From assembly GCA_035544955.1 (NCBI GenBank), contig DASZZN010000012.1, positions 1 to 64,000 on the forward strand: a DNA stretch of 64,000 bases, read 5' to 3'. Positions 1-64,000 of the stretch are shown in pieces (the first letter of the stretch is position 1; every line of letters begins with the position of its first letter). The translations under genes and the position numbers were made by a program. This DNA comes from Candidatus Dormiibacterota bacterium. GTDB lineage: Bacteria > Chloroflexota > Dormibacteria > CF-121. The notes under the pieces were generated by a model, which ran no database searches, had not been told where the DNA came from, and saw only the letters and a list, made by a program, of their open reading frames with translations.

Positions 1-50
1 GACCAGCAACAGTCTTCCAAAGGGGGTGAGTCGCGGCCTATGCTGCATCT

Positions 51-104
51 GAGCCTCCTCTCGGTCTGGTTGTTGTTCACACCCCAAACCGTGCAAGGAG
101 GCTC
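51..104. repeat. 9-bp inverted repeat at left edge
   Basis: GAGCCTCCT at 51-59 and AGGAGGCTC at 96-104 form a perfect inverted repeat around a 36-base loop. It lies directly beyond the truncated 3' end of the hydrolase pseudogene. A plus-strand frame open from the window edge stops at 139-141, ending in residues NKVRGNYT, and might be the tail of a gene that begins outside the window. It could be the edge of an element that truncated the hydrolase, but no transposase is recognisable, so the role is open. Confidence 0.3.
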
Positions 105-105
105 T

Positions 106-797
106 TCAGTTGTCAACAAGGTCCGTGGGAACTACACCTAGCAGCCCGAAGAACTCAACGGCGTGTGACGGTGGGAGTCCATCGGCATCTCCGGCCACAA
201 TCATCACCGGCATTGGCAGCCTGGCGACTTCTGCTGACCAGTCGTAATCCAGCTTCATGGCGGTCGTGAGCTGCGTGACGAGCAGTGGCCAGTCCTCCTT
301 GCGCGGCGCAATCCGCACTACGCTTCGTACATCGGACTTTGCTTCAAGGGCTCCGCCACCTCAGGTCCCATTGCATCCATACTCGCGGTCATCTCCGGAT
401 ACCAACCGCTGCGCTTGAAGACCGTTGAGACCAGAGCGAGCCGTTCCACCAATTCGGGATGCTGGATGGCCGTGCGCAACGCTACCGCGCCGCCCAGCGA
501 GAAACCCATGATCGCGGCACGCTCGAGCTTGAGTTCCGCAATCAGCGCCGCGATGTCATCGGCCATCGTCTCGAAGCGCATCGGCCGATCAACGGCGGGC
601 GATCGGCCGTGGGACTGGAGATCCACGCCGATGACGCGATGCCCGCCAGCAAGAAGCTCCACATTAGGGCCGAACATCTCAACCGACCCGAAGCCGCCGT
701 GCAGCAGGACGAGTGGGGAGCCCGTTCCGAAGATTTGATAAGCGAGTTGGATGCCGTTCACGTGCGCGATCGTGGAGACACTCGTATCTGTTGTCAT
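106..797 (-). pseudogene. alpha/beta hydrolase, frameshifted and C-terminally truncated
   Basis: The first 159 codons (start ATG at 797) read as a normal alpha/beta hydrolase: LVLLHGG oxyanion region, then the nucleophile elbow GFSLGG. The frame stops after MYEA at about 318. The next frame continues the same fold without a gap (RIAPRKEDWP, then the PVMIVAGDADG strand with the acid residue), so a single base is missing at about 318-320. The protein then ends after EFFGLLG plus nine unrelated residues. The roughly 40 C-terminal residues that normally hold the catalytic histidine are absent. The combination of frameshift and lost catalytic residue makes a functional enzyme unlikely. The single-base lesion alone could be a sequencing error, but the truncation could not. 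Confidence 0.8.
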
Positions 798-873
798 TTC
801 GCCCTCAATCTAGCGGTTCAGCCGCCGGTACCGGGGCTACGAGTCCCTGGCGCATTACTCTCTATGGAAAGCA

Positions 874-1347
874 ATGTCGAAACCGAACCGCGCGGAGCTC
901 ATCACCCGGTATCGGGAAGGCCCCGCCGTGTTGGCGGACGCGGTGTCTCGCCTGAGCGAGAGGCAGCTCGACCACAAGCCCGCAGACGGGGGCTTCTCGG
1001 CACGCGAGGTGGTGCACCACACGGCAGATAGCGAAATGACCTCGGCCATCCGCCTTCGCCGGCTGGTCGCCGAGGATAATCCCCAGATCACAGGCTACGA
1101 TCCCGACTTGTTCGCGGCACGTCTTCACTACGCCCGCCGTCCAGTGCAGCCATCACTCGACGCCATTAGGGCTGCACGGGAATCAACTGCGTCAATCCTC
1201 GAGGCCCTTAGCGAGGCGGAGTGGGAGCGGGCCGGCACGCACAGCGAACTGGGCGCATATTCGGTCGATAAGTGGCTCGAGATATATGCTGCCCACTGCC
1301 ACGACCACGCCGACCAGGCACGCCGCGCAGCAGAAGGGGCGGATTAG
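874..1347 (+). CDS. DinB-superfamily protein
   Basis: A 157-residue four-helix-bundle protein of the DinB/YfiT-like superfamily, whose members are metal-dependent enzymes or thiol transferases. Histidines expected of the metal site are visible in VVHHTADSE (about residues 48-56) and in AAHCHDHADQA near the C-terminus (about residues 139-149). It is divergent from the decayed hydrolase, with a weak GGAAAG ribosome site 5 bases upstream of the ATG. The length is normal for the family. The substrate cannot be read from sequence. Confidence 0.8.
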   Translation: MSKPNRAELITRYREGPAVLADAVSRLSERQLDHKPADGGFSAREVVHHTADSEMTSAIRLRRLVAEDNPQITGYDPDLFAARLHYARRPVQPSLDAIRAARESTASILEALSEAEWERAGTHSELGAYSVDKWLEIYAAHCHDHADQARRAAEGAD

Positions 1348-1359
1348 CCAGCGATAGAA

Positions 1360-2307
1360 CTACGCCTTCGTGACCGCGGCGATCAGGCGGCGCGCGCGCT
1401 CGAATTCGTCCGGCGTCCGCATCGTAGGGTTGCCGAAGGTGAAGCCCTCGATGCCGGCGGCGATGAAGTCTTGCAGGATCTCGGCAGCCTGTTCGGGGGT
1501 GGCCGGCTGGAACATTACCCGCCGCTCGGGCGGCATCCGTTCCATCACGGTCTTGACCTGTCCCTCGTTTTCTACCAGGACGACCGGGGAGCCCATGGTC
1601 TTGGTGATGGTGCCCGGGTCCCGGCCCTCTTCTTCGCAGTAGCGGTTCAGGATTTCAATCTTCCGTTTGATGTCCGCCAACGGGCCGAACCAGTGCGACA
1701 TATCGGCGTAGCGCGCGACCAGGCGCAAGGTGCGCTTCTCGCCGCCACCGCCGACCATGATCTTCGGTCCACCAGGTTGCAGCGGGCGTGGGTTGTTGAG
1801 CGCGCGGTCGATGCGGTAATGCGTGCCGCTGAAGGACGGCCGCTCCTGGGTGAACATTAGCTTGATGATGTTCAGCGCCTCGTCGAGCCGGTCCATACGC
1901 TCGCGGATCGGCGGAAACGGAAAGCCGAACCCGACATGCTCGGACTCGTTCCAGGCGGCGCCGATGCCACAGATCATGCGCCCCTTCGATATCACGTCGA
2001 GCGTCGTAACCATTTTGGCCACAAGGGCCGGGTTGCGATAGGTCACGCCTGTCACGAGCGTTGCCAGACGTATGCGGCTCGTCTCCCGAGCCAGCGCCCC
2101 AAGCGTCGAATAGGCCTCGAGCATCGGCTCCTCCTCCTTGCCGATGGGAGTGATTTGGTAGAAGTGGTCCATCACCGTCACCAGCTCGAAGCCAGCGTTT
2201 TCCGCCGAACGCGCAAGCCCGGCTGCGTGATCGAAGAGCTGGTCCGGGGGAACACCCGGAAACGTGAAGCTGGGCATGTGATAACCAAAGAAGGGCATAC
2301 CGTTCAT
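1360..2307 (-). CDS. LLM-class (F420/FMN-dependent) oxidoreductase
   Basis: A 315-residue luciferase-like monooxygenase-family TIM barrel. Family features include an N-terminal LARSAENAGFE helix, ALARETSRIRLATLVTGVTYRNPALVAKMVTTLD-type core (strands 3-4), a GIGAAWNESEH segment and KIMVGGGGEKRTLRLVARYAD cofactor-phosphate region. It resembles the F420-dependent subgroup more than bacterial luciferases. It faces the convergent DinB gene 12 bases away. Substrate unknown; such enzymes use reduced F420 or FMN in redox steps of secondary or lipid metabolism. Confidence 0.85.
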   Translation of the reverse strand: MNGMPFFGYHMPSFTFPGVPPDQLFDHAAGLARSAENAGFELVTVMDHFYQITPIGKEEEPMLEAYSTLGALARETSRIRLATLVTGVTYRNPALVAKMVTTLDVISKGRMICGIGAAWNESEHVGFGFPFPPIRERMDRLDEALNIIKLMFTQERPSFSGTHYRIDRALNNPRPLQPGGPKIMVGGGGEKRTLRLVARYADMSHWFGPLADIKRKIEILNRYCEEEGRDPGTITKTMGSPVVLVENEGQVKTVMERMPPERRVMFQPATPEQAAEILQDFIAAGIEGFTFGNPTMRTPDEFERARRLIAAVTKA

Positions 2308-2406
2308 GATGCCAGCCGGGCGCCGCGGAGCGGAGGTTTTGAATTACGCCAGCGATTGTTCCGTGTTAGCGGCCCGCTCAGCTGGCTCTTGGCACCAGGC
2401 TCACTG

Positions 2407-2751
2407 TCAAGTTGTCGAATCGATAACGTCGCGGACGATGCCAGCAACCTGCGTGAGGAAAGCCTTCGCACCGTTATCCGACGGGTCTTCCAGCGGCCAA
2501 TTCGCGTCCCAAGCGACCAGTCGCGCCAGTGTGCCGTCGGGATAGTTCTCCCGCAAGACGACCTGCAACGCGGCGAGCGATTGCTCTAGTTGATGGGGAT
2601 TCCGGCGTGCCACGTGGGCCAGCTCACTTCTGACCTGCTCGAGACCATCGGTATCGGCCCAGTAGCCGTGGACGAACGACCTGGTCGCCTCCAACGCGTC
2701 CTTCGCGTGGGCTGAGAGCCGCGGTGTTTCGCCGGCTATGTCAGCCTCCAA
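2407..2751 (-). CDS. uncharacterised 114-residue protein
   Basis: Acidic, mostly helical protein with no domain I recognise. Its start is a TTG that overlaps the stop of the interrupted frame upstream (TTGGAGGCTGA), which suggests translational coupling in a former operon. The C-terminal half (ENYPDGTLARLVAWDANWPLED) has normal coding character. No membrane segment or signal peptide. Confidence 0.55.
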   Translation of the reverse strand: MEADIAGETPRLSAHAKDALEATRSFVHGYWADTDGLEQVRSELAHVARRNPHQLEQSLAALQVVLRENYPDGTLARLVAWDANWPLEDPSDNGAKAFLTQVAGIVRDVIDSTT

Positions 2752-2995
2752 GGCCGCCGGGGACGCCGGTCGGAAAGGCGGTAAGCACGTAAAAGCCTGC
2801 CGGCGGGCCGGGAATGTGAATCAGCGTCAGGGTCACCCAGCTGGTGGCATGCGGTTCCGGCTGCGGCGCAGGTCCGAGTCCCAGGGCGCCGGCGTTGAAG
2901 CGCTGAATATCCCCCGGTTGCCACCCCGCGGCAAGTTAGTGCCCGGCCAGACTTTCGGGCAGAATCCGCTGCCCGATTGTCTGGCGGACGGTCAG
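2741..2995 (-). pseudogene. interrupted coding frame between SnoaL-like gene and 114-residue gene
   Basis: One minus-strand frame runs from the end of the SnoaL-like gene to the TGA at 2741-2743 and is broken only by a TAA at 2936-2938. The residues on both sides look like real protein: LTVRQTIGQRILPESLAGH before the stop, then GWQPGDIQRFNAGALGLGP and TSWVTLTLIHIPGPPAGFY after it. There is no usable start after the stop codon. I read it as a small gene inactivated by a nonsense mutation, or an assembly error. Family unknown. Confidence 0.4.
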
Positions 2996-3393
2996 ATCGC
3001 GCGCGAAGCGACGTAGGAGACCATCCGCTCGACCTTGATCTTTCCGTCGTCGTCCAATAGCCAGGTCTGCGCGGAGGGCAACAGCTTCGGCCCGATCGGG
3101 CCGCCCTCGGTGCTGACTTCATACATGATCAGCGCGTTCCGCTCATCGCCCATGGTGGCGATCAGGCGCAGGCTGCCGGGCACGACTTGTCGTGCGAATT
3201 GCGTCAGGCCTCTCGGGGCGTCCATGTACTCGTCGATGCCCACGAGGTTCGCGGCCGGACTGTAGAACTGCACGTCCTTCGCTAGGTTGCCGCGCACGGT
3301 GTCGAAGTCGTGATTGGTCCACGCCTCCAGGTGGGACCGGGCGAGGGCGACCGCCCGCGACTCCGTTTTGGTTCTCGCATTGCTCTCGGACAT
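2992..3393 (-). CDS. SnoaL-like / NTF2-fold protein
   Basis: A 133-residue SnoaL-type cone-fold protein: ARSHLEAWTNHDFDTVRGNLAKDVQFYSP is the usual N-terminal helix pair plus first strand, and the C-terminus ends in VERMVSYVASRAI. I start it at the ATG at 3393, which has GAGGAGGA just upstream; a longer frame to 3444 has no such site and would run into the divergent arsR promoter. It is divergent from the ArsR gene with a 55-base gap, so the ArsR operator may also affect it. Confidence 0.75.
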   Translation of the reverse strand: MSESNARTKTESRAVALARSHLEAWTNHDFDTVRGNLAKDVQFYSPAANLVGIDEYMDAPRGLTQFARQVVPGSLRLIATMGDERNALIMYEVSTEGGPIGPKLLPSAQTWLLDDDGKIKVERMVSYVASRAI

Positions 3394-3412
3394 CGGTTCC
3401 TCCTCCTGTGTC

Positions 3413-3441
3413 TTGACCTCAGAGCCCCGCTCTAGTACGCT
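3413..3441 (+). promoter_or_regulatory. arsR promoter (leaderless)
   Basis: TTGACC at 3413-3418, a 17-base spacer, and TACGCT at 3436-3441. Transcription would begin about seven bases later, at the GTG start of arsR, giving a leaderless mRNA. The -10 match is modest. Confidence 0.45.
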
Positions 3442-3456
3442 CAACCAAGTGGTTGA
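3441..3456. promoter_or_regulatory. ArsR operator palindrome
   Basis: TCAACCAAGTGGTTGA is a perfect 7+7 palindrome with a 2-base centre. It sits across the GTG start codon (3449) of the ArsR gene and the expected transcription start. ArsR proteins linked to SRPBCC genes are known to bind short palindromes of this type, so autorepression is the natural reading. Confidence 0.7.
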
Positions 3457-3784
3457 ATATTCTACTCGACAGCTCGATGCCGTGTACGCGGCGATTGCCC
3501 ATCCGGTGCGCCGGCGGGTTCTCGATCAACTCCGGCCGCGTGACGCGACCGTGACCCAGATCGCCGCGGCGCACCCGATCTCCCTGGCGGCCGTCTCCAA
3601 GCACATTCGCGTCCTCGAAGATGCGCACCTCGTGCGGCGAACGATCGTGGGTCGCGAGCATCGCCTTACCCTCGAGCCGGCGCCACTCGCTTCGGCGGCG
3701 GGCTGGCTCGGCACGTACCGGCAGTTCTGGGAAGAGCGTCTCGATCTCCTCGAGGCCAGGCTCCGCGCCCGGAAGCGGCGGTGA
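3449..3784 (+). CDS. ArsR-family winged-helix repressor
   Basis: About 111 residues. The wHTH is clear: AIAHPVRRRVLDQLRPRDATVT, then the recognition helix in PISLAAVSKHIRVLEDAHLV and the wing RTIVGREHRLTLE. It has no metal-binding cysteines. The C-terminal helix (GTYRQFWEERLDLLEARL) matches the ArsR subtype paired with SRPBCC/AHSA1 proteins. GTG at 3449 is chosen because the -10 element and operator leave no room for a leader. Its stop overlaps the next start (GTGA). Confidence 0.85.
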   Translation: MVEYSTRQLDAVYAAIAHPVRRRVLDQLRPRDATVTQIAAAHPISLAAVSKHIRVLEDAHLVRRTIVGREHRLTLEPAPLASAAGWLGTYRQFWEERLDLLEARLRARKRR

Positions 3785-4227
3785 TCGACGCCCAGGCGAT
3801 CGAGATCCATCGCCGCCTGCCTGCCCCGATCGGCGAGGTCTTCCGCTGGTGGACGGAGCCCGACCTGCTGCAGGAGTGGATGACGCCGATCGGCACCATC
3901 GAAGCCGACGTCGATCTTCGTGTCGGTGGGCGGTTGCGCATCGTCATGAAGGGCGAGGGCCGCGTGATCGAACACACCGGTGAATACCTGGAAATCGATC
4001 CTCCGCGCCGCCTGGTTTTCACCTGGGTTTCGCCCTACACCGGCAGCGTGCCCAGCGTCATCACCGTGGAGCTCAGCGACGCCGGCGACGGTCTCACCGA
4101 CCTGCGCCTGGTCCACGCGCAATTACCCGATGAAGCCGCCCGCTGGCATCGTGGGGGATGGGACGCAATGCTCGACCGCCTAGGTGGCCGTCTGCACGAG
4201 AAGGAGGGACTGTATCGTGCCGGTTGA
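3781..4227 (+). CDS. SRPBCC (AHSA1-like) protein
   Basis: A 148-residue START/Bet v1-like ligand-binding fold of the AHSA1 group: RRLPAPIGEVFRWWTEPDLLQEWM at the N-terminus, GGRLRIVMKGEGR in the sheet, and EIDPPRRLVFTW after it. The C-terminal helix carries GGWDAMLDRLGG. It overlaps the ArsR stop codon and is translated with it. Function is probably ligand sensing or binding in partnership with ArsR; no enzymatic residues can be assigned. Confidence 0.85.
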   Translation: MIDAQAIEIHRRLPAPIGEVFRWWTEPDLLQEWMTPIGTIEADVDLRVGGRLRIVMKGEGRVIEHTGEYLEIDPPRRLVFTWVSPYTGSVPSVITVELSDAGDGLTDLRLVHAQLPDEAARWHRGGWDAMLDRLGGRLHEKEGLYRAG

Positions 4228-4660
4228 CGTGCTCACCGAGACGGTGATCGATCGCCCGCCCGCCCAAGTCGCTGCCTACGCGGGCGATCCATCCAATGCG
4301 CCGCGGTGGTACGTCAACATCAAGTCAGTCGAGTGGAAAACGCCGCCGCCGATGCGCATCGGATCACAGCTTGCCTTCGTCGCGCAGTTCCTCGGCCGCC
4401 GGCTCGCCTACACCTACGAGGTGATCGACCTCGTTCCGGGCCGTCGCCTCGTGATGAAGACTGCTCAAGGCGCCTTCCCGATGGAGACCACCTATACCTG
4501 GGAGCCGGTAGGCGAGAGGCAGACGCGGATGACCCTGCGCAATCGCGGCGAACCCGCGGGGTTCTCCAAGATCGCGGCGCCCTTCATGGCGGCGGCCATG
4601 CGTCGCGCAAATCGGAAAGATCTCGCCCTCCTCAAGATGCTGCTGGAACGACCGGCCTAG
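4217..4660 (+). CDS. SRPBCC polyketide-cyclase-like protein
   Basis: A 147-residue protein of the same superfamily as its neighbour but a different subgroup: TVIDRPPAQVAAYAGDPSNAPRWYVNI is the standard opening, and ETTYTWEPVGERQTRMTLRNRG the middle. Start GTG at 4217 has AAGGAGGGA about eight bases upstream and overlaps the preceding gene by 11 bases. Third gene of the ArsR operon. Confidence 0.8.
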   Translation: MPVDVLTETVIDRPPAQVAAYAGDPSNAPRWYVNIKSVEWKTPPPMRIGSQLAFVAQFLGRRLAYTYEVIDLVPGRRLVMKTAQGAFPMETTYTWEPVGERQTRMTLRNRGEPAGFSKIAAPFMAAAMRRANRKDLALLKMLLERPA

Positions 4661-4783
4661 CGCCCGCCTTCCCAGCGCCGCGATCAAGCGGTCAACAGTT
4701 GCTGACACGGTGTGCGCGCTCTTAACCGTTGTCAGCGACATTTCTTCGACCCAATCTGATCTTTCTCCGAGGAGAGTTATGCG

Positions 4784-6289
4784 TCAGCGAATGCTGTCCC
4801 AGAGTTGGCGCTCGTTAGCCGCCGGGTCGTTCACGACCTTCCCGCCCGCCTCGTCGAAGCGCATCACCGACCGCGTGAGTGAATGGTAGGGCGACCATCC
4901 GGGTGATCCATTAGTGGCGAACCCGACCCACGCGCGGTGCATCACGTCGGCAAGCGCTTGCGGCGGTCTGTCGCCGGCCAGGCCCATGGCGCCTTCGCGT
5001 CGCAGATTATCGAAGACGAATCCGATTTCGACCGCATGCGCAGCTCCAAACCGACCGTCGAAGAGCGGCGAGCGCCAGGCGAACTCATACATATGCGTCG
5101 ACCCACCGTTCTTGGCGTGGGCCTCTGCGAGCCGGATGGCAGGAATACGAAAGAACCAGTCCGTGATCATCGCGGCGAGAAGGTCGCCGGCTGTTGCCTG
5201 CGGTCGGGATGCGCGGTAGACCGGCAGGGCTTGCTCGACATCGAGGCCCATGACGCGGGCCATGCTCGACAGACGGTCCGCGGTGACGCGGTCGATCGCG
5301 CCCCCGGGAACGAGGAAAAAGCGCCACTCCTCCGTGGTCGTGCCGACCATCAGCTCGATGTCAGCACTTGCTCCCGCAACGACACGCTCGATGGGCCTTG
5401 CCGGAACCACCTCGCCGTCGACGACCGGCTCGAAGATCATCCCATTGGCCGCCACCTCGCCCCATCGTGCGGGGTCTGGCCGGATGGCGAGCTCCTGCCC
5501 TAACGCGGCCTGCGCCTCGACGAGGCGATCCAGAGGGACGGCCGCGATCGACGGCATCGTCGGCGCCACGCCGAGCTTGTCGGCAAGATTGCGCCCGACC
5601 AGCTGGGCGGTTGCCAGCGAGCTCGTGTGGTGTCCCGCCCCGCTTTGCGCGATCGCTCGTTGGAACAGGCCTTCCGCACGTGGCATCGAGAGCAACGTGG
5701 CCACGCTGAACGCGCCCGCCGACTCACCAAAGATCGTGACCCGGGCCGGGTCACCGCCGAAAGCCCGGATGTTCTCCTGCACCCATTGCAGCGCGGCGAT
5801 CTGGTCGAGCAGCCCCCGGTTCGCGATCCCGTCGCCGAGGTACAGAAAGCCGTCCGCTCCCAGTCGGTAGTTGAGCGTGACGCAGACCACGCCATCGCGA
5901 GCAAAGCGGGTGCCATCGTAGGTTGGGAGCGCACCGGAGCCTCGGACAAAGGCGCCGCCGTGGATCCACACCATGACGGGCAGACCGCCACTGCTCGGGT
6001 CTGGCGTCCACACGTTGAGGTTGAGGCAGTCCTCTCGCGGACGGCCTTGATCACCAAGGAGCTGATCGAAGGGCGGTGCGTAAGGCGGTTGCGGCGCGAC
6101 GCGGCCATACTCGAGCGCGTCGCGCACACCGTCCCACGTCTGCGGAGGCCGTGGAGGTTGGAACCGATTCGGTCCGAACGGTGGCAGGGCGTAGGGAATT
6201 CCCTTGAACGCCGCCACGCCGTCGGTCACATGACCGCGAACCCGGCCCTGCCGAGTGGTCACCACGAAGTTGCCCGCCGCGATGCTCAT
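4784..6289 (-). CDS. type B carboxylesterase
   Basis: A 501-residue carboxylesterase/lipase-family alpha/beta hydrolase (pnbA-like). It has the early motif EDCLNLNVWTP, the oxyanion-hole stretch VMVWIHGGAF, and the nucleophile elbow GESAGAFS (Ser about residue 190). The histidine of the triad is likely that in GAAHAVEIGFVF (about residue 413). Full length for the family, no signal peptide, so cytoplasmic. It is the last gene of the minus-strand catabolic operon, 14 bases after the SDR, and probably hydrolyses an ester feeding that pathway. Confidence 0.88.
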   Translation of the reverse strand: MSIAAGNFVVTTRQGRVRGHVTDGVAAFKGIPYALPPFGPNRFQPPRPPQTWDGVRDALEYGRVAPQPPYAPPFDQLLGDQGRPREDCLNLNVWTPDPSSGGLPVMVWIHGGAFVRGSGALPTYDGTRFARDGVVCVTLNYRLGADGFLYLGDGIANRGLLDQIAALQWVQENIRAFGGDPARVTIFGESAGAFSVATLLSMPRAEGLFQRAIAQSGAGHHTSSLATAQLVGRNLADKLGVAPTMPSIAAVPLDRLVEAQAALGQELAIRPDPARWGEVAANGMIFEPVVDGEVVPARPIERVVAGASADIELMVGTTTEEWRFFLVPGGAIDRVTADRLSSMARVMGLDVEQALPVYRASRPQATAGDLLAAMITDWFFRIPAIRLAEAHAKNGGSTHMYEFAWRSPLFDGRFGAAHAVEIGFVFDNLRREGAMGLAGDRPPQALADVMHRAWVGFATNGSPGWSPYHSLTRSVMRFDEAGGKVVNDPAANERQLWDSIR

Positions 6290-6303
6290 GGCTCGCCTCC
6301 CAG

Positions 6304-7062
6304 TTAGGGTCCGCCGGTTGCGTAGATTGTCTGCCCGGTCACAAAGCTCGCATCGTCGCTGCAGAGAAAAGTGATGACGCCGGCAATATCGTCGGCCCGG
6401 CCGATCCGACGTAACGGGGTGCGTTCGGCCGCTGCCTTTTTCAAGTCCGCGTAGTCGATCCCGGTGCGTTGCGCAACCGCCTGCGTCATCCGGGTCTCGA
6501 TGAACCCGGGTGCGACCGTGTTGACATTGATGTTGAAGGGACCCAGCTCGATCGCCAGCGTCCGCGCCATTCCCTGGATGCCCGCCTTGGCCGCCGAGTA
6601 ATTGACCTGCCCGCGGTTGCCCAACGCCGAATTGGACGACAAAAACACCATCTTGCCCCGTCGTGCCGGGACCATCACCCGCTGCGCCGCCTGCGCACAG
6701 AGAAACGTGCCCTTGAGGTGCGTGTCGACGACAAGGTCCCAGTCGCTATCGGTCATTTTGTGAACCAGGTTGTCGCGGAGGATGCCCGCGCAGGTAACGA
6801 GGATATCGAGGCTCGCGTACTCCTTCACGGCGCGGTCGACGAGGGCTTCCACCGAGAGGCGATCCGTCACGTCGCAGGCGACCGCCAGAGCCGCTGCGCC
6901 GTGGCTTCGGATCTGCGCGGCGACCGCTTCCGCCGGTTCGAGATCCAGGTCGGAGATCACGACCTTCGCGCCGTCGGCGGCGAAACGCGTCGCCGTGGCT
7001 GCCCCGATCCCTCGCCCGCCGCCCGTCACCAACGCGGTCTGCCCCTCGAATCGTCCGCTCAT
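6304..7062 (-). CDS. SDR-family oxidoreductase (FabG-like)
   Basis: A classical 252-residue short-chain dehydrogenase: TGGGRGIGAAT nucleotide motif near residue 13, NNAG-equivalent here VTCAGI, catalytic Ser in LSSNSALG, then YSAAK (Tyr/Lys pair), and PGFIETRM after it. The C-terminus GQTIYATGGP is typical. It overlaps the preceding MaoC gene by 4 bases. The context favours oxidation of a 3-hydroxyacyl-CoA or another hydroxyacid. Confidence 0.88.
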   Translation of the reverse strand: MSGRFEGQTALVTGGGRGIGAATATRFAADGAKVVISDLDLEPAEAVAAQIRSHGAAALAVACDVTDRLSVEALVDRAVKEYASLDILVTCAGILRDNLVHKMTDSDWDLVVDTHLKGTFLCAQAAQRVMVPARRGKMVFLSSNSALGNRGQVNYSAAKAGIQGMARTLAIELGPFNINVNTVAPGFIETRMTQAVAQRTGIDYADLKKAAAERTPLRRIGRADDIAGVITFLCSDDASFVTGQTIYATGGP

Positions 7063-7487
7063 GTGATGTCAACCTCCGCCTCGCCGACGGTGACCCGTTC
7101 GGCTCGTTGATTTTCCGCCCAGACCTCGAGGTGAAGCCGCCGCCCGGCATCGCGTGTGGTTTGCTCTTTCACGCGGGCCCGGCAGGTCAGCGTGTCACCG
7201 GGCCGGACCATTTCGACGAAGCGGACTGAAAGCCGTCGCACCGATTCCGGCCCGGCCAGCCAGCACAGATACTCGCCCAGGAACGCCATGCTCAGCATGC
7301 CATGCGCGATGACGCCCTCGAGTCCGACCGTTCGCGCCGTCTCGTCGTCCGTGTGGATCAGGTTGAAGTCGCCCGAGGCGCCCGCGTACTTTACGAGCTG
7401 CATCTTGGTGATCGGCGGCTTGCGAAGGTCCGGCAGGACACTGCCGCTTTCGAGGTCCGGCCGCGCCGCAAGCAGCGGACCGGTCAT
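7059..7487 (-). CDS. MaoC-like (R)-hydratase, hot-dog fold
   Basis: A 142-residue MaoC/hydratase-2 protein. The signature YAGASGDFNLIHTDDETA (about residues 34-51) contains the catalytic Asp and His, followed by VIAHGMLSMAFLGEYL. This is the catalytic half of a two-subunit hydratase whose FAS1-like half is encoded next to it with a 4-base overlap, as in heteromeric ChsH-type and MaoC pairs of steroid and fatty-acid catabolism. Reaction: hydration of an enoyl-CoA. Confidence 0.85.
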   Translation of the reverse strand: MTGPLLAARPDLESGSVLPDLRKPPITKMQLVKYAGASGDFNLIHTDDETARTVGLEGVIAHGMLSMAFLGEYLCWLAGPESVRRLSVRFVEMVRPGDTLTCRARVKEQTTRDAGRRLHLEVWAENQRAERVTVGEAEVDIT

Positions 7488-7891
7488 CGCAGGATGGCGG
7501 TGGTCGTTCCGCTGAACACGGGGCTGTCCGACTCATCCGTGCCTTCCATCCGCAGGATGAGAAACGTCATCTCGCCGAGGCGGCCCTGACGCCGATAGAC
7601 GTTGGCGACTCGCACTCGGCAGCGCACGCGATCGCCCGCCCGAAGGGGCTTTTCATACCGGTACTCCTGGGCGCCGTGCAGCACGCGCGCCAGGTCGAAG
7701 GTCACGCCGGGGATCGTCATCCGAAAGGTGGTCGGAAAGGTGGGCGGCGCGATATCGCCGCGCACGCATGACGGCGTCTGGTCTTGCACAGCGTCGGCAA
7801 ATTTTCGGATGGCGCCTCGCTCCACCTCGAAGAGGGCGACCTCGGACTCGCGTCCGATCAGCTCGCTGGTCAGGGCCGGAGGGTGATCCAT
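7484..7891 (-). CDS. FAS1-like/MaoC N-terminal dehydratase subunit
   Basis: A 135-residue hot-dog protein of the FAS1-like dehydratase type: ERGAIRKFADAVQDQTPS, then PPTFPTTFRMTIPG, and GAQEYRYEKPLRAGDRVRC. It lacks the catalytic D-H signature and is the expected non-catalytic partner of the adjacent MaoC protein. The ATG at 7891 overlaps the end of the hydroxy-acid oxidase gene by 22 bases. The same frame stays open to 8947, but that upstream portion is antisense-like and not part of the gene. Confidence 0.82.
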   Translation of the reverse strand: MDHPPALTSELIGRESEVALFEVERGAIRKFADAVQDQTPSCVRGDIAPPTFPTTFRMTIPGVTFDLARVLHGAQEYRYEKPLRAGDRVRCRVRVANVYRRQGRLGEMTFLILRMEGTDESDSPVFSGTTTAILR

Positions 7892-9036
7892 GATCGGTCC
7901 AGGGCCTTTACGTCGCGGCCGCCAATCAGCGCGAGCGTCAGATCGATCTCGGCCATCAGGTTGCGGATGACGCGCTCCACGCCGGTCTGGCCCGCGACCG
8001 CGAGCCCGTAGGCATAGGGCCGGCCCAGCAGGACGGCGTTCGCGCCTAGGGCGAGCGCCTTGATGACGTCGGCGCCGCGCCGGATCCCGCTGTCCATCAG
8101 CACCACCGTGTTGTCTCCCAGCGCGTCGCGAACCTCGACCAGCGCATCGAGCGCCGCGACGGCCCCATCCACCTGCCGGCCACCGTGGTTGGAAACGATG
8201 ACGCCCTGAAATCCGGCGTCGAGGACTCGCCGCGCGTCGTCGGCTCGCAGGACGCCCTTGGCGAGCAAAGGCAGGCGGGTCCGTTCGCGGAGCCACGCGA
8301 GGTCGTCCCAGCGTAGGCCCAGGTTGGAGAACATCCCGACCATGGCCGCTCCAGCGCCCCGCGGATCCTCTTCCGGCGAGACCGAAAGGCGCGAACGAAA
8401 CACCGGGTCGCTGGTGAATTGGCCGATGCCTTCGCCGAGGATGAACGGCAGGTACTGGTTTGCGAGATCCCGAACGCGCCAGCCCAGCTGCAGCGTGTCC
8501 AGGGTCAGGACGATCGCGGCATAGCCGGCCGCCTCCGCCCGGTGCACCAGGCTGGCCACCACCTCGCGGTCGTTCACCCAGTAGAGCTGATACCAGCGCG
8601 GCGCCGCGCCCATCGCCTCGGCGATCGCCTCCATCGGTGATGACGCTGCGGTACTGACGACCCATGGAACGCCTGAGGCCGCTGAGGCACGGGCGACCGC
8701 GAGGTCGCCGTCGGAACGGGCGGCGGCGAGCACGCCGACCGGCGCCAGAAAAAACGGCGCCGGCGACGACGTACCGAGCACGGTGACGTGGAGATCTCGC
8801 TGCTCGTTGCCGGCGAGCATCGCGGGACGCAAACGCCAGCGCCCGAAGGCGTCCAGGTTGGCCCGCATCGTCGACTCGCCGCCGGCACCGCCGGCGATGT
8901 AGTCGAAGGGGCCCGGCTCGAGGACCGCTTTGGCTCGGCGTTCCCACTCATCCGGGTCGAGGGGAAGGTCGTCCGCGCTACTGACGTAGATCTCGGCCTG
9001 CGTCGCCGGCCCAAACGGAAACGATGTCTCGGGCAT
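7870..9036 (-). CDS. FMN-dependent alpha-hydroxy-acid oxidase/dehydrogenase
   Basis: A 388-residue TIM-barrel of the lactate oxidase / lactate 2-monooxygenase / glycolate oxidase family. FDYIAGGAGGE near residue 39 and the C-terminal active-site motif VSNHGGRQVDGA (catalytic His and substrate-binding Arg) are intact; LLAKGVLRADDARR holds the FMN-binding Lys. MDSGIRRGADVIKALALGANAV is the phosphate-binding region. It would oxidise a 2-hydroxyacid to a 2-oxoacid. Gap to the thioesterase is three bases, so co-transcribed. Confidence 0.88.
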   Translation of the reverse strand: MPETSFPFGPATQAEIYVSSADDLPLDPDEWERRAKAVLEPGPFDYIAGGAGGESTMRANLDAFGRWRLRPAMLAGNEQRDLHVTVLGTSSPAPFFLAPVGVLAAARSDGDLAVARASAASGVPWVVSTAASSPMEAIAEAMGAAPRWYQLYWVNDREVVASLVHRAEAAGYAAIVLTLDTLQLGWRVRDLANQYLPFILGEGIGQFTSDPVFRSRLSVSPEEDPRGAGAAMVGMFSNLGLRWDDLAWLRERTRLPLLAKGVLRADDARRVLDAGFQGVIVSNHGGRQVDGAVAALDALVEVRDALGDNTVVLMDSGIRRGADVIKALALGANAVLLGRPYAYGLAVAGQTGVERVIRNLMAEIDLTLALIGGRDVKALDRSWITLRP

Positions 9037-9039
9037 CGA

Positions 9040-9546
9040 TCAGCTGGAGACGGGCCTGGCCGGACCGCGACGCGCGCGATGCGGCTCGTCTCGCAGGTCG
9101 ATGGTGATGTTCGTGGCGCGGCAGCTCGCCAGCAGCGTGCCGTCCTCGTCATGCAGCTCGGACGCGGCGAAGGTCACTCGTCGAGTCTTGCGCACGACCC
9201 AGCCGGTCGCGCGGATTCGCCCCGGCCGGGTCGGCCGATAGAACTCCGTCCTCAGGTCGGCGGTGAGGTAGACCTCGTCCCGGTCGAGAAGGCTCCAGGT
9301 CGCGCTGCCCATGGCGCTGTCGAGGATGGCGGTCACCATGCCGCCGTGGACGATCCAGCCGTCGCCCGCCGGAAATGCCTGATCGCTGTTCGGCTCCCAC
9401 TCCAGCACGGCGCGTCCTGCCTCGAGCTCGGCACGCCGCCAGCCGAGCGCATTCCAGATCCCCGGCTCCCCCGGCGTTGGTTGTTGCCACGAGTCCATTT
9501 CTGCGAACCGCTCGCCAGGGCGAAAGCCAGTGTCCGCGGTTGTCAT
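9040..9546 (-). CDS. PaaI-type acyl-CoA thioesterase
   Basis: A 168-residue hot-dog thioesterase. The motif GDGWIVHGGMVTAILDSAMG (about residues 62-81) carries the HGG and Asp typical of the PaaI/4HBT group, followed by ADLRTEFYRPTRPGRIRATG. The ATG at 9546 shares ATGA with the stop of the acyl-CoA ligase. Likely releases dead-end acyl-CoA intermediates of this pathway. The frame is open upstream to 10197, but that part is a shadow of the ligase gene. Confidence 0.82.
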   Translation of the reverse strand: MTTADTGFRPGERFAEMDSWQQPTPGEPGIWNALGWRRAELEAGRAVLEWEPNSDQAFPAGDGWIVHGGMVTAILDSAMGSATWSLLDRDEVYLTADLRTEFYRPTRPGRIRATGWVVRKTRRVTFAASELHDEDGTLLASCRATNITIDLRDEPHRARRGPARPVSS

Positions 9547-11111
9547 GACGCGGTCCGCGTCCGTTCTTGTTCCACCAGCACACGGCGCAGGATTTTCCCC
9601 GAAGGGCTCTTCGGGATCTGACTCACGATCTCGAGCTGCCGGATCTTCTTGTACGGCGCCACCTGCTGGTTCACGAATGCGATCAGCTCGTCCGGCGTGA
9701 CGGCACCCTTGAGCACGACCAGCGCCTTTGGTACTTCGCCGGCTTCCCGATCGGGGCATGGGATCACCGCGGCGTCGGCCACGGCCGGGTGCGTGAGGAG
9801 AAGTCCCTCGAGCTCGGCGGGCGCGACCTGGTATCCCTTGTACTTGATGAGCTCCTTGAGCCGGTCCACGACATGCAGGTAGCCATCGGCATCCACGGAC
9901 CCGATGTCCCCGGTATGCAGCCAACCTTGCGCATCGAGCATGGCCGCGGTCGCCTCCGGATTGTTGAGGTACCCCGTCATCACCTGGGGTCCGCGGATCC
10001 ACACTTCCCCTTGCCCTCCCGGTCCTAGCTCGGCCCCGCTCGCGGGATCCATGACCTTGCATTCCGTGTTCGGGATGAGGAGGCCGGCCGAGCCGCCGCG
10101 CCGCTTCAAGGGCTCGACGGGCGTGGTCGACACCACGGGGCTCGTTTCGGTGAGCCCGTATCCCTGGGCGACGAAGCATTTCAGGCGGTCGCCGCACGCC
10201 TGCTCAACATTGGCGTCGAGCGGGGCGGCGCCCGAGTTGATCGAGAGCAAGGCGTGCAGGTCATATCGGGCGACCAATGGGTGCTTGGCCAGGGCCAGAA
10301 CGATGGGTGGCACGACGTTGGCGCGCGTGATCGCGTAGTCCTGCATCAGCCGGAGGAAGAGTTCCAGGTCGAAGCGGGGCATGGTGACGATGGTCACGCC
10401 CTGGTAGAGGCTGATGTTCAGCAGCACCGTGAAGCCGTAGATGTGGTAGAAGGGCAGGACCGCGATCGAGCGTTCGTCCTCGGTGGCCTGAACGACCGCG
10501 GAGGTCTGCACGATGTTCGCGACCAGGTTTCGGTGGGTGAGCATGACACCCTTCGGCAGGCCGGTCGTCCCGCTCGAGTAGGGCAGCGCCACGAGGTCCT
10601 TCCGGGGATCGATCGCCACGGTCGGGACCGCGTCCTCCGCTTCCATCAACGCCGCGAACGGCGTGGCCCCTGGCGCCTCGCCAAAGACGAAAATCTCCTC
10701 GACCTTTGCCTGGCGTGCCGCCTCGAGCGCGTGGTCGAGGAGTTGGGGGACGGTGACGAGGTACTTCGCTTTGGCGTCGTTGAGCTGAAGCGCGAGCTCG
10801 CGAGGCGTCGACAATGGATTTGAGGTCGTCGCGATCCCACCAAGCGTGGCGACCCCGTGCAAGGCGACCGCGTACTCGGGAACGTTCGGGCTGTAGATCG
10901 CGAAGACGTCGCCTTTTTTGAACCCACGGCGCGCGAGGCTGGCCGCCACCCGGCGGACTGACCTGGCCAACTCTGCGTACGTGAGCGTGCGTCCGGTCGG
11001 CCCATCGATCAGCGCCGGCTTGTTCCCCAGCGCGGCGGCACCGGCGAGCACGAAGGCCGGCAGCGAGATATCCGGGATGTCGACATCCGGGTAGGGGCTT
11101 CGGAAGATCAC
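9543..11111 (-). CDS. AMP-forming acyl-CoA ligase (4-coumarate-CoA ligase-like)
   Basis: A 522-residue ANL-superfamily ligase. Motifs: the P-loop YSSGTTGLPKGVMLTHRN (about residue 180), QGYGLTETSP (about residue 330), the hinge GWLHTGDIGSVDADGYLHVVDR (about residue 410) and the catalytic Lys in PKSPSGKILRR close to the C-terminus. The 4CL-like architecture suggests an aromatic, phenylpropanoid-like or medium-chain carboxylic acid. It is the CoA-activating entry step for the acid imported by the Liv-type transporter nearby (inference). Confidence 0.9.
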   Translation of the reverse strand: MIFRSPYPDVDIPDISLPAFVLAGAAALGNKPALIDGPTGRTLTYAELARSVRRVAASLARRGFKKGDVFAIYSPNVPEYAVALHGVATLGGIATTSNPLSTPRELALQLNDAKAKYLVTVPQLLDHALEAARQAKVEEIFVFGEAPGATPFAALMEAEDAVPTVAIDPRKDLVALPYSSGTTGLPKGVMLTHRNLVANIVQTSAVVQATEDERSIAVLPFYHIYGFTVLLNISLYQGVTIVTMPRFDLELFLRLMQDYAITRANVVPPIVLALAKHPLVARYDLHALLSINSGAAPLDANVEQACGDRLKCFVAQGYGLTETSPVVSTTPVEPLKRRGGSAGLLIPNTECKVMDPASGAELGPGGQGEVWIRGPQVMTGYLNNPEATAAMLDAQGWLHTGDIGSVDADGYLHVVDRLKELIKYKGYQVAPAELEGLLLTHPAVADAAVIPCPDREAGEVPKALVVLKGAVTPDELIAFVNQQVAPYKKIRQLEIVSQIPKSPSGKILRRVLVEQERTRTAS

Positions 11112-11124
11112 GTGCGCATCCCGG

Positions 11125-12291
11125 TCAGCTCCATGCGCGGAGCGTAGCGTGTCCCTTCAAGAGGTTGCGCGCGATCGACCGTCGCTGGATCTCATCGGTT
11201 CCCTCGTAAATCCGGTAGACGCGCACATCGCGCATCACGCGTTCGATCGGCATCTCTTTCGTGTAGCCCATCCCGCCGTGGATCTGCATCACCCGGTCGA
11301 CGACCCGCCAGATCATGCCGGCGCCCGCCAGCTTCGCCATCGACGCCTCGTGCCGAGCGTCCCCACCCTGGTCGGCCTTCCAGGCGGCATTGAGCACCAG
11401 CCACTTCACCTGCTCGATCTCGACGGCGCTGTCGGCCAGCATCCACTGGATCGCCTGGTACTCGGCGATCGGGCGGCCAAACGCGATCCGCTGGCGCGAA
11501 TAATCCAGCGCCATCTCGAGCAGCCGTTGCGCCTGGCCGATGGCCCGGGCCGGGATGATGATCCGGCCCTGGCCAATCCAGGCCATGGCGAGCTGGAAGC
11601 CCTTTCCGACTTCACCGAGGACGTTGTCATCGGGGACGCGGACCCCGTCGAAGCTGATCTCCGCCGGCCGCCACGCGCCCATCGTCTGGATCGGCTGGCT
11701 GCTCCATCCCATCGCTCGATCAACGAGGAACGCGGTGACGCCACCCTGGTGACCCTTCCCCCTGTCGGTGACGGCAAAGACGATCGCGAAGTCCGCTTCG
11801 AGACCATTCGTGATGAAGACCTTCCGGCCGTTGAGGACCCAGTCCGAGCCGTCGCGGACCGCCGGCATCTGGATGTTGGTCGCGTCCGAGCCGGTGTCGG
11901 GCTCGGTCAACGCAAAGCAACTTGTTCGATCGCCGTCGATGGTGGGGCAGAGGTACCGCTGCTTTTGCTCGGCGTTGCAAGAGTAAAGAATGTTATCCGC
12001 GTGTCCTCCGTAAGAGAAGGGGATCAGCGCTCTCGACGTCTCCATGCTGATCAGCGAGGTCATCAGCAGACCGAGGTTGGCGCCCCCGTATTCTTCCGGC
12101 GTCAGGAGGCCCCAGAGCCCAGCCGTTTTTGCCCGCTGCTGCAGCCGGCGGATGTCAGCGGGCTCCGGAAAGGACCGGCCGTCGAGTTCGGCGCGCTGCG
12201 CCTCCGCCTCCAGCGGCAACAGCTCCTTGGTCACGAACTCGCGGACCGTTCCCAGGATCATCCGCTGTTCGTTGGTCAGCCCGAAATCCAT
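11125..12291 (-). CDS. acyl-CoA dehydrogenase
   Basis: A 388-residue flavoprotein of the acyl-CoA dehydrogenase family. CFALTEPDTGSDATNIQM is the FAD-binding signature, QIHGGMGYTKEMPIERVMRDVRVYRIYEGTDEIQ-type C-terminus holds the YEGT catalytic-base region. First gene of a nine-gene minus-strand operon; it is divergent from the TetR gene across an operator palindrome. Substrate is presumably the CoA ester made by the downstream ligase. Confidence 0.9.
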   Translation of the reverse strand: MDFGLTNEQRMILGTVREFVTKELLPLEAEAQRAELDGRSFPEPADIRRLQQRAKTAGLWGLLTPEEYGGANLGLLMTSLISMETSRALIPFSYGGHADNILYSCNAEQKQRYLCPTIDGDRTSCFALTEPDTGSDATNIQMPAVRDGSDWVLNGRKVFITNGLEADFAIVFAVTDRGKGHQGGVTAFLVDRAMGWSSQPIQTMGAWRPAEISFDGVRVPDDNVLGEVGKGFQLAMAWIGQGRIIIPARAIGQAQRLLEMALDYSRQRIAFGRPIAEYQAIQWMLADSAVEIEQVKWLVLNAAWKADQGGDARHEASMAKLAGAGMIWRVVDRVMQIHGGMGYTKEMPIERVMRDVRVYRIYEGTDEIQRRSIARNLLKGHATLRAWS

Positions 12292-12346
12292 AGTCCGTTC
12301 CCCTTAATGTCTCCCCGCTCTTTCACGCCGGAGCGGGGCCCCTACT

Positions 12347-12368
12347 CCCTAACGATCGTTCGATCGAC
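12347..12368. promoter_or_regulatory. TetR operator, copy 1 (acd operon / tetR)
   Basis: CCCTAACGATCGTTCGATC lies between the divergent acyl-CoA dehydrogenase and TetR genes and contains the palindrome AACGATCGTT (12351-12360). The same 19-base element, with one difference in this stretch (T to A), occurs reversed at 13071-13089 upstream of the importer operon. A TATGAT -10 candidate for tetR is at 12385-12390. Confidence 0.75.
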
Positions 12369-12409
12369 AATATGAACTGGCCAGTATGATGCTGTCAAGG
12401 GAAGGGGCG

Positions 12410-13027
12410 ATGAGGAACGTCGACCGGGCAACGCTGGGTGGCACTCTACGGATCGACCAGGTCCTCGAATCCGCCACGCGGCTCTTTACCGAGAAGGGGT
12501 ACGAGGCCGCCAGCGTGCGCGATCTCGCGGCCGAGTTGGAGATCCGGCCGTCTTCGCTCTATCATCATTTCCCCGGAAAGCAGCACATCCTCTTCGCGAT
12601 CTGTATGCGAATGCAGACGGACTTCAACGCCGAGGTGATGCCCGAGCTGGTCGCCAACCGGCCGCCTGAGGAGGCGATCGCGTCCGCCGTTCGCCGGCAT
12701 GTTCTCTTCGGGCACCGGCGGAAAGGAGAGGTTGTGGTCAACATCCGCGAGCGCCGCAGCCTGCCGGCGAACCAACTCGCCCAGGTCAACGGCCTGCGCC
12801 GCGAGTACCGGAATACGATGGCCCTCGTGATCGACGCCGGTTGCGCGCAGGGCGTCTTTCGGGTAGAGGATTCCAAGCTCGCCGCGATGGCGATCGTCGA
12901 CATGATCAACGGCTTGCCTCACTGGTACAAACCGCGCGACGAACAGGATCTCGAGCGGGTGGCGGACCTCTACGCGCGCGCCGCGCTGGCGTTGCTCCGA
13001 GGCTGGGAGACCAACCGCACGAGCTGA
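12410..13027 (+). CDS. TetR-family regulator of the acyl-CoA/importer regulon
   Basis: A 205-residue TetR protein. The HTH is at residues 20-55: VLESATRLFTEKGYEAASVRD then PSSLYHHFPGKQHIL. The rest is a helical ligand-binding domain of the kind that senses acyl-CoAs (FadR/PaaR-like groups). I prefer ATG at 12410, preceded by AAGGGAAGG, because the earlier ATG at 12386 overlaps the likely -10 element. Operators on both sides suggest it represses its own gene, the catabolic operon and the importer. Confidence 0.85.
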   Translation: MRNVDRATLGGTLRIDQVLESATRLFTEKGYEAASVRDLAAELEIRPSSLYHHFPGKQHILFAICMRMQTDFNAEVMPELVANRPPEEAIASAVRRHVLFGHRRKGEVVVNIRERRSLPANQLAQVNGLRREYRNTMALVIDAGCAQGVFRVEDSKLAAMAIVDMINGLPHWYKPRDEQDLERVADLYARAALALLRGWETNRTS

Positions 13028-13038
13028 GCCGCGGCGTC

Positions 13039-13066
13039 TTGACTTGACCCTTCGTCGGTGCATACT
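13039..13066 (+). promoter_or_regulatory. promoter of the Liv-type importer operon
   Basis: TTGACT at 13039-13044 and CATACT at 13061-13066 with a 16-base spacer. The operator copy begins five bases downstream, across the transcription start, the expected site for repression. Confidence 0.6.
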
Positions 13067-13070
13067 GTCT

Positions 13071-13089
13071 GATCGAACGTTCGTTAGGG
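13071..13089. promoter_or_regulatory. TetR operator, copy 2 (importer operon)
   Basis: GATCGAACGTTCGTTAGGG is the reverse complement of CCCTAACGAACGTTCGATC and matches copy 1 at 18 of 19 positions. It contains the perfect palindrome CGAACGTTCG. The identity of the two flanking copies links importer and acyl-CoA genes into one regulon. Confidence 0.75.
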
Positions 13090-13100
13090 AGAAGAAAAGG

Positions 13101-13895
13101 GTGGGAGAGCTTTCGCGGCCAACCCTCGAGGTTGCAGACCTGACCGTCCGCTTTGGGGGGATCCTGGCGCTGGATCAGGTCTCCCTTCGTATCGATGCGG
13201 GTGAAGTTGTCGCGATCATCGGACCCAACGGCGCCGGCAAGACGACGCTCTTCAACGCCGTCTGCGGATTCCTGCGTCCCGATTCTGGCAGGATCAATTA
13301 CCGTGGCGAGGCGCTGCTCGGCACGGCACCCCATCGCCTGGCCCGGTTGGGCATTGCCCGCACGCTTCAGGGGCTTGGGCTCTGGCCCGGGCTTTCGGTC
13401 CAGGAGAATGTCGTGGCCGGGTCGAATCTGCGTCCGAGCCTGCTGGCGTCGCTGCTCGCCCTGCCGAGCTCGGATCGGATCGAGGCCGAGCTCGCCTCGA
13501 AGGCCCACGAAATCCTCGATCGGCTCGGCATCGCCGGCTACGCGAGCGCCTACCCGGCAACGCTTTCCTACGGCGTACAGAAACGGGTCATCATCGCTCG
13601 GGCCCTCATGGCGGAGCCGTCGCTGCTGCTGTTGGACGAGCCCGTCAGCGGCCTATCTGCTCAGGACATCGACGATCTCGCCCAGCTGATCACGCAGCTT
13701 CGCAACCGCATGTGCGTCGCCGTCGTCGAGCACCACCTGGATTTCGTGATGGCGATCTCTGACCGCATCGTCGTGCTCAACGTGGGCCGCGTGATCGCGT
13801 CAGGCACACCGAAGGAGATCCGGGGCAATCCGCAGGTGGCGACGGCCTATCTCGGCGAGGATGTCCCCACGCCGGAGGCATCGCCTGGTGCTTGA
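13101..13895 (+). CDS. livG: branched-chain-type ABC importer ATPase (LivG-like)
   Basis: A 264-residue ATPase of the hydrophobic amino-acid/carboxylate uptake family. Walker A GPNGAGKTTL (about residue 40), variant signature LSYGVQKRV usual in LivG proteins, Walker B LLLLDEPVSGL, and H-loop VVEHHLDFVM. Start GTG at 13101 has an AGAAGAAAAGG ribosome site. Partner of the LivF-like ATPase whose start overlaps its stop. In this context it more likely imports an aromatic or aliphatic acid than leucine (inference). Confidence 0.85.
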   Translation: MGELSRPTLEVADLTVRFGGILALDQVSLRIDAGEVVAIIGPNGAGKTTLFNAVCGFLRPDSGRINYRGEALLGTAPHRLARLGIARTLQGLGLWPGLSVQENVVAGSNLRPSLLASLLALPSSDRIEAELASKAHEILDRLGIAGYASAYPATLSYGVQKRVIIARALMAEPSLLLLDEPVSGLSAQDIDDLAQLITQLRNRMCVAVVEHHLDFVMAISDRIVVLNVGRVIASGTPKEIRGNPQVATAYLGEDVPTPEASPGA

Positions 13896-14595
13896 GGTCA
13901 TCGACCTCACCGTCGCCTACGGTCCGGTGGTCGCGCTGCACGGTGTTTCCCTCGCGGTAGCCGACGGGTCGATGACGGCGGTCCTCGGTGCCAACGGCGC
14001 CGGCAAGACGACCCTAGTTCGGACGATCTCCGGCCTGACGCGGCCGCGGAGCGGGTCGGTCCGCCTCGACGGTCGCGATATCACGCGCCTCGCCCCCGAT
14101 GAGATCGCGCGCCTCGGGGTCGCGCATGTGCCCCAGGGTCAGGGCGTCCTCGCCGAGCTGACGGTGGACGAGAACCTCCGGCTCGGGGGTCTCTGGCGGC
14201 GGGATCCACCGGACCAGCGAAAGGCGCTGGCCGAGGCCTACGACCTCTTCCCCCCGCTGGCCAGCCGGCGGCACCTGGCGGCCTTCAGCCTTTCGGGGGG
14301 CGAACGGCAGATGCTGTCGGTCGGTCGGGCGCTGGTCGCGCGCGCCCGGGTGCTCCTCCTCGATGAGCCGTCGCTCGGGCTCGCCCGGCTCGTGCTCGTC
14401 CAGATCATGGCTCGCATCAGGGCGCTGGTCACGGAGCGCGGACTGACCGTGCTCCTGATCGAACAGAACGCAAAGAGTGCCTTGTCAGTGGCCGACGAAG
14501 GCATCGTGCTTCACCTGGGGAAGGTGGTGGCTCGGGGCCGAGCCCACCAGCTCCTGAGCGAGGAGGGACTTCGCCATGCCTACCTGGGTTTTTGA
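13888..14595 (+). CDS. livF: branched-chain-type ABC importer ATPase (LivF-like)
   Basis: A 235-residue second ATPase: Walker A GANGAGKTTLVR, signature LSGGERQM, Walker B VLLLDEPSLGLA, H-loop LLIEQNAKSAL. The GTG at 13888 overlaps the livG stop by eight bases. Ends one codon-length before livH. Confidence 0.88.
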   Translation: MLEVIDLTVAYGPVVALHGVSLAVADGSMTAVLGANGAGKTTLVRTISGLTRPRSGSVRLDGRDITRLAPDEIARLGVAHVPQGQGVLAELTVDENLRLGGLWRRDPPDQRKALAEAYDLFPPLASRRHLAAFSLSGGERQMLSVGRALVARARVLLLDEPSLGLARLVLVQIMARIRALVTERGLTVLLIEQNAKSALSVADEGIVLHLGKVVARGRAHQLLSEEGLRHAYLGF

Positions 14596-14598
14596 GTC

Positions 14599-15477
14599 GT
14601 GAGCCGGTTTATCGTCCTGACCCTGACGGGCCTGACCCAGGGCGCGATCTACGCCGCCATGGCGCTCGCCCTGGTGATGATCTGGCGTGCCACGAAGGTC
14701 ATCAACTTCGCCCAGGGCGCGATGGCGATGTTCACCACCTACCTCGCGCTCTTCGCCGTCGATCGCGGTGCCCCCTATTGGGTGGCGTTCGCGGTTGCCC
14801 TGATGAGCGGGTTGCTGCTCGGCGCGGTCACCGAGCGCGTCATCGTTCGCCCCGTCGAGTCGGCGCCTCCTCTCAACGTGGTCATCCTGACGCTGGGGCT
14901 GCTGCTCTTCCTCGAGGCCCTCGCTCCCATGCTCTTCGGTGGCCAGATCAAGTCCTTCCCTCCCGCCTTCTCGATTGTCGGCCTGCATGTCGGAAACTCG
15001 CAGGTCGCCTTCTCTCCGTTCGATGCCTTCACGCTGGGCGCAGTCCTTAGCGTCATGGTCCTTCTTTTTGTGCTCTTCCAAAGGACCAACCTGGGCCTGC
15101 GGATGCGCGCCTCGGCCTTCAATCCCGAAGTCTCGGGCCTTCTCGGTATCCGGGTCGGACGAATGCTCACCCTGGGGTGGGCGCTCGCGTCGCTGGTCGG
15201 GGCGCTTGCCGGCGTCTTGATTGCGCCCTCGCTCCTGCTCTATCCCAACTTCATGGACGATGTCCTGGTCTTCGGTTTCACCGGGGCGGTGATCGGCGGA
15301 CTCGATAGCGCGGTGGGCGCCGTCGTCGGCGGGTTGCTGATGGGATTTGCCCTCAGTTATGTTGGTGGCTATTTTGGCTCCGACCTCGAAACCGTGGGGG
15401 CCCTGGTCATCCTCATCGCGGTGCTGATGGTGAGGCCGCGCGGCCTCTTCGCCGTGCAGCGGCTTCGGCAGGTCTGA
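14599..15477 (+). CDS. livH: ABC importer permease (LivH-like)
   Basis: A 292-residue polytopic membrane protein with about eight hydrophobic helices. LTGLTQGAIYAAMALALVMIWRATKVINFAQG is the typical LivH N-terminus, and GLRMRASAFNPEVSGLLGI is the cytoplasmic coupling loop region. Starts at GTG 14599, three bases after livF. Confidence 0.88.
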   Translation: MSRFIVLTLTGLTQGAIYAAMALALVMIWRATKVINFAQGAMAMFTTYLALFAVDRGAPYWVAFAVALMSGLLLGAVTERVIVRPVESAPPLNVVILTLGLLLFLEALAPMLFGGQIKSFPPAFSIVGLHVGNSQVAFSPFDAFTLGAVLSVMVLLFVLFQRTNLGLRMRASAFNPEVSGLLGIRVGRMLTLGWALASLVGALAGVLIAPSLLLYPNFMDDVLVFGFTGAVIGGLDSAVGAVVGGLLMGFALSYVGGYFGSDLETVGALVILIAVLMVRPRGLFAVQRLRQV

Positions 15478-15478
15478 G

Positions 15479-16567
15479 ATGGTGGCCGTCCGTTCGCGCG
15501 TGGATCGCATGGTCAGCCCAACCCTGAGTCGACACCTGCTGATCGCGCTGGGAGCGGCCGTCGTACTGCTGCTGCTCAGCGCGCAGATTGGAGCCTACGC
15601 CGACTACAACCTGACCGCGGTCGCCATCTTCGCGGTCGCGGCTGCCGGCCTCACGCTGCTGACGGGGCTGAACGGGCAGCTGTCGCTGGGTCACGGCGCG
15701 TTGATGGCTGTCGGCGCGTACACCGCCTCATTGCTGCTGAAGGATCATCGCCAGTTTCCCGTCATCGTGGTCCTGCTGATCGCGGTACTGAGCACCGGGC
15801 TCATCGGCATCGTGTTCGGGTATGCCGCGGCCCGCCTGCGTGGTCCCTACCTCGCGGGTGCGACGCTCACGCTCGCGGTCGCGCTGCCTCAGGTGGCGAC
15901 CCGCTACAAGAGCATCTTCGGCGGCGATACTGGCCTGACCGTGCCGCCATCCGCACCCCCCGATTGGCTGGGCGCCGACTTTCCGGCTGAGCGCTGGCTC
16001 GCATGGATCGCTTTCGCCGCCGCGCTGATGACAATGCTGCTGCTGGCCAACCTGCTCCGCACCGCTCCCGGCCGTGCCTTCAAGGCGGTACGCGACAATG
16101 AAGCGGCCGCGGCCCTCGCCGGCATCGATGTCGCTCGCACGCAGGTGCTCGCCTTCGTGATCAGCGCGGCGTGTGCGGGCCTGGCGGGCGCGCTCTTCGC
16201 GTACTGGTCCGGGATCACGTCGCCGGCCGGATTCAGCCTCAGCCTTTCCTTGCAACTGATCACCGCCATCGTCATCGGCGGGTTGGGCAGCCTGGCCGGT
16301 GCCGTCTGGGGCTCCGTCGTGCTGGTCTACCTTCCGTGGCTCACCAGTGGCATGGCGAGCACGCTGAAACTTCCGAGCTCCGTCGCCGACAATCTGCCGC
16401 TCGCGATTTACGGCGGCATCCTTGTGATCGCCATGCTTGTGGCTCCCCATGGCATCCAGGGTGCCCTACAGCGGATTCTCGCAATCGGCCGGGCTCGCTG
16501 GGGACACTCCCCGGGGGGTGGGCAAAAGGGGGTGGTGGATTGGGACGATCCCGCACCAGGTACCTAG
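15479..16567 (+). CDS. livM: ABC importer permease (LivM-like)
   Basis: A 362-residue permease with about ten hydrophobic segments; LLTGLNGQLSLGHGALMAVGAY is the LivM signature and GRAFKAVRDNEAAAALAGIDV the EAA-like coupling loop. ATG at 15479 follows the livH stop by one base. A proline/glycine-rich tail of about 30 residues after the last helix is longer than usual. Confidence 0.87.
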   Translation: MVAVRSRVDRMVSPTLSRHLLIALGAAVVLLLLSAQIGAYADYNLTAVAIFAVAAAGLTLLTGLNGQLSLGHGALMAVGAYTASLLLKDHRQFPVIVVLLIAVLSTGLIGIVFGYAAARLRGPYLAGATLTLAVALPQVATRYKSIFGGDTGLTVPPSAPPDWLGADFPAERWLAWIAFAAALMTMLLLANLLRTAPGRAFKAVRDNEAAAALAGIDVARTQVLAFVISAACAGLAGALFAYWSGITSPAGFSLSLSLQLITAIVIGGLGSLAGAVWGSVVLVYLPWLTSGMASTLKLPSSVADNLPLAIYGGILVIAMLVAPHGIQGALQRILAIGRARWGHSPGGGQKGVVDWDDPAPGT

Positions 16568-16608
16568 TCGCCGAGACCCCGCACCCCGTATAAAGGAAGG
16601 AGGTTCGA

Positions 16609-17928
16609 TTGAAAAGTGTGATGGGCGGCAACGCGCTGCGGATTAGAGGGATGGCGATCGTCTGTGTCGCGGGATTGCTCGCGGCCTGCGGCAGTTCAAC
16701 CAGCTCCGACAACGGCACGAATACCGCGTCCGCGCCGGGCATCACCGCGACCACGATTACGATCGGGAGCACGCAACCGCTGACCGGTCGGGCAGCGCCG
16801 GGCTATTCGGAGATCTCGGCCGCCTCGAGCGCGTACTTTCAGGTCCTGAATGCCCACGGCGGAATCTTTGGGCGCACGATCACCTACACGTACTACGACG
16901 ACGGCTACAATCCGACGAACACCGCCAGCCTCACCCGCAAGCTGATCCTGGAGGACAAGGTCTTCGCCCTGTTCAGCGCCCTGGGAACGCCGACGCATCA
17001 GGCGGTCGTCGATTACATCAACACCCAGAAAGTGCCTGATCTGTTCGTCTCCAGCGGCTGCAACTGCTGGAACGACGTCGCGAATCACCCCTACACCTTC
17101 GGCTGGCAGCCAGACTACACCATCGAGGGCAAGATCCTCGGCCAGTACATCCAGCAGAGTCTCGGCGGCAAGAAGGTCGGGTATTTCTTCCAGAACGACG
17201 AGTTCGGCCTCGACGGCGTCAAAGGTCTCGATGCGCAGCTCGGCGCGTCGTCAGTCCCTGACGCGAACCGCCAGTACTATGTCCCGACCAACACGAACGT
17301 CAAGCCACAGATCGCCGCCCTGCAGGCGTCCGGCGCGCAGGTCGTCGTCTCCTTTTCGATTCCGGCCTTCACCGCGCTGGCAATGCTGGCCGCGGCCGGG
17401 GCAGGCTATCATCCGATCTGGGTCGTGAGCAATGTCGGCTCCGACATCACCACCCTGACCGGCCTGCTGAAGTCCTTCTCCAAGGGCGCGGCCGGGGGAC
17501 AATTGCTCGCCGGCATGGTCACCGACACCTACCTCCCGCTGCCGGGCGACAGCTCGAATCCATGGATCAGCCTGTTCAAGAAGATCCACGACGATCACAT
17601 CGCGAGTCTGCCCTGGGATGGCAACGTCCTCTACGGCATGGCGCAGGCGTACACACTCGCGCAGGCCCTCAAGGCGGCAGGCCGCAATCCGACCCGCGCC
17701 AGCTTGGTGAAGTCTCTCGAGACGAACCAGCTGAGTGGCGGGCCGGGTCTCGCGCCGCTCGGATTCTCGTCCACCAACCACCTCGGCTTCCTGGGGGTGC
17801 AGCTCGTCACCATCGCGGCGGACGGGACGGAAACGACGACCGGTCCCGTCAACACGTCCTCGGACTCAGGCCCGATCAGCCCGTACAGTGGATCGGCATC
17901 GAGGCCTCCGGCAAACGGGATTCCGTAA
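16609..17928 (+). CDS. Liv-type substrate-binding lipoprotein
   Basis: A 439-residue periplasmic-binding-fold protein of the LivJ/LivK (PBP type 1) family. The signal peptide ends in a lipobox (GLLAACGSS, Cys about residue 26), followed by a Ser/Thr-rich linker, then TIGSTQPLTGRAAPGYSEI, the normal start of the mature domain. TTG at 16609 is favoured by AAGGAGGT five bases upstream; GTG 16618 and ATG 16621 are alternatives. It is anchored to the outer face of the membrane and delivers the ligand to LivHM. The C-terminal SDSGPISPYSGSAS tail is low-complexity. Confidence 0.88.
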   Translation: MKSVMGGNALRIRGMAIVCVAGLLAACGSSTSSDNGTNTASAPGITATTITIGSTQPLTGRAAPGYSEISAASSAYFQVLNAHGGIFGRTITYTYYDDGYNPTNTASLTRKLILEDKVFALFSALGTPTHQAVVDYINTQKVPDLFVSSGCNCWNDVANHPYTFGWQPDYTIEGKILGQYIQQSLGGKKVGYFFQNDEFGLDGVKGLDAQLGASSVPDANRQYYVPTNTNVKPQIAALQASGAQVVVSFSIPAFTALAMLAAAGAGYHPIWVVSNVGSDITTLTGLLKSFSKGAAGGQLLAGMVTDTYLPLPGDSSNPWISLFKKIHDDHIASLPWDGNVLYGMAQAYTLAQALKAAGRNPTRASLVKSLETNQLSGGPGLAPLGFSSTNHLGFLGVQLVTIAADGTETTTGPVNTSSDSGPISPYSGSASRPPANGIP

Positions 17929-17947
17929 GACCCAGCAGGTCCGCAGA

Positions 17948-17977
17948 AAGGGCCGCCGGCGTGATCCGGCGGCCCTT
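17948..17977. terminator. bidirectional hairpin between convergent operons
   Basis: A perfect 12-bp stem (AAGGGCCGCCGG / CCGGCGGCCCTT) with a six-base loop lies between the importer operon and the convergent SDR gene, whose stop codon overlaps the right arm. The U-tract is weak on both strands. Confidence 0.7.
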
Positions 17978-18743
17978 ACTCCTCCAGGATTCGACCGCGC
18001 AGGCGACGCATGCCCCGTAACCAGCGGTCGTAGTCGGAGGCTTTGCGCTGCAAGAACTCGCCGACTTCCGCATGGGGAAGGATGAGAAACCGCTCGTCGT
18101 GCACGCCCTCGGCGACGGCCTGGGCAACCTCATCGGGGTCGAGCGCGCCGGCTGTCAGGAAGTTGCGCTCGCCCTCTTGCGCCAGCATCGCGGTCCGCAC
18201 CCCCTGGGGACAGAGCGCGGAGACTCGGATCCCCCGCTCGTGGTAGGCGATCGCCAACCATTCGAAGAAGGAGAGTCCGGCGGCTTTCGTCACGGCGTAG
18301 GGCGCCGCCAGGACGTGGTTGAGCAGCGCCGCGGCCGAGATGGTGCCCACGATGTAACCTTCGCCTCGCTCGAGCATCCCAGGGAGCAGGGCGCGCGCGG
18401 CGTAGACGTGGGCCATGACATGCACGTCCCAACTCTGCCGCCAGGCCTGGTCGGAAGCCTCGGGCCCACCGCCAAAAGCGATGCCGGCGTTGGAGCAATA
18501 GATATCGATCCGGCCGTGCGCCGTCACGGTTCCGCGAACCAGATCCACAACGTCGGACTCCACCGTGACATCGGCGGGCACGGCCGTGCCGCCGATCTCC
18601 GCCGCCACCATCTCCGCGGCGTCGCGGTCGACGTCGGACACGACCACCTGGCTCGCCCCATCCGCCGCAAAGCGCCGGCAGAGCGCGCTACCGATGCCGC
18701 CGCCGCCTCCGGTCACGACCACGACGCGACCTCGAATGTCCAC
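17976..18743 (-). CDS. SDR-family oxidoreductase
   Basis: A 255-residue short-chain dehydrogenase: VTGGGGGIGSALCRRF cofactor motif, SNAGIAF, catalytic Ser in GTISAAA and Tyr/Lys in YAVTKAAG. The C-terminal 50 residues (HDERFLILPHAEVGEFLQRKASDYDRWLRGM) are the extension seen in SDRs encoded next to APH-like kinases and acyl-CoA dehydrogenases. Last gene of a four-gene operon; spacing to the kinase is two bases. Confidence 0.87.
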   Translation of the reverse strand: MDIRGRVVVVTGGGGGIGSALCRRFAADGASQVVVSDVDRDAAEMVAAEIGGTAVPADVTVESDVVDLVRGTVTAHGRIDIYCSNAGIAFGGGPEASDQAWRQSWDVHVMAHVYAARALLPGMLERGEGYIVGTISAAALLNHVLAAPYAVTKAAGLSFFEWLAIAYHERGIRVSALCPQGVRTAMLAQEGERNFLTAGALDPDEVAQAVAEGVHDERFLILPHAEVGEFLQRKASDYDRWLRGMRRLRGRILEE

Positions 18744-18745
18744 GG

Positions 18746-19645
18746 CTACCCGAGCACGCCGACGCCCTGATCGATGAATCCGATGATCGTGTCGGTTCGC
18801 TGTTCGTAACTTGGGTCGGGCCGCTTGCCGCGGCGATGCAGCATCAGGTTGTAGCCGAAGATCGCTGCGTACTTGTAATAGGTCAACGCCAGGTACCAGC
18901 GGTAGTCGTCCGGGTCGGCGCCGTACATCTCGCGGACGCTATCGGCCGCGACGTGCGAGAGGCTGATGCAACAGAGATCGAGGAGAGGCTGGCCGAGCTG
19001 GGCGATCTCCCAGTCGACCACGGCCGCCACGCGTCCGCGGTCGAAGAGCATGTTGCCGAAGTGGTAATCGCCGTGGACGAGAACCGGCGGTTCGGGACGG
19101 GGTTGCCGCTCGAGCAGCAGCTGGGCGAGCCGCGGTGCCTGCCCGGTGAGCTCCGAAGGGGCCCGCTCCATGAGCCACGTCCAGCGCGCGACCTCTCCCT
19201 CGAGCGGCATCGGGTCTTCACCGCCGATACCGGTCTTCTCACAGGGCACCGCCTGGAAGCGGCGCAGCACCTCCACCGCCGATGATGCCAGCTGGAGCGG
19301 ATTGCTCCCGGCGTCGATCGCCTGCTCGACGCGGTCGCCATTGATCGCCTCCATCAGGACGAATGGCCTTCCGTCGACCACCGGGTCCGTTGAGGTTGCC
19401 ACGATGGTGGGGACGGGCAGCCCCTGCCCGTGCAGCGCCGCCATGATCCTCGTCTGGCGCGGGATGTCCGCCGGGCCGGCGATGCGCGCACCCGGCGGAG
19501 GAAGGCGCAGGACCGCGCGACGTCCCTCGAGCTCGACCCAGTAGGTGAAGCCGGAGTGACCCTCGGGGATGGGTCGAACCTCGCGCACCGGCTCCTTGAT
19601 CTGGGCGGCAAGGTCTCCGCGAATGCGTTCTTCGGCTTCGGTCAT
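18746..19645 (-). CDS. APH-like acyl-CoA-linked kinase (LvaA/ACAD11-kinase type)
   Basis: A 299-residue aminoglycoside-phosphotransferase-fold kinase. Catalytic loop VHGDYHFGNMLFD (about residues 192-204), metal motif VVDWEIAQLGQPLLDL after it, and N-terminal GHSGFTYWVEL nucleotide loop. Proteins of this group next to acyl-CoA dehydrogenases phosphorylate the 4-hydroxyl of hydroxyacyl-CoAs in the levulinate (LvaA) and ACAD10/11 pathways. ATG at 19645 shares ATGA with the preceding stop. The assignment to 4-hydroxyacids is by context. Confidence 0.8.
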   Translation of the reverse strand: MTEAEERIRGDLAAQIKEPVREVRPIPEGHSGFTYWVELEGRRAVLRLPPPGARIAGPADIPRQTRIMAALHGQGLPVPTIVATSTDPVVDGRPFVLMEAINGDRVEQAIDAGSNPLQLASSAVEVLRRFQAVPCEKTGIGGEDPMPLEGEVARWTWLMERAPSELTGQAPRLAQLLLERQPRPEPPVLVHGDYHFGNMLFDRGRVAAVVDWEIAQLGQPLLDLCCISLSHVAADSVREMYGADPDDYRWYLALTYYKYAAIFGYNLMLHRRGKRPDPSYEQRTDTIIGFIDQGVGVLG

Positions 19646-20229
19646 GACGCCGCTTCCAGGTGGGCGGTGTCGCACAGCGACCCTGCCACCCGACGGTCTC
19701 CCTTGACGCGGATCACGCTCACGCTCGTGAAATCGGGGAAGAGCCGCAGGGTGCCAGGAGTGAGCCGGAGGACGTCGCAGAGGTAGTTCAGGATCGCGAT
19801 CCCGTGCGAGACCATCAGGACCCGCCCTCCGGGGTGCGCGGCCACGGCCGCGTCGACGGCGCTTCGCATCCGCTCGATCAGGGCATCAGGACTTTCCTGG
19901 AGCTCGACCTTGCCGTTGGGGTAGCTGGCACGGGCCTCCGTCAACCTCGGATCGGTCTCGACCCGGTCGCCCAGCGCTGACGCAGTCTGCAACGCGCGCC
20001 GAAGTGGACTGGAGTAGACGGCGTCGACATTGACCGATTTCAGGCGTTGGGCCAACCGTTCCACTTGCTGTCGGCCCAGCGGGCTCAGCGGTGGATCCGA
20101 GACCACCTCGTCCTGGTCGTAGACGTCCCCGTGCCGTACGAGCCAGACCTCCGTGACGCCTTCGACCCCGATCAAGTACGCCTGCTGGAGCGAACGTATC
20201 GCTCCGACGACGTCGTCAGTACTTGCCAA
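19642..20229 (-). CDS. histidine phosphatase (phosphoglycerate-mutase-like)
   Basis: About 195 residues. LVRHGDVYD holds the catalytic [18 protein letters not shown] the second conserved stretch, [12 protein letters not shown] the phosphate-binding arginines, and [11 protein letters not shown] the second His. The family removes phosphate from small molecules. The start is uncertain: I use TTG 20229, overlapping the acyl-CoA dehydrogenase by 14 bases; the longer frame to 20349 is antisense-like. Its place between a kinase and a dehydrogenase suggests it acts on, or proof-reads, a phosphorylated acyl intermediate. Confidence 0.75.
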
Positions 20230-21418
20230 GCTCGAGCCGGCCGAGCTGGTTGAGATGAACCTCGTCCGGCCCGTCAGCGATCCGGACCGTGCGCGCGTAA
20301 GCATACGCATGGGCCAGCGGAAAGTCGTCGGAAACGCCGGCCGCGCCATGCGCCTGGATCGCCCAATCGAGAACCGTGCAGAGCATGTTCGGAGCCGCCA
20401 CTTTGATCATCGCGATCTCGGTCCGCGCCGCCTTGTTGCCGGCGATGTCCATCTTGTACGCCGCATTCAGGGTCAGCAGGCGGGCCTGGTCGACCAAGAT
20501 GCGCGACTGCCCGATTCGCTCCAGCCACACCGACTGCTGGGCAAGGGGCTTGCCAAAGGCCACCCGGCTCATCACCCGTTTGCACATGAGCTTTAGGGCC
20601 ACTTCCGCCAGCCCGATCAGTCGCATGCAGTGGTGAATTCGGCCGGGGCCCAGGCGCGCCTGGGCGATCTCGAAGCCGCGTCCTTCGCCAAGCAGGACGC
20701 TGGAAGCCGGCACCCGGACGTTGACAAAGTCGACCTCAGCGTGCCCGTGGGGGGCGTCATCGAAACCGAACACGGGTAACGATCGCAAGATCTTGATACC
20801 GGGCGTGTCGCGCGGCACGAGGACCATCGATTGCTGCCGATGACGATCCGGATTCTCCGGGTCCGTCTTCCCCATGAAGATGAAGAGCTGGCAGCGTGGG
20901 TCCATACCGCCCGATGTCCACCATTTCCGGCCATTGATCACGAGATCGTCACCCTCGCGAATGATGCGGCTCTTGATGTTGGTGGCATCTGAGGACGCGA
21001 CATCAGGCTCCGTCATCGCGAAACCGGAGCGAATCTCTCCATTCAGAAGCGGACGCAGCCATCGATCCTTCTGTTCGGGAGTGCCGAAGCGGTCGAGGAT
21101 CTCCATGTTCCCGGTGTCAGGCGCCGAGCAGTTGAAGACCTCCGAGGCCCATGGGACGCGGCCCATGATTTCGCAGAGCGGTGCGTACTCGAGGTTAGTG
21201 AGCCCCGCACCGAGGTCGGACTCGGGAAGGAAGAGGTTCCACAGCCCCGCCGACCGTGCTTTCGGCTTCAGCTCCTCGACGATGGGGGGCGGTCGCCAGC
21301 GATCTTCGGTCGTCACCTGGGCTGCGTAGGCTTTCTCGTTTGGATAGATGAATTCGGCCATGAAGTCGTCGAGTTTTTTCTGCAGCGCTTTGACCAGCGG
21401 CGAGTGGTCGAAGTCCAT
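20216..21418 (-). CDS. acyl-CoA dehydrogenase (ACAD10/11, LvaC-like)
   Basis: A 400-residue acyl-CoA dehydrogenase. [18 protein letters not shown] is the FAD motif, [21 protein letters not shown] and [13 protein letters not shown] are typical of the ACAD10/11 subgroup, and the C-terminus ends [16 protein letters not shown] rather than the usual YEGT. The subgroup is associated with APH-like kinases, as here. ATG at 21418 is only 21 bases from a divergent gene. The frame remains open to 22426, but that is antisense to the SDR. Confidence 0.88.
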
Positions 21419-21426
21419 CTCAACGG

Positions 21427-21433
21427 ATAGTAT
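21427..21433. promoter_or_regulatory. overlapping divergent -10 elements
   Basis: Only 21 bases separate the two divergent ATGs. TAGTAT at 21428-21433 is six bases before the SDR start on the plus strand, and TACTAT (minus, 21432-21427) is eight bases before the dehydrogenase start. Both transcripts would then be leaderless and share one melting region. Confidence 0.5.
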
Positions 21434-21439
21434 CTGGCA

Positions 21440-22195
21440 ATGCCGGATTTCGACCTCACCGATCGCGTAGCGATCGTGACGGGCGGAAGCCGTGGCATTG
21501 GCGAAGCGACCGCCGCTGCGCTGGCGGAGCAGGGCGCCAGGGTCGTCACTTCCAGCAGGAAACTCGAGGGCCTCCAGGCGGCCGCGGATCGGATCAATGC
21601 GCGCCATGCCGGAGCGGTCACGCCGATCGTCGCTCATGTGGGCCGGGCTGAGGATTCGGAGCGGCTGGTCAGCCAGGTCATGGCGCGCTTCGGGCGGATC
21701 GACATCCTGGTGAACAACGCCGGGACCAATCCGCACTTCGGCCCGATCCTCGACGTCGAGCTCAGCGCCTGGGATAAGACGTTCGAGGTCAACCTCCGGG
21801 GCCCGTTGGTGCTCACCAAATTGGTCGTCGACGCGTGGATGCGGGCGCACGGAGGCGCCATCGTCAACGTGGCCAGCATCGCCGGGCTGCGGCCCGAGTT
21901 TGGGCTCGGCCCGTATGGGGTGACCAAGGCGGCGCTCATCATGTTGAGCCGGCAGCTTGCCACCGAGCTCGGGCCTCACGGCATCCGCGTCAACGCCGTT
22001 GCCCCCAGCATCGTTAAGACGGAATTCGCCGCTGCCCTCTGGGGAAACGAGGAGATCGCCCGGCGTGCTCTCGAGCGCAATCCGCTCGGCCGGTTCGCGA
22101 CCGCCGACGAAGTGGCCGCCACCATCGCGTTCCTGGTCTCGGACGCGGCGTCCTATATCAACGGTGAGGTGCTTCCGATCGATGGCGGCGAATGA
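21440..22195 (+). CDS. SDR-family oxidoreductase
   Basis: A 251-residue [19 protein letters not shown] motif, [10 protein letters not shown], catalytic Ser in [23 protein letters not shown] with the YxxxK Tyr/Lys, and a C-terminus [11 protein letters not shown]. First gene of a plus-strand operon with ADH and prolyl iminopeptidase. With no room for a leader, it is probably leaderless. Confidence 0.88.
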
Positions 22196-23282
22196 CGCAG
22201 CCGTGACGCGCGCAGCCGTCCTGAGGTCGGTCGGTTCGCCGTTGGCAATCGAAGAGATCGATCTTCCCGCGCCGGCGGAGGGCGAGGTGCATCTGCGCCT
22301 GGTGGCCGCCGGTGTCTGCCACTCCGACCTCTCGCTCGCCAACGGCACCCTTGACCAGCCGGTTCCCGCCGTCCTCGGCCACGAGGGCGCGGGCACCGTC
22401 GTTGCGGTTGGACCCCGGGTCACCAATGTGCGTCCGGGCGACCACGTGCTGTTGAACTGGTCGCCGTCGTGCGGAAGCTGCTGGTTCTGCCGACATGGCG
22501 AACCCTATCTCTGTGATCAGACGGCCAAAGCCTGGCAGCGGCGCTACGCACGGCTGGCGGACGGGACCCCGCTCTATGCCGGGCTGGGGACCGCGACCTT
22601 TGGCGAAGAGACGGTTGTTCCCAGCGCCGCGGTGCTCCGTTTGCCGCCCACCGTCAACCTCGAAGGGGCTGCGCTCCTAGGCTGTGCGATGCTCACCGGG
22701 ATCGGTGCCGTTATCAACTCGGCCCACGTCCAAACAGGGGAGTCGGTCGTGGTCTTCGGTACCGGAGGGGTGGGCCTGTCGGTTCTCCAGGGCGCCCGCC
22801 TCGTCGGTGCGGAGGTTGCGATCGGGGTTGACATTGACGCGGATAAAGAAGGGCTCGCCCGGACAAACGGGGCGACGGACTTTCTCCTCGCCGACGATCA
22901 GGTTGTACGACGCATTCGCGAACGCACCGGTGGCCGAGGCGCCGACCATGCGTTCGAGTGTGTCGGCAGCGCGACCACGATCCGCCGGGCGTGGTCGTCC
23001 ACACGCCGGGGCGGCCGGACGACGGTTGTCGGGATTGGCGGAAAAGATGAGACGGTCGAATTCCATCCGCAGGAGTTCTTTTACTCGGCCCGGGTCCTCT
23101 GCGGTTGTGTCTTCGGTTCGACGGACATCGGCCGTGATCTGCCGCGCCTCCTCGACCACGTCCAGGCCGGTCGGATCCGCCCGGACGATTTGGTGACCAA
23201 TCGCATCGGTTTGGAGGACGCTCCAGAAGCCCTTGCCCAGATGAGCGCGCGTAAGGGCGCCCGTTCCCTGATCATTTATTGA
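22182..23282 (+). CDS. zinc-dependent alcohol dehydrogenase (MDR)
   Basis: About 366 residues, class III/aryl-alcohol type medium-chain dehydrogenase. GVCHSDLS and GHEGAGTV hold catalytic zinc ligands, the four-Cys structural zinc loop is [18 protein letters not shown], and the Rossmann motif is [13 protein letters not shown] at 22182 overlaps the SDR end by 14 bases; GTG 22203 is an alternative start. Its stop overlaps the next TTG. Likely oxidises an alcohol or S-hydroxymethyl adduct of this pathway. Confidence 0.87.
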
Positions 23283-24250
23283 ATCCCACCGCCATCGAGC
23301 CGTACGACCACGGCCTCTTGGACGTCGGCGAGGGCAACGACGTCTACTGGGAGGCGTGCGGCAACCCGCAGGGTAAGCCGGCGGTCGTGTTGCACGGTGG
23401 TCCGGGCTCGGGGTGCTCGCCCTGGTGGCGTCAGTTCTTCGATCCGGGCGCCTACCGCCTGGTGCTGTTCGATCAGCGCAACTGTGGCCGGAGCACGCCG
23501 CATGCCAGCGAGCCGGACACGGACCTCGCGGCAAACAACACCGCCAACTTGATCGCCGACATCGAACGTCTGCGTGAACACCTCAACGTCGAGCGCTGGT
23601 TGGTCTTCGGCGGGTCATGGGGCAGCACGCTGGCGCTCGCCTACGCCGAAACCTATCCGCAGCGGGTTACGGAGATCATTTTGTTCGGTATCACTACGGG
23701 ACGGCACGCGGAGTTCGACTGGGTGTTCCGCGGTGGCATGGCTCGCCTGTTTCCCGAGCAATGGGAGCGTTTGCGAATGTCCGTGCCGGTCGGGCAACGC
23801 AACGGCGATATCGTCGAGGCCTACCATCGGATGCTGAACGATCCAGACCTCCTGGTGCGCCGTCGGGCCGCAGAAGCGTGGTGCCTGTGGGAGTCGGCGA
23901 CACCGGTGTGGCCTCCGACGACCGAAATGGCGAAGAGATTCGCCGATCCCGCGTACGCGATGGCGTTCGCGCGCATCGTGACGCACTACGTCCGCCACAA
24001 CGCCTGGCTCGAGGACGGGGTCCTACTCCGCGGCGCGGCCGCGCTCGCGGGCACTCCCGGGGTCCTCGTCAATGGCCGCTTTGACTTTCAATCCACCATC
24101 AGCAACGCGTGGGAGCTCCACCGGGTATGGCCCCGCGCCGAGCTGGTCATCGTTGACGACGCCGGCCATGCCCCCAACGCGAACCTCAATCGCGAACTGA
24201 TGCGGGCCACCAGCCGGCTTCTCGAGTCCGGCAAAATGAGGATTACGTGA
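23279..24250 (+). CDS. pip: prolyl iminopeptidase
   Basis: A 323-residue alpha/beta hydrolase of peptidase family S33. HGGPGSGCSPWWRQFFDP and FDQRNCGRSTPH are hallmark motifs; the nucleophile is in GGSWGSTLALAYA (about residue 110); Asp in GRFDFQST and His in DDAGHAPN. It removes N-terminal proline from peptides in the cytoplasm. TTG start overlaps the ADH stop (TTGA). Confidence 0.9.
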   Translation: MNPTAIEPYDHGLLDVGEGNDVYWEACGNPQGKPAVVLHGGPGSGCSPWWRQFFDPGAYRLVLFDQRNCGRSTPHASEPDTDLAANNTANLIADIERLREHLNVERWLVFGGSWGSTLALAYAETYPQRVTEIILFGITTGRHAEFDWVFRGGMARLFPEQWERLRMSVPVGQRNGDIVEAYHRMLNDPDLLVRRRAAEAWCLWESATPVWPPTTEMAKRFADPAYAMAFARIVTHYVRHNAWLEDGVLLRGAAALAGTPGVLVNGRFDFQSTISNAWELHRVWPRAELVIVDDAGHAPNANLNRELMRATSRLLESGKMRIT

Positions 24251-24633
24251 CAAAGGTCGAGATCCAGGATGACCGCTTGATTGCCCGGATCCAGGGCTTG
24301 GACCAAGTGCTGGCCTTCAAGAGTGAGCTGAGCATTCCGCTTGCGCATGTGCAGGGCGCCGCGGTGAGCCCGCCCGAGGTGCGTCGCCGATGGCGCAATC
24401 CGTTGCGCATCCGTGTGCCGGGGAGCGACATGCCCTACGTCGTGATGGCCGGGAGCTTCGTCTTCCTCGACGGAGAGCACGCCTTCTGGGACGTGCACGA
24501 TCCCGATCGAACCGTTGTCATCGAGCTTGACCACGAGAAATTCGCCAAGCTGGTGCTCGAGGTGGAGGACCCACAGGCCACGGCGGCCGCGATCAATGCT
24601 GCGGTCGCCGGCCTTCGAGGAGCAGGGACATAA
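24247..24633 (+). CDS. uncharacterised 128-residue beta-rich protein
   Basis: Overlaps the iminopeptidase stop (GTGA). The pattern of strands (ALAFKSELSIPLAHVQGAAVS, IRVPGSDMPYVVMAGSFVF, then FWDVHDPDRTVVIEL and a C-terminal helix) resembles a bacterial PH-like domain that reads out as a small soluble protein. No catalytic residues or membrane segments. Last gene of its operon. Confidence 0.7.
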   Translation: MTKVEIQDDRLIARIQGLDQVLAFKSELSIPLAHVQGAAVSPPEVRRRWRNPLRIRVPGSDMPYVVMAGSFVFLDGEHAFWDVHDPDRTVVIELDHEKFAKLVLEVEDPQATAAAINAAVAGLRGAGT

Positions 24634-24639
24634 CGATCA

Positions 24640-24794
24640 CGAGCGACAGCCAGTGCAAGCCCAAGCGCATAGCCGCCGAGAACGTCGGTGAGCCAGTGGA
24701 CACCGAGGTAGAGGCGTGACGCTCCAAGCAGGAAGCCGAAAGCGGCAGCGCTGAGGAGCGCGGCGACCGACCAGGTCACGAGTCTTCCAACCAC
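24640..24794 (-). pseudogene. orphan C-terminal fragment of a PAP2-family phosphatase
   Basis: About 50 codons read GFLLGASRLYLGVHWLTDVLGG, the third signature (SRxxxxxHxxxD) and flanking helices of type 2 phosphatidic-acid phosphatases. The first two phosphatase motifs (KxxxxxxRP and PSGH) should lie upstream, but that space holds a terminator and the Hcp gene. Only the tail of a PAP2 gene remains, so it is not functional. Confidence 0.75.
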
Positions 24795-24810
24795 GTCGCG
24801 ACCATTGTCG

Positions 24811-24842
24811 AAAAAAGAGGAGCCCCGGGATGGGGCTCCTCT
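24811..24842 (-). terminator. intrinsic terminator of the Hcp operon
   Basis: An 11-bp perfect stem (AGAGGAGCCCC / GGGGCTCCTCT) with a five-base loop, followed on the minus strand by six T residues. It ends transcription from the Hcp-like gene 18 bases upstream. Confidence 0.9.
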
Positions 24843-24859
24843 CGAGAACGCCGTACGGC

Positions 24860-25474
24860 TTAGACAACAGCAGCCCAGTCGTCCATGAAGATCGTTTTCC
24901 CGATCTTGTCTTCGACTGTGATCCTTCGGAAGGTGAACGACAGGTCCTCGGTGAGCATGTCGTTAGCGAGCCGCTGCCTGACCTCCGCTACGCTCGCGTC
25001 CGTCAGCGTAACCACGAAGTGGACGCGTTGCACGCCTCTGTTGTCAGTGTCCCAGAACTCCATCGTCACCTTGGTGAGTTGCTCGTTGGTAGCCGCGGCC
25101 TCGAGGAATTGCGGCATCGACGGCCCCCATTCCTTGGTGATGACAACCGGCTTGTGCTGCCGCTTGCCGGATGCCTGCCCCGTGGCAAGATCACGGGGCG
25201 AGACCAGGCCATAGTCGAAGGCCGAGGCCAGCATCTGGTCCAGGTGCGCCTTCGATGTCAGGCCATCCCCTTTGAACGTCCCCTGCTTCTTCCCGACCAC
25301 CTTGACATAGAGCGTGACGTGGGCCGGCGCCGCCGCGGCATTGATCGTCCGCTGTCCGGAGAGAAAGCGGAAGCCCCCGTTCTGCCACGCGGTGAAGAGA
25401 AGCGCGGCGGCCAAGAGCAACCCGATCACGAGTGTGCGTTTGCGAACGAACGTCAGCGGCTGGTACGACGTCAA
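24860..25474 (-). CDS. membrane-anchored Hcp-like (T6SS tube-fold) protein
   Basis: About 204 residues. After a short basic N-terminus comes one membrane helix (TLVIGLLLAAALLFTAW), then a 165-residue Hcp domain. Family features include VVITKEWGPSMPQFLEAA, TKVTMEFWDTD, VVTLTDASVAEVRQRL, and the C-terminal FTFRRITVEDKIGKTIFMDDW that matches Hcp1. Canonical Hcp has no membrane anchor. No other type VI genes are in the window. TTG at 25474 is chosen because AGGAGG lies seven bases upstream. Probably displayed on the outer face of the membrane; forming tubes or hexamers is an inference. Confidence 0.8.
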   Translation of the reverse strand: MTSYQPLTFVRKRTLVIGLLLAAALLFTAWQNGGFRFLSGQRTINAAAAPAHVTLYVKVVGKKQGTFKGDGLTSKAHLDQMLASAFDYGLVSPRDLATGQASGKRQHKPVVITKEWGPSMPQFLEAAATNEQLTKVTMEFWDTDNRGVQRVHFVVTLTDASVAEVRQRLANDMLTEDLSFTFRRITVEDKIGKTIFMDDWAAVV

Positions 25475-25566
25475 CTGCGACCTCCTGTGGATAACTGCAG
25501 GCGCTGAGGGCGCCTTTCGACCGTGCAGTATGCGACAGACCAGGCCGCTCTGCGCGTCGGTTTCGA

Positions 25567-26286
25567 TTAGGCCGCGCGTTCGAGGTGGACCGCGACGTGG
25601 TTCATCGCGTCGACCCGCCACCCGGCAGCCGGCGAACCGGACCTGGGGCGGATCAGCGTCCAGTCTTCGACCCATTCGAGGATGCGGCGCCCCCGAATCA
25701 CCTTGCCGGTGCCAGGAGGGCAGAGCATGCGCATCCGAACGTTGATCCGGTGGATGGCCGGATCGCTGCGCACCGCGACGATCGATTCGGCCTTCACCGT
25801 TACGGTCTGCGCGAAGGCGCGCCAGCCGTCACCAACCGGCCGCGCCAGCTGAGCCTGCTGGAGATCCCAGCTGTCGTCGGTCATGACGCACCGACAATCC
25901 GCCTGGTCGCGATTCGCCCAGGCAGCTACGACCAGGCCGCCGATCCGCTCGACCTCGACCAGGAACGATGGCGTCGAGAACGCCGGATCGACGGCGCGAA
26001 TCGCATCGACCCCGGCATCGACCGGGTAGGCGATCGACGGTTCCGGGCGGCGCTTCTGTGGGCCAGGACCACCGTGTTGAAGCCAATCGACCAAGACCTC
26101 GAGGCCCATCCTCAGTACGGCTGGGATATCGCCCATGAACCGCCAGAGCACGAAACCGAGGCCGAGGCACACGAGGGCAAACGGGATGAGCAGCGGCCGC
26201 AGCAGCGCGTAGGTCAGCCCATTCGGCATGCTCGGCAGCAGACCCGTCGAGTCGCCCGGGACCATGTGCCTTATGACGAGCGGCAA
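25567..26286 (-). CDS. Tim44-like domain membrane protein
   Basis: About 239 residues with one N-terminal membrane helix (LLIPFALVCLGLGFVLWRF) and a C-terminal Tim44-like alpha/beta cone domain (VDPAFSTPSFLVEVERIGGLV, then DRQADCRCVMTDDSWDLQ-type segment, and ILEWVEDWTLIRP). Bacterial Tim44-like proteins of this type are poorly characterised. The start is uncertain (TTG 26286, ATG 26265 or ATG 26229). It is 92 bases upstream of the Hcp-like gene on the same strand, so the two may act together. Confidence 0.7.
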   Translation of the reverse strand: MPLVIRHMVPGDSTGLLPSMPNGLTYALLRPLLIPFALVCLGLGFVLWRFMGDIPAVLRMGLEVLVDWLQHGGPGPQKRRPEPSIAYPVDAGVDAIRAVDPAFSTPSFLVEVERIGGLVVAAWANRDQADCRCVMTDDSWDLQQAQLARPVGDGWRAFAQTVTVKAESIVAVRSDPAIHRINVRMRMLCPPGTGKVIRGRRILEWVEDWTLIRPRSGSPAAGWRVDAMNHVAVHLERAA

Positions 26287-26321
26287 CAGCCTTTATTTCT
26301 AGCGCCGCAAGAGGAGCAAGC

Positions 26322-27560
26322 TCACCTGTTGCAGTGAGCTGCCCGCTCGAGCAGCAGTTCGCGCTGGCGAGCATTGAGAGTCAACGTCGCCGCGCGCTCG
26401 AACTCCACGCGGGCTTCATCGAAGCGGGCGAGCTTGGCGAGGAGGTCGCCGCGCACGCTCGGCAAATACTGATAGTTCGCCAGCGAGGGCTCGGCAGTGA
26501 GCGCATCCACGAGGTCGAGGCCCGCCGCCGGGCCGAATGCCATGCCGTGCGCGACCGCGCGATTCAACTCCATCACAGGCGATGGCGCGAGGTGGGCGAG
26601 GGCGTCGTAGAACGCCGCGATGCGCGCCCAGTCCGTTTCGGCCGCGGTGCGCGCTCGGGCGTGGCAGGCGGCGATCGCGGCCTGCAGCGCATAGGGACCG
26701 AGCCCATCACCGAGGTGCTCGGCACGCTCGAGGGCGGCGAGTCCACGCCGGATCAGGAGTTGATCCCAGCGCCCACGGTCCTGGTCCAGCAACAGGACCG
26801 CGTCTCCCGTCCGGCCCACTCTGGCTCGCATGCGCGAGGCCTGGATCTCCATCAGCGCGACGAGGCCGTGGACCTCCGGCTCCCTGGGAGTGAGCTCGGC
26901 GAGGATCCGGCCGAGACGGAGCGCGTCCTCGCAGAGGGCTGGTCGCAACCAGTCGTCACCCGCCGTCGCCGTGTAGCCCTCATTGAAGATCAGATAGATC
27001 ACCTCGAGGACCGACGGCAACCTCGTCGCAAGCTCGGCTCCCTGGGGGACCTCAAAGCGGACGTGCGCCTCGTGAAGCGCCCGCTTGGCCCGGACGATCC
27101 GTTGGGCCACGGCCGGTTCGGAAACGAGGAACGCTCGCGCGATCTCTTCCGTTGTCAGGCCGCCGAGGAGGCGAAGGGTGAGAGCGACGCGCGCCTCCGG
27201 GGAGAGGACCGGATGACAGGCGGTGAAGATGAGACCAAGGAGGTCGTCGCCGACGTCCATGTCGATGACGGCCTCGAATTCGCGCTCGGATATCTCATGC
27301 TCGACGCCCAGCAACTCGTGTCCCATTTCCTCGTACTTCAGCTCGAGCCGTTTCCTTCGGCGAAGGAGGTCGATGGCGCGATGTTTCGCGGTGCCCATGA
27401 GCCAGGCGCCCGGTTTGTCGGGGATCCCCGACTCCGGCCATTGTTCGAGCGCCGCAACCAACGCGTCCTGCGCGAGCTCCTCCGCGAGGCCGACGTCGTG
27501 CACGATCCGCGCGAGGCCGGCAATCAGCCGGGCGGACTCGAGCCTCCAGACAGCGTCAAT
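26322..27560 (-). CDS. ECF42-type RNA polymerase sigma factor with TPR-like C-terminus
   Basis: About 412 residues if begun at the ATT noted below. Region 2 is AGLARIVHDVGLAEELAQDALVAALEQWP and GAWLMGTAKHRAIDLLRR; region 4 is VALTLRLLGGLTTEEIARAFL with the HTH continuing to VAQRIVRAKRAL. The long C-terminal part (residues ~180-412) contains the TPR-like repeats of the ECF42 group, which is regulated with YciI/DGPF proteins rather than an anti-sigma factor. The upstream gene is exactly such a protein. There is no ATG, GTG or TTG in the expected start region; the best available codon is ATT at 27560. Stop at 26322. Confidence 0.82.
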   Translation of the reverse strand: MDAVWRLESARLIAGLARIVHDVGLAEELAQDALVAALEQWPESGIPDKPGAWLMGTAKHRAIDLLRRRKRLELKYEEMGHELLGVEHEISEREFEAVIDMDVGDDLLGLIFTACHPVLSPEARVALTLRLLGGLTTEEIARAFLVSEPAVAQRIVRAKRALHEAHVRFEVPQGAELATRLPSVLEVIYLIFNEGYTATAGDDWLRPALCEDALRLGRILAELTPREPEVHGLVALMEIQASRMRARVGRTGDAVLLLDQDRGRWDQLLIRRGLAALERAEHLGDGLGPYALQAAIAACHARARTAAETDWARIAAFYDALAHLAPSPVMELNRAVAHGMAFGPAAGLDLVDALTAEPSLANYQYLPSVRGDLLAKLARFDEARVEFERAATLTLNARQRELLLERAAHCNR

Positions 27561-27589
27561 CGTGCGATCCGTATCGGTCGCCGTCGTCG

Positions 27590-28015
27590 CTACTGCCTGG
27601 CGGCCGCCTGCGAACGCAGGCGCTCCTCCCGCTGTCTGGCCTCTGGCGTCAAGTTGGCACCGAAGTCGTCGGCCTCGAAGACCTGGCGAATCTCGACCTC
27701 GCCCTCCACGCCGGTGGGATTGGGGATGCGCTTGACCCATTCGATCGCCTCGTCCATCGATTTCACCTGCCATAGCCAGAAGCCGGCGATCAACTCCTTT
27801 GTCTCGGCGAATGGCCCATCGATGACGGTCCGCTTCGCGCCGGCGAACTTGACGCGCGCGCCTTTCGAGCTCGGCTGGAGCCCCTCGCCGGCGAGCATCA
27901 CGCCGGCTTTCACCAGCTCCTCGTTGAACTGGCCCATCTCGGTCAAAAGCTGCTCATCGGGAAGCACGCCCGCCTCCGACTCTGTGCTGGCTTTGATCAG
28001 GATCATGAATCGCAT
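27590..28015 (-). CDS. YciI-like DGPF-domain protein (ECF42 partner)
   Basis: A 141-residue dimeric alpha/beta-barrel protein. The signature is VIDGPFAETKELIAGFW (about residues 64-80), preceded by GVMLAGEGLQPS. These proteins are encoded beside ECF42 sigma factors in many actinobacteria and are targets or modulators of them. Its stop lies 30 bases before the ATT proposed for the sigma gene, and the sigma frame is already open here. Start ATG 28015 is preceded by AGGAGGACACAACG. Confidence 0.87.
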   Translation of the reverse strand: MRFMILIKASTESEAGVLPDEQLLTEMGQFNEELVKAGVMLAGEGLQPSSKGARVKFAGAKRTVIDGPFAETKELIAGFWLWQVKSMDEAIEWVKRIPNPTGVEGEVEIRQVFEADDFGANLTPEARQREERLRSQAAARQ

Positions 28016-28099
28016 CGTTGTGTCCTCCTGTCTGGATTGTCTCTACCTGGACATCGAATAACGACCGGCCAAATCGACAAAGGCCGTGGATGATGCCCA

Positions 28100-28128
28100 T
28101 TGATGCGGGTCGCCCCGCCTGCTAGTCT
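28100..28128 (+). promoter_or_regulatory. glucodextranase promoter
   Basis: TTGATG at 28100-28105, 17-base spacer, TAGTCT at 28123-28128. About 38 bases separate it from the GTG start, with a purine-rich ribosome site (GAGAGGGGAGAGG) between. Confidence 0.6.
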
Positions 28129-28166
28129 ATGCGGGTTTCCGGCAGGCACCAGAGAGGGGAGAGGCC

Positions 28167-31100
28167 GTGATTCGACACCGCGTATCGCGACTTCGCAAGT
28201 TGAGTCTCACGGTCGGGCTGGCGGTGGCACTCCTACCGGCCGGGCTCCCGCCAATCAGCGGTTGGGCATCCCACGCGGCATCGGACGGGCCGGGAAATCT
28301 CTCGCACTTCGACCTGGCGAGGAAGGATTGCCTGGGCACCGCCCGGAACACCACGTCGAAGGTCTGGTTCACGGTCGCGAACGGTGTCCTGAGCGACGTC
28401 TATTTCCCGACCGCCGACAACACGAATGTCGAAACCCTCCAGCTCGTCGTGACGGACGGGCGCACCTTTACCGACCTGCAGACGCGCGACATGACCTACA
28501 CGGTGAAGGCGCCGGATGCGCGGTCGCTCGAATGCCAGGTGACCAGCACGGCAAAGAGCGGACGCTACCGGATCACGACCGACTATCTCACGGATCCCGC
28601 GCGGAACACGCTGCTGATGCGCATCATGTTCGAGCCGCAGGAGCGCGACAACGCAAACTACCACGTCTATCTTCGCTACGACCCGAGCATCAACGGCAAT
28701 GGCGGTGGCGGCTCGGGTAACGGCGGCGGTGACTCGGGCCTCATCGATACCTCGACCGGGCACGCAGTGCCGGTCGCCTTCGACACGAAGACCACGAGCC
28801 AGGCGGTGAACCGCACCTACGCGGTCCCGGTCTTCAGCGCGCTCGATGCCTCGCGTCCTTTCCGTCAGGTCAGCAGCGGCTTCGCTGGCGCCGCCAGCGA
28901 CGGTCTCACCCAGCTTGATGCGTCTCGCGCGCTGACTTCCACCAACGACACCGCGAGCAACGGCAACCTCGTCCAGACTGCGCAGCTCGACTTCGCGGAG
29001 GAGGGCGACCTCACCGTGGCGCTCGGCTTCGGCACGACCCAGGCGCAGGCGGTCGCGGCCGCCGCGGGCTCGCTGCACGCCGAGTTCGAGGACGTGCGGG
29101 GCTCTTTCCGGGCGGGCTGGCACGCGTACGACGCCTCGCTCATCAAGCCGCCTGCCCACATGGCCGGCCTGACGAGAAGCCAGTGGCGCCAGCTCGTGAA
29201 CGCGTACTACCTGAGCGCCAATGTCGTCAAGGCCAGCGAGGACAAGACCTTCCCCGGCGCGATCGTGGCCAGCCTGGCGTCCCCCTGGGGCCAGGCGATC
29301 TCGGCCGGCGATCCCAACAATCTCTACTTCGGCTCGTACCGCGAGGTCTTTGCGCGCGATCTCTACGAGGCCTGGACTGCGCTCATGGTGGATGGTGATG
29401 TGCAGACGGCACGCGCCGCAGCGCGGTTCCTCCTCGAGCGCCAGCAGCTCCCGGATGGGTCGATGCCGCGCAATAGCCTGCTCAACGGCAAGGTGGCGCC
29501 CGACTCCTTCAACACCCAGCTCGACGAAGTCAGCTACCCGATCGTCATGGCTTATCAGCTCGGCATGACCGACTCGGCCCTGTATCAGAACCACATCCGA
29601 TCGGCGATCGATTTCTTGATCGCGCACGGCCCGTCCTTCGGTCCCGAGCGCTGGGAAGAGCAGGGCGGCTTCTCGCCCTCCACGATCGCGGCCGAAGTCG
29701 CCGGGCTCGTGGCGGGCGCGACGATTGCCGATGCCAATGGCGATATCGCAACGGCGAATGTGGCGCGCGCTGTCGCCGACGACTGGCAGCGAAGCCTGCC
29801 GGGCTGGGCCGTCACGACCAACGGGCCGCTTGCGAGCCATCCGTACTACATCCGTCTCTCCAAGACAGGCGATCCCAACGCGGCGATCTCGTACAACGTT
29901 GGCAATGGCGGCCCGACGTTGGACCAGCGCTCGATCATCGACCAGGGGTTCCTGGAGATGGTGCGCCTCGGCCTGACTCCGGCCTCCGATCCGACGATCG
30001 CCCAGTCGCTCCCGGTCGTCGATGCGACCATCAAGGCCAACACGTCCACCGGCGCCGGCTTCCATCGCTACAACGGGGATGGCTATGGCGATGGCGCCAC
30101 CGATGGACACCCATGGGCACCGTCGGGCAAGGGCACCGGCCACCTGTGGCCCGCGCTCGCGGGTGAGCGGGGCGAGTACGAGCTCGCGACCGGCAATGCC
30201 GCCGCCGGGTGGCAGCGTCTGATCGCGATGCTGGGCGGCGCCTCCGGTCCGGGGTTGATCCCGGAGCAGGTCTGGGAGCTGCCCGACCTCGCCGCCTCAC
30301 CGTTCGGGACGGATCCCACCGTCGCGTCGATCGGGTTCCGTAACGGCGGGCCGGCAGGGTCGGCATCGCCGCTGACCTGGTCGGACGCGCAGTTCGTTCG
30401 CCTCATGCGCGATCTGAGTGCCGGCAAGGTGCTCGAGCAGCCGGCCGCCGTGGCGAGCCGCTATGTCGCGCATCGGCAGGGCCAGACCAGCCTGACCGTC
30501 ACCCAGCCGGCCGACAACAGCTCGGTCGCCGGGTCACCTGTCACGGTGGCCGGCACGTCGGTGCCGGGAAACACGATCTACGTCGCGGCGACGAACACCG
30601 ATAACAACAGTCAGACCACGACGGCGACGACGGTGGTTCAGCCCGACGGCAGCTTTAGCCTGAACGTGCCGGTCAGCGGCGGAACGACCGTCTTCAACAT
30701 CGTGGCGGTCAGCCCGTCGGGCGCGACCGCTCATGTCACCCGCAGCGTCGTCTTCGACTTCACGCCGGGAACGGTCCTCCTGGACGTCACTGACCCGACT
30801 GGCGACGACAACGGGCCCGGGAACTATGCGTATCCGACGGCCGGCGACTTCCATGCGGGCGCGTTCGACATCCAGGAGTTCCGCGTCATCGAAAGTCCGG
30901 ACGGCGCGACCAGCACCTTCAAGTTGAAAGTGCGCGACCTATCCCCAACGTTTGGCAGTCCGCTCGGCGCGCAACTGGTCGACGTCTACGTGCACGACCC
31001 AACTGCCGCCGCAGCGAACACGTCGACGGCCGCGTCGTTTCCCCAGCGCAACTACGCCATCGCGGCCGCCGCAGCCTGGAGCCGCCTTGTCGAGGTGCAG

Positions 31101-31484
31101 GGCTTCGGCCAGCGCTACATCGATGCGCAGGGCACCACGAAGGGAACGGTGACCATCAGCGCCAATGCGATCTCGCGCTTCATCACCTTCAGCGTGCCGA
31201 CCGCCAGCCTGGGCGGAGCGCCCGCGTCCGGCTGGGGATTCACGGTGGTCCTCACCGGCCAGGACGGCTTCAGCCCGGACCAGGCGCGCGGCTTCGCGCC
31301 GACGCCCCAGGCGTACCAGTTCGGCGTCTGCGCGACGGCGAGCGCCGACCCACACTGCACCTTCGATCCCAACAAGGTGCCGAAAGCGATGGACGTGCTC
31401 ACGCCGGCGGGCGTGCTGCAGTCAAACGAGCTCGATTACACGCTGCACAATCCGGTGACGCTGCAGGACGTCATCATTCCGTAG
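28167..31484 (+). CDS. secreted GH15 glucodextranase/glucoamylase, multidomain
   Basis: A 1105-residue secreted enzyme. A signal peptide (residues 1 to about 38) is followed by an N-terminal beta-sandwich (about 40-310), a GH15 (alpha/alpha)6 catalytic barrel (about 320-780), a short Ig-like domain C (about 785-865, TVTQPADNSSVAGSPVTV) and a C-terminal DOMON/CBM-like domain D (about 870-1095, beginning VTDPTGDDNGPGNYAYP). Catalytic region: YREVFARDLYEAW, WEEQGGFSPSTIAAEV with the general acid, and IPEQVWEL with the general base. This order is that of Arthrobacter glucodextranase. It releases glucose from alpha-1,6 or alpha-1,4 glucans outside the cell. No cell-wall anchor is evident. Confidence 0.9.
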   Translation: MIRHRVSRLRKLSLTVGLAVALLPAGLPPISGWASHAASDGPGNLSHFDLARKDCLGTARNTTSKVWFTVANGVLSDVYFPTADNTNVETLQLVVTDGRTFTDLQTRDMTYTVKAPDARSLECQVTSTAKSGRYRITTDYLTDPARNTLLMRIMFEPQERDNANYHVYLRYDPSINGNGGGGSGNGGGDSGLIDTSTGHAVPVAFDTKTTSQAVNRTYAVPVFSALDASRPFRQVSSGFAGAASDGLTQLDASRALTSTNDTASNGNLVQTAQLDFAEEGDLTVALGFGTTQAQAVAAAAGSLHAEFEDVRGSFRAGWHAYDASLIKPPAHMAGLTRSQWRQLVNAYYLSANVVKASEDKTFPGAIVASLASPWGQAISAGDPNNLYFGSYREVFARDLYEAWTALMVDGDVQTARAAARFLLERQQLPDGSMPRNSLLNGKVAPDSFNTQLDEVSYPIVMAYQLGMTDSALYQNHIRSAIDFLIAHGPSFGPERWEEQGGFSPSTIAAEVAGLVAGATIADANGDIATANVARAVADDWQRSLPGWAVTTNGPLASHPYYIRLSKTGDPNAAISYNVGNGGPTLDQRSIIDQGFLEMVRLGLTPASDPTIAQSLPVVDATIKANTSTGAGFHRYNGDGYGDGATDGHPWAPSGKGTGHLWPALAGERGEYELATGNAAAGWQRLIAMLGGASGPGLIPEQVWELPDLAASPFGTDPTVASIGFRNGGPAGSASPLTWSDAQFVRLMRDLSAGKVLEQPAAVASRYVAHRQGQTSLTVTQPADNSSVAGSPVTVAGTSVPGNTIYVAATNTDNNSQTTTATTVVQPDGSFSLNVPVSGGTTVFNIVAVSPSGATAHVTRSVVFDFTPGTVLLDVTDPTGDDNGPGNYAYPTAGDFHAGAFDIQEFRVIESPDGATSTFKLKVRDLSPTFGSPLGAQLVDVYVHDPTAAAANTSTAASFPQRNYAIAAAAAWSRLVEVQGFGQRYIDAQGTTKGTVTISANAISRFITFSVPTASLGGAPASGWGFTVVLTGQDGFSPDQARGFAPTPQAYQFGVCATASADPHCTFDPNKVPKAMDVLTPAGVLQSNELDYTLHNPVTLQDVIIP

Positions 31485-31514
31485 TCTTGACATTACGCGC
31501 CTGCGGCGGGAAAT

Positions 31515-31884
31515 GAGCGCCAAGACCCGGAGCAGCGGCGGACTACCACCCGGGCGTCGCGCGGATCCTCGACGATGTCCACCTGGAAGGACGGATGGGG
31601 AAATTCGTTGTCGAGTCAGACGAGCCGCTCGCGCGCGGCGGCACCGAGAAGGGCCCTTCGCCGCTGCAGTACGTGATGATGGGTACCGAGAAATACGATG
31701 TCGACGACGCCCCGCCTATTTCGAAGAGGTGACGATCGAGCTGTCCGTCGTCAGCAGCGCACCGATCGCCAGCGTTCGAAAACTGGTCACCCATGCGGAG
31801 CGCGCCTGCCACGCGGCGCAGTCCTTGGCCCATGCGGTTCCGGTGCGCCTGACCGCCACGCTGAACCAGGAACCGCTCGCCTAA
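31515..31884 (+). pseudogene. OsmC-family peroxidase remnant (internal deletion and frameshift)
   Basis: The first part reads GVARILDDVHLEGRMGKFVV, then EPLARGGTEKGPSPLQYVMMG, the N-terminal half of an OsmC-like protein. The expected 35-40 residues with the first redox cysteine are missing; sequence continues directly at EKYDVDDAP and shifts frame at about 31716. The other frame completes the fold (FEEVTIELSVVSSAPIASV, then the HAERACHAAQSL helix with the second Cys) and stops at 31884. One frame ends in TGA at 31730. Both a deletion and a frameshift make function unlikely. Confidence 0.75.
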
Positions 31885-31981
31885 CGTCTGGGAAGAGCTA
31901 CTCGACGGCCTCCATCAGCAAGATCACGCTGCGGGCCCATGCTACCCCGCTGCTCGTGTCGCGTATATAGGTGAGGAAGCG

Positions 31982-31987
31982 TAGTAT
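31982..31987 (+). promoter_or_regulatory. -10 element, leaderless start of the winged-helix gene
   Basis: TAGTAT lies six bases before the ATG at 31994, so the mRNA is probably leaderless. The element and spacing match those before the SDR gene at 21440. Confidence 0.45.
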
Positions 31988-31993
31988 CGGGCC

Positions 31994-32563
31994 ATGGCCC
32001 GCGTCAGCATGCCCAGCCAGCGGATGACGGAGCTCTACCTGATCCAGGGCGAGGTGCCCGACACCAGAGACCTCGACGATGCACGCCAGTGGATCACGAT
32101 CTACCGCGAGCTGGTCACCTTCGCCGACCGGACCTTGAACCGGCTGCGGCGAGAAGCGGGTGGCAACGGTCAGACCGACAGGTCATGGGCCAGCGACGCG
32201 GACGAGCGCGGGATGGAAGGGCACCTGCGGCGCTTGCAGTCGCGGCTCGATTTCTGGGAGCGGCGCTTGTGGGATCTGGCCGGCCTCGACCTCGACATTC
32301 GGCGGCGCGTGCTCACCTATGCGGGGCGGCGGCTTACGCTGACCCGTCGCGAGGCGCAATTGCTTTCCTTCCTGGCGCGGCGGCCCGGTCAGTTCTTCTC
32401 GGCGGCCCAACTGGTGAGCCTTGCCTGGGCGGCGCCCGCGCTTTCCGCCGAACAACTTCGCACCTACGTCGTGCGCCTGCGACGCCACCTGGCGACCACG
32501 GGGATCCCGGCCCGGCTGGTCAGCGAACCGCGCCGTGGCTACGGGATGGTATTCACCGCGTGA
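31994..32563 (+). CDS. receiver-less OmpR-type winged-helix protein
   Basis: A 189-residue protein. The C-terminal half (about residues 108-188) is a Trans_reg_C domain: LTYAGRRLTLTRREAQLLSF, AAQLVSLAWAAPALSAEQLR, TYVVRLRRHL and SEPRRGYGMVF. The N-terminal half has no phospho-acceptor receiver domain; it is a charged helical segment (REAGG, then MEGHLRRLQSRLDFWERRLWDLAGLDL) that may form a coiled coil. A DNA-binding regulator coupled to an unknown signal. Its TGA overlaps the GTG of the next gene. Confidence 0.78.
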   Translation: MARVSMPSQRMTELYLIQGEVPDTRDLDDARQWITIYRELVTFADRTLNRLRREAGGNGQTDRSWASDADERGMEGHLRRLQSRLDFWERRLWDLAGLDLDIRRRVLTYAGRRLTLTRREAQLLSFLARRPGQFFSAAQLVSLAWAAPALSAEQLRTYVVRLRRHLATTGIPARLVSEPRRGYGMVFTA

Positions 32564-32949
32564 GCGCCTCGCTGCCACAACGTAACAAGGTCCTCCGACT
32601 TCGACCCCAGCGCCCGGCAGCCGACGAGCCGGCGTCCCAGGTGGCCATCACGGTCCGCTCCCACCTCTCACTCTTGCAGGGATATGCCGACATCATGGAG
32701 GGCCTGTCGCCCCAGCTGAAGAAAGAGATCCTCCAGGTGATGGCTGAAAAAATCCGGGAGCTCGGTTCAGCGCTGCAGCCATTCGTGGAGCAAACGCCAG
32801 CGGCACGACCGGCGATCGGCGACTACCGTCGCGTGCGGGAACGCACTCGCCACCTGATGACGGAGTATCGCCTCTTGCTGGAGCGCCTACACGAGCGCGT
32901 GTCGGAAGCGCATGAGCATGTCAACGGCGCCGGGGAAACACTCAGCTAA
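32560..32949 (+). CDS. small dimerisation-domain-like protein (HisKA-like, no ATPase)
   Basis: A 129-residue helical protein. The segment AITVRSHLSLLQGYADIMEG with the following helix PQLKKEILQVMAEKIREL looks like a histidine-kinase DHp hairpin. No HATPase domain follows; the tail ends after an E/R-rich helix (TEYRLLLERLHERVSEAHEHV). Start GTG 32560 is the GTGA overlap with the winged-helix gene, so the two are translated together. The DHp likeness is from pattern only. Confidence 0.55.
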   Translation: MSASLPQRNKVLRLRPQRPAADEPASQVAITVRSHLSLLQGYADIMEGLSPQLKKEILQVMAEKIRELGSALQPFVEQTPAARPAIGDYRRVRERTRHLMTEYRLLLERLHERVSEAHEHVNGAGETLS

Positions 32950-32960
32950 CTGCTGAAGCC

Positions 32961-34649
32961 GTGACTGTCGTCGAGTTGCGGGTGCTCGACGGACCCAACC
33001 TCTACTTCACGCGGCCCGCGATCAAGCTTACGCTGGGCGTCGCCCCCTGGCTCGCCCTCCCGGACGGACGGGCCGAGCGGCTCACGAGGCAGGCCGGCTT
33101 CACGCCGGTCGCCACCGCGGGCGCGCCGAATAGCGATCAGCGACGCCGCTACGTCGCCCGCTTCGCGGTGCACGTCGCGCGTCTCCTGGCTGACGCCACC
33201 GCCACGCATCTCGCGATTCGGGGCCGGCCTGGTCCGGACGCCGAGCAGATCGTCGTCGCCTTTGTGTGGCGGCGGCAGCGAGCCGCGGAAGCGTTCGCGC
33301 GCGAGCTCGCCCCGCTGCTCGAGCTATGCCTGGACGGTCGACGATCGCTGGAGCGGGCTATCGCTGCGGCCGCCAATCGGCTCGAGAGGATGGAGCCCGG
33401 GCCGGCGCCGACTGTGCTGCGCCCCAGCATCCCGATCATCGCGGTGACGGGAACCAACGGCAAGACCACCACGGTGCGGTTGATTGCGCAGCTGGCGCGG
33501 GCGGCCGGGCACACGGTCGCCTACACGACGACCGACGGGGTCTATCGCGATGACGAGCTGGTGGAGGCAGGCGACTACTCCGGGTTCAGTGGGGCGGCCA
33601 AGGCGCTGGCGCAACCCGGTATCGACCTCGCGGTGCTGGAGACGGCGCGTGGCGGGATCCTGCTGCGGGGGATGGGCACCGACCACAACGACGTGGCGGT
33701 GGTGACCAACGTGACCGAGGACCACCTCGATCAATACGGGATCCGCACGCTCGACCAGCTGGCGGAAGTCAAGGCCAGTATCACCCGGATCACGAGGCCG
33801 CAGGGCTGGGACGTGCTCAACGCCGACGATCCGAGGGTGCTGGCGATGCGGCGCTTGGCGTCGGGCCAGCCCTGGCTCTTCTCGCTGGACGCGGACCACC
33901 CGGCGATCCGCACGACACTGGCCGAGGGTGGACGGGCGATCTCGGTTCTCGACGGCGCCCTGGTGGTCATGACATCTCGCCGGCATACCCATCGGCTGCT
34001 CCCGGTCGAGGATGTGCCGGTCACACTGGCCGGCATCTCCAGCCACAACCTCAGCAACGCGATGGCTGCGGCGGCCGCCGCGCTCGGTGCCGGGATCCCC
34101 GAGGGAGCCGTCGTCGAGGGGCTTCGCTCCTTCGTGCTGGACGCCGAGCGCAATCCGGGCCGAGCCAATATCTTCGAGGTGGATGGCCGCGTGGTCGTCG
34201 TCGATTACGCCCATAACGAAGATGGCATGCGCGGCTTGATCGAGATCGGCCAGGGGCTGCGAGCGCCGGCTGCCGGCATCTTTCTGGCGTTTGGCTCGGC
34301 CGGCGACCGGACCAACGCCATCCTCCACCGACTCGGATACACCGCGGCGCGTGGCCCCGACCGGGTCGCGATCGCCCAGCTTCATCGGTACCTGCGTGGC
34401 CGCGATCCGCAGGACCTGGTAAATCGGCTGCAGGCGGGACTTGCGGACGGCGGGAAGCCGGAGGCGCCCGTTTTTCCGAACGAGCTCGAGGCGCTCGAGT
34501 GGATGTTGGAGGCGTCGGCACCCAACGATGTGATTGCGATCACGGCGCTCGGGCAACGCCCCGAGATCTTCCAGGACCTGCGCGACCGGGGCGGGGCGCC
34601 GGTCGGGCCGCTCCGCATCCGGGAACTGGTGCGGCGAGCGCGGAGTTAG
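32961..34649 (+). CDS. Mur ligase-type protein, CphA-like without ATP-grasp
   Basis: A 562-residue protein. Residues 1-130 resemble the N-terminal domain of cyanophycin synthetase (opening ELRVLDGPNLYFTRPAIKL, compare ILESQVLRGPNFW in the adjacent CphA). The next part is a full Mur ligase module: P-loop VTGTNGKTTTVRLIA (about residue 160), TARGGILLRGMG, NVTEDHLDQYG, and a C-terminal domain with VVVDYAHNEDGM. The ATP-grasp module that CphA carries between these two parts is missing. It may add an amino acid to an existing peptide chain with ATP. Start GTG 32961; stop overlaps the stop of cphA on the opposite strand (TTAG). Confidence 0.82.
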   Translation: MTVVELRVLDGPNLYFTRPAIKLTLGVAPWLALPDGRAERLTRQAGFTPVATAGAPNSDQRRRYVARFAVHVARLLADATATHLAIRGRPGPDAEQIVVAFVWRRQRAAEAFARELAPLLELCLDGRRSLERAIAAAANRLERMEPGPAPTVLRPSIPIIAVTGTNGKTTTVRLIAQLARAAGHTVAYTTTDGVYRDDELVEAGDYSGFSGAAKALAQPGIDLAVLETARGGILLRGMGTDHNDVAVVTNVTEDHLDQYGIRTLDQLAEVKASITRITRPQGWDVLNADDPRVLAMRRLASGQPWLFSLDADHPAIRTTLAEGGRAISVLDGALVVMTSRRHTHRLLPVEDVPVTLAGISSHNLSNAMAAAAAALGAGIPEGAVVEGLRSFVLDAERNPGRANIFEVDGRVVVVDYAHNEDGMRGLIEIGQGLRAPAAGIFLAFGSAGDRTNAILHRLGYTAARGPDRVAIAQLHRYLRGRDPQDLVNRLQAGLADGGKPEAPVFPNELEALEWMLEASAPNDVIAITALGQRPEIFQDLRDRGGAPVGPLRIRELVRRARS

Positions 34650-37405
34650 GTCCCGGGCGAGACGGGCAGCGCCCGGCGTGCCTCCAGGTTGCGCCAGGTG
34701 TCGGCGGGCTTGTCGACGCAGAGCAGGACGACATCGCCGGCAGTGGCGCGACTGAGGGCGGCGTCGATGGCCGGCCCTTCGTCGATGATGATCTCTGCGC
34801 TCTGCACGCGGCTCTCCGCGGCCGCTTTGATGCCCTCCATCACATGGCCGGCGATCTCGCCGCGCTTCCGGCCGCGCGGGTTCGCGTCTTCGCGCACGAT
34901 CAGGATGTCGAAGACGCGCGCCGCCACCCGCCCGAGCTCGCGCATGTCCTCGTCCCGGCGATCACCCGGGGTTGCGATCACGGCGATGCGGCGACCCGGC
35001 TCGGGTCCATTGACGCCGGGCGCCGTCAGGCGCTCCACGAAGTCGCCGGCCAGCGCGAGGCCATGCGGGTTGTGGGCGTAGTCGACGATCACCTTCACAC
35101 CGTGCAGCTCGAACATGTTGAGGCGTCCGGGCGCTTCGTGGAAGGACGGATGGAAGCTGCGCAGCCCCTGCCGGATGTCGTGAAGGTGGGCGCCGGCGGC
35201 GTGGGCCGCCGCCGCGGCGGCCAGCGCATTCTGGACGTTCGCCCGCGCCCGACCCTCGAAGGTGGCCGGGATCAGGTGGATCCAGGCGATCTGCGTTGTG
35301 CGCCGGCCCTCGCGCAGCACCATCATCTCGCCGCCGCCCGGCTGCCTCTCGATGACGAAGGCTTTGCGGCCGCGGCGCACCCAGCGACCCACCAGCTCGT
35401 TGTCGTCTTGCATCGAGAAGAGGATCACCGACCCGCTGCAGTGGGTCCGCATCTCGGCCACCAGCTCGTCATCGGCGTTGAGGACGGCGGTGCCGCCACG
35501 GGGGACGGCCTCGACGACCACGCGCTTGATCGCGGCCAGCTGCCGCAGGGAGTTGACCTCTTTCAGGCCGAGATGGTCGCCGGTGACATTGAGCACGACT
35601 CCGACATCGTTCGCGCTGTAGCCCAGGCCCTCCCGCAAGATCCCGCCGCGGGCGACCTCGAAGACCGCAAAGTCGACACGGGGATTCTGGAGCACCATGC
35701 GGGCGGAGCGCGGGCCGCTGGCGTCCGCCTGCTTGACGAGCCGGCCGTCGATATAGATGCCGTCGGTGGTCGTCATCCCGACCTTGTGGCCGAGGCCCCT
35801 GACGATGTGGGCGATCATGCGCGCGGTGGTGGTCTTCCCGTTCGATCCGGTGACGGCGACGATCGGGATGCGCGAGGGCGTTCCCTGCGGAAAGAGCAGA
35901 TCGATGACGGCCTTCGCCACATACTGCGGCTCGCCCTCGGTGGGGTGGGTATGCATCCGAAAGCCCGGGGCGGCGTTCACCTCGACGATCGCTCCGCCGG
36001 TCTCCCGAACCGGCTGGGAGATGTCGGGCGTGAGGAAGTCGATGCCCGCCACGTCGAGACCAACCACGCGCGCCGCCTCTTCCGCGATCTCGACGTTGTC
36101 GTGGTCGGCCTCCATGGTGCGGTCGATCGAGATGCCTCCGGTCGACATGTTGGCGGTGTCCGCCAGCTTGACGACGGCGTCCTTGGGAGGAATCTCGTCT
36201 AGGCCGAATCCCTGCCGTTTGACCAGCTCGTCAGCGGCGTCATCGATCTTGATCCGGGTCAGCACCTTTTCGTGGCCGATGCCGCGCCTCGGATCGCGGT
36301 TCGTGATGTCGACCAGCTCGCGCACCGTGTGCTCGCCGTCGCCGATGACGTGCGCCGGGACCCGCTCCGCGACCGCGACCATGTGGCCGTCGATGACGAG
36401 CACGCGATAGTCGTTACCCTTGATGAAGCTCTCCACCACGACAACACCGCTGCGCGTCTGGCTGATGGCCCGCTCATAGCCGCGCCGGACGTCTTCCTCG
36501 GTGCGCACGTCGAGGCTGACGCCGCGCCCGTGGTTCCCGTCTAGCGGCTTCAACACAACCGGGTAGCCGATGCGGGCGGCGACCGCGGCGGCCTCGTCCG
36601 CCGATTGGACGGTATCGCCTCGCGGCACCGGCAGCCCGGCAGAAGCGAGCAAGGACGTGGTCAGCTTCTTGTCGCCCGCGATGTCCACGCCCAAGGCCGA
36701 GGTGCGGGAGGTCATGGTGGCGCGGATCCGCTGCTGGTACTTGCCCTGTCCGAGCTGGACAAAGGATTGCTCATTCAGCCGGATGTAGGGAATGTCCCGG
36801 CGGGCGGCTTCGTCGAGAATCGCCTGGGTCGAGGGGCCGAAGGCCGCTTTGTCGGCCAGCAGCACCAGGCTTTCCAACTCCGCGACGAAGTCGAAGGTGG
36901 GGTTGGCCTGCACCAGGTGATTGAGTAGACGGACGGCGAGCTTCCCGGCCGCCAGCCCGACCTGTTCCTCGTTGTAGCCGTAGACCACGTTGTAGTAGCC
37001 GGGCGTTCCGGCCCGCCGGGTCTTGCCTCGCGTCGTGGTCCCGCCGGTTTCGCGCTGGAGTTCGAGTGCGACGTGCTCGGCGACGTGGCCCATCCAGGTC
37101 CCGTCGCGCAGCCGCTCGATGAAGCCGCCCGGGCGATGGAGCGAGCAGCCATGATCCTGCAGACCCGGCAGCAGGTCGATCAGCGCATCGTTGAAGGCGG
37201 GAATCGTGTTGGAGGGCCAGTGCTCGAGCGAGCCGAGGTCGACCAGCAGGCGGATCGCCGGGTCGTACGACCAGAAGTTAGGGCCACGAAGGACCTGGCT
37301 TTCGAGGATCTTGAGGTCGGGCTTTAGCGGTGGTTTGTTCTCGACAGGCTCGTGCTTGGCGTCCTCGTCGCGCTCGACTCGCGTGTCCATGCGCGACTCG
37401 CTCAC
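34646..37405 (-). CDS. cphA: cyanophycin synthetase
   Basis: A 919-residue two-headed synthetase. N-terminal domain (to about residue 215), ATP-grasp module (about 216-500; GYPVVLKPLDGNHGRGVSL, VVESFIKGNDYRVLVIDG), then a Mur-ligase module (about 500-890) with VTGSNGKTTTARMIA and NVTGDHLGLKEV. It polymerises Asp backbones with Arg side chains (multi-L-arginyl-poly-L-aspartate) as an intracellular nitrogen store. A charged 28-residue N-terminal extension precedes the family start. GTG at 37405 shares GTGA with the cphB stop. Faces the Mur ligase paralogue tail to tail. Confidence 0.92.
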   Translation of the reverse strand: MSESRMDTRVERDEDAKHEPVENKPPLKPDLKILESQVLRGPNFWSYDPAIRLLVDLGSLEHWPSNTIPAFNDALIDLLPGLQDHGCSLHRPGGFIERLRDGTWMGHVAEHVALELQRETGGTTTRGKTRRAGTPGYYNVVYGYNEEQVGLAAGKLAVRLLNHLVQANPTFDFVAELESLVLLADKAAFGPSTQAILDEAARRDIPYIRLNEQSFVQLGQGKYQQRIRATMTSRTSALGVDIAGDKKLTTSLLASAGLPVPRGDTVQSADEAAAVAARIGYPVVLKPLDGNHGRGVSLDVRTEEDVRRGYERAISQTRSGVVVVESFIKGNDYRVLVIDGHMVAVAERVPAHVIGDGEHTVRELVDITNRDPRRGIGHEKVLTRIKIDDAADELVKRQGFGLDEIPPKDAVVKLADTANMSTGGISIDRTMEADHDNVEIAEEAARVVGLDVAGIDFLTPDISQPVRETGGAIVEVNAAPGFRMHTHPTEGEPQYVAKAVIDLLFPQGTPSRIPIVAVTGSNGKTTTARMIAHIVRGLGHKVGMTTTDGIYIDGRLVKQADASGPRSARMVLQNPRVDFAVFEVARGGILREGLGYSANDVGVVLNVTGDHLGLKEVNSLRQLAAIKRVVVEAVPRGGTAVLNADDELVAEMRTHCSGSVILFSMQDDNELVGRWVRRGRKAFVIERQPGGGEMMVLREGRRTTQIAWIHLIPATFEGRARANVQNALAAAAAAHAAGAHLHDIRQGLRSFHPSFHEAPGRLNMFELHGVKVIVDYAHNPHGLALAGDFVERLTAPGVNGPEPGRRIAVIATPGDRRDEDMRELGRVAARVFDILIVREDANPRGRKRGEIAGHVMEGIKAAAESRVQSAEIIIDEGPAIDAALSRATAGDVVLLCVDKPADTWRNLEARRALPVSPGT

Positions 37406-38334
37406 TCCGAGGCCTTTCGATCCTCGAGACGGCGCACCATCTTCCGAACGCGGCCCTGCGCCAGCTGGGCGAGGTGCTCGTTCTTGGCGACGACCAGGGG
37501 CAGGACGCGGCGCGCGCGCAGGTCGAATCGATAACCGGAGGGTAGGGAGTGGAGGCGCGCGTTCGATACCATCATCGGCTTGTGACCGGTCGTCTGGAAG
37601 GCGTCGGTGATCACATCGGTGCCGTCGACGATCGTCACCGAGCCGCGGCCGATCACTTCGAGCACGTCGTTCGCGTCGATGATGGCGGCGGTGTCCTCAT
37701 CGAGGCCCAGCCCGATCAGCGAAGGCGACTGCGCGACCACGGCGAGCAGCCGGCCGAGCCGTGTGCGCTGCTCGAAATGCTGATCGACCACGACGTTGAC
37801 GACCAGCCCCAGGCCGACCGAGACGTTCGCCATCCGGTATTTCGGGGTGGCGCCCGAGCTGCCGAAGGCCATCATGTGGGTCGCCACCGCGCTCGCGCCC
37901 GCGGATGTCCCGGCCACCACGACCCCACGGCCGTGGGCGTCGAGAATGGCGGCGCCGAGCTTGGTTCCGCCGATCACGGAGGAGAGTCGCAGCTGATTAC
38001 CGCCGGTCATGAAAATACCGGTGACGGCCTTGAGCGCCTCGACCATCCGCGGATCGTTGGCCTCTTCGCGAGTTTCCGGACGGAGGCCCGTGACTTTGCC
38101 CACACCGACCCGGGCGAAGATCTGGCCATACAGTTCGGTCGCCGCGTCGCCGAGGGAGGAGGCGGTACTGATCACCGCGATGCGGGCATGATCGCCGCCG
38201 GCAAGCTGGACGAAGCGCGACAGGATGACCCGCTCACCCAGCTTGTCCTCGGCGCCGCCGATGACCATGACCGGCCCGACCGGGCCTCCGTCAGTGGTGG
38301 GAGCAAGCCGCTGCGGCGTCGAGGCGTCCGTCAC
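37402..38334 (-). CDS. cphB: cyanophycinase
   Basis: A 310-residue serine-type exopeptidase of family S51. GTSAGASA (about residue 140) is the nucleophile elbow, GGNQLRLSSVI and GLGLDEDTAAII are the other conserved stretches, and DQHFEQRTRLGRL is typical of CphB. No signal peptide, so intracellular. It degrades cyanophycin to beta-Asp-Arg dipeptides. First gene of the cphB-cphA operon. Confidence 0.92.
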   Translation of the reverse strand: MTDASTPQRLAPTTDGGPVGPVMVIGGAEDKLGERVILSRFVQLAGGDHARIAVISTASSLGDAATELYGQIFARVGVGKVTGLRPETREEANDPRMVEALKAVTGIFMTGGNQLRLSSVIGGTKLGAAILDAHGRGVVVAGTSAGASAVATHMMAFGSSGATPKYRMANVSVGLGLVVNVVVDQHFEQRTRLGRLLAVVAQSPSLIGLGLDEDTAAIIDANDVLEVIGRGSVTIVDGTDVITDAFQTTGHKPMMVSNARLHSLPSGYRFDLRARRVLPLVVAKNEHLAQLAQGRVRKMVRRLEDRKASE

Positions 38335-38496
38335 TCACGACAGTGTACTGGCGGTCGAATTCCCGCGCTTCGGTATTCTTGCAGAATCTTATATGATTGA
38401 TGTCACATCCTCCGACAGCCAGCAGTGGCGTCCGGCTTCCATAACCCCCGACCTTGATCGCGCACCTATATGAAAAGATTAGAATAGCGATATCAG

Positions 38497-39696
38497 GTGT
38501 TGAATACAACGATTCACCCAGACGCAGCTCCCGCGGAGCGCCCCATTCCCACCCGGGGAAAGGTACGCCCGGCGAACGGGTTGCTGCCCCGTGTGCTGGA
38601 CGTGTTGCCGGTCGGGATAGCGCTGTTCGAGCTGGAGGCCGACGGGTTCAGGTTCCGTTACGGCAACCAGGTGTTCGCCCGGGTGCTGGGTCTCGACCAA
38701 ATGCCGGATGAGGGGCAGCTGGTCGGTGAGGTTTTCAATCGGGCGGAGCATGACGCCGTCATCGAGCTCTTCAGGCTCGTGCGTGTCAGCCGCGAACCGC
38801 AGAGCTACTTCACCTCGGAGGGCGGGCAAGGCCCCAGCACCAGCCGGATCCTGAACATCGATGCCTATCCGCTGCTGAAGGTCGGTCGCGTGAGCCATGT
38901 CCTGGTCCTAGCCGCGCAGACGCAAGAAAAATTGGAGGCTCGACGCCGGCAAGAACTCGAAGCCAACCGGCTGCGTAAGAAGGCGGACCAGCTCGCCAGT
39001 TTGGAAAAGGCGAAGTCGGAATTCTTACGGCTGGCGTCACACGAGCTCCGCGGACCGGCGGCCACGCTGGGCGGTTACCTCTCGATGATCGAAGACGAAT
39101 CGTTGGGGCCGGTCCCACAGCGGTTGCGTCCTGTATTGCCGATGCTGAAAGCGAAAGCCGCCCAGATCAACCTCCTCGCCAACGAGATGGTGGAGGCCGC
39201 GCGGCTCGAAGACGGACGGGTGCAGCTGAAGCGCAAGCGCGTCGATCTGAGCCAGATCGTCCGTCGAAGTGTTGTCACTGCGGAAACGACGGCCACGGCG
39301 CGGCATCGCGTCCGCTTTGACGACCGCGTCGGCGGTGAGCTATGGGTGCTCGGTGACGTTTTGCGGCTCGAGATCATCATCGCCAACCTGCTGGACAACG
39401 CCATCAAGTACTCGCCGAATGGAGGCGATGTCACGGCGAAACTGTCCACCTCCAGCGACGTCGCCATGCTGAGCGTCCGAGACCAGGGCATCGGGATCGC
39501 CGCTCAGGACATGGATCGGCTCTTCGTGCGCTTCAGCCGGCTGGCTCCCCTCAACGACGTGCCCGGCACCGGGCTGGGCCTGTACCTGGCGAGAGAGCTG
39601 GCCCGCCTGCACAAGGGTGAAATCGTGTGCGTGTCGAAACTCGGTGAGGGGAGCGAGTTCGTGCTGAGTCTCCCGGTTGAATCCGCCGGCAAGTAA
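38497..39696 (+). CDS. PAS-domain sensor histidine kinase
   Basis: A 399-residue soluble kinase. An N-terminal PAS-like domain (about residues 30-145, GLLPRVLDVLPVGIALFELE) is joined by a coiled coil (KLEARRRQELEANRLRKKADQL) to HisKA (SEFLRLASHELRGPAATLGG, His about residue 183) and HATPase_c with N box NLLDNAIKYSPNG, G1 DQGIGIA and G2 GTGLGLYLA. No transmembrane segments. No response regulator is adjacent; the receiver-less winged-helix protein and DHp-like protein lie beyond cphAB. A TAGAAT -10 candidate is at 38480-38485. Divergent from cphB, so a role in cyanophycin control is possible but unproved. Confidence 0.88.
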   Translation: MLNTTIHPDAAPAERPIPTRGKVRPANGLLPRVLDVLPVGIALFELEADGFRFRYGNQVFARVLGLDQMPDEGQLVGEVFNRAEHDAVIELFRLVRVSREPQSYFTSEGGQGPSTSRILNIDAYPLLKVGRVSHVLVLAAQTQEKLEARRRQELEANRLRKKADQLASLEKAKSEFLRLASHELRGPAATLGGYLSMIEDESLGPVPQRLRPVLPMLKAKAAQINLLANEMVEAARLEDGRVQLKRKRVDLSQIVRRSVVTAETTATARHRVRFDDRVGGELWVLGDVLRLEIIIANLLDNAIKYSPNGGDVTAKLSTSSDVAMLSVRDQGIGIAAQDMDRLFVRFSRLAPLNDVPGTGLGLYLARELARLHKGEIVCVSKLGEGSEFVLSLPVESAGK

Positions 39697-39717
39697 GCGA
39701 GACCCGGCAGCGTTAGG

Positions 39718-39885
39718 TCAGCGCCAGAGCGATCGCCAGAGGCCGGCGCGGCCGAGCGCCCGGCCTACGATCTTGTTCTTTGCCCGTCGAGCGATCCGGT
39801 GCGGATTGCCCGATGCCAGCGTCGAGACGTCGTTCGCCAGCCGGGCCGCGGCGTACATCTGCGAGACGAGCCCGCGACGCCTCAC
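39718..39885 (-). CDS. small basic protein, 55 residues
   Basis: Reads MRRRGLVSQMYAAARLANDV, then a basic stretch with NPHRIARRAKNKIVGRALGR and ends GLWRSLWR. It begins at a GTG that shares GTGA with the stop of the 87-residue gene, so the pair is a small translationally coupled operon. Coding character is good and no alternative frame explains it. Very basic and amphipathic; nucleic-acid or membrane association is possible. I know no characterised relative. Confidence 0.65.
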   Translation of the reverse strand: MRRRGLVSQMYAAARLANDVSTLASGNPHRIARRAKNKIVGRALGRAGLWRSLWR

Positions 39886-40145
39886 TCGAAGACCTGGCCG
39901 ATGAGGCTTTTCGCGTCTCGCGCCAGCTCGCCGCGCTCCGCCTCATAGGCTTCGATCAACTGGAGGAGCTGTTGCGCCTGGTCGGGCTCCCGCAGTCCGA
40001 GCACGAGGCCAACCGACAGCCAGTAGTCGGCCGTTTCGAGGAGATTGGCATGGATATCATCTGGCGTTTCGCCCAGCACCTCGCTCATCGAGCCGATCAG
40101 GGCGCGCCCGTAACAGGCCCATTGCTCATCGACGGAAGCTTTCAT
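39882..40145 (-). CDS. uncharacterised 87-residue helical protein
   Basis: Acidic, all-helical: GSMSEVLGETPDDIHANLLE, SVGLVLGLREPDQAQQLLQL and a C-terminal ELARDAKSLIGQVFE. Leaderless by position: a TACCCT -10 on the minus strand (40157-40152) is six bases before its ATG at 40145. Divergent from tRNA-Ser with a 31-base gap. Function unknown. Confidence 0.65.
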   Translation of the reverse strand: MKASVDEQWACYGRALIGSMSEVLGETPDDIHANLLETADYWLSVGLVLGLREPDQAQQLLQLIEAYEAERGELARDAKSLIGQVFE

Positions 40146-40176
40146 AGAAACAGGGTAAACTGGCTACCGCCTCCGC

Positions 40177-40265
40177 GGGGAGGTGGCAGAGTGGTCGAAT
40201 GCGAGCGCCTGCTAAGCGCTTGAGCGGGTGTTTCCGCTCCCCGGGTTCGAATCCCGGCCTTCCCG
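40177..40265 (+). tRNA. tRNA-Ser(GCT)
   Basis: An 89-base class II tRNA. Acceptor GGGGAGG/CCTTCCC (one G-T pair) with discriminator G73, anticodon stem AGCGC/GCGCT at 40204-40220 with loop CTGCTAA giving anticodon GCT (40211-40213), long variable arm, and T arm CCGGG-TTCGAAT-CCCGG (40241-40257). CCA is not encoded. It decodes AGC/AGT. Confidence 0.95.
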
Positions 40266-40338
40266 TACTTCACGCCTTGTCCATCGGCGTAGGCTTTCGC
40301 GAGGGGAAATCCACCGATTTGCGGAGGAGGTAGCGACG

Positions 40339-40752
40339 ATGGCCACATTGGCGGCGAACCTCGCAGACACGTCGATCGACGATTACGAGGCGATTGCGGG
40401 AGTCATCCAGCTGTACGTCGACGGCTCAGCCAAGGGCGATCGCTCCAAACTGGAACGAGCCTTCCACGCGGATGCCCGAATGTATGGCGCGCTGGCCGGC
40501 CACCGCTACGATGTTCCGATCGAGGAGCTCTTCAAGATGGCGGCCGAGGGACCAATGGACACGGACGGCCGTTACCGGGCGCGGATCACCTCAGTGGACC
40601 AGGTCGGCGATGTCGCGGTGGCGACGCTGTTAGAGGAAGGTTGCTGGGGAAGCGTTTCCTTTGTCGATTACTTTTCCCTGATCCGCCTCGACAGGTCATG
40701 GACGATTGTGAACAAGGTATTCACCCACACCGGAGGTACGCCGCCCTTCTAA
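40339..40752 (+). CDS. NTF2-like/lumazine-binding-type protein
   Basis: A 137-residue cone-fold protein: DYEAIAGVIQLYVDGSAKGD (helix 1), ERAFHADARMYG, then FVDYFSLIRLDRSWTIVNKVFTH as the closing strands. Matches the nuclear transport factor 2 group with 'putative lumazine-binding' domains. ATG at 40339 has GGAGGAGGT seven bases upstream. No catalytic assignment. Convergent with DUF72 gene. Confidence 0.78.
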   Translation: MATLAANLADTSIDDYEAIAGVIQLYVDGSAKGDRSKLERAFHADARMYGALAGHRYDVPIEELFKMAAEGPMDTDGRYRARITSVDQVGDVAVATLLEEGCWGSVSFVDYFSLIRLDRSWTIVNKVFTHTGGTPPF

Positions 40753-40795
40753 CCAGAAAAGGATCGGAACGCGACCGGTCCAGAGTTCGGCGTGG

Positions 40796-41536
40796 TCATC
40801 GCGTCTCACCAACTCTACCCGTGACGAGCGAGGTCAGCGTCTGCGCATCTTTGATCGCGTGGCCCTCCATGTCGTTGTTGAAATAGACAAACACATCGAG
40901 CCCTTGGCGCTTCCAGTCGCGGACGCGGTCGGCCCACGGCTCTAGCACGCTGCGGCCATAACCAAGGCCTCGAGGGGGGAGATGCATCCTTATATATGTG
41001 AAGTCGCTCGTGATCTCGAGCGACTTGGGCATCCTGGGGTGGTCTGGGATGCAGAGTGCGATCCGGTGGGCGCGTAGCAGGTCGAAGACCGCCGGCACGA
41101 GCCATGAGTCGTGGCGGAACTCGAGCGTGAAGCGCACGTCCTTGGGCAGCATGGCGACGAAGTGCTCCAGGCGCTCCAGGTCGAGATGGAAGTTTGCCTG
41201 GAGTTGGAAGAGGACGGACCCCAGCTTGTCACCAAGCCCGAGTGCCGCGTCGACGACCAGGTCGATCGACTTCTTTTCGACCGCGAGCCGCTTGATGTGG
41301 GTGACGTAGCGGCTGCCTTTGACCGCAAACAGGAAGCCTTGTGGCGCCTGCTCTCGCCAGGCCTCGAAGCGCTCCCGCGGGGGCTGCCGATAGAAGGAGT
41401 TGTTGAGCTCGACCGTGTTGAAGTGCTGCGCGTAGAACACGAAGTGCTCTCGCGCCGGCATCTTCTCTGGATAGAAGAGCTTCCGCCAGTGCGGATACGA
41501 CCAGCCCGAACAGCCAATTCGGATTGCGCCTGCCAT
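40796..41536 (-). CDS. DUF72 (YecE-like) TIM-barrel protein
   Basis: A 246-residue member of the DUF72 family: IRIGCSGWSYPHWRKLFYPEKMPAR-type opening (begins IRIGCSGWSYPHWRKLFYP), FNTVELNNSFYRQPPRE, LEFRHDSWLVPAVFDLLRAH and DVFVYFNNDMEGHAI at the C-terminus. The family is widespread with no agreed reaction. Complete length. Confidence 0.85.
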   Translation of the reverse strand: MAGAIRIGCSGWSYPHWRKLFYPEKMPAREHFVFYAQHFNTVELNNSFYRQPPRERFEAWREQAPQGFLFAVKGSRYVTHIKRLAVEKKSIDLVVDAALGLGDKLGSVLFQLQANFHLDLERLEHFVAMLPKDVRFTLEFRHDSWLVPAVFDLLRAHRIALCIPDHPRMPKSLEITSDFTYIRMHLPPRGLGYGRSVLEPWADRVRDWKRQGLDVFVYFNNDMEGHAIKDAQTLTSLVTGRVGETR

Positions 41537-41566
41537 CGATGATCATTGTGCGAAGGGGCGTCGAGG

Positions 41567-42853
41567 TCAGGCGACGGGGACCGTATCGGGCGCGCGCGCC
41601 GAGTAGTAGTCGTAGACCGGTGGAATTGCCAGCAGTCGGTCGTCATCCGAGCGGGCCAGTTTCCATCCGCCTTCGTGCACCATCCAGTGATGGCGGTGGC
41701 ACAGCAGGATCAAATTTGATAGGTCGGTGGCCCCGCCCTGAATCCAGTGGACCAGGTGGTGAGCGGCACTCCAGGAAGCCGTGCGTTCGCAGCCGGGCCA
41801 CTGGCAGTGCTGGTTGCGGGCGTTCAGCGCGCGGCGGGTCGCGCCGGAGACCACGCGAGCCGCACGGCCGACGTCGACCACCACCGAGCCTGGACCAAAC
41901 ACCACACGCGCGATACTCGCGTCGCACGCCAGCCGCTGCACTGTCACTGATGAGACCGGCGTCGAGAACTCCAGGTCAGCTGCGGGGGATCCAGGCAATC
42001 CTTGCAGCGTTTCGAGGGTGGTCGTCACCTGGAGATGCGGGCGCTGGCTCGCGTGCTGCGGCACGAGCCCGGCATCGAGCGAGTGAAGCGATAGCTCGAC
42101 GACCGCATCGCCCTGGCGTCGCTCGAGGCAGCGTTCGTCACCCTGGCCCATCGGTTGCGCCAGCGGCTCGAGAGCAGTGCGGAACGCAGCGCCGCCAACG
42201 GGGTCCAGCTGTCCGCTGATTTCGAGCGACCCGTCTTCCCACACGCTCAGCTTCAGGCGTCGCTCCTCGACAGCAACGCGATGATCCCGCTCTACGCTTT
42301 CCGGGTCCAGCGCATGGCGGAGGCGTTCGCAGTAATGCCAGAGCCGTCCGGCTGACGATTCCCGGGCGTGCTCGAGGACGTCATCCTCCTGGAAGACAGA
42401 CTCAGGGGTGGTATTCGAAAGGGCGGTCGCCGTGCGGGCAATAACCGACAGGTGGGCGAAACCGATCTCACCATCGACCATGGCCTGCGCGCATTTCGCA
42501 ATCCGGGGTAGCTGCTCGCCGACATTGATGCAGTCGTAGGCCGCGCCGCTCTTCATCTTGCAGTTATGCCGGATCCACTCGCCGGCGGTCGGCGCGTCGA
42601 GCCGGTCCGCTGTTTCCTCCTCACGAAACTCTGCCGACAGGCGTGCCGCTTCCTTCGAGAAGGTGAGATTGAGACGATCGCGCACGTAGCCGAGCCGCTT
42701 GAGCCTGCCGGAGATATCGCCCTGGGGCAGGCCGCAAACAATCAAGTCCAAGAACTCATCGACGTCGCGACGGAGCGGCACGTCAACCGAGTCGCGGCTC
42801 AGATTAGCGACGACGCTCATCGAGTCTTGCAAAAGAGCGGTGACGTCTTCCAC
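41567..42853 (-). CDS. DUF222/HNH endonuclease (13E12-repeat type)
   Basis: A 428-residue protein of the actinobacterial 13E12-repeat type. N-terminal helical DUF222 region (about 1-210), then a linker and a C-terminal HNH nuclease: HCQWPGCERTASWSAAHHLVHW with the first His pair, GGATDLSNLILLCHRHHWMVHEG with the Asn and His. It starts at GTG 42853 inside the preceding small ORF. The only promoter upstream is the consensus one with a LexA box, so it is an SOS-induced nuclease. Whether it acts on the host chromosome or a mobile target is unknown. Confidence 0.83.
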   Translation of the reverse strand: MEDVTALLQDSMSVVANLSRDSVDVPLRRDVDEFLDLIVCGLPQGDISGRLKRLGYVRDRLNLTFSKEAARLSAEFREEETADRLDAPTAGEWIRHNCKMKSGAAYDCINVGEQLPRIAKCAQAMVDGEIGFAHLSVIARTATALSNTTPESVFQEDDVLEHARESSAGRLWHYCERLRHALDPESVERDHRVAVEERRLKLSVWEDGSLEISGQLDPVGGAAFRTALEPLAQPMGQGDERCLERRQGDAVVELSLHSLDAGLVPQHASQRPHLQVTTTLETLQGLPGSPAADLEFSTPVSSVTVQRLACDASIARVVFGPGSVVVDVGRAARVVSGATRRALNARNQHCQWPGCERTASWSAAHHLVHWIQGGATDLSNLILLCHRHHWMVHEGGWKLARSDDDRLLAIPPVYDYYSARAPDTVPVA

Positions 42854-43011
42854 ATCCGAAGCTCCAGCTGGCGCCGCGCACGGCGGAGCCGGCTGACCCG
42901 GGCAGGCTCGTCGTCAATCCGCTGGTTGGTGCGACGGATGTGCTCGTCAAGGGCTACCGCCAAATCCTCGAGCCGATAGTTGGTCTTCGCCGACACTCCC
43001 CCTACCCCCAT
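42817..43011 (-). CDS. small basic ORF, first gene of the SOS-boxed transcript
   Basis: 64 residues, MGVGGVSAKTNYRLEDLAVA then HIRRTNQRIDDEPARVSRLR and a basic C-terminus. ATG 43011 is 12 bases after a consensus TATAAT. It overlaps the HNH gene start by 37 bases. Placement directly after the promoter supports expression, but the family is unknown; it could be an upstream control ORF for the nuclease. Confidence 0.5.
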   Translation of the reverse strand: MGVGGVSAKTNYRLEDLAVALDEHIRRTNQRIDDEPARVSRLRRARRQLELRMWKTSPLFCKTR

Positions 43012-43023
43012 CTTCACGATGAC

Positions 43024-43052
43024 ATTATACGAACATATGTTCGTAGTGTCAA
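43024..43052 (-). promoter_or_regulatory. consensus sigma-70 promoter with LexA box
   Basis: On the minus strand TTGACA (43052-43047), exactly 17 bases, TATAAT (43029-43024). The spacer contains CGAACATATGTTCG (43030-43043), a 14-base perfect palindrome of the Gram-positive LexA consensus CGAAC-N4-GTTCG. It controls the small ORF and HNH nuclease. Confidence 0.9.
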
Positions 43053-43092
43053 GAGTTTGAGACCTACCAAACGAGGTGAGAGAATCCCCTTC

Positions 43093-43380
43093 GTGGTCAC
43101 CGCCGTCGTCCTCATCGAGGCGGAACGGTCTGCCATCGCGAAGCTCGGGCCCGCCCTCGCCGACGTGCCAGGCGTCGCCGAGGCCTACTCTGTCACTGGT
43201 GAATTCGACTTCGTGGTGATTGTTCGGGTCAAGAATCACGAGGAGATCGCCGACGTCGTGACCTCGCGGCTGTCGCAGGTGCCGGGGATCGTGAAGACCC
43301 ATACGCACGTCGCCTTCAAGGTCTACTCGAAGCACGACCTCGAGGCGATGTTCAGCGTCGGACTGCAGGAAGCGCGCTAG
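43093..43380 (+). CDS. stand-alone Lrp/AsnC ligand-binding (RAM) domain protein
   Basis: A 95-residue protein consisting only of the Lrp C-terminal ligand domain: VTAVVLIEAERSAIAKLGPA, GVAEAYSVTGEFDFVVIVRV and VKTHTHVAFKVYSKHDLEAM. There is no HTH. Such proteins sense amino acids or modulate full-length Lrp regulators. Start GTG 43093 is the best guess; a TTG at 43056 would add 13 residues. Confidence 0.8.
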   Translation: MVTAVVLIEAERSAIAKLGPALADVPGVAEAYSVTGEFDFVVIVRVKNHEEIADVVTSRLSQVPGIVKTHTHVAFKVYSKHDLEAMFSVGLQEAR

Positions 43381-43409
43381 CCGGACGCGGGTAGCGAAGT
43401 CGAACTATC

Positions 43410-43438
43410 TTGACGAGCGAACATTTGTTCGATAAGAT
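43410..43438 (+). promoter_or_regulatory. imuA operon promoter with LexA box
   Basis: TTGACG (43410-43415), 17-base spacer, TAAGAT (43433-43438). The spacer holds CGAACATTTGTTCG (43418-43431), a full LexA half-site match on both arms. The same box occurs once more, at 43030-43043. Confidence 0.9.
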
Positions 43439-43526
43439 CTAGCCAGCCTCAGCGTCTGGTCTTGCGTCCCCGGGGAGGCCTGATGTCACAGCGGTTCTCG
43501 CCATCTCTCCTTAGGGACGTGCTCAA

Positions 43527-44204
43527 ATGCCAGATCGGCTGCAACAAGCCATTACGGTGCTCCAGACCCGTTTCGGGAGCGCCGCGCCGCGCCCGTCGGC
43601 ACCTCCGTGTCCGGCACGATCCTCCGGGATCCCCGAGCTCGATGCGTTAACTGGGATCGGCGGGTGGCCGGTGGGCCGGCTGAGCTTGCTGGCGGGACCG
43701 AGGGGCTCGGGCAAACGAACGCTGGCGCAGCGCAGCATCGCCGCCGCCAGCCGGGAGGGACCGGTTGCCTACGTCGACATTCCAGGCCGTCTCGATCCAG
43801 AATTTCTGAGCCACTTCGATGCGCGGCTCGACCACCTGCTGGTGGTGCGACCGAAGTCCATCAAAGAAGCGATGGCCAGTGTGCGGGTGCTGGCGCGTGC
43901 CGGCGTCGACTTCATCGTCATCGATCTGCCGCGCACTCGATCCTCGGGGCTCGATGCCGAGCTGCCGCACTTGCTGCACCGCGCCGCTGAAGCCGAGTGC
44001 ACGCTCTTGCTGATCCACGACGCTGACGCCGAGGACGCGATCCGCTATTACGCCAGCCTGATCCTGAGCTTCCAGCGCAGCGCCTGGGTCTTTCGCCGCG
44101 ACGGCGATCTGGAAGGCTTGCAGGTCGATGCCGCCGTCATCAAGAACCGGCTGGCGCCACCGGGCCTCACGGCCCGATGGATCATTCCATACCCGATCCC
44201 ATGA
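43527..44204 (+). CDS. imuA: ImuA, RecA-like mutasome protein
   Basis: A 225-residue RecA-fold protein of the ImuA/SulA-like group: SSGIPELDALTGIGGWPVGR then LLAGPRGSGKRTLAQRSI with a Walker A-like loop, and DFIVIDLPRTRSSGL. It interacts with RecA and ImuB in the translesion mutasome. First gene of the SOS operon; about 88 bases of leader after the promoter. Its stop overlaps the imuB start (ATGA). Confidence 0.88.
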   Translation: MPDRLQQAITVLQTRFGSAAPRPSAPPCPARSSGIPELDALTGIGGWPVGRLSLLAGPRGSGKRTLAQRSIAAASREGPVAYVDIPGRLDPEFLSHFDARLDHLLVVRPKSIKEAMASVRVLARAGVDFIVIDLPRTRSSGLDAELPHLLHRAAEAECTLLLIHDADAEDAIRYYASLILSFQRSAWVFRRDGDLEGLQVDAAVIKNRLAPPGLTARWIIPYPIP

Positions 44205-45391
44205 TTTGCTGTGTTCGCACGCCCCACCCATCGCTGGTCGCCGCCTGGTTGACGGCGCCGGCGTTGCGCGGCCGTCCACTGATCCTCGGCGGGCTCGCGC
44301 ACGAGCGCGCTTCGGTGACGACCGCATCGGCCGAAGCGCGGGCGCAGGGCGTGGTCGAGGGGATGAGTCTCAACCAGGCTCAACAGTTTGCGCCCGACGC
44401 TACCTTTCAACCGGTCGACAAGGAGGCCACAGCCAGGGTCCGCCAGTCCCTGCTCCTGACCCTGCACCACTTCACCCCCGACGTGGCTGCCGGCGAGGAT
44501 CCTGGCTGTGCCTTCCTCCGTCTCGACCGCCTGGCCCTGCGCTGGCCCGACCGTTCAAAGTTGCTGGCCGCCATCAGCCGTGCCATCGACGCCGCGATCC
44601 GCGTCAAGCCGGCGATTGGTGTGGCGCCGTCGATGTTCGTCAGTGCGGTGGCGGCCGCTCATGCGACCGCTGCGGCCCCCGTGATTGTCGAGCAAGAGAA
44701 CACGCGAGCCTTTCTCGCGCGCTACCCGATCGATGTCCTGCCGCTCGATGACGACCTGCGCGAATACCTCGAGCTCCTTGGGATCAAGACGATCGGTCGT
44801 CTGCAGGCGATCTCTCGCCCCGCGTTTCGCCGCCAGTTCGGCCAAAAAGCCCTCGTGGTCTATGACCTGGCCTTGGGCGATGACCGACGCCGATTGCGGC
44901 TATGGCGGCCGGCCGTCCGGATCGAGGAAAGCGAGCCACTCGAGCCGCCGGTCGACAACACCCAGGCGCTGCAATTCATCGCCCGCGCGCTGGCCGAGCG
45001 GGTGAGCGCCTCACTACTTTCGCAAGGACTCGGGACACGCGCGGTCCGCATCACCCTCAACCAGGAGTCGGCGCCGGCGCTGGTGATCGAGGCGCGCTTT
45101 GCCTACCCGATGACGACAGCAGGCGAGCTTTTCGACGGGATCCGTCCGCGCCTGCTGCGCGCATCGATCGTCGCGCCGTTGGACCGGATCACGCTGCGCG
45201 CGGGCCGGCTGGAAGCGGCCTATGTTCGCCAACCCGGGCTGCTGATTCGCAGCGACTCATTCAAGGAAGCGATCGCCGATGCGGTCGCGCGCCTGCAGGA
45301 GGAATACGGCCCGTCCCTGATCCAGCGTGCCCAGGTCCGCCGCGATGCGGCGCCGCTCCCGGACCACCGGATCCTGTGGAAACCCGCGTGA
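44201..45391 (+). CDS. imuB: ImuB, catalytically dead Y-family polymerase homologue
   Basis: A 396-residue Y-family polymerase-like protein. The N-terminus ICCVRTPHPSLVAAWLTAP lacks the catalytic carboxylates found at this position in active DinB, as expected for ImuB. LLGIKTIGRLQAIS is the helix-hairpin-helix. It acts as the adaptor linking DnaE2 and the beta clamp. The stop overlaps the DUF6504 start (GTGA). An upstream ATG (44177) exists but the ATGA overlap is preferred. Confidence 0.9.
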   Translation: MICCVRTPHPSLVAAWLTAPALRGRPLILGGLAHERASVTTASAEARAQGVVEGMSLNQAQQFAPDATFQPVDKEATARVRQSLLLTLHHFTPDVAAGEDPGCAFLRLDRLALRWPDRSKLLAAISRAIDAAIRVKPAIGVAPSMFVSAVAAAHATAAAPVIVEQENTRAFLARYPIDVLPLDDDLREYLELLGIKTIGRLQAISRPAFRRQFGQKALVVYDLALGDDRRRLRLWRPAVRIEESEPLEPPVDNTQALQFIARALAERVSASLLSQGLGTRAVRITLNQESAPALVIEARFAYPMTTAGELFDGIRPRLLRASIVAPLDRITLRAGRLEAAYVRQPGLLIRSDSFKEAIADAVARLQEEYGPSLIQRAQVRRDAAPLPDHRILWKPA

Positions 45392-45642
45392 CGGAACTGC
45401 TGGCGCCGGCACGGCCGGTCCGGGTGCTCATCGATGCCGATGGCGTGCCGACGCATCTCGAGTCGGCGGCCGGGTGGCAGCCAGTGACCCGCGTGCTCAA
45501 CCGTTGGCGGATCGACTGCGACTGGTGGCGCAGCCCGGTCTCGCGCGAGTACTGGCGGCTGCTGATCGACGATGACCTCGCGCTGGAGTGCTATTGCAAC
45601 CGGGCCAGTGCGGAATGGTTTGTCGAGCGCGTCTATGACTAG
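45388..45642 (+). CDS. DUF6504-family protein in the mutasome operon
   Basis: An 84-residue protein: PVRVLIDADGVPTHLESAAG, then the tryptophan-rich NRWRIDCDWWRSPVSREYWRL and a strand ending YCNRASAEWFVERVYD. Placed exactly between imuB and dnaE2, overlapping both (GTGA before, ATGACTAG after). The position is conserved in related cassettes to my knowledge. Function not known; an accessory factor of the mutasome is the simplest guess. Confidence 0.82.
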   Translation: MTELLAPARPVRVLIDADGVPTHLESAAGWQPVTRVLNRWRIDCDWWRSPVSREYWRLLIDDDLALECYCNRASAEWFVERVYD

Positions 45643-48600
45643 CGCCTACGCCGAGCTCCACTGCCACTCCAACTACTCCTTCCTCGAGGGCGCATCGCAT
45701 CCGGACGAGTTGGTGGCGCGTGCCCGCGACCTGGAGATGCCGGCGCTCGCCATCACCGACCGCAACGGCTTCTACGGCGCGGTCAAGTTCTTCGGCGCGG
45801 CACAACGCGCGGGTATCCAGCCGATCGTCGGCAGCGAGCTGACGATCGACGACGGGACCACGCCGCCGAAAGACCGGGTGGATTACGACCGCTGGGGAGA
45901 CAGGCTGCTGCTGCTCGTGGAAGACAAGCTCGGATACACGAGCCTTTGCCGCTTGATCAGCATGGCGCAGATGCCCAACGCGAAAGGCATGGCACGGTTG
46001 CCGGCGGACCAGCTGGCGCCCCTGAGCGGGCACTTGATCGCGCTGGTCGCCGATCCCAAAGGGCGGCTGCCCTTTTACCAGGAAATCTTCGGCCGCGATC
46101 GGGTCTTCATCGAGCTGCACGACCACCTGGCTCCGGACGATCGCTCGCGCAACCAGCGGCTGCTCGACCTGGCCGGGCAGTATGCGGCGCCGCTGGTCAT
46201 CACCAACGAGGTCTTTTATGCGACGCCCGACCGGCACAAGCTCCACGACGTCCTCACCGCGATCCGTCATCGCACCACGCTCGACGAGGCGCAGCGTTAC
46301 CTGCACCCCAATGCCGAGCACTACCTCAAATCGGGGGCCGAGCTTCGCCAGGTCTTCAGTCGGTACCCGCGGAAGGTTGTCGACGAAGGGATGATTACCG
46401 CCGCGGAGATTGCGGGGCGCTGCCGCTTCAGCTTCGACCTGGTGAGCGCACGCTTTCCCGGCTTTCCGGTCCCGGCGGGGGAGACGCCGTACTCCTTCCT
46501 GTACCGGCTCTGCCAGGATGCCGTCCGCGAGAAATATCGTCCGGTCACTTCCGAGGTCGCGGCCCGTCTGCAGAAAGAGCTCGACGTCATCAACAAGACC
46601 GGCTTCAGCGAGTTCTTCCTGATCAACTGGGACCTGATGCGGTTCGCGCAGGCGCGCGGCATCCCGGGCCAGGGGCGTGGCTCGGCGGCGGACAGTATCG
46701 TCGCCTACCTGCTCGGTATCACCCGGGTCGATCCGATCGAGCACAACCTGCTTTTCGAGCGCTTCCTGCACGAAGAGATGACGACGACGCCCGACATCGA
46801 CATCGACTTCTCCACCGCGCACCGGGAGCAGGTGATCCAGTACGTCTATGAAAAGTACGGCCCGGAGCGCACCGGGATGGTCTGCAACGTCGTGACCTAC
46901 CGTCAGCGGTCGGCGATCCGCGAGGTGGGCAAGGCGCTCGGCTTCAAGGAGGAGACGATCGACCACCTGGCGAAGTCGGCGTCCGCCTGGCACCCGGAAA
47001 GCCCAGAGACGATCGCGCAGGCGGCCGGCTATCCGACGGCAAACGCCGCGAAGCCCTGGCAGCAATTGTTCGACCTCGCTACCCAGATCCTCGATTTCCC
47101 GCGTCACCTCTCGATCCATGTCGGCGGGATGCTGGTCACCGGCGAGCCGCTGATCGACATCGTGCCGGTGGAGCGCGCGACCATGCCGGGCCGCATGGTG
47201 GTGCAGTTCAACAAGGACGACGTCGAGGAGCTGGGCTTGATCAAGATGGACATGCTCGGCCTGCGCATGCTCTCGGTGGTGGCCGAAGCCCTCGACCAGA
47301 TCGAGGCGGATACCGGCGTGCGCCCCGACCTCGACGCGCTCGACTTGAAAGACCCGGCCGTCTACGACCTCTGTACGCAGGCCGACACGATCGGGGTCTT
47401 TCAGATCGAGAGCCGGGCGCAAATGCAAACGCTGCCGCGCTCGCGGCCGGAGACCTTCAACGATTTAGTCGTCGAGGTCGCGATCATCCGCCCTGGCCCG
47501 ATCCAGGGTGATGCGGTGCATCCGTACCTCCGGCGCAAGCAGGGCAAGGAGCCGGTGATGTACATCCACCCGCGCCTGAAGCCGATCCTCGAGGAGACGC
47601 TCGGCGTGGTCCTCTACCAGGAGCAGATCTTGAAGATCTCGATGGACTGCGCCAGCTTCTCGAGCGCCGAAGCCGACCGCTTCCGGCGGGCGATGAGCAG
47701 CCACCGCTCCCACGACTTGATGGCGGCGATCCGCGAGCGTTTCCTTAGCGGCTGCGCCCAGAACGAGATCCCGCAACCGATCGCCGAGGAGATCTTCACC
47801 AAGCTGGCCGCGTTCGCCGAGTTCGGGTTCACGAAATCGCATGCCGCCGCCTTCGCCCGCACCTGCTACGAGACCGCCTGGCTCAAGCTGCATCACGCGC
47901 CCGCGCTCTACGCCGGGCTGCTCAACCACCAGCCGATGGGCTTCTATCACCCGCACGTGCTCGTCGAGGACGCCAAGCACCACGGCGTCAAGATCCTGCC
48001 GGTCGACATCAACAAGAGCTACGTGCGCTGCACCGTCGAAGGTGGCGCGCTGCGGCTCGGCTTCAACTACGTGCATGGCGTCGGCGACAAGGCGCTCGAG
48101 GTCCTCGAGGAGGCGCAGCTCAAAGGTCCGGTCGTTTCCCTCGAGGAGTTCTGCCGCCGCATCCGCCTGACGACACAATCCCGGAACGGCCTGACCCGGG
48201 CACAGGTGCAGAACCTGGTGCTGGCCGGCGCCTTCGACACGCTGGAACCGAACCGGCGAGAGGCGGTCTGGCGCTTCAACGAACATGCCGACGACTGGCA
48301 GCGCTCGCCGATGCTGGCCGAGCCGTCAGAGTCAGTGAGCCTGGCGCCCATGACCCACCGCGAGCGGGTCGCGACCGACTACCGGATGCTCTCGCTAACG
48401 ACCACGGATCACCTGATTCATTTCTACCGGCCGCAGTTCGATGCCTTGCACGTGATCGACTCGAAGACGATCCGGTCGAGCGTTCGCGATGGGGCGAAGG
48501 TGCGCGTCGGCGGCCTGGTCATCACGCGGCAATCGCCATCGACGGGAAAAGAATTCAAGTTCTTCACGCTGGCTGATGAGTTCGGCCACGTCGACGTCAT

Positions 48601-48778
48601 CCTGCGGCCGCCGATCTATCAGCGCTACCGGCAGGTGGCCAACCTGGAGCCGATCCTGATCATGGACGGGAGGCTGCAAAAGCAGGACGGGGTGCTCAGC
48701 GTGCTCGTCGATCACGTCGAGGCCGCGCCGTCCCTGCCCGACGAAGACGTCTTCCCTACCTCGCGCAACTATCGATAG
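45635..48778 (+). CDS. dnaE2: error-prone DNA polymerase DnaE2
   Basis: A 1047-residue PolIII-alpha of the DnaE2 class. PHP domain at the N-terminus (AELHCHSNYSFLEGASHPDE, metal-binding His), polymerase active site PDIDIDFS (about residue 387-394), QGRGSAADSIVAYLLGI (about 365), helix-hairpin-helix region and C-terminal OB fold (VRVGGLVITRQSPSTGKEFKFFT). It is the catalytic subunit of the SOS mutagenic patch polymerase with ImuA and ImuB. Overlaps DUF6504 by eight bases. Confidence 0.93.
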   Translation: MTSAYAELHCHSNYSFLEGASHPDELVARARDLEMPALAITDRNGFYGAVKFFGAAQRAGIQPIVGSELTIDDGTTPPKDRVDYDRWGDRLLLLVEDKLGYTSLCRLISMAQMPNAKGMARLPADQLAPLSGHLIALVADPKGRLPFYQEIFGRDRVFIELHDHLAPDDRSRNQRLLDLAGQYAAPLVITNEVFYATPDRHKLHDVLTAIRHRTTLDEAQRYLHPNAEHYLKSGAELRQVFSRYPRKVVDEGMITAAEIAGRCRFSFDLVSARFPGFPVPAGETPYSFLYRLCQDAVREKYRPVTSEVAARLQKELDVINKTGFSEFFLINWDLMRFAQARGIPGQGRGSAADSIVAYLLGITRVDPIEHNLLFERFLHEEMTTTPDIDIDFSTAHREQVIQYVYEKYGPERTGMVCNVVTYRQRSAIREVGKALGFKEETIDHLAKSASAWHPESPETIAQAAGYPTANAAKPWQQLFDLATQILDFPRHLSIHVGGMLVTGEPLIDIVPVERATMPGRMVVQFNKDDVEELGLIKMDMLGLRMLSVVAEALDQIEADTGVRPDLDALDLKDPAVYDLCTQADTIGVFQIESRAQMQTLPRSRPETFNDLVVEVAIIRPGPIQGDAVHPYLRRKQGKEPVMYIHPRLKPILEETLGVVLYQEQILKISMDCASFSSAEADRFRRAMSSHRSHDLMAAIRERFLSGCAQNEIPQPIAEEIFTKLAAFAEFGFTKSHAAAFARTCYETAWLKLHHAPALYAGLLNHQPMGFYHPHVLVEDAKHHGVKILPVDINKSYVRCTVEGGALRLGFNYVHGVGDKALEVLEEAQLKGPVVSLEEFCRRIRLTTQSRNGLTRAQVQNLVLAGAFDTLEPNRREAVWRFNEHADDWQRSPMLAEPSESVSLAPMTHRERVATDYRMLSLTTTDHLIHFYRPQFDALHVIDSKTIRSSVRDGAKVRVGGLVITRQSPSTGKEFKFFTLADEFGHVDVILRPPIYQRYRQVANLEPILIMDGRLQKQDGVLSVLVDHVEAAPSLPDEDVFPTSRNYR

Positions 48779-48810
48779 TGATGGCCAGGCAATCGACGAT
48801 GGCTGATGCC

Positions 48811-49311
48811 CTACTCGCTGTCCAACTCCAAGTAGTAGAAATATAGAAACCAGGTCAGGGGCAAGAGTAGGGGTAACTCACGCAAGGCTTTGCCCTTCTC
48901 GGAAACCCTTACGCTCGCTCGTCGCCAGCTTCCAAGTCCCCAGGTGGGCCGAATCCGGACGAGTTCCGTCTCGTCACCATCTCGCAAAAACCATTGCCAC
49001 CTCCAGAAGGAGGAAGAGAGTCGCAATCCTCCCCCGTTCGACAGCTCAATGCTGGCCCTGGGGGGTTCCACCGAACAGATCGCAACCTCAGCCTCATCAG
49101 GGGCGGTCCTTGCGATGACCCGCGCTCGATCGCTGCTCCCTTCGCTCCGGAAGGTCCATCGCTCATGGAGAGTTTGCCCTTCGGCATATTCGTCGTCATG
49201 AATCAGCAGGAAGCTGATGAGCGTGCGGTCCGCCTTCGGACGCAGCTCACCGAAGTTTCCCTCTTGATCCCAGAGGAGCTTCCCATTGACAGCCAGTTCG
49301 AAAGGGACCAA
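48811..49311 (-). CDS. uncharacterised 166-residue protein
   Basis: Beta-rich, acidic protein with a hydrophobic C-terminal end (ELPLLLPLTWFLYFYYLE) that could be a membrane helix. Repeated strands (ISFLLIHDDEYAEGQ, ASIELSNGGGLRLSSSFWRW) suggest a beta-barrel or LURP-like shape. Base use is less GC-rich than in neighbours, a sign it may have been acquired. TTG at 49311 is the only start, with TAGATT (49326-49321) nine bases upstream. Confidence 0.55.
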   Translation of the reverse strand: MVPFELAVNGKLLWDQEGNFGELRPKADRTLISFLLIHDDEYAEGQTLHERWTFRSEGSSDRARVIARTAPDEAEVAICSVEPPRASIELSNGGGLRLSSSFWRWQWFLRDGDETELVRIRPTWGLGSWRRASVRVSEKGKALRELPLLLPLTWFLYFYYLELDSE

Positions 49312-49401
49312 TTCGACCCAAATCTATACCGCCGTGCGCTCAGCGCGGGATCCAGGTGATTGTGCGACAGAAGCCGCTGTTAGACGTACCGTCAGATGCG
49401 A

Positions 49402-50499
49402 TCAGGCGATGCGGCGGCGGAGAGTTGCGGCGCCGGCGAGGATGACGAGGACACAGAAGCCCAGGACCACCCCGACGTCAAGCTGCAGCGATGACCAACT
49501 CAGATCGGCGCCCTTGATCATGATGTTCCGCAGCCCCTCGACGGCATAGGTCAGCGGCAGCACGCGAGACAGCGCCTGAAGCGGCCCGGGCTCGGTGCTG
49601 ATGGGGAAGATGATGCCCGCGAGCAGCATCTGCGGGACGATGACGAGGGGAATGAACTGCACCGCCTGGAACTCGGTGCGGGCGAACATGCTGAGGAAGA
49701 TGCCCAGGTTGACGGCCGCGATCGCCATCAACGCTTCGAGCAGGAAGATCAAAGCAACGTTGCCCACGTTGTGGACGTGCAGCACGACGAGACTGAAGGC
49801 GAGCACCTCAGCGGATTGCACCAGTGCCAGCACCGTGAAGCCGAGCATGTAGCCCAGTACGATCTCCGCCCGACGAAGCGGACTCGCCATCAAACGCTCC
49901 AGCGTTCCCTGACCGCGCTCGCGGAGGAACGCCACGGCGGTGATGACGAACACCAGGAAGAAGACCACCAGGCCGATGAAGGCGGCGCCGAAATAGTCGA
50001 GCGTGTCGAAGCTAGGCCCACCGTAGAGGAAGGTGATCCGCGGTGCGAACTGAATGCCGCCGGCCTGGCCGGCGAGGGCGACGAACGATTGACTGACCGC
50101 CTGCACGACGCTCTGCGAGAGGCCCGGCTGGCTTCCCTCAAGGTGCACCTCCGGGGCGATGACGTGATGTTGTTGGGCCTGAACCGAGAAGTCGGACGGC
50201 AACAGCACATATCCAGCAATGTCGCCCGACCGCAGCTTGGCTTCGGCGTCCACCTGCGACATTGCTGACGCGGCTACGGCTTTCGAACTCTCCAATGCCG
50301 AGGCGACGACGCTGCCAAGGCCGCCACCGTCGAGGTTGACGACGCCCATCTTCGGCACGTCGCCGCCGCCGCGGAGTAGGTAACCGAGGAGGGCCAGGAT
50401 GATGAGCGGCGCCCCGAACAGAAGGGCCAGGGTGCGACGATCCCGACGGAACTGGTGCAGGAGCCGTTGCGTGATCGCGCGGACGCGGCTCGCGCTCAT
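49402..50499 (-). CDS. ABC-2-type transporter permease
   Basis: A 365-residue permease. One N-terminal membrane helix (TLALLFGAPLIILALLGYLL), a 150-residue extracellular loop, then five helices between about residues 190 and 362 with the conserved RERGQGTLERLMASPLRRAEI coupling segment. Together with the ATPase it forms a YhiH/YhhJ-like exporter for a drug or lipid. ATG at 50499 overlaps the ATPase stop (ATGA). Confidence 0.86.
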   Translation of the reverse strand: MSASRVRAITQRLLHQFRRDRRTLALLFGAPLIILALLGYLLRGGGDVPKMGVVNLDGGGLGSVVASALESSKAVAASAMSQVDAEAKLRSGDIAGYVLLPSDFSVQAQQHHVIAPEVHLEGSQPGLSQSVVQAVSQSFVALAGQAGGIQFAPRITFLYGGPSFDTLDYFGAAFIGLVVFFLVFVITAVAFLRERGQGTLERLMASPLRRAEIVLGYMLGFTVLALVQSAEVLAFSLVVLHVHNVGNVALIFLLEALMAIAAVNLGIFLSMFARTEFQAVQFIPLVIVPQMLLAGIIFPISTEPGPLQALSRVLPLTYAVEGLRNIMIKGADLSWSSLQLDVGVVLGFCVLVILAGAATLRRRIA

Positions 50500-51215
50500 C
50501 CGAGCGACGCCTCGGAGAGCTTGAGGAAGGCATCTTCCAACCGATCGACGCCGGCCCTCGCCTTGATTTCGGCGACGGTCCCTTCGGCGAGCAGTTTGCC
50601 GAAGCGGATCAATCCAAGACGGTCGCATCGCTCGGCCTCGTCCATGACGTGGCTCGAGACGACGATGGAGGTCCCGCCGGCTGCCATCTTGCGAAAGCCG
50701 TCCCAGAGTTGGACCCGCAGCTGCGGATCGACGCCGACCGTTGGCTCGTCGAGGAGCAGCAGATCCGGTTTGTGGACCAGGGCGCAGGCGAGCGAGCATC
50801 GCGTCCGCATCCCGCCGCTGAGCGTGCTCACGACCGATTTCCGACGATCCCAGAGGTCGACGAAGTCGAGCGCCTCGCGAACGCCGTCGACACGCCCGTT
50901 GATGGCGCCGAAGAAGTGGACGTTCTCCTCGGCCGAGAGATCCGGATAGAGCGCGGCCTGCTGCGTCATGTAGCCCACGTGCGCCAGAACCTCGAGCTGG
51001 GGCATGCGGCGGCCGAGCACGGTGACCGTGCCCTCCTCTGGGGCGACCAGCCCGACGAGGCTGCGAATCAGCGTCGTCTTGCCGGCCCCGTTCGGGCCGA
51101 GCAGTCCGTAGACCTCGCCGCGCCGGACGCGCAGGCTGACGCCGTCGAGGGCTGTCTGCCTGCCGAACCGCTTGACGACATCCTCAGTGTCGACCGCATA
51201 GGCCTCAGTTGCCAC
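50496..51215 (-). CDS. ABC-2-type transporter ATPase
   Basis: About 239 residues: Walker A GLLGPNGAGKTTLIRSL, Q-loop GYMTQQAALYPDL, signature LSGGMRTRCSLACAL, Walker B LLLLDEPTVGVD and H-loop VVSSHVMDEAERC. GTG at 51215 overlaps the TetR gene end by 11 bases; the earlier in-frame ATG at 51281 lies in the TetR coding region. Confidence 0.87.
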   Translation of the reverse strand: MATEAYAVDTEDVVKRFGRQTALDGVSLRVRRGEVYGLLGPNGAGKTTLIRSLVGLVAPEEGTVTVLGRRMPQLEVLAHVGYMTQQAALYPDLSAEENVHFFGAINGRVDGVREALDFVDLWDRRKSVVSTLSGGMRTRCSLACALVHKPDLLLLDEPTVGVDPQLRVQLWDGFRKMAAGGTSIVVSSHVMDEAERCDRLGLIRFGKLLAEGTVAEIKARAGVDRLEDAFLKLSEASLG

Positions 51216-51975
51216 GAGTCGGCGCCTCCGGTCCCATGCCACGCAGCCAGACACTGGCGAACTGGAGCACGACGTCCTCACCGGCGGGAACGTCGACCAT
51301 CGCCTGGCTCATTACGGGCGCGGCCAGCATGTGAAACATCACGCCGCCAACCAGGCTCTGCACCGCGATCATCGGATGCATGCGCCGGAGGCGCCCGGCG
51401 GCCATCTGGCCGGCAAGATATTGAGCGAACGTTCCGAAGGCGCGCAAGCCCGTTTCGGCAAAGGCCTGGGCGAACTCCGGGGTCATGGATGTGACCTCGA
51501 GCAGCAGGGTGCGAACGATGCCCGTGTGTCCCGCGACGGTTCGATACGCCGTCAGCACGATCTCGGGGATGACCTCTTCGGGCGGGCGGTCACCGGCACG
51601 GGCGAAGACCGCCATGACCGGCTCGAATGGAGAGTACGCAAGCAGGATGGCCTTGAACAGCGCCGACTTGCCGGGGAAAAGGCGATAGAGGTTCGCGCGG
51701 GAGACGCCGGCTTCAGATGCGAGCGCATCCATGGACAGGTCGTTCAGGGTTTGGGCGCGGAGCAAGCGGATCGATGCATCGAGGACGCGCTGTCGCGTAT
51801 CCGGCTCCGGTTGCACTTCAAGCGCGTGCAGCAACTGGGCGCGTGATGGGAAGGCCCGGTAGAAGGTGGTTCGCGACACGCCCGCCGCCGCCGCGATCTC
51901 GTCCACCGACGCCTGTAGGTCGCGGGACAGCAGCCGCGTCGCCTCGCTCATGATCCGCTCCCTGGCTGGAGCCAT
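51205..51975 (-). CDS. TetR regulator with two tandem HTH domains
   Basis: A 256-residue TetR-like protein. Two complete TetR_N HTH units follow each other: residues about 12-50 (DEIAAAAGVSRTTFYRAFPS) and about 70-108 (DALASEAGVSRANLYRLFPG). One ligand domain follows. Normal TetR proteins have a single HTH. It is encoded first in the exporter operon and faces an 18-base palindrome in its own promoter, so it should autorepress and control the ABC exporter. Confidence 0.83.
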   Translation of the reverse strand: MAPARERIMSEATRLLSRDLQASVDEIAAAAGVSRTTFYRAFPSRAQLLHALEVQPEPDTRQRVLDASIRLLRAQTLNDLSMDALASEAGVSRANLYRLFPGKSALFKAILLAYSPFEPVMAVFARAGDRPPEEVIPEIVLTAYRTVAGHTGIVRTLLLEVTSMTPEFAQAFAETGLRAFGTFAQYLAGQMAAGRLRRMHPMIAVQSLVGGVMFHMLAAPVMSQAMVDVPAGEDVVLQFASVWLRGMGPEAPTRGN

Positions 51976-51989
51976 ATTCTGTCGTCACG

Positions 51990-52018
51990 AGACTAGACTG
52001 GACGTCCAGTCTTGTCAA
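51990..52018 (-). promoter_or_regulatory. TetR/exporter promoter with 18-bp operator in the spacer
   Basis: Minus-strand TTGACA (52018-52013), exactly 17 bases, TAGTCT (51995-51990). The spacer and flanks hold the perfect palindrome AGACTGGACGTCCAGTCT (51995-52012). A dimer bound here would block polymerase entirely. Confidence 0.88.
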
Positions 52019-52060
52019 GCAACAGATTTACACGCCATTTATGCGGTAGCCTGACCGCCA

Positions 52061-52864
52061 GTGCCTGAACTCCCGGAACTCGAAGTTCTGCGCGAATACC
52101 TCGGCCCGCGACTCGAGGGGAGGAAGATTGCCCAGGTCTGGACCTCGCCCAAGCTGAGCTTCCTGCTTCGGACGCCGCCGGACGAGTACGCCCGGCAACT
52201 GGTGGGCGGGACCTTCGAGCGAGTCTGGCGCCGTGGCAAGTTTCTGATCTTCGATATCAGCGGGCAGCACCTGGTCATCAACCCGATGCTGGGCGGCCGG
52301 CTCCAGTGGACGAAGGCCTCCGAGAAAGTCGCGGCCTCGACCGTCTTTCGCATCACGCTCGAAGGTGGCGACGAGCTGCGTTTTCTGGACACCGTGAAGA
52401 TGGGGCGCGTTTACTGGGTGGTGCCGGGGGCATTGCCGACGATTCCGGGATGGGCGGAGCTCGGCCCGGACGCGTTAACGGCGACCTTCTCCGAATTCTC
52501 GCAGCGCATCCGCCGTCACCCTGGCGAGCTAAAGAATTTGCTCCGCAACCAGGCGTTCATCGCCGGAGTTGGCAACGCCTACTCCGACGAGATTCTTCAT
52601 GAGGCCGAACTCCTGCCTCTGCGTAAGCGAACCACGCTCAAGCCCGACGAGCTGTCACGGCTCTACGCAGCGACGCACAAAGTGCTGAGCTCGGCCATCG
52701 AATCGATAAAGGCGCAGCCGGGCTACGAGCCGCACAAGCAGGATCGGAGCTTCATGGCCGTGCACGGCAAGGCGAAGGGAAAGTGCCCGCGCTGCGGACA
52801 TCGGATCTCGGAGCTGACGGCGCGGGGCGAGGCGACCGATTTCTGTCGAGGCTGCCAGCATTAG
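52061..52864 (+). CDS. mutM: formamidopyrimidine-DNA glycosylase family protein
   Basis: A 267-residue Fpg/Nei-type glycosylase. The mature N-terminus PELPELEVL carries the catalytic Pro and Glu after Met removal. NLLRNQAFIAGVGNAYSDEILHEA is the H2TH region, and a C-terminal zinc finger has CPRCGHRISELTARGEATDFCRGCQ. It excises oxidised purines and nicks the strand. A few residues in the lesion loop differ from E. coli MutM, so a Nei2-like specificity cannot be excluded. GTG 52061 is eight bases after TAGCCT (52047-52052), so probably leaderless. Confidence 0.87.
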   Translation: MPELPELEVLREYLGPRLEGRKIAQVWTSPKLSFLLRTPPDEYARQLVGGTFERVWRRGKFLIFDISGQHLVINPMLGGRLQWTKASEKVAASTVFRITLEGGDELRFLDTVKMGRVYWVVPGALPTIPGWAELGPDALTATFSEFSQRIRRHPGELKNLLRNQAFIAGVGNAYSDEILHEAELLPLRKRTTLKPDELSRLYAATHKVLSSAIESIKAQPGYEPHKQDRSFMAVHGKAKGKCPRCGHRISELTARGEATDFCRGCQH

Positions 52865-52867
52865 CGC

Positions 52868-53662
52868 GTGCGCCTGAAGAACGCACGCGTCATCGTAACC
52901 GGCGCGTCGAGCGGGATCGGCCGCGCCATCGCGCTCGAATTCGCCCGGCGTGGCGCACGGGCCGCGCTCGCGTCGCGTAACCGTCCAGGGCTGGACGCGG
53001 TCGCCGCGCAGATCAAATCGGAGGGCGGCACGGCGGTCGTGATTCCGACGGATGTGACGGAGGAGGGCGCCGTCGAGCAGATGGCGGATGAGGCGATTCG
53101 CGAGCTCGGCGGGATCGACATCCTGGTGAACAACGCGGGCCAGGGTATGAGTGCGACGATCAGCGATGCGTCAAGCGCCGACGTGGAGACGCTGTTCAGG
53201 CTCAACGTACTGGCCGCCGCGGCCGCCATCCGCGCGGTGATCCCGATCATGCGCGCGCAGGGCTCCGGCATGATCATCAACATCTCGTCGATGGCCGGCC
53301 GCATAGTCGTTCCGCGGATCGGGTACTACTCAGCGAGCAAGTTCGCGCTGACTGCGATCGGCGATGCGCTGCGGATGGAGGAGTCGCATCGCGGCATCAA
53401 GGTGATGAATGTCTTCCCGGGGACGACACGTTCCAGCTTCGGCGAGAACCGCCTCGGCACCCGCGGCCGCCAGGCACACCAGGTGCTGCCGCCGGTGTCA
53501 GCCGAGAAAGTCGCGCGGCGTGTCGCCCAGGCGGTTGCCAGCAATCAGCGCTCGGTCTACATCTCCTGGTTTCCGGATCGTGCCGGTCTGGCTGCCAACT
53601 GGCTCGCCGGCTGGGCCGTGAATGGGATTCTGGGATGGTGGGCACGACGTGCCGAAACCTGA
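52868..53662 (+). CDS. SDR-family oxidoreductase
   Basis: A 264-residue SDR: VTGASSGIGRAIALEFARRG, NNAGQGMSATISD, catalytic Ser in NISSMAGRIV, Tyr/Lys in YSASKFAL, and the C-terminal extension YISWFPDRAGLAANWLAG of membrane-associated SDRs (DltE/YqjQ-like). GTG start three bases after the glycosylase stop. Confidence 0.85.
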   Translation: MRLKNARVIVTGASSGIGRAIALEFARRGARAALASRNRPGLDAVAAQIKSEGGTAVVIPTDVTEEGAVEQMADEAIRELGGIDILVNNAGQGMSATISDASSADVETLFRLNVLAAAAAIRAVIPIMRAQGSGMIINISSMAGRIVVPRIGYYSASKFALTAIGDALRMEESHRGIKVMNVFPGTTRSSFGENRLGTRGRQAHQVLPPVSAEKVARRVAQAVASNQRSVYISWFPDRAGLAANWLAGWAVNGILGWWARRAET

Positions 53663-54227
53663 TCAAGAAACGGCCCTCGAGGTCGGTGAACGCGTCTACC
53701 TCCGCGAGCCCACGAAGCGCGAGGGGCCGCAGATCGTTGCGGCGAACCGGCTGAGCCGCGCTTTCCATCGGGGCTGGGTGCGGCCGCCCACCGACGCGGA
53801 AGCCTTTACCAGGTGGATGACCCGCTGCCGCCAGCCCAACGTCAAGTGCTTCATCGTCTGCCGGCTCGTCGACGATGCAATTGTTGGCGTCTTCGTCGTG
53901 AGTCAGATCGTCCGCGGAATGTTTCAGAGCGCCTACCTCGGCTATTATGCCGAGCGGCCGCATGACGGACAGGGCTACATGACGGACGGTATGCGCCTGG
54001 TGCTCCGACATGCGTTTACGAGCATGACGCTGCACCGCGTCGAGGCGAACGTCCAGCCGGAAAACGCCGCGTCGATTGCCCTCGTCAAGCGCTCTGGCTT
54101 CCGGCTGGAAGGTTTCTCGCCGCGCTACTTGAAGGTCGCGGGCCGCTGGCGCGATCACCAGCGGTGGGCGATGACGATCGATGACTGGCGGCGCCTTCGC
54201 CGGCGACGTGGTGCGCCTTCCGGTTAG
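53649..54227 (+). CDS. GNAT acetyltransferase (RimJ/RimL-like)
   Basis: A 192-residue GNAT: VYLREPTKREGPQIVAANR, AYLGYYAERPHDGQGYMTDG with the acetyl-CoA pyrophosphate loop, and HRVEANVQPENAASIALVKRSGFRLEG-type motif B ending RSGFRLEGF. Probably N-acetylates ribosomal protein or another alpha-amine. GTG 53649 overlaps the SDR end by 14 bases. Confidence 0.85.
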   Translation: MPKPDQETALEVGERVYLREPTKREGPQIVAANRLSRAFHRGWVRPPTDAEAFTRWMTRCRQPNVKCFIVCRLVDDAIVGVFVVSQIVRGMFQSAYLGYYAERPHDGQGYMTDGMRLVLRHAFTSMTLHRVEANVQPENAASIALVKRSGFRLEGFSPRYLKVAGRWRDHQRWAMTIDDWRRLRRRRGAPSG

Positions 54228-54246
54228 CCAGCATCAGCTGGTGCCT

Positions 54247-54276
54247 AAGAGAGGCGGTCTCCTGACCGCCCCTCTT
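54247..54276. terminator. hairpin between convergent GNAT and ester-cyclase genes
   Basis: Arms AAGAGAGGCGGTC and GACCGCCCCTCTT pair over 13 positions with one mismatch around a TCCT loop. It lies in the 64-base gap between two convergent stop codons and probably ends both transcripts. Confidence 0.65.
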
Positions 54277-54291
54277 GCGCGGATTGGTTCT

Positions 54292-54735
54292 CTAGCGGCC
54301 GGCCGTCACCGCTTGCGGGGTCGGGGCAAGGCCGAGTTGCCGAAGCATTCCAAGCTGGTCTATGACTCCCCAGTGCTCGGTGATCTTGCCGTTGACGATC
54401 TTCACGATGTGCGTCTCCGCCCACTCCGCGCGCTTCCCGGTGGCCGGCATCCCAAAGGCCTCACCCTTATGGGTGCCGCTGACGGTCGAATAGCCGGCCA
54501 CGAAGTCACCTTCGGCAACCTGGAGATCGACGCTGAACTTTAGGTCCGGAAATCCTTTGCGCATCTCCGATACGACCGCCTTGAGTCCCTCGCGGCCTGC
54601 GGGCATGCCAGGCGGGGGTTCGCCGTGCTCTTTGACATCGGGCGCGACGATCTCGTCGATTACGGCAAGGCGTCCCTGCTCGAACACCTCGAGGGGAATG
54701 CGCCGGGCGATCGCCTTGTTCTGCTCTGTTGACAT
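54292..54735 (-). CDS. SnoaL-like ester cyclase/polyketide-cyclase-like protein
   Basis: A 147-residue SnoaL-like protein: RIPLEVFEQGRLAVIDEIVAP and DVKEHGEPPPGMPAGREGL in the N-terminal half, then MRKGFPDLKFSVDLQVAEGD. KIVNGKITEHWGVIDQLGML is the typical C-terminal strand and helix. Cone-fold, with the catalytic-like His/Asp site of ester cyclases. Substrate unknown. ATG 54735 has AAGGAG nearby. Confidence 0.8.
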   Translation of the reverse strand: MSTEQNKAIARRIPLEVFEQGRLAVIDEIVAPDVKEHGEPPPGMPAGREGLKAVVSEMRKGFPDLKFSVDLQVAEGDFVAGYSTVSGTHKGEAFGMPATGKRAEWAETHIVKIVNGKITEHWGVIDQLGMLRQLGLAPTPQAVTAGR

Positions 54736-54915
54736 CTGATGTCTCCTTGTCCGGCTCCCTATTAGGAAGTCGTCACTGATTGAGGTATCGACCTTGAAGG
54801 GCCAGGCTCAAGCTCAACCCTGAGAATGGAGGGACGTCAAAGCGCCCCGACGTGCCTTGTTGTGGGGTATACTCATTCGTGACGGTGTTCACCCCGTGAG
54901 GCTTTCGGCTTTCTG

Positions 54916-54965
54916 CAAGCCCTCAGGCTTCCGGCTGGAGACTATCGACGACTGGCGGCGCCTTC
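54916..54965 (+). pseudogene. collapsed copy of the upstream GNAT gene
   Basis: 54916-54940 matches GNAT bases 54096-54120 (coding SGFRLE) and 54941-54965 matches 54174-54198 (coding TIDDWRRLR), but the 53 bases between them in the GNAT are missing here. What remains is two conserved pieces joined directly. The fragment runs into the last codons of the ACT gene on the opposite strand. Confidence 0.7.
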
Positions 54966-55343
54966 CCCTGCGGCAGCTCGCGCCTTCTCGATATCTTGCG
55001 CCCCGATCACGACACGTGTCTTCGTCGCTAGGTACACGGCGTTCAGGCTGACGCCAGCATTGGCGATCTTCCGGGTTAGCTTCCCAAGCGATCCGGGCTT
55101 GTCCTCGATGTCCAGCACCAGGGCGTCCTGCTCGCCGGTGACTCGAGCGCCCGCGCTTTGCAACGCTTGACGCGCCTTCCCGGCATCCTCGACCAGAACA
55201 TGGCCCACGCCCTTGCCACCGACGACGAATCCGCAGATCCCCTCAATATTGACGCCGGCCTTGCCCAGCGCTTCGGCCGCAGCCGCCACGGTTCCCACTT
55301 TTTCGTCGAGCTCGATCGTCAGATCTTTGAGATGGTGCGCCAT
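54942..55343 (-). CDS. tandem ACT-domain protein
   Basis: A 133-residue protein with two ACT domains: DLTIELDEKVGTVAAAAEAL with VNIEGICGFVV, then DALVLDIEDKPGSLGKLTRK with AVYLATKTRVVIG. Small ACT-only proteins bind amino acids and act as sensors. Its last 8-10 codons are antisense to the collapsed GNAT copy, so the C-terminus was probably extended by that insertion. A TAGAAT -10 candidate is at 55393-55388. Confidence 0.82.
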   Translation of the reverse strand: MAHHLKDLTIELDEKVGTVAAAAEALGKAGVNIEGICGFVVGGKGVGHVLVEDAGKARQALQSAGARVTGEQDALVLDIEDKPGSLGKLTRKIANAGVSLNAVYLATKTRVVIGAQDIEKARAAAGEGAASRR

Positions 55344-55395
55344 TTTGCCGACCTCCTTGGTCTCTCGTGCCGACGGATCAGGCGCCCATTCTAGG

Positions 55396-55749
55396 CTAGA
55401 TAAATCGAGCCGGATCGTACAGCCAGTTCAAGCCCAAGCCCAGCAGGGCGACCGCAAACGCCATCACCACCAGCAGTAGCCCGACGCGGCCGACCCGCCG
55501 AAGGACGGGCGCCTGCCGTTCGAACGGACGCGACCGATCGAACCACAACGTCCAGATCGCGACCGGGAGCACCGGCAGGGTGCGAAGCACGATGCGGAGC
55601 AGCGGACTGGTGGCGATAAACGCCTCGATGACATAGAACCCTGCCAGGACGATGAGGACCAGGACGACCGCGATCAGCAGGGGGCCGTGAAGCCGGCTAG
55701 TAAGCCTCGAGGTATGCGTCGAGCTCCCATGGGGTGACCTGCTTCTCAT
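55396..55749 (-). CDS. three-helix membrane protein
   Basis: About 117 residues with three hydrophobic helices (LLIAVVLVLIVLAGFYVIEAF, LLRIVLRTLPVLPVAIWTLWF and VGLLLVVMAFAVALLGLGLN). ATG 55749 overlaps the end of the upstream glutamine synthetase gene; there is no better canonical start nearer the first helix. Function unknown; it is carried behind the glutamine synthetase as if coupled to it. Confidence 0.6.
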   Translation of the reverse strand: MRSRSPHGSSTHTSRLTSRLHGPLLIAVVLVLIVLAGFYVIEAFIATSPLLRIVLRTLPVLPVAIWTLWFDRSRPFERQAPVLRRVGRVGLLLVVMAFAVALLGLGLNWLYDPARFI

Positions 55750-57076
55750 AGCTCTGCCACTCCATCTCCTTCGCCTCGATGAAACGTTCGAGGAGGTGGA
55801 CACCCAGCGCATCGCGCATCACCTCGTCCTGGCGGAGGTCCTTGAGGGCCTCGGCGAGCGAGGCGGGCAAGTGGCCGAGCTGGTGGCGGGCGAGGCGCTC
55901 GGGATCGAACGCATAGAGATTCTCTTCGACCGGTGGCGGCAAGGGCAGCTTCTGACGGATCCCCGAGAGGCCGGCGTGGAGCATCGCGGCGAACGCGAGG
56001 TAAGGATTGCACGAGGGGTCCGGCGCCCGGAACTCGATCCGCACGGACGCGCGATCGCCGCTGCCGGCACGCGGCACGCGGATCAAGGCCGAACGGTTCA
56101 TCTGGGCCCAGCTGATCGCGACCGGTGCTTCGAAGCCGGCGACGAAACGCTTATAAGAGTTCACCAGTGGGGCAACCAGCGCACATAGCGCGCGGGCGTG
56201 GGCCAGCTGACCGGCGATGAAGTGCTTCGCGACGGGAGACAGCTGGTACTGGTCGGCGCGGTCGTAAAACGCGTTGGTGTCCTTGCCGGCCTCGGTCAGG
56301 ACCTGGTGGGTGTGCATCCCGGATCCCGCCGCACCGAAGATCGGCTTGGGCATGAAGGTCGCCAGCAATCCCCGGCGCTGCGCGACCGCCTTGACCGCAT
56401 GCTTGAGCGTGACGAGCTGGTCCGCGCTCTTGAGTGCGTTGCTCAGGGCCAGGTCGAGTTCGTACTGCCCCGCAGCGACTTCGTGATGGCTGGCCTCGAC
56501 GGTGATCCCCAGGCGGTCCAGGGCCCCCACGATTTCCTGTCGAACGTCGCTGCCCACGTCGACCGGATGGTCGAAGTAGCTAGCACGATCATGCCGCCCC
56601 GGTCGAACGCCGCCGGTGGCGGTGTCCGTATTCAGGAGGAAGAACTCCAGTTCCATGGCGACCGAGTAGTCGAAGCCAAGCGAGGCTGCCTCGGCCAGAG
56701 CCCGGGCCAGCACGCCGCGAGGATCGCCGGCGAACCGCTCGCCCTCCGGGGTCATGAGATCGCAGATCACCTGGGCGCCCGGCACGCCGTCTGCCTCGCC
56801 GATCGTCAGGGTGTCGAGGTCCGGGCGAAGGAACATGTCGCTCTCGAAGACCCGCGCGAATCCTTCCACCGACGAGCCGTCGAACCATTCGCCGTTGCGA
56901 ACGGCATGCAGCAGCCGCTGCGTCGGGATCGTGATGCTCTTCACCGTGCCGAGCACGTCGACGAAGCGCAGGTCCAGGAACCGGATGGACCGTTCGGAGA
57001 GCCGCTCCATCGTCCGCTCGACGGTCTGCGCGGTCGCGCGGCCTGACGCCGCCTCAGTCTTCGCCGTCGGGCACAC
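55697..57076 (-). CDS. glutamine synthetase-like protein (type I)
   Basis: A 459-residue GS. N-terminal beta-grasp with FVDVLGTVKSITIP, WFDGSSVEGFARVFESDMFLRPDL, metal-binding MELEFFLL, the ATP region FMPKPIFGAAGSGMHTHQ, and NRSALIRVPRAG with FRAPDPSCNPYLAFAAML. The adenylylation tyrosine region (NLYAFDPERLARHQ) keeps a Tyr, but surrounding residues differ from classic GlnA. It is more divergent than the next GS and could be a GS-like ligase. Downstream of a 43-codon gene that overlaps its GTG by 23 bases. Confidence 0.85.
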   Translation of the reverse strand: MCPTAKTEAASGRATAQTVERTMERLSERSIRFLDLRFVDVLGTVKSITIPTQRLLHAVRNGEWFDGSSVEGFARVFESDMFLRPDLDTLTIGEADGVPGAQVICDLMTPEGERFAGDPRGVLARALAEAASLGFDYSVAMELEFFLLNTDTATGGVRPGRHDRASYFDHPVDVGSDVRQEIVGALDRLGITVEASHHEVAAGQYELDLALSNALKSADQLVTLKHAVKAVAQRRGLLATFMPKPIFGAAGSGMHTHQVLTEAGKDTNAFYDRADQYQLSPVAKHFIAGQLAHARALCALVAPLVNSYKRFVAGFEAPVAISWAQMNRSALIRVPRAGSGDRASVRIEFRAPDPSCNPYLAFAAMLHAGLSGIRQKLPLPPPVEENLYAFDPERLARHQLGHLPASLAEALKDLRQDEVMRDALGVHLLERFIEAKEMEWQSYEKQVTPWELDAYLEAY

Positions 57077-57185
57077 CTTTAGGCTTCGAGTCCTCTACCG
57101 GTTCCAGTTCGTCCCATGACGGGCCGAGCCGCGGGTAGTCGCCAGGTCTCCAGGGTTTATCGCGCTGTACGGAATTGTCCTCCAT
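57054..57185 (-). CDS. 43-codon acidic small gene overlapping the glutamine synthetase start
   Basis: Reads MEDNSVQRDKPWRPGDYPRL then a WDELEPVED stretch and ends PDGED. GAGGAG lies eight bases before the ATG and the stop is inside the GS coding frame, a classical coupled arrangement. Proline- and acid-rich, no helix core, so likely disordered. It may be a GS-associated peptide, as with small inactivating factors of other bacteria, but there is no sequence match I know of. Confidence 0.6.
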   Translation of the reverse strand: MEDNSVQRDKPWRPGDYPRLGPSWDELEPVEDSKPKGVPDGED

Positions 57186-57213
57186 GACGTTTGCTCCTCT
57201 TCCGAGAGTCTAA

Positions 57214-57244
57214 AGGCGGCTGTCAGGGCGAGTGACAGCCGCCT
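57214..57244 (-). terminator. intrinsic terminator after glnA
   Basis: A perfect 12-bp stem (AGGCGGCTGTCA / TGACAGCCGCCT) with a seven-base loop and TTTAGAC following on the minus strand. It separates glnA from the downstream small gene and GS-like gene, and ends 28 bases before the small gene's ATG, so read-through or an embedded promoter must serve the latter. Confidence 0.8.
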
Positions 57245-57280
57245 CAACGGCGAACGCGCGAACGAATCGACTACGACGAA

Positions 57281-58738
57281 CTAGATGTCGTGGTAAAGGT
57301 AGAACTCCCAGGGATGCGGACGGAGCGCCACCTGGTCGACCTCGCGGACGCGCTTGTAATCGATCCAGGTCTCGATCAGGTCCGTGGTGAAGACGCCGCC
57401 GCGGGTCAGGTAGTCGTTGTCGATTTCCAGCGCATCGAGGACTTCCGTCAGGGAGCCCGGTGTGCTCTTCACCTGACGCTTCATCTCGGGTTCGAGCTCG
57501 TAGAGGTCTTCATCGATGGGCTTGGGCGGCTCGATCTTGTTGATGACGCCGTCCAGACCGGCCATCAGGCAGGCCGCGAAGGAGAGGTACGGGTTGCACG
57601 ACGGGTCCGGCGTCCGGAACTCGAGCCGCTTTGCCTTGGGATCGTCGAAGTACATCGGGATACGCACGCAGGCGCTGCGGTTGCGCTTCGAATAGATCAG
57701 GTTGATGGGCGCTTCGTAGCCGGGCACCAGCCGACGATAGGAGTTGGTGGTCGGCGCCGCGAAGGCGAGCAGCGACGGCGCGTGCTTTAGCAGCCCGCCG
57801 ATGTACCAGCGACACATCTCGCTGATGCCCGCGTACCCGGCCTTGTCGTAGAAGAGCGGCACGCCGTTCTTCCACAGGCTCTGGTGGGTGTGCATCCCGG
57901 ACCCGTTGTCCATGAAGAGCGGCTTGGGCATGAACGTCGCCACGAACCCGTTCTGGGCGCAGACGTTCTTGACGACGTACTTGTACATCATCACTTTGTC
58001 GGCCATGTTCACGAGCGTGTCGAACCGCATGTCGATCTCGGTCTGGCCGGCGGTGCCCACCTCGTGGTGATGGACCTCGATGTCGACCCCCGCCTCGATC
58101 AGCTTGAGGACGATCTGCGAGCGGAGGTCCTGTAGCTTGTCGGTCGGCGGTACTGGGAAATATCCTTCTTTGTAGCGAGGGCGGTAGGCGGTGTTCGGCT
58201 CGGAGTTCTTGCCGGAGTTCCATACGCCTTCGATCGAATCGATCTCGTACATGCCCGAGAACTGGTTCTGGTCGAACCGCATGCTGTTGAAGATGTAGAA
58301 CTCACACTCCGGGCCAAAGAAGCTGGTGTCCGCGAGGCCGGTGGTCAGCAGGTAGGCCTCCGCCTTCTTGCCCACGTACCGTGGATCGCGCGAGTACGGC
58401 TCCCGCGTGATCGGATCGATGACGTCGCAGTTGATGCTGAGGGTTGGCACGCGCAGCACCGGATCGACGATCGCCGTCGACGCGTCCGGAATCAGCAGCA
58501 TGTCGCTCTCATGGATGTGCTGGAACCCGCGAATGCTCGAGCCGTCGAAACCGATCCCCTCACTGAAGAGGCCCCGGGTCAACTCCTGGACCGGGATGGA
58601 GAAGTGCTGCCAGGTCCCGATCAGGTCGATGAACTTGAGATCGACGATCTTGAGGCCTTGCTTGTGGGCGAGATCGATGACGGACTGGGCATCCGCCTTT
58701 GTTTCCTTCTTCGAACGCACACCCTGATCGATCGCCAT
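57281..58738 (-). CDS. glnA: glutamine synthetase type I
   Basis: A 485-residue dodecameric GSI. Hallmarks: GFDGSSIRGFQHIHESDM, ECEFYIFN, FMPKPLFMDNGSGMHTHQSLW, NRSACVRIPMYF and EFRTPDPSCNPYLSFAACL. DLYELEPEMKRQ carries the tyrosine adenylylated in GSI-beta enzymes. It makes glutamine from glutamate and ammonia. ATG 58738 has GGAGGG ten bases upstream; TTG 58744 is an alternative. Strongest GS of the pair. Confidence 0.93.
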   Translation of the reverse strand: MAIDQGVRSKKETKADAQSVIDLAHKQGLKIVDLKFIDLIGTWQHFSIPVQELTRGLFSEGIGFDGSSIRGFQHIHESDMLLIPDASTAIVDPVLRVPTLSINCDVIDPITREPYSRDPRYVGKKAEAYLLTTGLADTSFFGPECEFYIFNSMRFDQNQFSGMYEIDSIEGVWNSGKNSEPNTAYRPRYKEGYFPVPPTDKLQDLRSQIVLKLIEAGVDIEVHHHEVGTAGQTEIDMRFDTLVNMADKVMMYKYVVKNVCAQNGFVATFMPKPLFMDNGSGMHTHQSLWKNGVPLFYDKAGYAGISEMCRWYIGGLLKHAPSLLAFAAPTTNSYRRLVPGYEAPINLIYSKRNRSACVRIPMYFDDPKAKRLEFRTPDPSCNPYLSFAACLMAGLDGVINKIEPPKPIDEDLYELEPEMKRQVKSTPGSLTEVLDALEIDNDYLTRGGVFTTDLIETWIDYKRVREVDQVALRPHPWEFYLYHDI

Positions 58739-58894
58739 AGACAAATTCCCTCCACTTGAACGTGGTGATCCGACTGTGTCGATCCTAGGGGCGCCGATTG
58801 CCTACGTCATCGGGCCGAAGAGACGAGTTGAGGGAGCCCTTTTTGTGCAGAACGCCCAATAGACCCGAGGGCCCTTCGGCCGGTTACGCCAACG

Positions 58895-59548
58895 TCAGGT
58901 CGGACTGGGAGAGGGCGTTTGCAGCAGATTCGGGTTGACGTGGTCGACCGTCAGCGTGTAGGCCGACGGCGGGTTGAGCTCGAGGGCCAGAATGTATTCG
59001 CCTTTGCCAAAGCGGACGATGGACGTCGTGGCCGACGTTTTGTCCTCGGCCCAGCCCTCCTTGGTGAGTTGCGCCTCGTAAAAGGGGACGATGCTGTTCA
59101 AGTTCGTGGCGGTGAAGTCCTGGTAGATGGTTTCGGTGTCGGCCAGGCCTGGCCGCTCGTCGACCAGTTTGGTGCCGGGAGGCCGGGGAAGCCCATCGAT
59201 CACCGGGCGGGTGAGATGGGTGTCGGCCCCGCTGAGCAGGGACGCGTTTTGGGCGCTCTCGACCAGGCTGAAGATGGCCAGCGTCCCCAGCACCGCTGGT
59301 ACGACCGCGCCGCCAGCCCAGAGCAGCGCGCGGCGCCTCAAACCCTCCCCATGCCGGCGCAGGCCGGCGCGAAGTAGCACGACGATCGACATCGCGCAGA
59401 GAAGCAGTACGGCGGCTCCCAGGACCTCGAACCAGGCGCCCGGAAGGTATTCCGCCAGCTGGTCGAACGCGAGCAGCGCGGCGCCGATGGTCACGGCATA
59501 CGCCAGCGATACCACCGGCACGAGGTACGGGCGGTCGTCGCTCGCCAC
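58895..59548 (-). CDS. uncharacterised membrane protein with extracellular domain
   Basis: About 217 residues. Three hydrophobic helices in the first 110 residues (YAVTIGAALLAFDQLAEYLP, EVLGAAVLLLCAMSIVVLL and ALLWAGGAVVPAVLGTLAIF) then a soluble C-terminal domain of about 90 residues with a conserved-looking YQDFTATNLNSIVPFYEAQL and a Ser/Pro-rich tail. Start GTG 59548 is the best fit; function unknown. Confidence 0.7.
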   Translation of the reverse strand: MASDDRPYLVPVVSLAYAVTIGAALLAFDQLAEYLPGAWFEVLGAAVLLLCAMSIVVLLRAGLRRHGEGLRRRALLWAGGAVVPAVLGTLAIFSLVESAQNASLLSGADTHLTRPVIDGLPRPPGTKLVDERPGLADTETIYQDFTATNLNSIVPFYEAQLTKEGWAEDKTSATTSIVRFGKGEYILALELNPPSAYTLTVDHVNPNLLQTPSPSPT

Positions 59549-59586
59549 CGGGCCGAGCCGGGGGGCCGACCGGCTCGGGTGCCGGC

Positions 59587-61455
59587 TTATTCGCCGGCGG
59601 CCTGCTCCCACTCCTGGTAGAGCGCTCGCAGGCGGCGGGACGCGTCCTCATGTGCCGCTGCCAGCTCCGCGACCCGGGCAGGGTCGTCATACGTCGAATG
59701 GTCAGCCAGCTGCTCCTCGATGCGGCGAACCTCAGCTTCGAGCTCGTCGATGCGGTCCTCGACACCGTTGACGGCCGCGCCGGGTTTCGCTGTCGCGCGG
59801 GCCGTGCCGGGTGTGATCGCACGACCGGATTTGCTTGGCTCGGGCGCGACGACCGGGCGGGACGCCCGCTGCCGGCGGCGCTCGAGGTCGCTGTAGTTGC
59901 CGAGGTGCATGGTCACCGTGCCGTCCTCGATCGTCCAGAGCCGCGTCGCGATCGCATCGATGAAGTAGCGGTCGTGCGAGACGAAAACGATGGTCCCTTC
60001 GAAGTCCTGTAAGGCCTCCTCGAGCATCTCCTGGGCCGGGATGTCGAGGTGGTTGGTGGGTTCATCGAGGAGCAACAATCCGGCGTCGTCGAGCATCAAT
60101 TTCGCCAGCGCCACGCGGCTCTTCTCCCCGCCGCTCAACGACCGAATCGTCTTGAAGGCGTCATCGCCGTGGAAGAGTAGGCGGCCGAGAAACGTACGCA
60201 ATGTTTCCTCCGGCAGACCGAAGGCATCCTGCAGCTCGGTGAGCACCGTCTTGTTGGGATCGAGATCGGCGAGGTGCTGGTCGTAGTAGCGCATGGCGAC
60301 GCGCGGGCCCATCTTGACGCGGCCTGAAAGCGGGCGAAGCTCGCCCAAGAGCGCCTTCAGCAGGCTCGTCTTGCCGGAGCCGTTCGGGCCGACGATCGCA
60401 ACCCGCTCGCCGGCGTTGATGCTAAAGGCCGGCATGGTCAGCAACTCGCGCTTGCCGTATCCAAGCCGGAGCCCGTCGCTCTGAAAGATGAGGTCGCTGG
60501 TAACCGAGGCCTTCAGCCGGATCCGGATCTGCTGATCGTCGGCGGGCGGCGCGACCCTGGCCAGGCGGTCGAGCCTGGTCTGCCGGCCGCGCGCCTCGCG
60601 CGCGCGCTGCCCGGCTTTGTAACGGCGGATGAATTCCTCGGTTCGGGCGATGTACTCTTGCTGGGCCTCGAATTCTTTTTGTCGCAGGGCGCGGCGCTCG
60701 CGGCGCAACCGGACGTACTGCCGATAATTCCCGGGGTACCACTCGCCCGAGCCGGCCTGAAGCTCCAGGATGTCGTCGGCGGTGTGTTCGAGGAACCGTC
60801 GGTCATGGGAGACGATCAGCATGCCGGCCCGAGAGAGACGAAGAAAACCCTCCAACCACTCGATCGCCTCCAGGTCGAGGTGATTGGTGGGCTCGTCGAG
60901 CAGCAGCAGGTCGGCGTCCTGCAGGAGGAGCTTGGCGAGCGCCAGGCGGCGGCGCTGCCCGCCGCTGAGCGCGCCGGGGGCAAGTGCCCGGTCGGCCTCG
61001 GTGAGCCCGACACCGTGGAGGACTTCGGCGACGCGGTTGTCGTAGGCGTAGCCGTCGAGGCGCTCGTACTCGTGCTGGACCTCACCGTAGTCCTCCACGA
61101 GGACGGCCTGCTCCGCGCCGGTCGCCCCCGCCATGGCGGCCTCCAGGCCCTCGAGGCGTCCGCGCAGGCTGAGGATGTCGGGCCGGCTGTGTAGCGCGTC
61201 GGCGTACACGCTCTCATGCGGACCGGCTTCCAGCTCCTGCGCCAGGTAGGCCGTCCGGGCTCGGGGTGCCAGGGCCACGGACCCGGCCGACGGAATGACG
61301 TCGCCCGAGATCGCTTTCAGCAAGCTGGACTTCCCGCTGCCGTTGGCGCCCACCATCCCAAGGCGTTGCCGTGGCTCGACCTGGAACGTCAGGTCGCTCA
61401 GTACCTCGGTGGCTCCGTACACCAGTTTGAGCCGGTCGACGCGAAGCAGCGGCAT
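59587..61455 (-). CDS. ABC-F family ATPase
   Basis: A 622-residue protein with two ABC cassettes: Walker A GMVGANGSGKSSLLKAI and GPNGSGKTSLLKALLG, signatures LSGGQRRRLALAKLL and LSGGEKSRVALAKLM, each followed by LLLLDEPTNHLD. The linker (about residues 240-315) is basic and helical, typical of the ribosome-binding ABC-F. A C-terminal coiled-coil region follows (EDRIDELEAEVRRIEEQLAD). It acts on ribosomes in translation or antibiotic resistance; no transmembrane domains. Confidence 0.93.
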   Translation of the reverse strand: MPLLRVDRLKLVYGATEVLSDLTFQVEPRQRLGMVGANGSGKSSLLKAISGDVIPSAGSVALAPRARTAYLAQELEAGPHESVYADALHSRPDILSLRGRLEGLEAAMAGATGAEQAVLVEDYGEVQHEYERLDGYAYDNRVAEVLHGVGLTEADRALAPGALSGGQRRRLALAKLLLQDADLLLLDEPTNHLDLEAIEWLEGFLRLSRAGMLIVSHDRRFLEHTADDILELQAGSGEWYPGNYRQYVRLRRERRALRQKEFEAQQEYIARTEEFIRRYKAGQRAREARGRQTRLDRLARVAPPADDQQIRIRLKASVTSDLIFQSDGLRLGYGKRELLTMPAFSINAGERVAIVGPNGSGKTSLLKALLGELRPLSGRVKMGPRVAMRYYDQHLADLDPNKTVLTELQDAFGLPEETLRTFLGRLLFHGDDAFKTIRSLSGGEKSRVALAKLMLDDAGLLLLDEPTNHLDIPAQEMLEEALQDFEGTIVFVSHDRYFIDAIATRLWTIEDGTVTMHLGNYSDLERRRQRASRPVVAPEPSKSGRAITPGTARATAKPGAAVNGVEDRIDELEAEVRRIEEQLADHSTYDDPARVAELAAAHEDASRRLRALYQEWEQAAGE

Positions 61456-61589
61456 GTCACGGAAAGTCTACGGCTGAGTTGGCGGCCAACGTCCCAAAAA
61501 ACTGACCCGATTTCTGGGAATAAACCCGGGACTGATTTGGTTTGCGAGCGTGTACGGCATTTCCACCGCGATCAAATGAGGGTTCGTTG

Positions 61590-61970
61590 ATGATAGGATT
61601 GCTCGCCCAGACCAACGCCTATATCCGTGACGCCGAACAGCAGCACCGTGATCTCAAGGCGCGCAAGGACCAGGTTCGACGCCCCATCCAGCTGATCGAT
61701 CGGCTGCTCCATGAGCTGGAAGAGATGAACCTCAAGGGTATGAAGCGCGTCCCCACCTCCTACGAGCCGCGGCTGGAGGAGATCCTGACCCTGGTCAGCC
61801 CGATCGCCGCGATGCCGGACCAGGTGGCCAACATCAAGGTCAAAGTCGGGATCACGAAGCTGATGGACGCCCTCTTCGCGGTCGAAGAGACGCTCTTCAG
61901 CGAGCGCAACGGGATTCCCGTCGAGCCGGAGGCCGAGACCTTCGACGGCGGGCTGTTTACCGCCGCGTAA
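61590..61970 (+). CDS. uncharacterised 126-residue helical protein
   Basis: Helical, acidic protein with no membrane segment: AYIRDAEQQHRDLKARKDQV, EEMNLKGMKRVPTSYEPRLE, and KVKVGITKLMDALFAVEETL. ATG 61590 follows GAGGGTT. The gene is complete and coding character is strong; function unknown. It stands alone before the MgtC gene, 45 bases away. Confidence 0.72.
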   Translation: MIGLLAQTNAYIRDAEQQHRDLKARKDQVRRPIQLIDRLLHELEEMNLKGMKRVPTSYEPRLEEILTLVSPIAAMPDQVANIKVKVGITKLMDALFAVEETLFSERNGIPVEPEAETFDGGLFTAA

Positions 61971-62015
61971 CCACTTTTCGTCGCAGCGACCCCGGCGTGG
62001 CAGTACCATAGCGCC

Positions 62016-62696
62016 GTGCCAACTGCCTTTGATCTCATGCTGCGCCTGCTGGTGGCGCTGGTCCTGGGCGCCATCGTCGGCCTGGAGCGCGAGCGGCAGG
62101 AGCGGGCGGCGGGGCTCCGGACGGTGACGATGGTGTCGATGGGATCGGCCCTGTTCACGATCGTCGGCGCCTATGGTTTCAGCCAGACGGACCCATCACG
62201 GGTGGCCGCGCAGATCGTCACCGGCATCGGCTTCCTCGGCGCCGGGACGATCTTCCTTCGCAAGGACCTGGTCCGTGGGCTGACGACCGCCGCCACGATC
62301 TGGGCGGTAGCCGCGATCGGCATGGCCGCCGGAACGGCGCAGTACCTCATCGCGTTTTTCACGACGCTCCTGATCCTGGCCGTCCTGATGGTGTTGAAGC
62401 CGATCGAACGACGCTTCTTCAAGCGGCCAAGCGAGGCGCAGGTCACCCTGATCGTTCCACGGGGCGAGGGTGAGATCGAGAAGGTGCGGGCGGCGCTGGC
62501 GGTGATCGGCTCGTTTCCGATGTCGATCCGGATTCACGAGCTCAACGAAACCGACGACCGGCTCGAGATCGATGTGGGCCTGCCCCACAATCGAACGACT
62601 GCCGAGCTGTTGCGCCAACTTCGGACGGTAGAAGGGGCGCGCCAGATCTTCATCTCACGCGAGCTCATCGAGGACCGCGTCCGCGCCGGGAATTGA
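62016..62696 (+). CDS. MgtC/SapB-family membrane protein
   Basis: A 226-residue protein. The N-terminal MgtC domain has four or five hydrophobic helices with GAIVGLERERQERAAGLRTVT, IGFLGAGTIFLRKD and GLTTAATIWAVAAIGMAAG. The C-terminal cytoplasmic ACT-like domain ends the sequence (IHELNETDDRLEIDVGLPH). Role in ATP/magnesium homeostasis or stress survival is the family theme. Preceded by TACCAT six bases before the GTG, probably leaderless. Confidence 0.88.
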   Translation: MPTAFDLMLRLLVALVLGAIVGLERERQERAAGLRTVTMVSMGSALFTIVGAYGFSQTDPSRVAAQIVTGIGFLGAGTIFLRKDLVRGLTTAATIWAVAAIGMAAGTAQYLIAFFTTLLILAVLMVLKPIERRFFKRPSEAQVTLIVPRGEGEIEKVRAALAVIGSFPMSIRIHELNETDDRLEIDVGLPHNRTTAELLRQLRTVEGARQIFISRELIEDRVRAGN

Positions 62697-62731
62697 TACA
62701 ATGGCTGCCTAAGTAATGGGAGGTGGTGCCC

Positions 62732-62767
62732 ATGGCATTAATTGACTTAAGTGAGAGCGGCGGGTAA
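62732..62767 (+). CDS. 11-codon ORF inside a terminator
   Basis: ATG-GCA-TTA-ATT codes MALIDLSESGG and stops (TAA) inside the loop of the following terminator hairpin. It has a strong ribosome site (GGGAGGTGG, five to eight bases upstream) and a TACAAT -10 at 62697-62702. Looks like a leader peptide or a truncated gene start. No regulated gene follows on this strand within the window. Confidence 0.45.
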   Translation: MALIDLSESGG

Positions 62768-62787
62768 CACCGCCGCTCTTTCTTTTT
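62754..62787 (+). terminator. rho-independent terminator after mgtC
   Basis: Ten perfect base pairs (AGAGCGGCGG / CCGCCGCTCT), six-base loop, then TTCTTTTT on the plus strand. It ends the mgtC/micro-ORF transcript before the convergent enoyl-CoA hydratase. Confidence 0.92.
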
Positions 62788-62795
62788 CCCCCTCC

Positions 62796-63581
62796 CTAGC
62801 GGCCGAAGACCGGCTTCCGTTTCTCGAGGAACGCGCGGATCGCCTCGCTCGCGTCTGGTGTCTTTGCGGCCAGGGCCTGCAGCTGCGACTCGAGCTCCAG
62901 TGTCTGTTCCAGGTCGAGCTGGATCGCCCGTTCCATGCCTCGCTTGATCAACGCGTACGTCTGGCGCGGACCCGCCGCGAGTTTGCTGGCTCGCTCCATC
63001 GCGGCGGCCATCAGCTGGTCGGGTGGCACGACGGCCGCCACGAGTCCCAGACGGTGGGCGTCGTCGGCGCTCAAGGGATCACCGGTGATCGCCAGCTCGG
63101 TGGCCTTGCTCAAGCCGAGCATCCGCGTCAGGAAGAAGAGGCTGCCGGCGTCAGGCACGAGGCCGACCCGGACGAACACCACGATCAACTGCGTGCCGGT
63201 GGCGGCCAGCCGCAGGTCGCAGGCGAGCGCCAGGCTCAAGCCGGCGCCGGCGGCGGTCCCGTTTAGCGCGGCGATCACCGGTTTCGGACAGGCGCGGATA
63301 GCGCGGATCATCGGCGTGTAATTCGTTCGGAGGTCGGCGCCGAGATCGCTGTCGCCGGCCTCGTATCGCGCGCTTACGTCCTTGAGGTCGGCGCCCGCGC
63401 AAAAGGCCCGCCCGGCTCCCGTGAGGATGATGGCCCCCACCTCAGCGTTACGCCCCGCGGCATCGATGGCCGTGCGCAGCGCCTGTGTCGTCTCACGGTT
63501 GAGCGCGTTTAGCGCCTCCGGCCGGTTGATGGTCAGCGTCAGGACGGCGCCGTCACGCGAGCTGAGAAGAACGTCGCTCAT
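62796..63581 (-). CDS. enoyl-CoA hydratase/isomerase (crotonase fold)
   Basis: A 261-residue crotonase-family protein: NRPEALNALNRETTQALRTA, GAGRAFCAGADLKDVSARYE (oxyanion hole) and NGTAAGAGLSLALACDLRLA. The expected catalytic Glu positions read VVFVRVGLVPDAGSLFFLTR, i.e. one of the two hydratase acids is replaced, closer to the PaaG/isomerase type. ATG 63581 shares its TCAT with the upstream gene's stop. Confidence 0.85.
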   Translation of the reverse strand: MSDVLLSSRDGAVLTLTINRPEALNALNRETTQALRTAIDAAGRNAEVGAIILTGAGRAFCAGADLKDVSARYEAGDSDLGADLRTNYTPMIRAIRACPKPVIAALNGTAAGAGLSLALACDLRLAATGTQLIVVFVRVGLVPDAGSLFFLTRMLGLSKATELAITGDPLSADDAHRLGLVAAVVPPDQLMAAAMERASKLAAGPRQTYALIKRGMERAIQLDLEQTLELESQLQALAAKTPDASEAIRAFLEKRKPVFGR

Positions 63582-64000
63582 CGCCCGGTGAACTGCCCCG
63601 GGCGCTTTTCGAGAAAGGCCTTCATCCCCTCGCGTTTGTCCTCCGACGCAAACAAGAGATAGAAGAGCTTGCGTTCGAACTCCAGGCCCGGCGCAAGGCC
63701 GACCTCCATCGCGTGATTGACGGCCTCCTTCCCGAGGCGAACCGCCAGCGGCGGACGGGTAGCGATCATCTGTGCGAGGCGCTTGGCTTCTGCGAGCTGT
63801 GCGCCGGCCAGCACGACGCGATTGACCAGGCCCATCCGCTCCGCGTCGACGGCGCGGACCGGCTCGCCGGTGAGCACCGCCTCCATAGCGCGGACCTTCC
63901 CCGCGGTTCGGGCCCACCGTTGCGTACCCCCGGCTCCGGGAATGATCCCGATCTTCACCTCGGGCTGGCCGAACTGGGCCGTCTCTGAGGCCACCACCAG
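63578..64000 (-). CDS. enoyl-CoA hydratase (5' end outside window)
   Basis: The last 140 residues of a second crotonase-family enzyme; the sequence begins at the right edge with a strand reading LVVASETAQFGQPEVKIGII and continues GIIPGAGGTQRWARTAGKV, which keeps the hydratase GAGGTQR motif. Stop overlaps the next ATG by four bases. With its neighbour it forms a crotonase pair, as in phenylacetate (paaF-paaG) or beta-oxidation operons. The N-terminus lies outside. Confidence 0.85.
   Translation of the reverse strand: MVVASETAQFGQPEVKIGIIPGAGGTQRWARTAGKVRAMEAVLTGEPVRAVDAERMGLVNRVVLAGAQLAEAKRLAQMIATRPPLAVRLGKEAVNHAMEVGLAPGLEFERKLFYLLFASEDKREGMKAFLEKRPGQFTGR

Follow-up and report, generated by a model that had tools for sequence, protein, structure and literature searches.

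The window analyzed here, a stretch of 64,000 nucleotides from a Candidatus Dormiibacterota bacterium, contains an intact cphA1-cphB pair and, convergent with it, a gene for a Mur-ligase protein that we call Mur2. Cyanophycin is a nitrogen-storage polymer whose synthesis has been attributed to a single enzyme. Three further genes flank the locus, encoding a winged-helix (wHTH) regulator, a DHp-like protein and a histidine kinase (Table 1). The gene calls agree with the open reading frames, overlaps and interlocked stop codons claimed in the original prediction: the wHTH and DHp-like genes overlap by the four bases GTGA, and the TTAG at 34646-34649 holds both the TAG of mur2 and, on the minus strand, the TAA of cphA. 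The stop-codon interlock is a local detail, and in relatives the gap between mur2 and cphA ranges from 0-40 bp up to several kb. Long opposite-strand ORFs (e.g. 33324-34556, minus) were taken as GC-rich shadow ORFs. The window CphA scores 1172 bits against TIGR02068 (cut-off 850) and contains PF18921, ATP-grasp and Mur matches; its CphB scores 245 bits against TIGR02069, above the curated cut-off.

Table 1. Genes of the cyanophycin locus (positions within the window).
Feature	Position	Strand	Description
wHTH regulator (Trans_reg_C)	31994-32563	+	189 aa; without receiver domain; clade-specific accessory gene
DHp/HisKA-like helical protein	32560-32949	+	129 aa; GTG start; without ATPase domain and phospho-acceptor His; clade-specific accessory gene
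Mur2	32961-34649	+	562 aa; CphA-type N domain ~1-128, complete Mur module ~155-541, no ATP-grasp
cphA1	34646-37405	-	919 aa; complete cyanophycin synthetase, with an N domain bearing Cx19HxxEH, an ATP-grasp (G) domain and a Mur (M) domain
cphB	37402-38334	-	cyanophycinase (S51); 4-base overlap with cphA start
PAS-HisKA-HATPase histidine kinase	38497-39696	+	divergent from cphB

Mur2 matches TIGR02068 in the M part only (residues 155-528 to model positions 477-847), at 365 bits and thus short of the 850-bit cut-off. Mur_ligase_M (PF08245, 88.7 bits) and Mur_ligase_C (PF02875, 44.8 bits) both exceed their cut-offs, and the MurE model TIGR01085 gives 110 bits, under its cut-off of 257. Domain and family profile searches found no ATP-grasp G domain in Mur2. 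These TIGR02068 and Pfam matches bear out the claim that the protein has the whole Mur module and lacks the ATP-grasp half. Pfam gives no match in residues 1-150; a profile built from 13 diverse Mur2 N-termini aligns with the N domains of CphA over the whole length (hhalign, 95.3 %, E 2e-8), and the common N-terminal start reads ESQVLRGPNFWSYDPAIRL in CphA and ELRVLDGPNLYFTRPAIKL in Mur2.

The Cx19HxxEH primer-making site is common, though not universal, in CphA1. Of 53 CphA1 sequences, taken for the most part from the loci analyzed here, 52 have it, and no HxxEH occurs in any Mur2 sequence examined. In SuCphA1 it is this metallopeptidase motif that makes primers (PMC9262961). The prediction that Mur2 keeps the CphA N domain stands as a statement of homology, which both profile-profile comparison and structure support, and fails for the Cx19HxxEH site, which has been lost. 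The N domain of CphA carries a net charge of -3.4 on average and that of Mur2 +4.9, with wide scatter. Structure prediction and alignment against CphA, named as a check in the original prediction, gave an AlphaFold2 model of Mur2 (pLDDT 90, pTM 0.87) whose best PDB match in Foldseek is full-length SuCphA1 (7LG5; E 5e-37, TM 0.79 on the query). The alignment is 881 columns long, the G domain forming a single gap, and the TM-score to MurE is about 0.54. Because the M module makes up only ~0.73 of the chain, a TM-score of 0.79 suggests that the N domain is part of the SuCphA1 match.

Residues were compared in SuCphA1 numbering across 43 aligned Mur2 sequences, in which K499, E558, R561, D585, H586, K602, D745, H748, N749, D776 and R777 are invariant. 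The M-site P-loop and the equivalents of E558, D585/H586 and K602 are unchanged in all 43. TeCphA1 requires K499 (PMC9427784), and the published M-inactivating mutant of SuCphA1 is D585A/H586A (PMC9262961). The chain-side pocket residues D536, G539 and R561 are also conserved. Other positions differ consistently from CphA: S542, which like E607 lies beside the polymer path, has become G and position 567 R or K in every aligned Mur2, R at 566 is mostly L, and E607, which touches bound cyanophycin in the SuCphA1 complex (PMC9262961), is R or K in 41 of 43. The amine-binding lid has the form [YF]-hydrophobic-RGR (e.g. YLRGR) in 53 of 56 Mur2, as against ED..RGR in 54 of 63 CphA. We read this pattern of residues as that of an enzyme in which catalysis is retained and the substrate is probably altered.

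The Mur2 of the window is 39 % identical to the CphA of its own genome and 31 % to the next best Mur relative. In an M-domain tree built with a mixture model, a single branch (support 96/99) separates 22 Mur2 from 26 CphA, the latter drawn from cyanobacteria, Acinetobacter, Tatumella, Rhizobium, Sphingobium, Deinococcus, Chryseobacterium, Actinomycetota and Chloroflexota, so that CphA1 spans six phyla. Two other trees agree that CphA forms one clade; it is uncertain how the proteobacterial Mur2 and those of the Chloroflexota family f23 are placed with respect to the root, and the MurE outgroup sits on a long branch. Across 34 genomes, Mur2 distances mirror CphA distances (Mantel r 0.93, permutation p 1e-4). 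The split together with the mirrored distances shows that Mur2 is an old paralogue inherited with CphA1 and not a recent truncation, in other words that it is an old sister family of all the sampled CphA1 M domains. A truncated or decaying copy of cphA was rejected because the 43 aligned sequences are conserved and have motifs of their own, and the original label of a second CphA needs correction on this point. As predicted, Mur2 is homologous to CphA: the trees place it beside CphA and apart from the peptidoglycan Mur ligases, and they, together with the scores, reject a separate Mur family unrelated to CphA.

The association of Mur2 with CphA is also seen in its distribution. Sampling covered Chloroflexota, Actinomycetota and plasmids, and among ~1,200 genomes none carries Mur2 without a CphA sequence, although the large searches scored the best two or three candidates per genome and absences are slightly less sure than presences. 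The tie to cphA proposed for the window, to be abandoned if relatives had the Mur gene without cphA, has thus held in the sampled genomes. When 100 relatives and the window genome were compared, the same 17 of 101 carried both Mur2 and a CphA sequence, 84 carried neither and none carried one alone. A single genome scan yielded 29 Mur2 loci, and in most of those long enough to tell Mur2 converges on cphA. Recurrence of this gene order in relatives had been proposed as a further check, and its conservation with the sequence across dozens of genomes indicates that the locus is more than a chance arrangement.

Within the order of Segeticoccus, CphA1 scores above the cut-off in 19 of 297 genomes, each of which also has a convergent Mur2; nine further genomes match by ATP-grasp only. 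Across the Actinomycetota, 24 of 397 genomes carry Mur2/CphA genes, with essentially every full CphA1 accompanied by Mur2. The few single hits are an incomplete CphA1 match (G412), a CphA cut by a contig end (G106, locus L022) and a frameshifted Mur2 (G111, locus L032), and they are at least partly due to broken contigs or a frameshifted copy. In 400 Chloroflexota genomes, Mur2 is found in about 36 of the 48 with CphA (roughly three quarters) and never alone. CphA1 occurs without it in the genomes of family f15 and in single members of f47 and f53, and since several families have CphA1 and no Mur2, cyanophycin itself does not require Mur2. In family f23, mur2 and cphA are not linked. Plasmids of Shinella zoogloeoides, Roseateles and Ruegeria carry cphB-cphA-mur2 in one direction, and RefSeq names these copies ‘Mur ligase family protein’. 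Proteins of that name on Deinococcus plasmids were rejected as Mur2, as they are long CphA variants. In the Micrococcales, Mur2 loci are flanked by serB, glgA, glgC and fabI, apparently an inherited context, and no gene pointing to a second amine was found among the neighbors of Mur2 loci.

Taken with the trees, this distribution indicates that Mur2 is a real, widespread and unnamed family of N-M ligases tied to CphA1. It shares with CphA1 (TIGR02068; SuCphA1 7LG5, TeCphA1 7WAC) the N and M arrangement, the invariant M active site and the genomes in which it is found, but it lacks ATP-grasp and Cx19HxxEH, has a different lid, reverses the charge at E607 and 567, and falls on its own side of the tree. 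The cyanobacterial CphA2, which repolymerises beta-Asp-Arg and has lost the M-site P-loop (PMC9427784), is likewise a CphA paralogue that kept one of two synthetic activities. However, CphA2 keeps G and has lost the M site whereas Mur2 keeps M and has no G; the expectation that a free Mur half would differ from CphA2 variants is borne out by these opposite domain patterns. MurE and other Mur ligases (also CapB, MurT and FPGS) have the same fold and mechanism class, but Mur2 is clearly nearer to CphA in identity, trees and structure, and its N-terminal domain is of the CphA type and not the UDP-MurNAc-binding kind.

Mur2 may already have been seen under another name. Farmer et al. 2023 reported that cphA occurs twice in Tetrasphaera MAGs, clustered with cphB, serB, glgA and glgC, and that the shorter copy is less expressed (PMC10687191). 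The same neighbors surround Mur2 in the Micrococcales, including the same family (Intrasporangiaceae/Dermatophilaceae), so the shorter Tetrasphaera copy is probably Mur2. It was, however, reported as a second cphA, and its domain content, its N-M architecture and its wider distribution went unrecognized (PMC10687191). The counts of Sharon and Schmeing 2023 appear to cover cphA1, cyanophycinase and isoaspartyl dipeptidases only (PMC10206079). A search of the open-access literature revealed no account of a free Mur partner for CphA.

We propose, with moderate confidence, that Mur2 acts in trans beside CphA1 as an ATP-dependent amide ligase dedicated to cyanophycin metabolism. Its mechanism class, that of a Mur-type ligase, is well supported by sequence. 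Like the M domain of CphA1, it would phosphorylate a carboxylate at the expense of ATP and then couple this group to an amine; the likeliest target is the beta-carboxylate of Asp, either in the chain or in a short precursor. The N domain, being degenerate, would serve as a docking surface and not as a peptidase that makes primers. The lid and the polymer-side charges are unlike those of CphA1, and for this reason Mur2 probably does not share the exact substrate of the CphA1 M domain; the charge changes hint weakly at what its own may be. The amine could be a different one (a non-Arg side chain or a cap), or the chain could be one not yet carrying Arg, in which case Mur2 would fill in or edit bare Asp residues. 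More speculatively, and only as a tentative suggestion, Mur2 may add a non-Arg block or a terminal cap to the Asp chain, such that cyanophycin in Actinomycetota, Chloroflexota and some Proteobacteria would be unlike the textbook (beta-Asp-Arg)n, and Mur2-like N-M ligases may represent the state before CphA1 gained ATP-grasp.

The complete catalytic set of Mur2 and its close kinship with the CphA1 M domain would also suit a redundant second arginylating module, which would place Arg onto Asp side chains in trans for more capacity or for the repair of skipped residues. The conserved chain-side pocket (D536, G539 and R561) is in keeping with this role, but the split is old, and simple redundancy is not expected to preserve the systematic differences in lid and polymer-side charge that are conserved within Mur2; we consider it somewhat unlikely. 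Less probable again is that Mur2 makes starters, converting free Asp and Arg (or short peptides) to primers for CphA1. A free M module could take small substrates, and the primer minimum of CphA1 is (beta-Asp-Arg)-Asp (PMC9262961); however, the backbone bond of that minimal primer is beyond M alone, and with Cx19HxxEH in 52 of 53 CphA1 there is no obvious need for a separate primer maker.

We give little credence to Mur2 as a pseudo-enzyme that has no ligase role and binds cyanophycin or CphA1 as a regulator or scaffold. The degenerate N domain is retained, Mur2 has a C-terminal TPR domain in the Intrasporangiaceae, and the convergent orientation could couple expression, but the catalytic residues are invariant in 43 Mur2, unlike CphA2, which is without the M-site P-loop (PMC9427784). 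It seems to us very improbable that Mur2 belongs to another pathway (peptidoglycan or poly-gamma-glutamate), with chance or vertical inheritance accounting for its position near cphA. Its Mur-ligase fold and its separation from cphA in one Chloroflexota family would allow this, but Mur2 and CphA co-occur in two phyla and in plasmid gene clusters, Mur2 is closer to its own CphA than to the next best Mur relative, and no sampled genome has it without CphA.

If a dedicated amide ligase works beside CphA1, a further step in synthesis or a modified polymer is to be expected. In Actinomycetota and in much of Chloroflexota, relatives of phosphorus-removing wastewater bacteria among them, an unstudied ligase goes with CphA1, which is relevant both to the expression of actinobacterial cphA alone and to the measurement of cyanophycin in sludge. 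The fixed charge reversal and the change in the lid are the specific residues of interest in Mur2.

The genes upstream of mur2 have a narrower distribution. The wHTH-DHp pair occurs in 12 of 29 loci, all inside the window's Chloroflexota clade, and is missing at other Mur2 loci, including those of Chloroflexota L024, L029 and L030 (the last with little upstream sequence). The best relative of the DHp-like protein in the genome is a histidine kinase, matched in its HisKA segment (E 7e-5), and an hhalign comparison of the DHp alignment with the HisKA of the neighboring kinase was not significant. Its model is helical and of low confidence (pLDDT 69), and Foldseek gave no significant match to it. 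All 10 orthologues have I, L, R or K where the acceptor His would be, so the protein cannot accept phosphate in the usual way. The original prediction had the locus controlled by a split two-component module. We reject such a phosphorelay because the acceptor His is absent and no receiver domain is present in the proposed module, and the pair was found only in part of one clade while Mur2-cphA occurs without it elsewhere. We regard the wHTH-DHp pair as a putative local transcription regulator. The PAS kinase beyond cphB looks ordinary; it is kept in the window's Chloroflexota clade and not at distant Mur2 loci.

A CphA-type protein made up mainly of N and Mur (M) domains is encoded on a plasmid of Legionella adelaidensis; its N domain is intact (PF18921), keeps the HxxEH motif of the primer-making site and is fused to the M domain, with only a remnant of the ATP-grasp (G) domain. 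This loss of ATP-grasp is an independent event, because in the tree the protein groups with CphA of Chryseobacterium and cyanobacteria. Genes for cyanophycinase and isoaspartyl peptidase adjoin it. The C-terminal extension of Mur2 (the window's N-M protein) in Intrasporangiaceae matches TPR_5 at 87-103 bits.

Features beside the cyanophycin locus, elsewhere in its genome and in other genomes
Feature	Position	Source or remark
N-M CphA-type protein, 622 aa	L153:3323-5191	Legionella adelaidensis plasmid NZ_LR134428.1
Mur2 with C-terminal tetratricopeptide domain	L036:7968-10196; L031:8001-10211	Intrasporangiaceae
Tandem array, four CphA2-like proteins	L146:87-8254	Chloroflexota genome G1008
Divergent CphA-like M domain	L144:4146-5267	G1049
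Second, diverged cphA	L155:2735-5234	Deinococcus sp. KNUC1210 plasmid
Glucodextranase-type GH15 enzyme, 1105 aa	window 28167-31484	directly upstream of locus
Short ORF, weak OsmC match	window 31513-31884	
Free HisKA-like ORF, 82 aa	L159:1465-1713	window's own genome, contig C34

Each CphA2-like protein of the tandem array (about 670-704 aa; 33-37 % identity to the window CphA) comprises N, G and part of M, and the same genome also encodes cphA1, cphB and, at L145, Mur2. The M domain from G1049 is placed basally among the CphA sequences in the tree, on a long branch; it sits in a 941-1020 aa frame from which the usual N-domain motif is missing. The Deinococcus gene, apparently split by a frameshift, adjoins an intact cphA, an isoaspartyl peptidase gene and a cyanophycinase.

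Within the window, the OsmC match of the short ORF (E 1e-4) is below cut-off, and its sequence is perhaps that of a broken OsmC/Ohr-type gene. The free HisKA-like ORF on contig C34, itself without an ATPase domain, keeps its phospho-acceptor His (GHDLRTPL).
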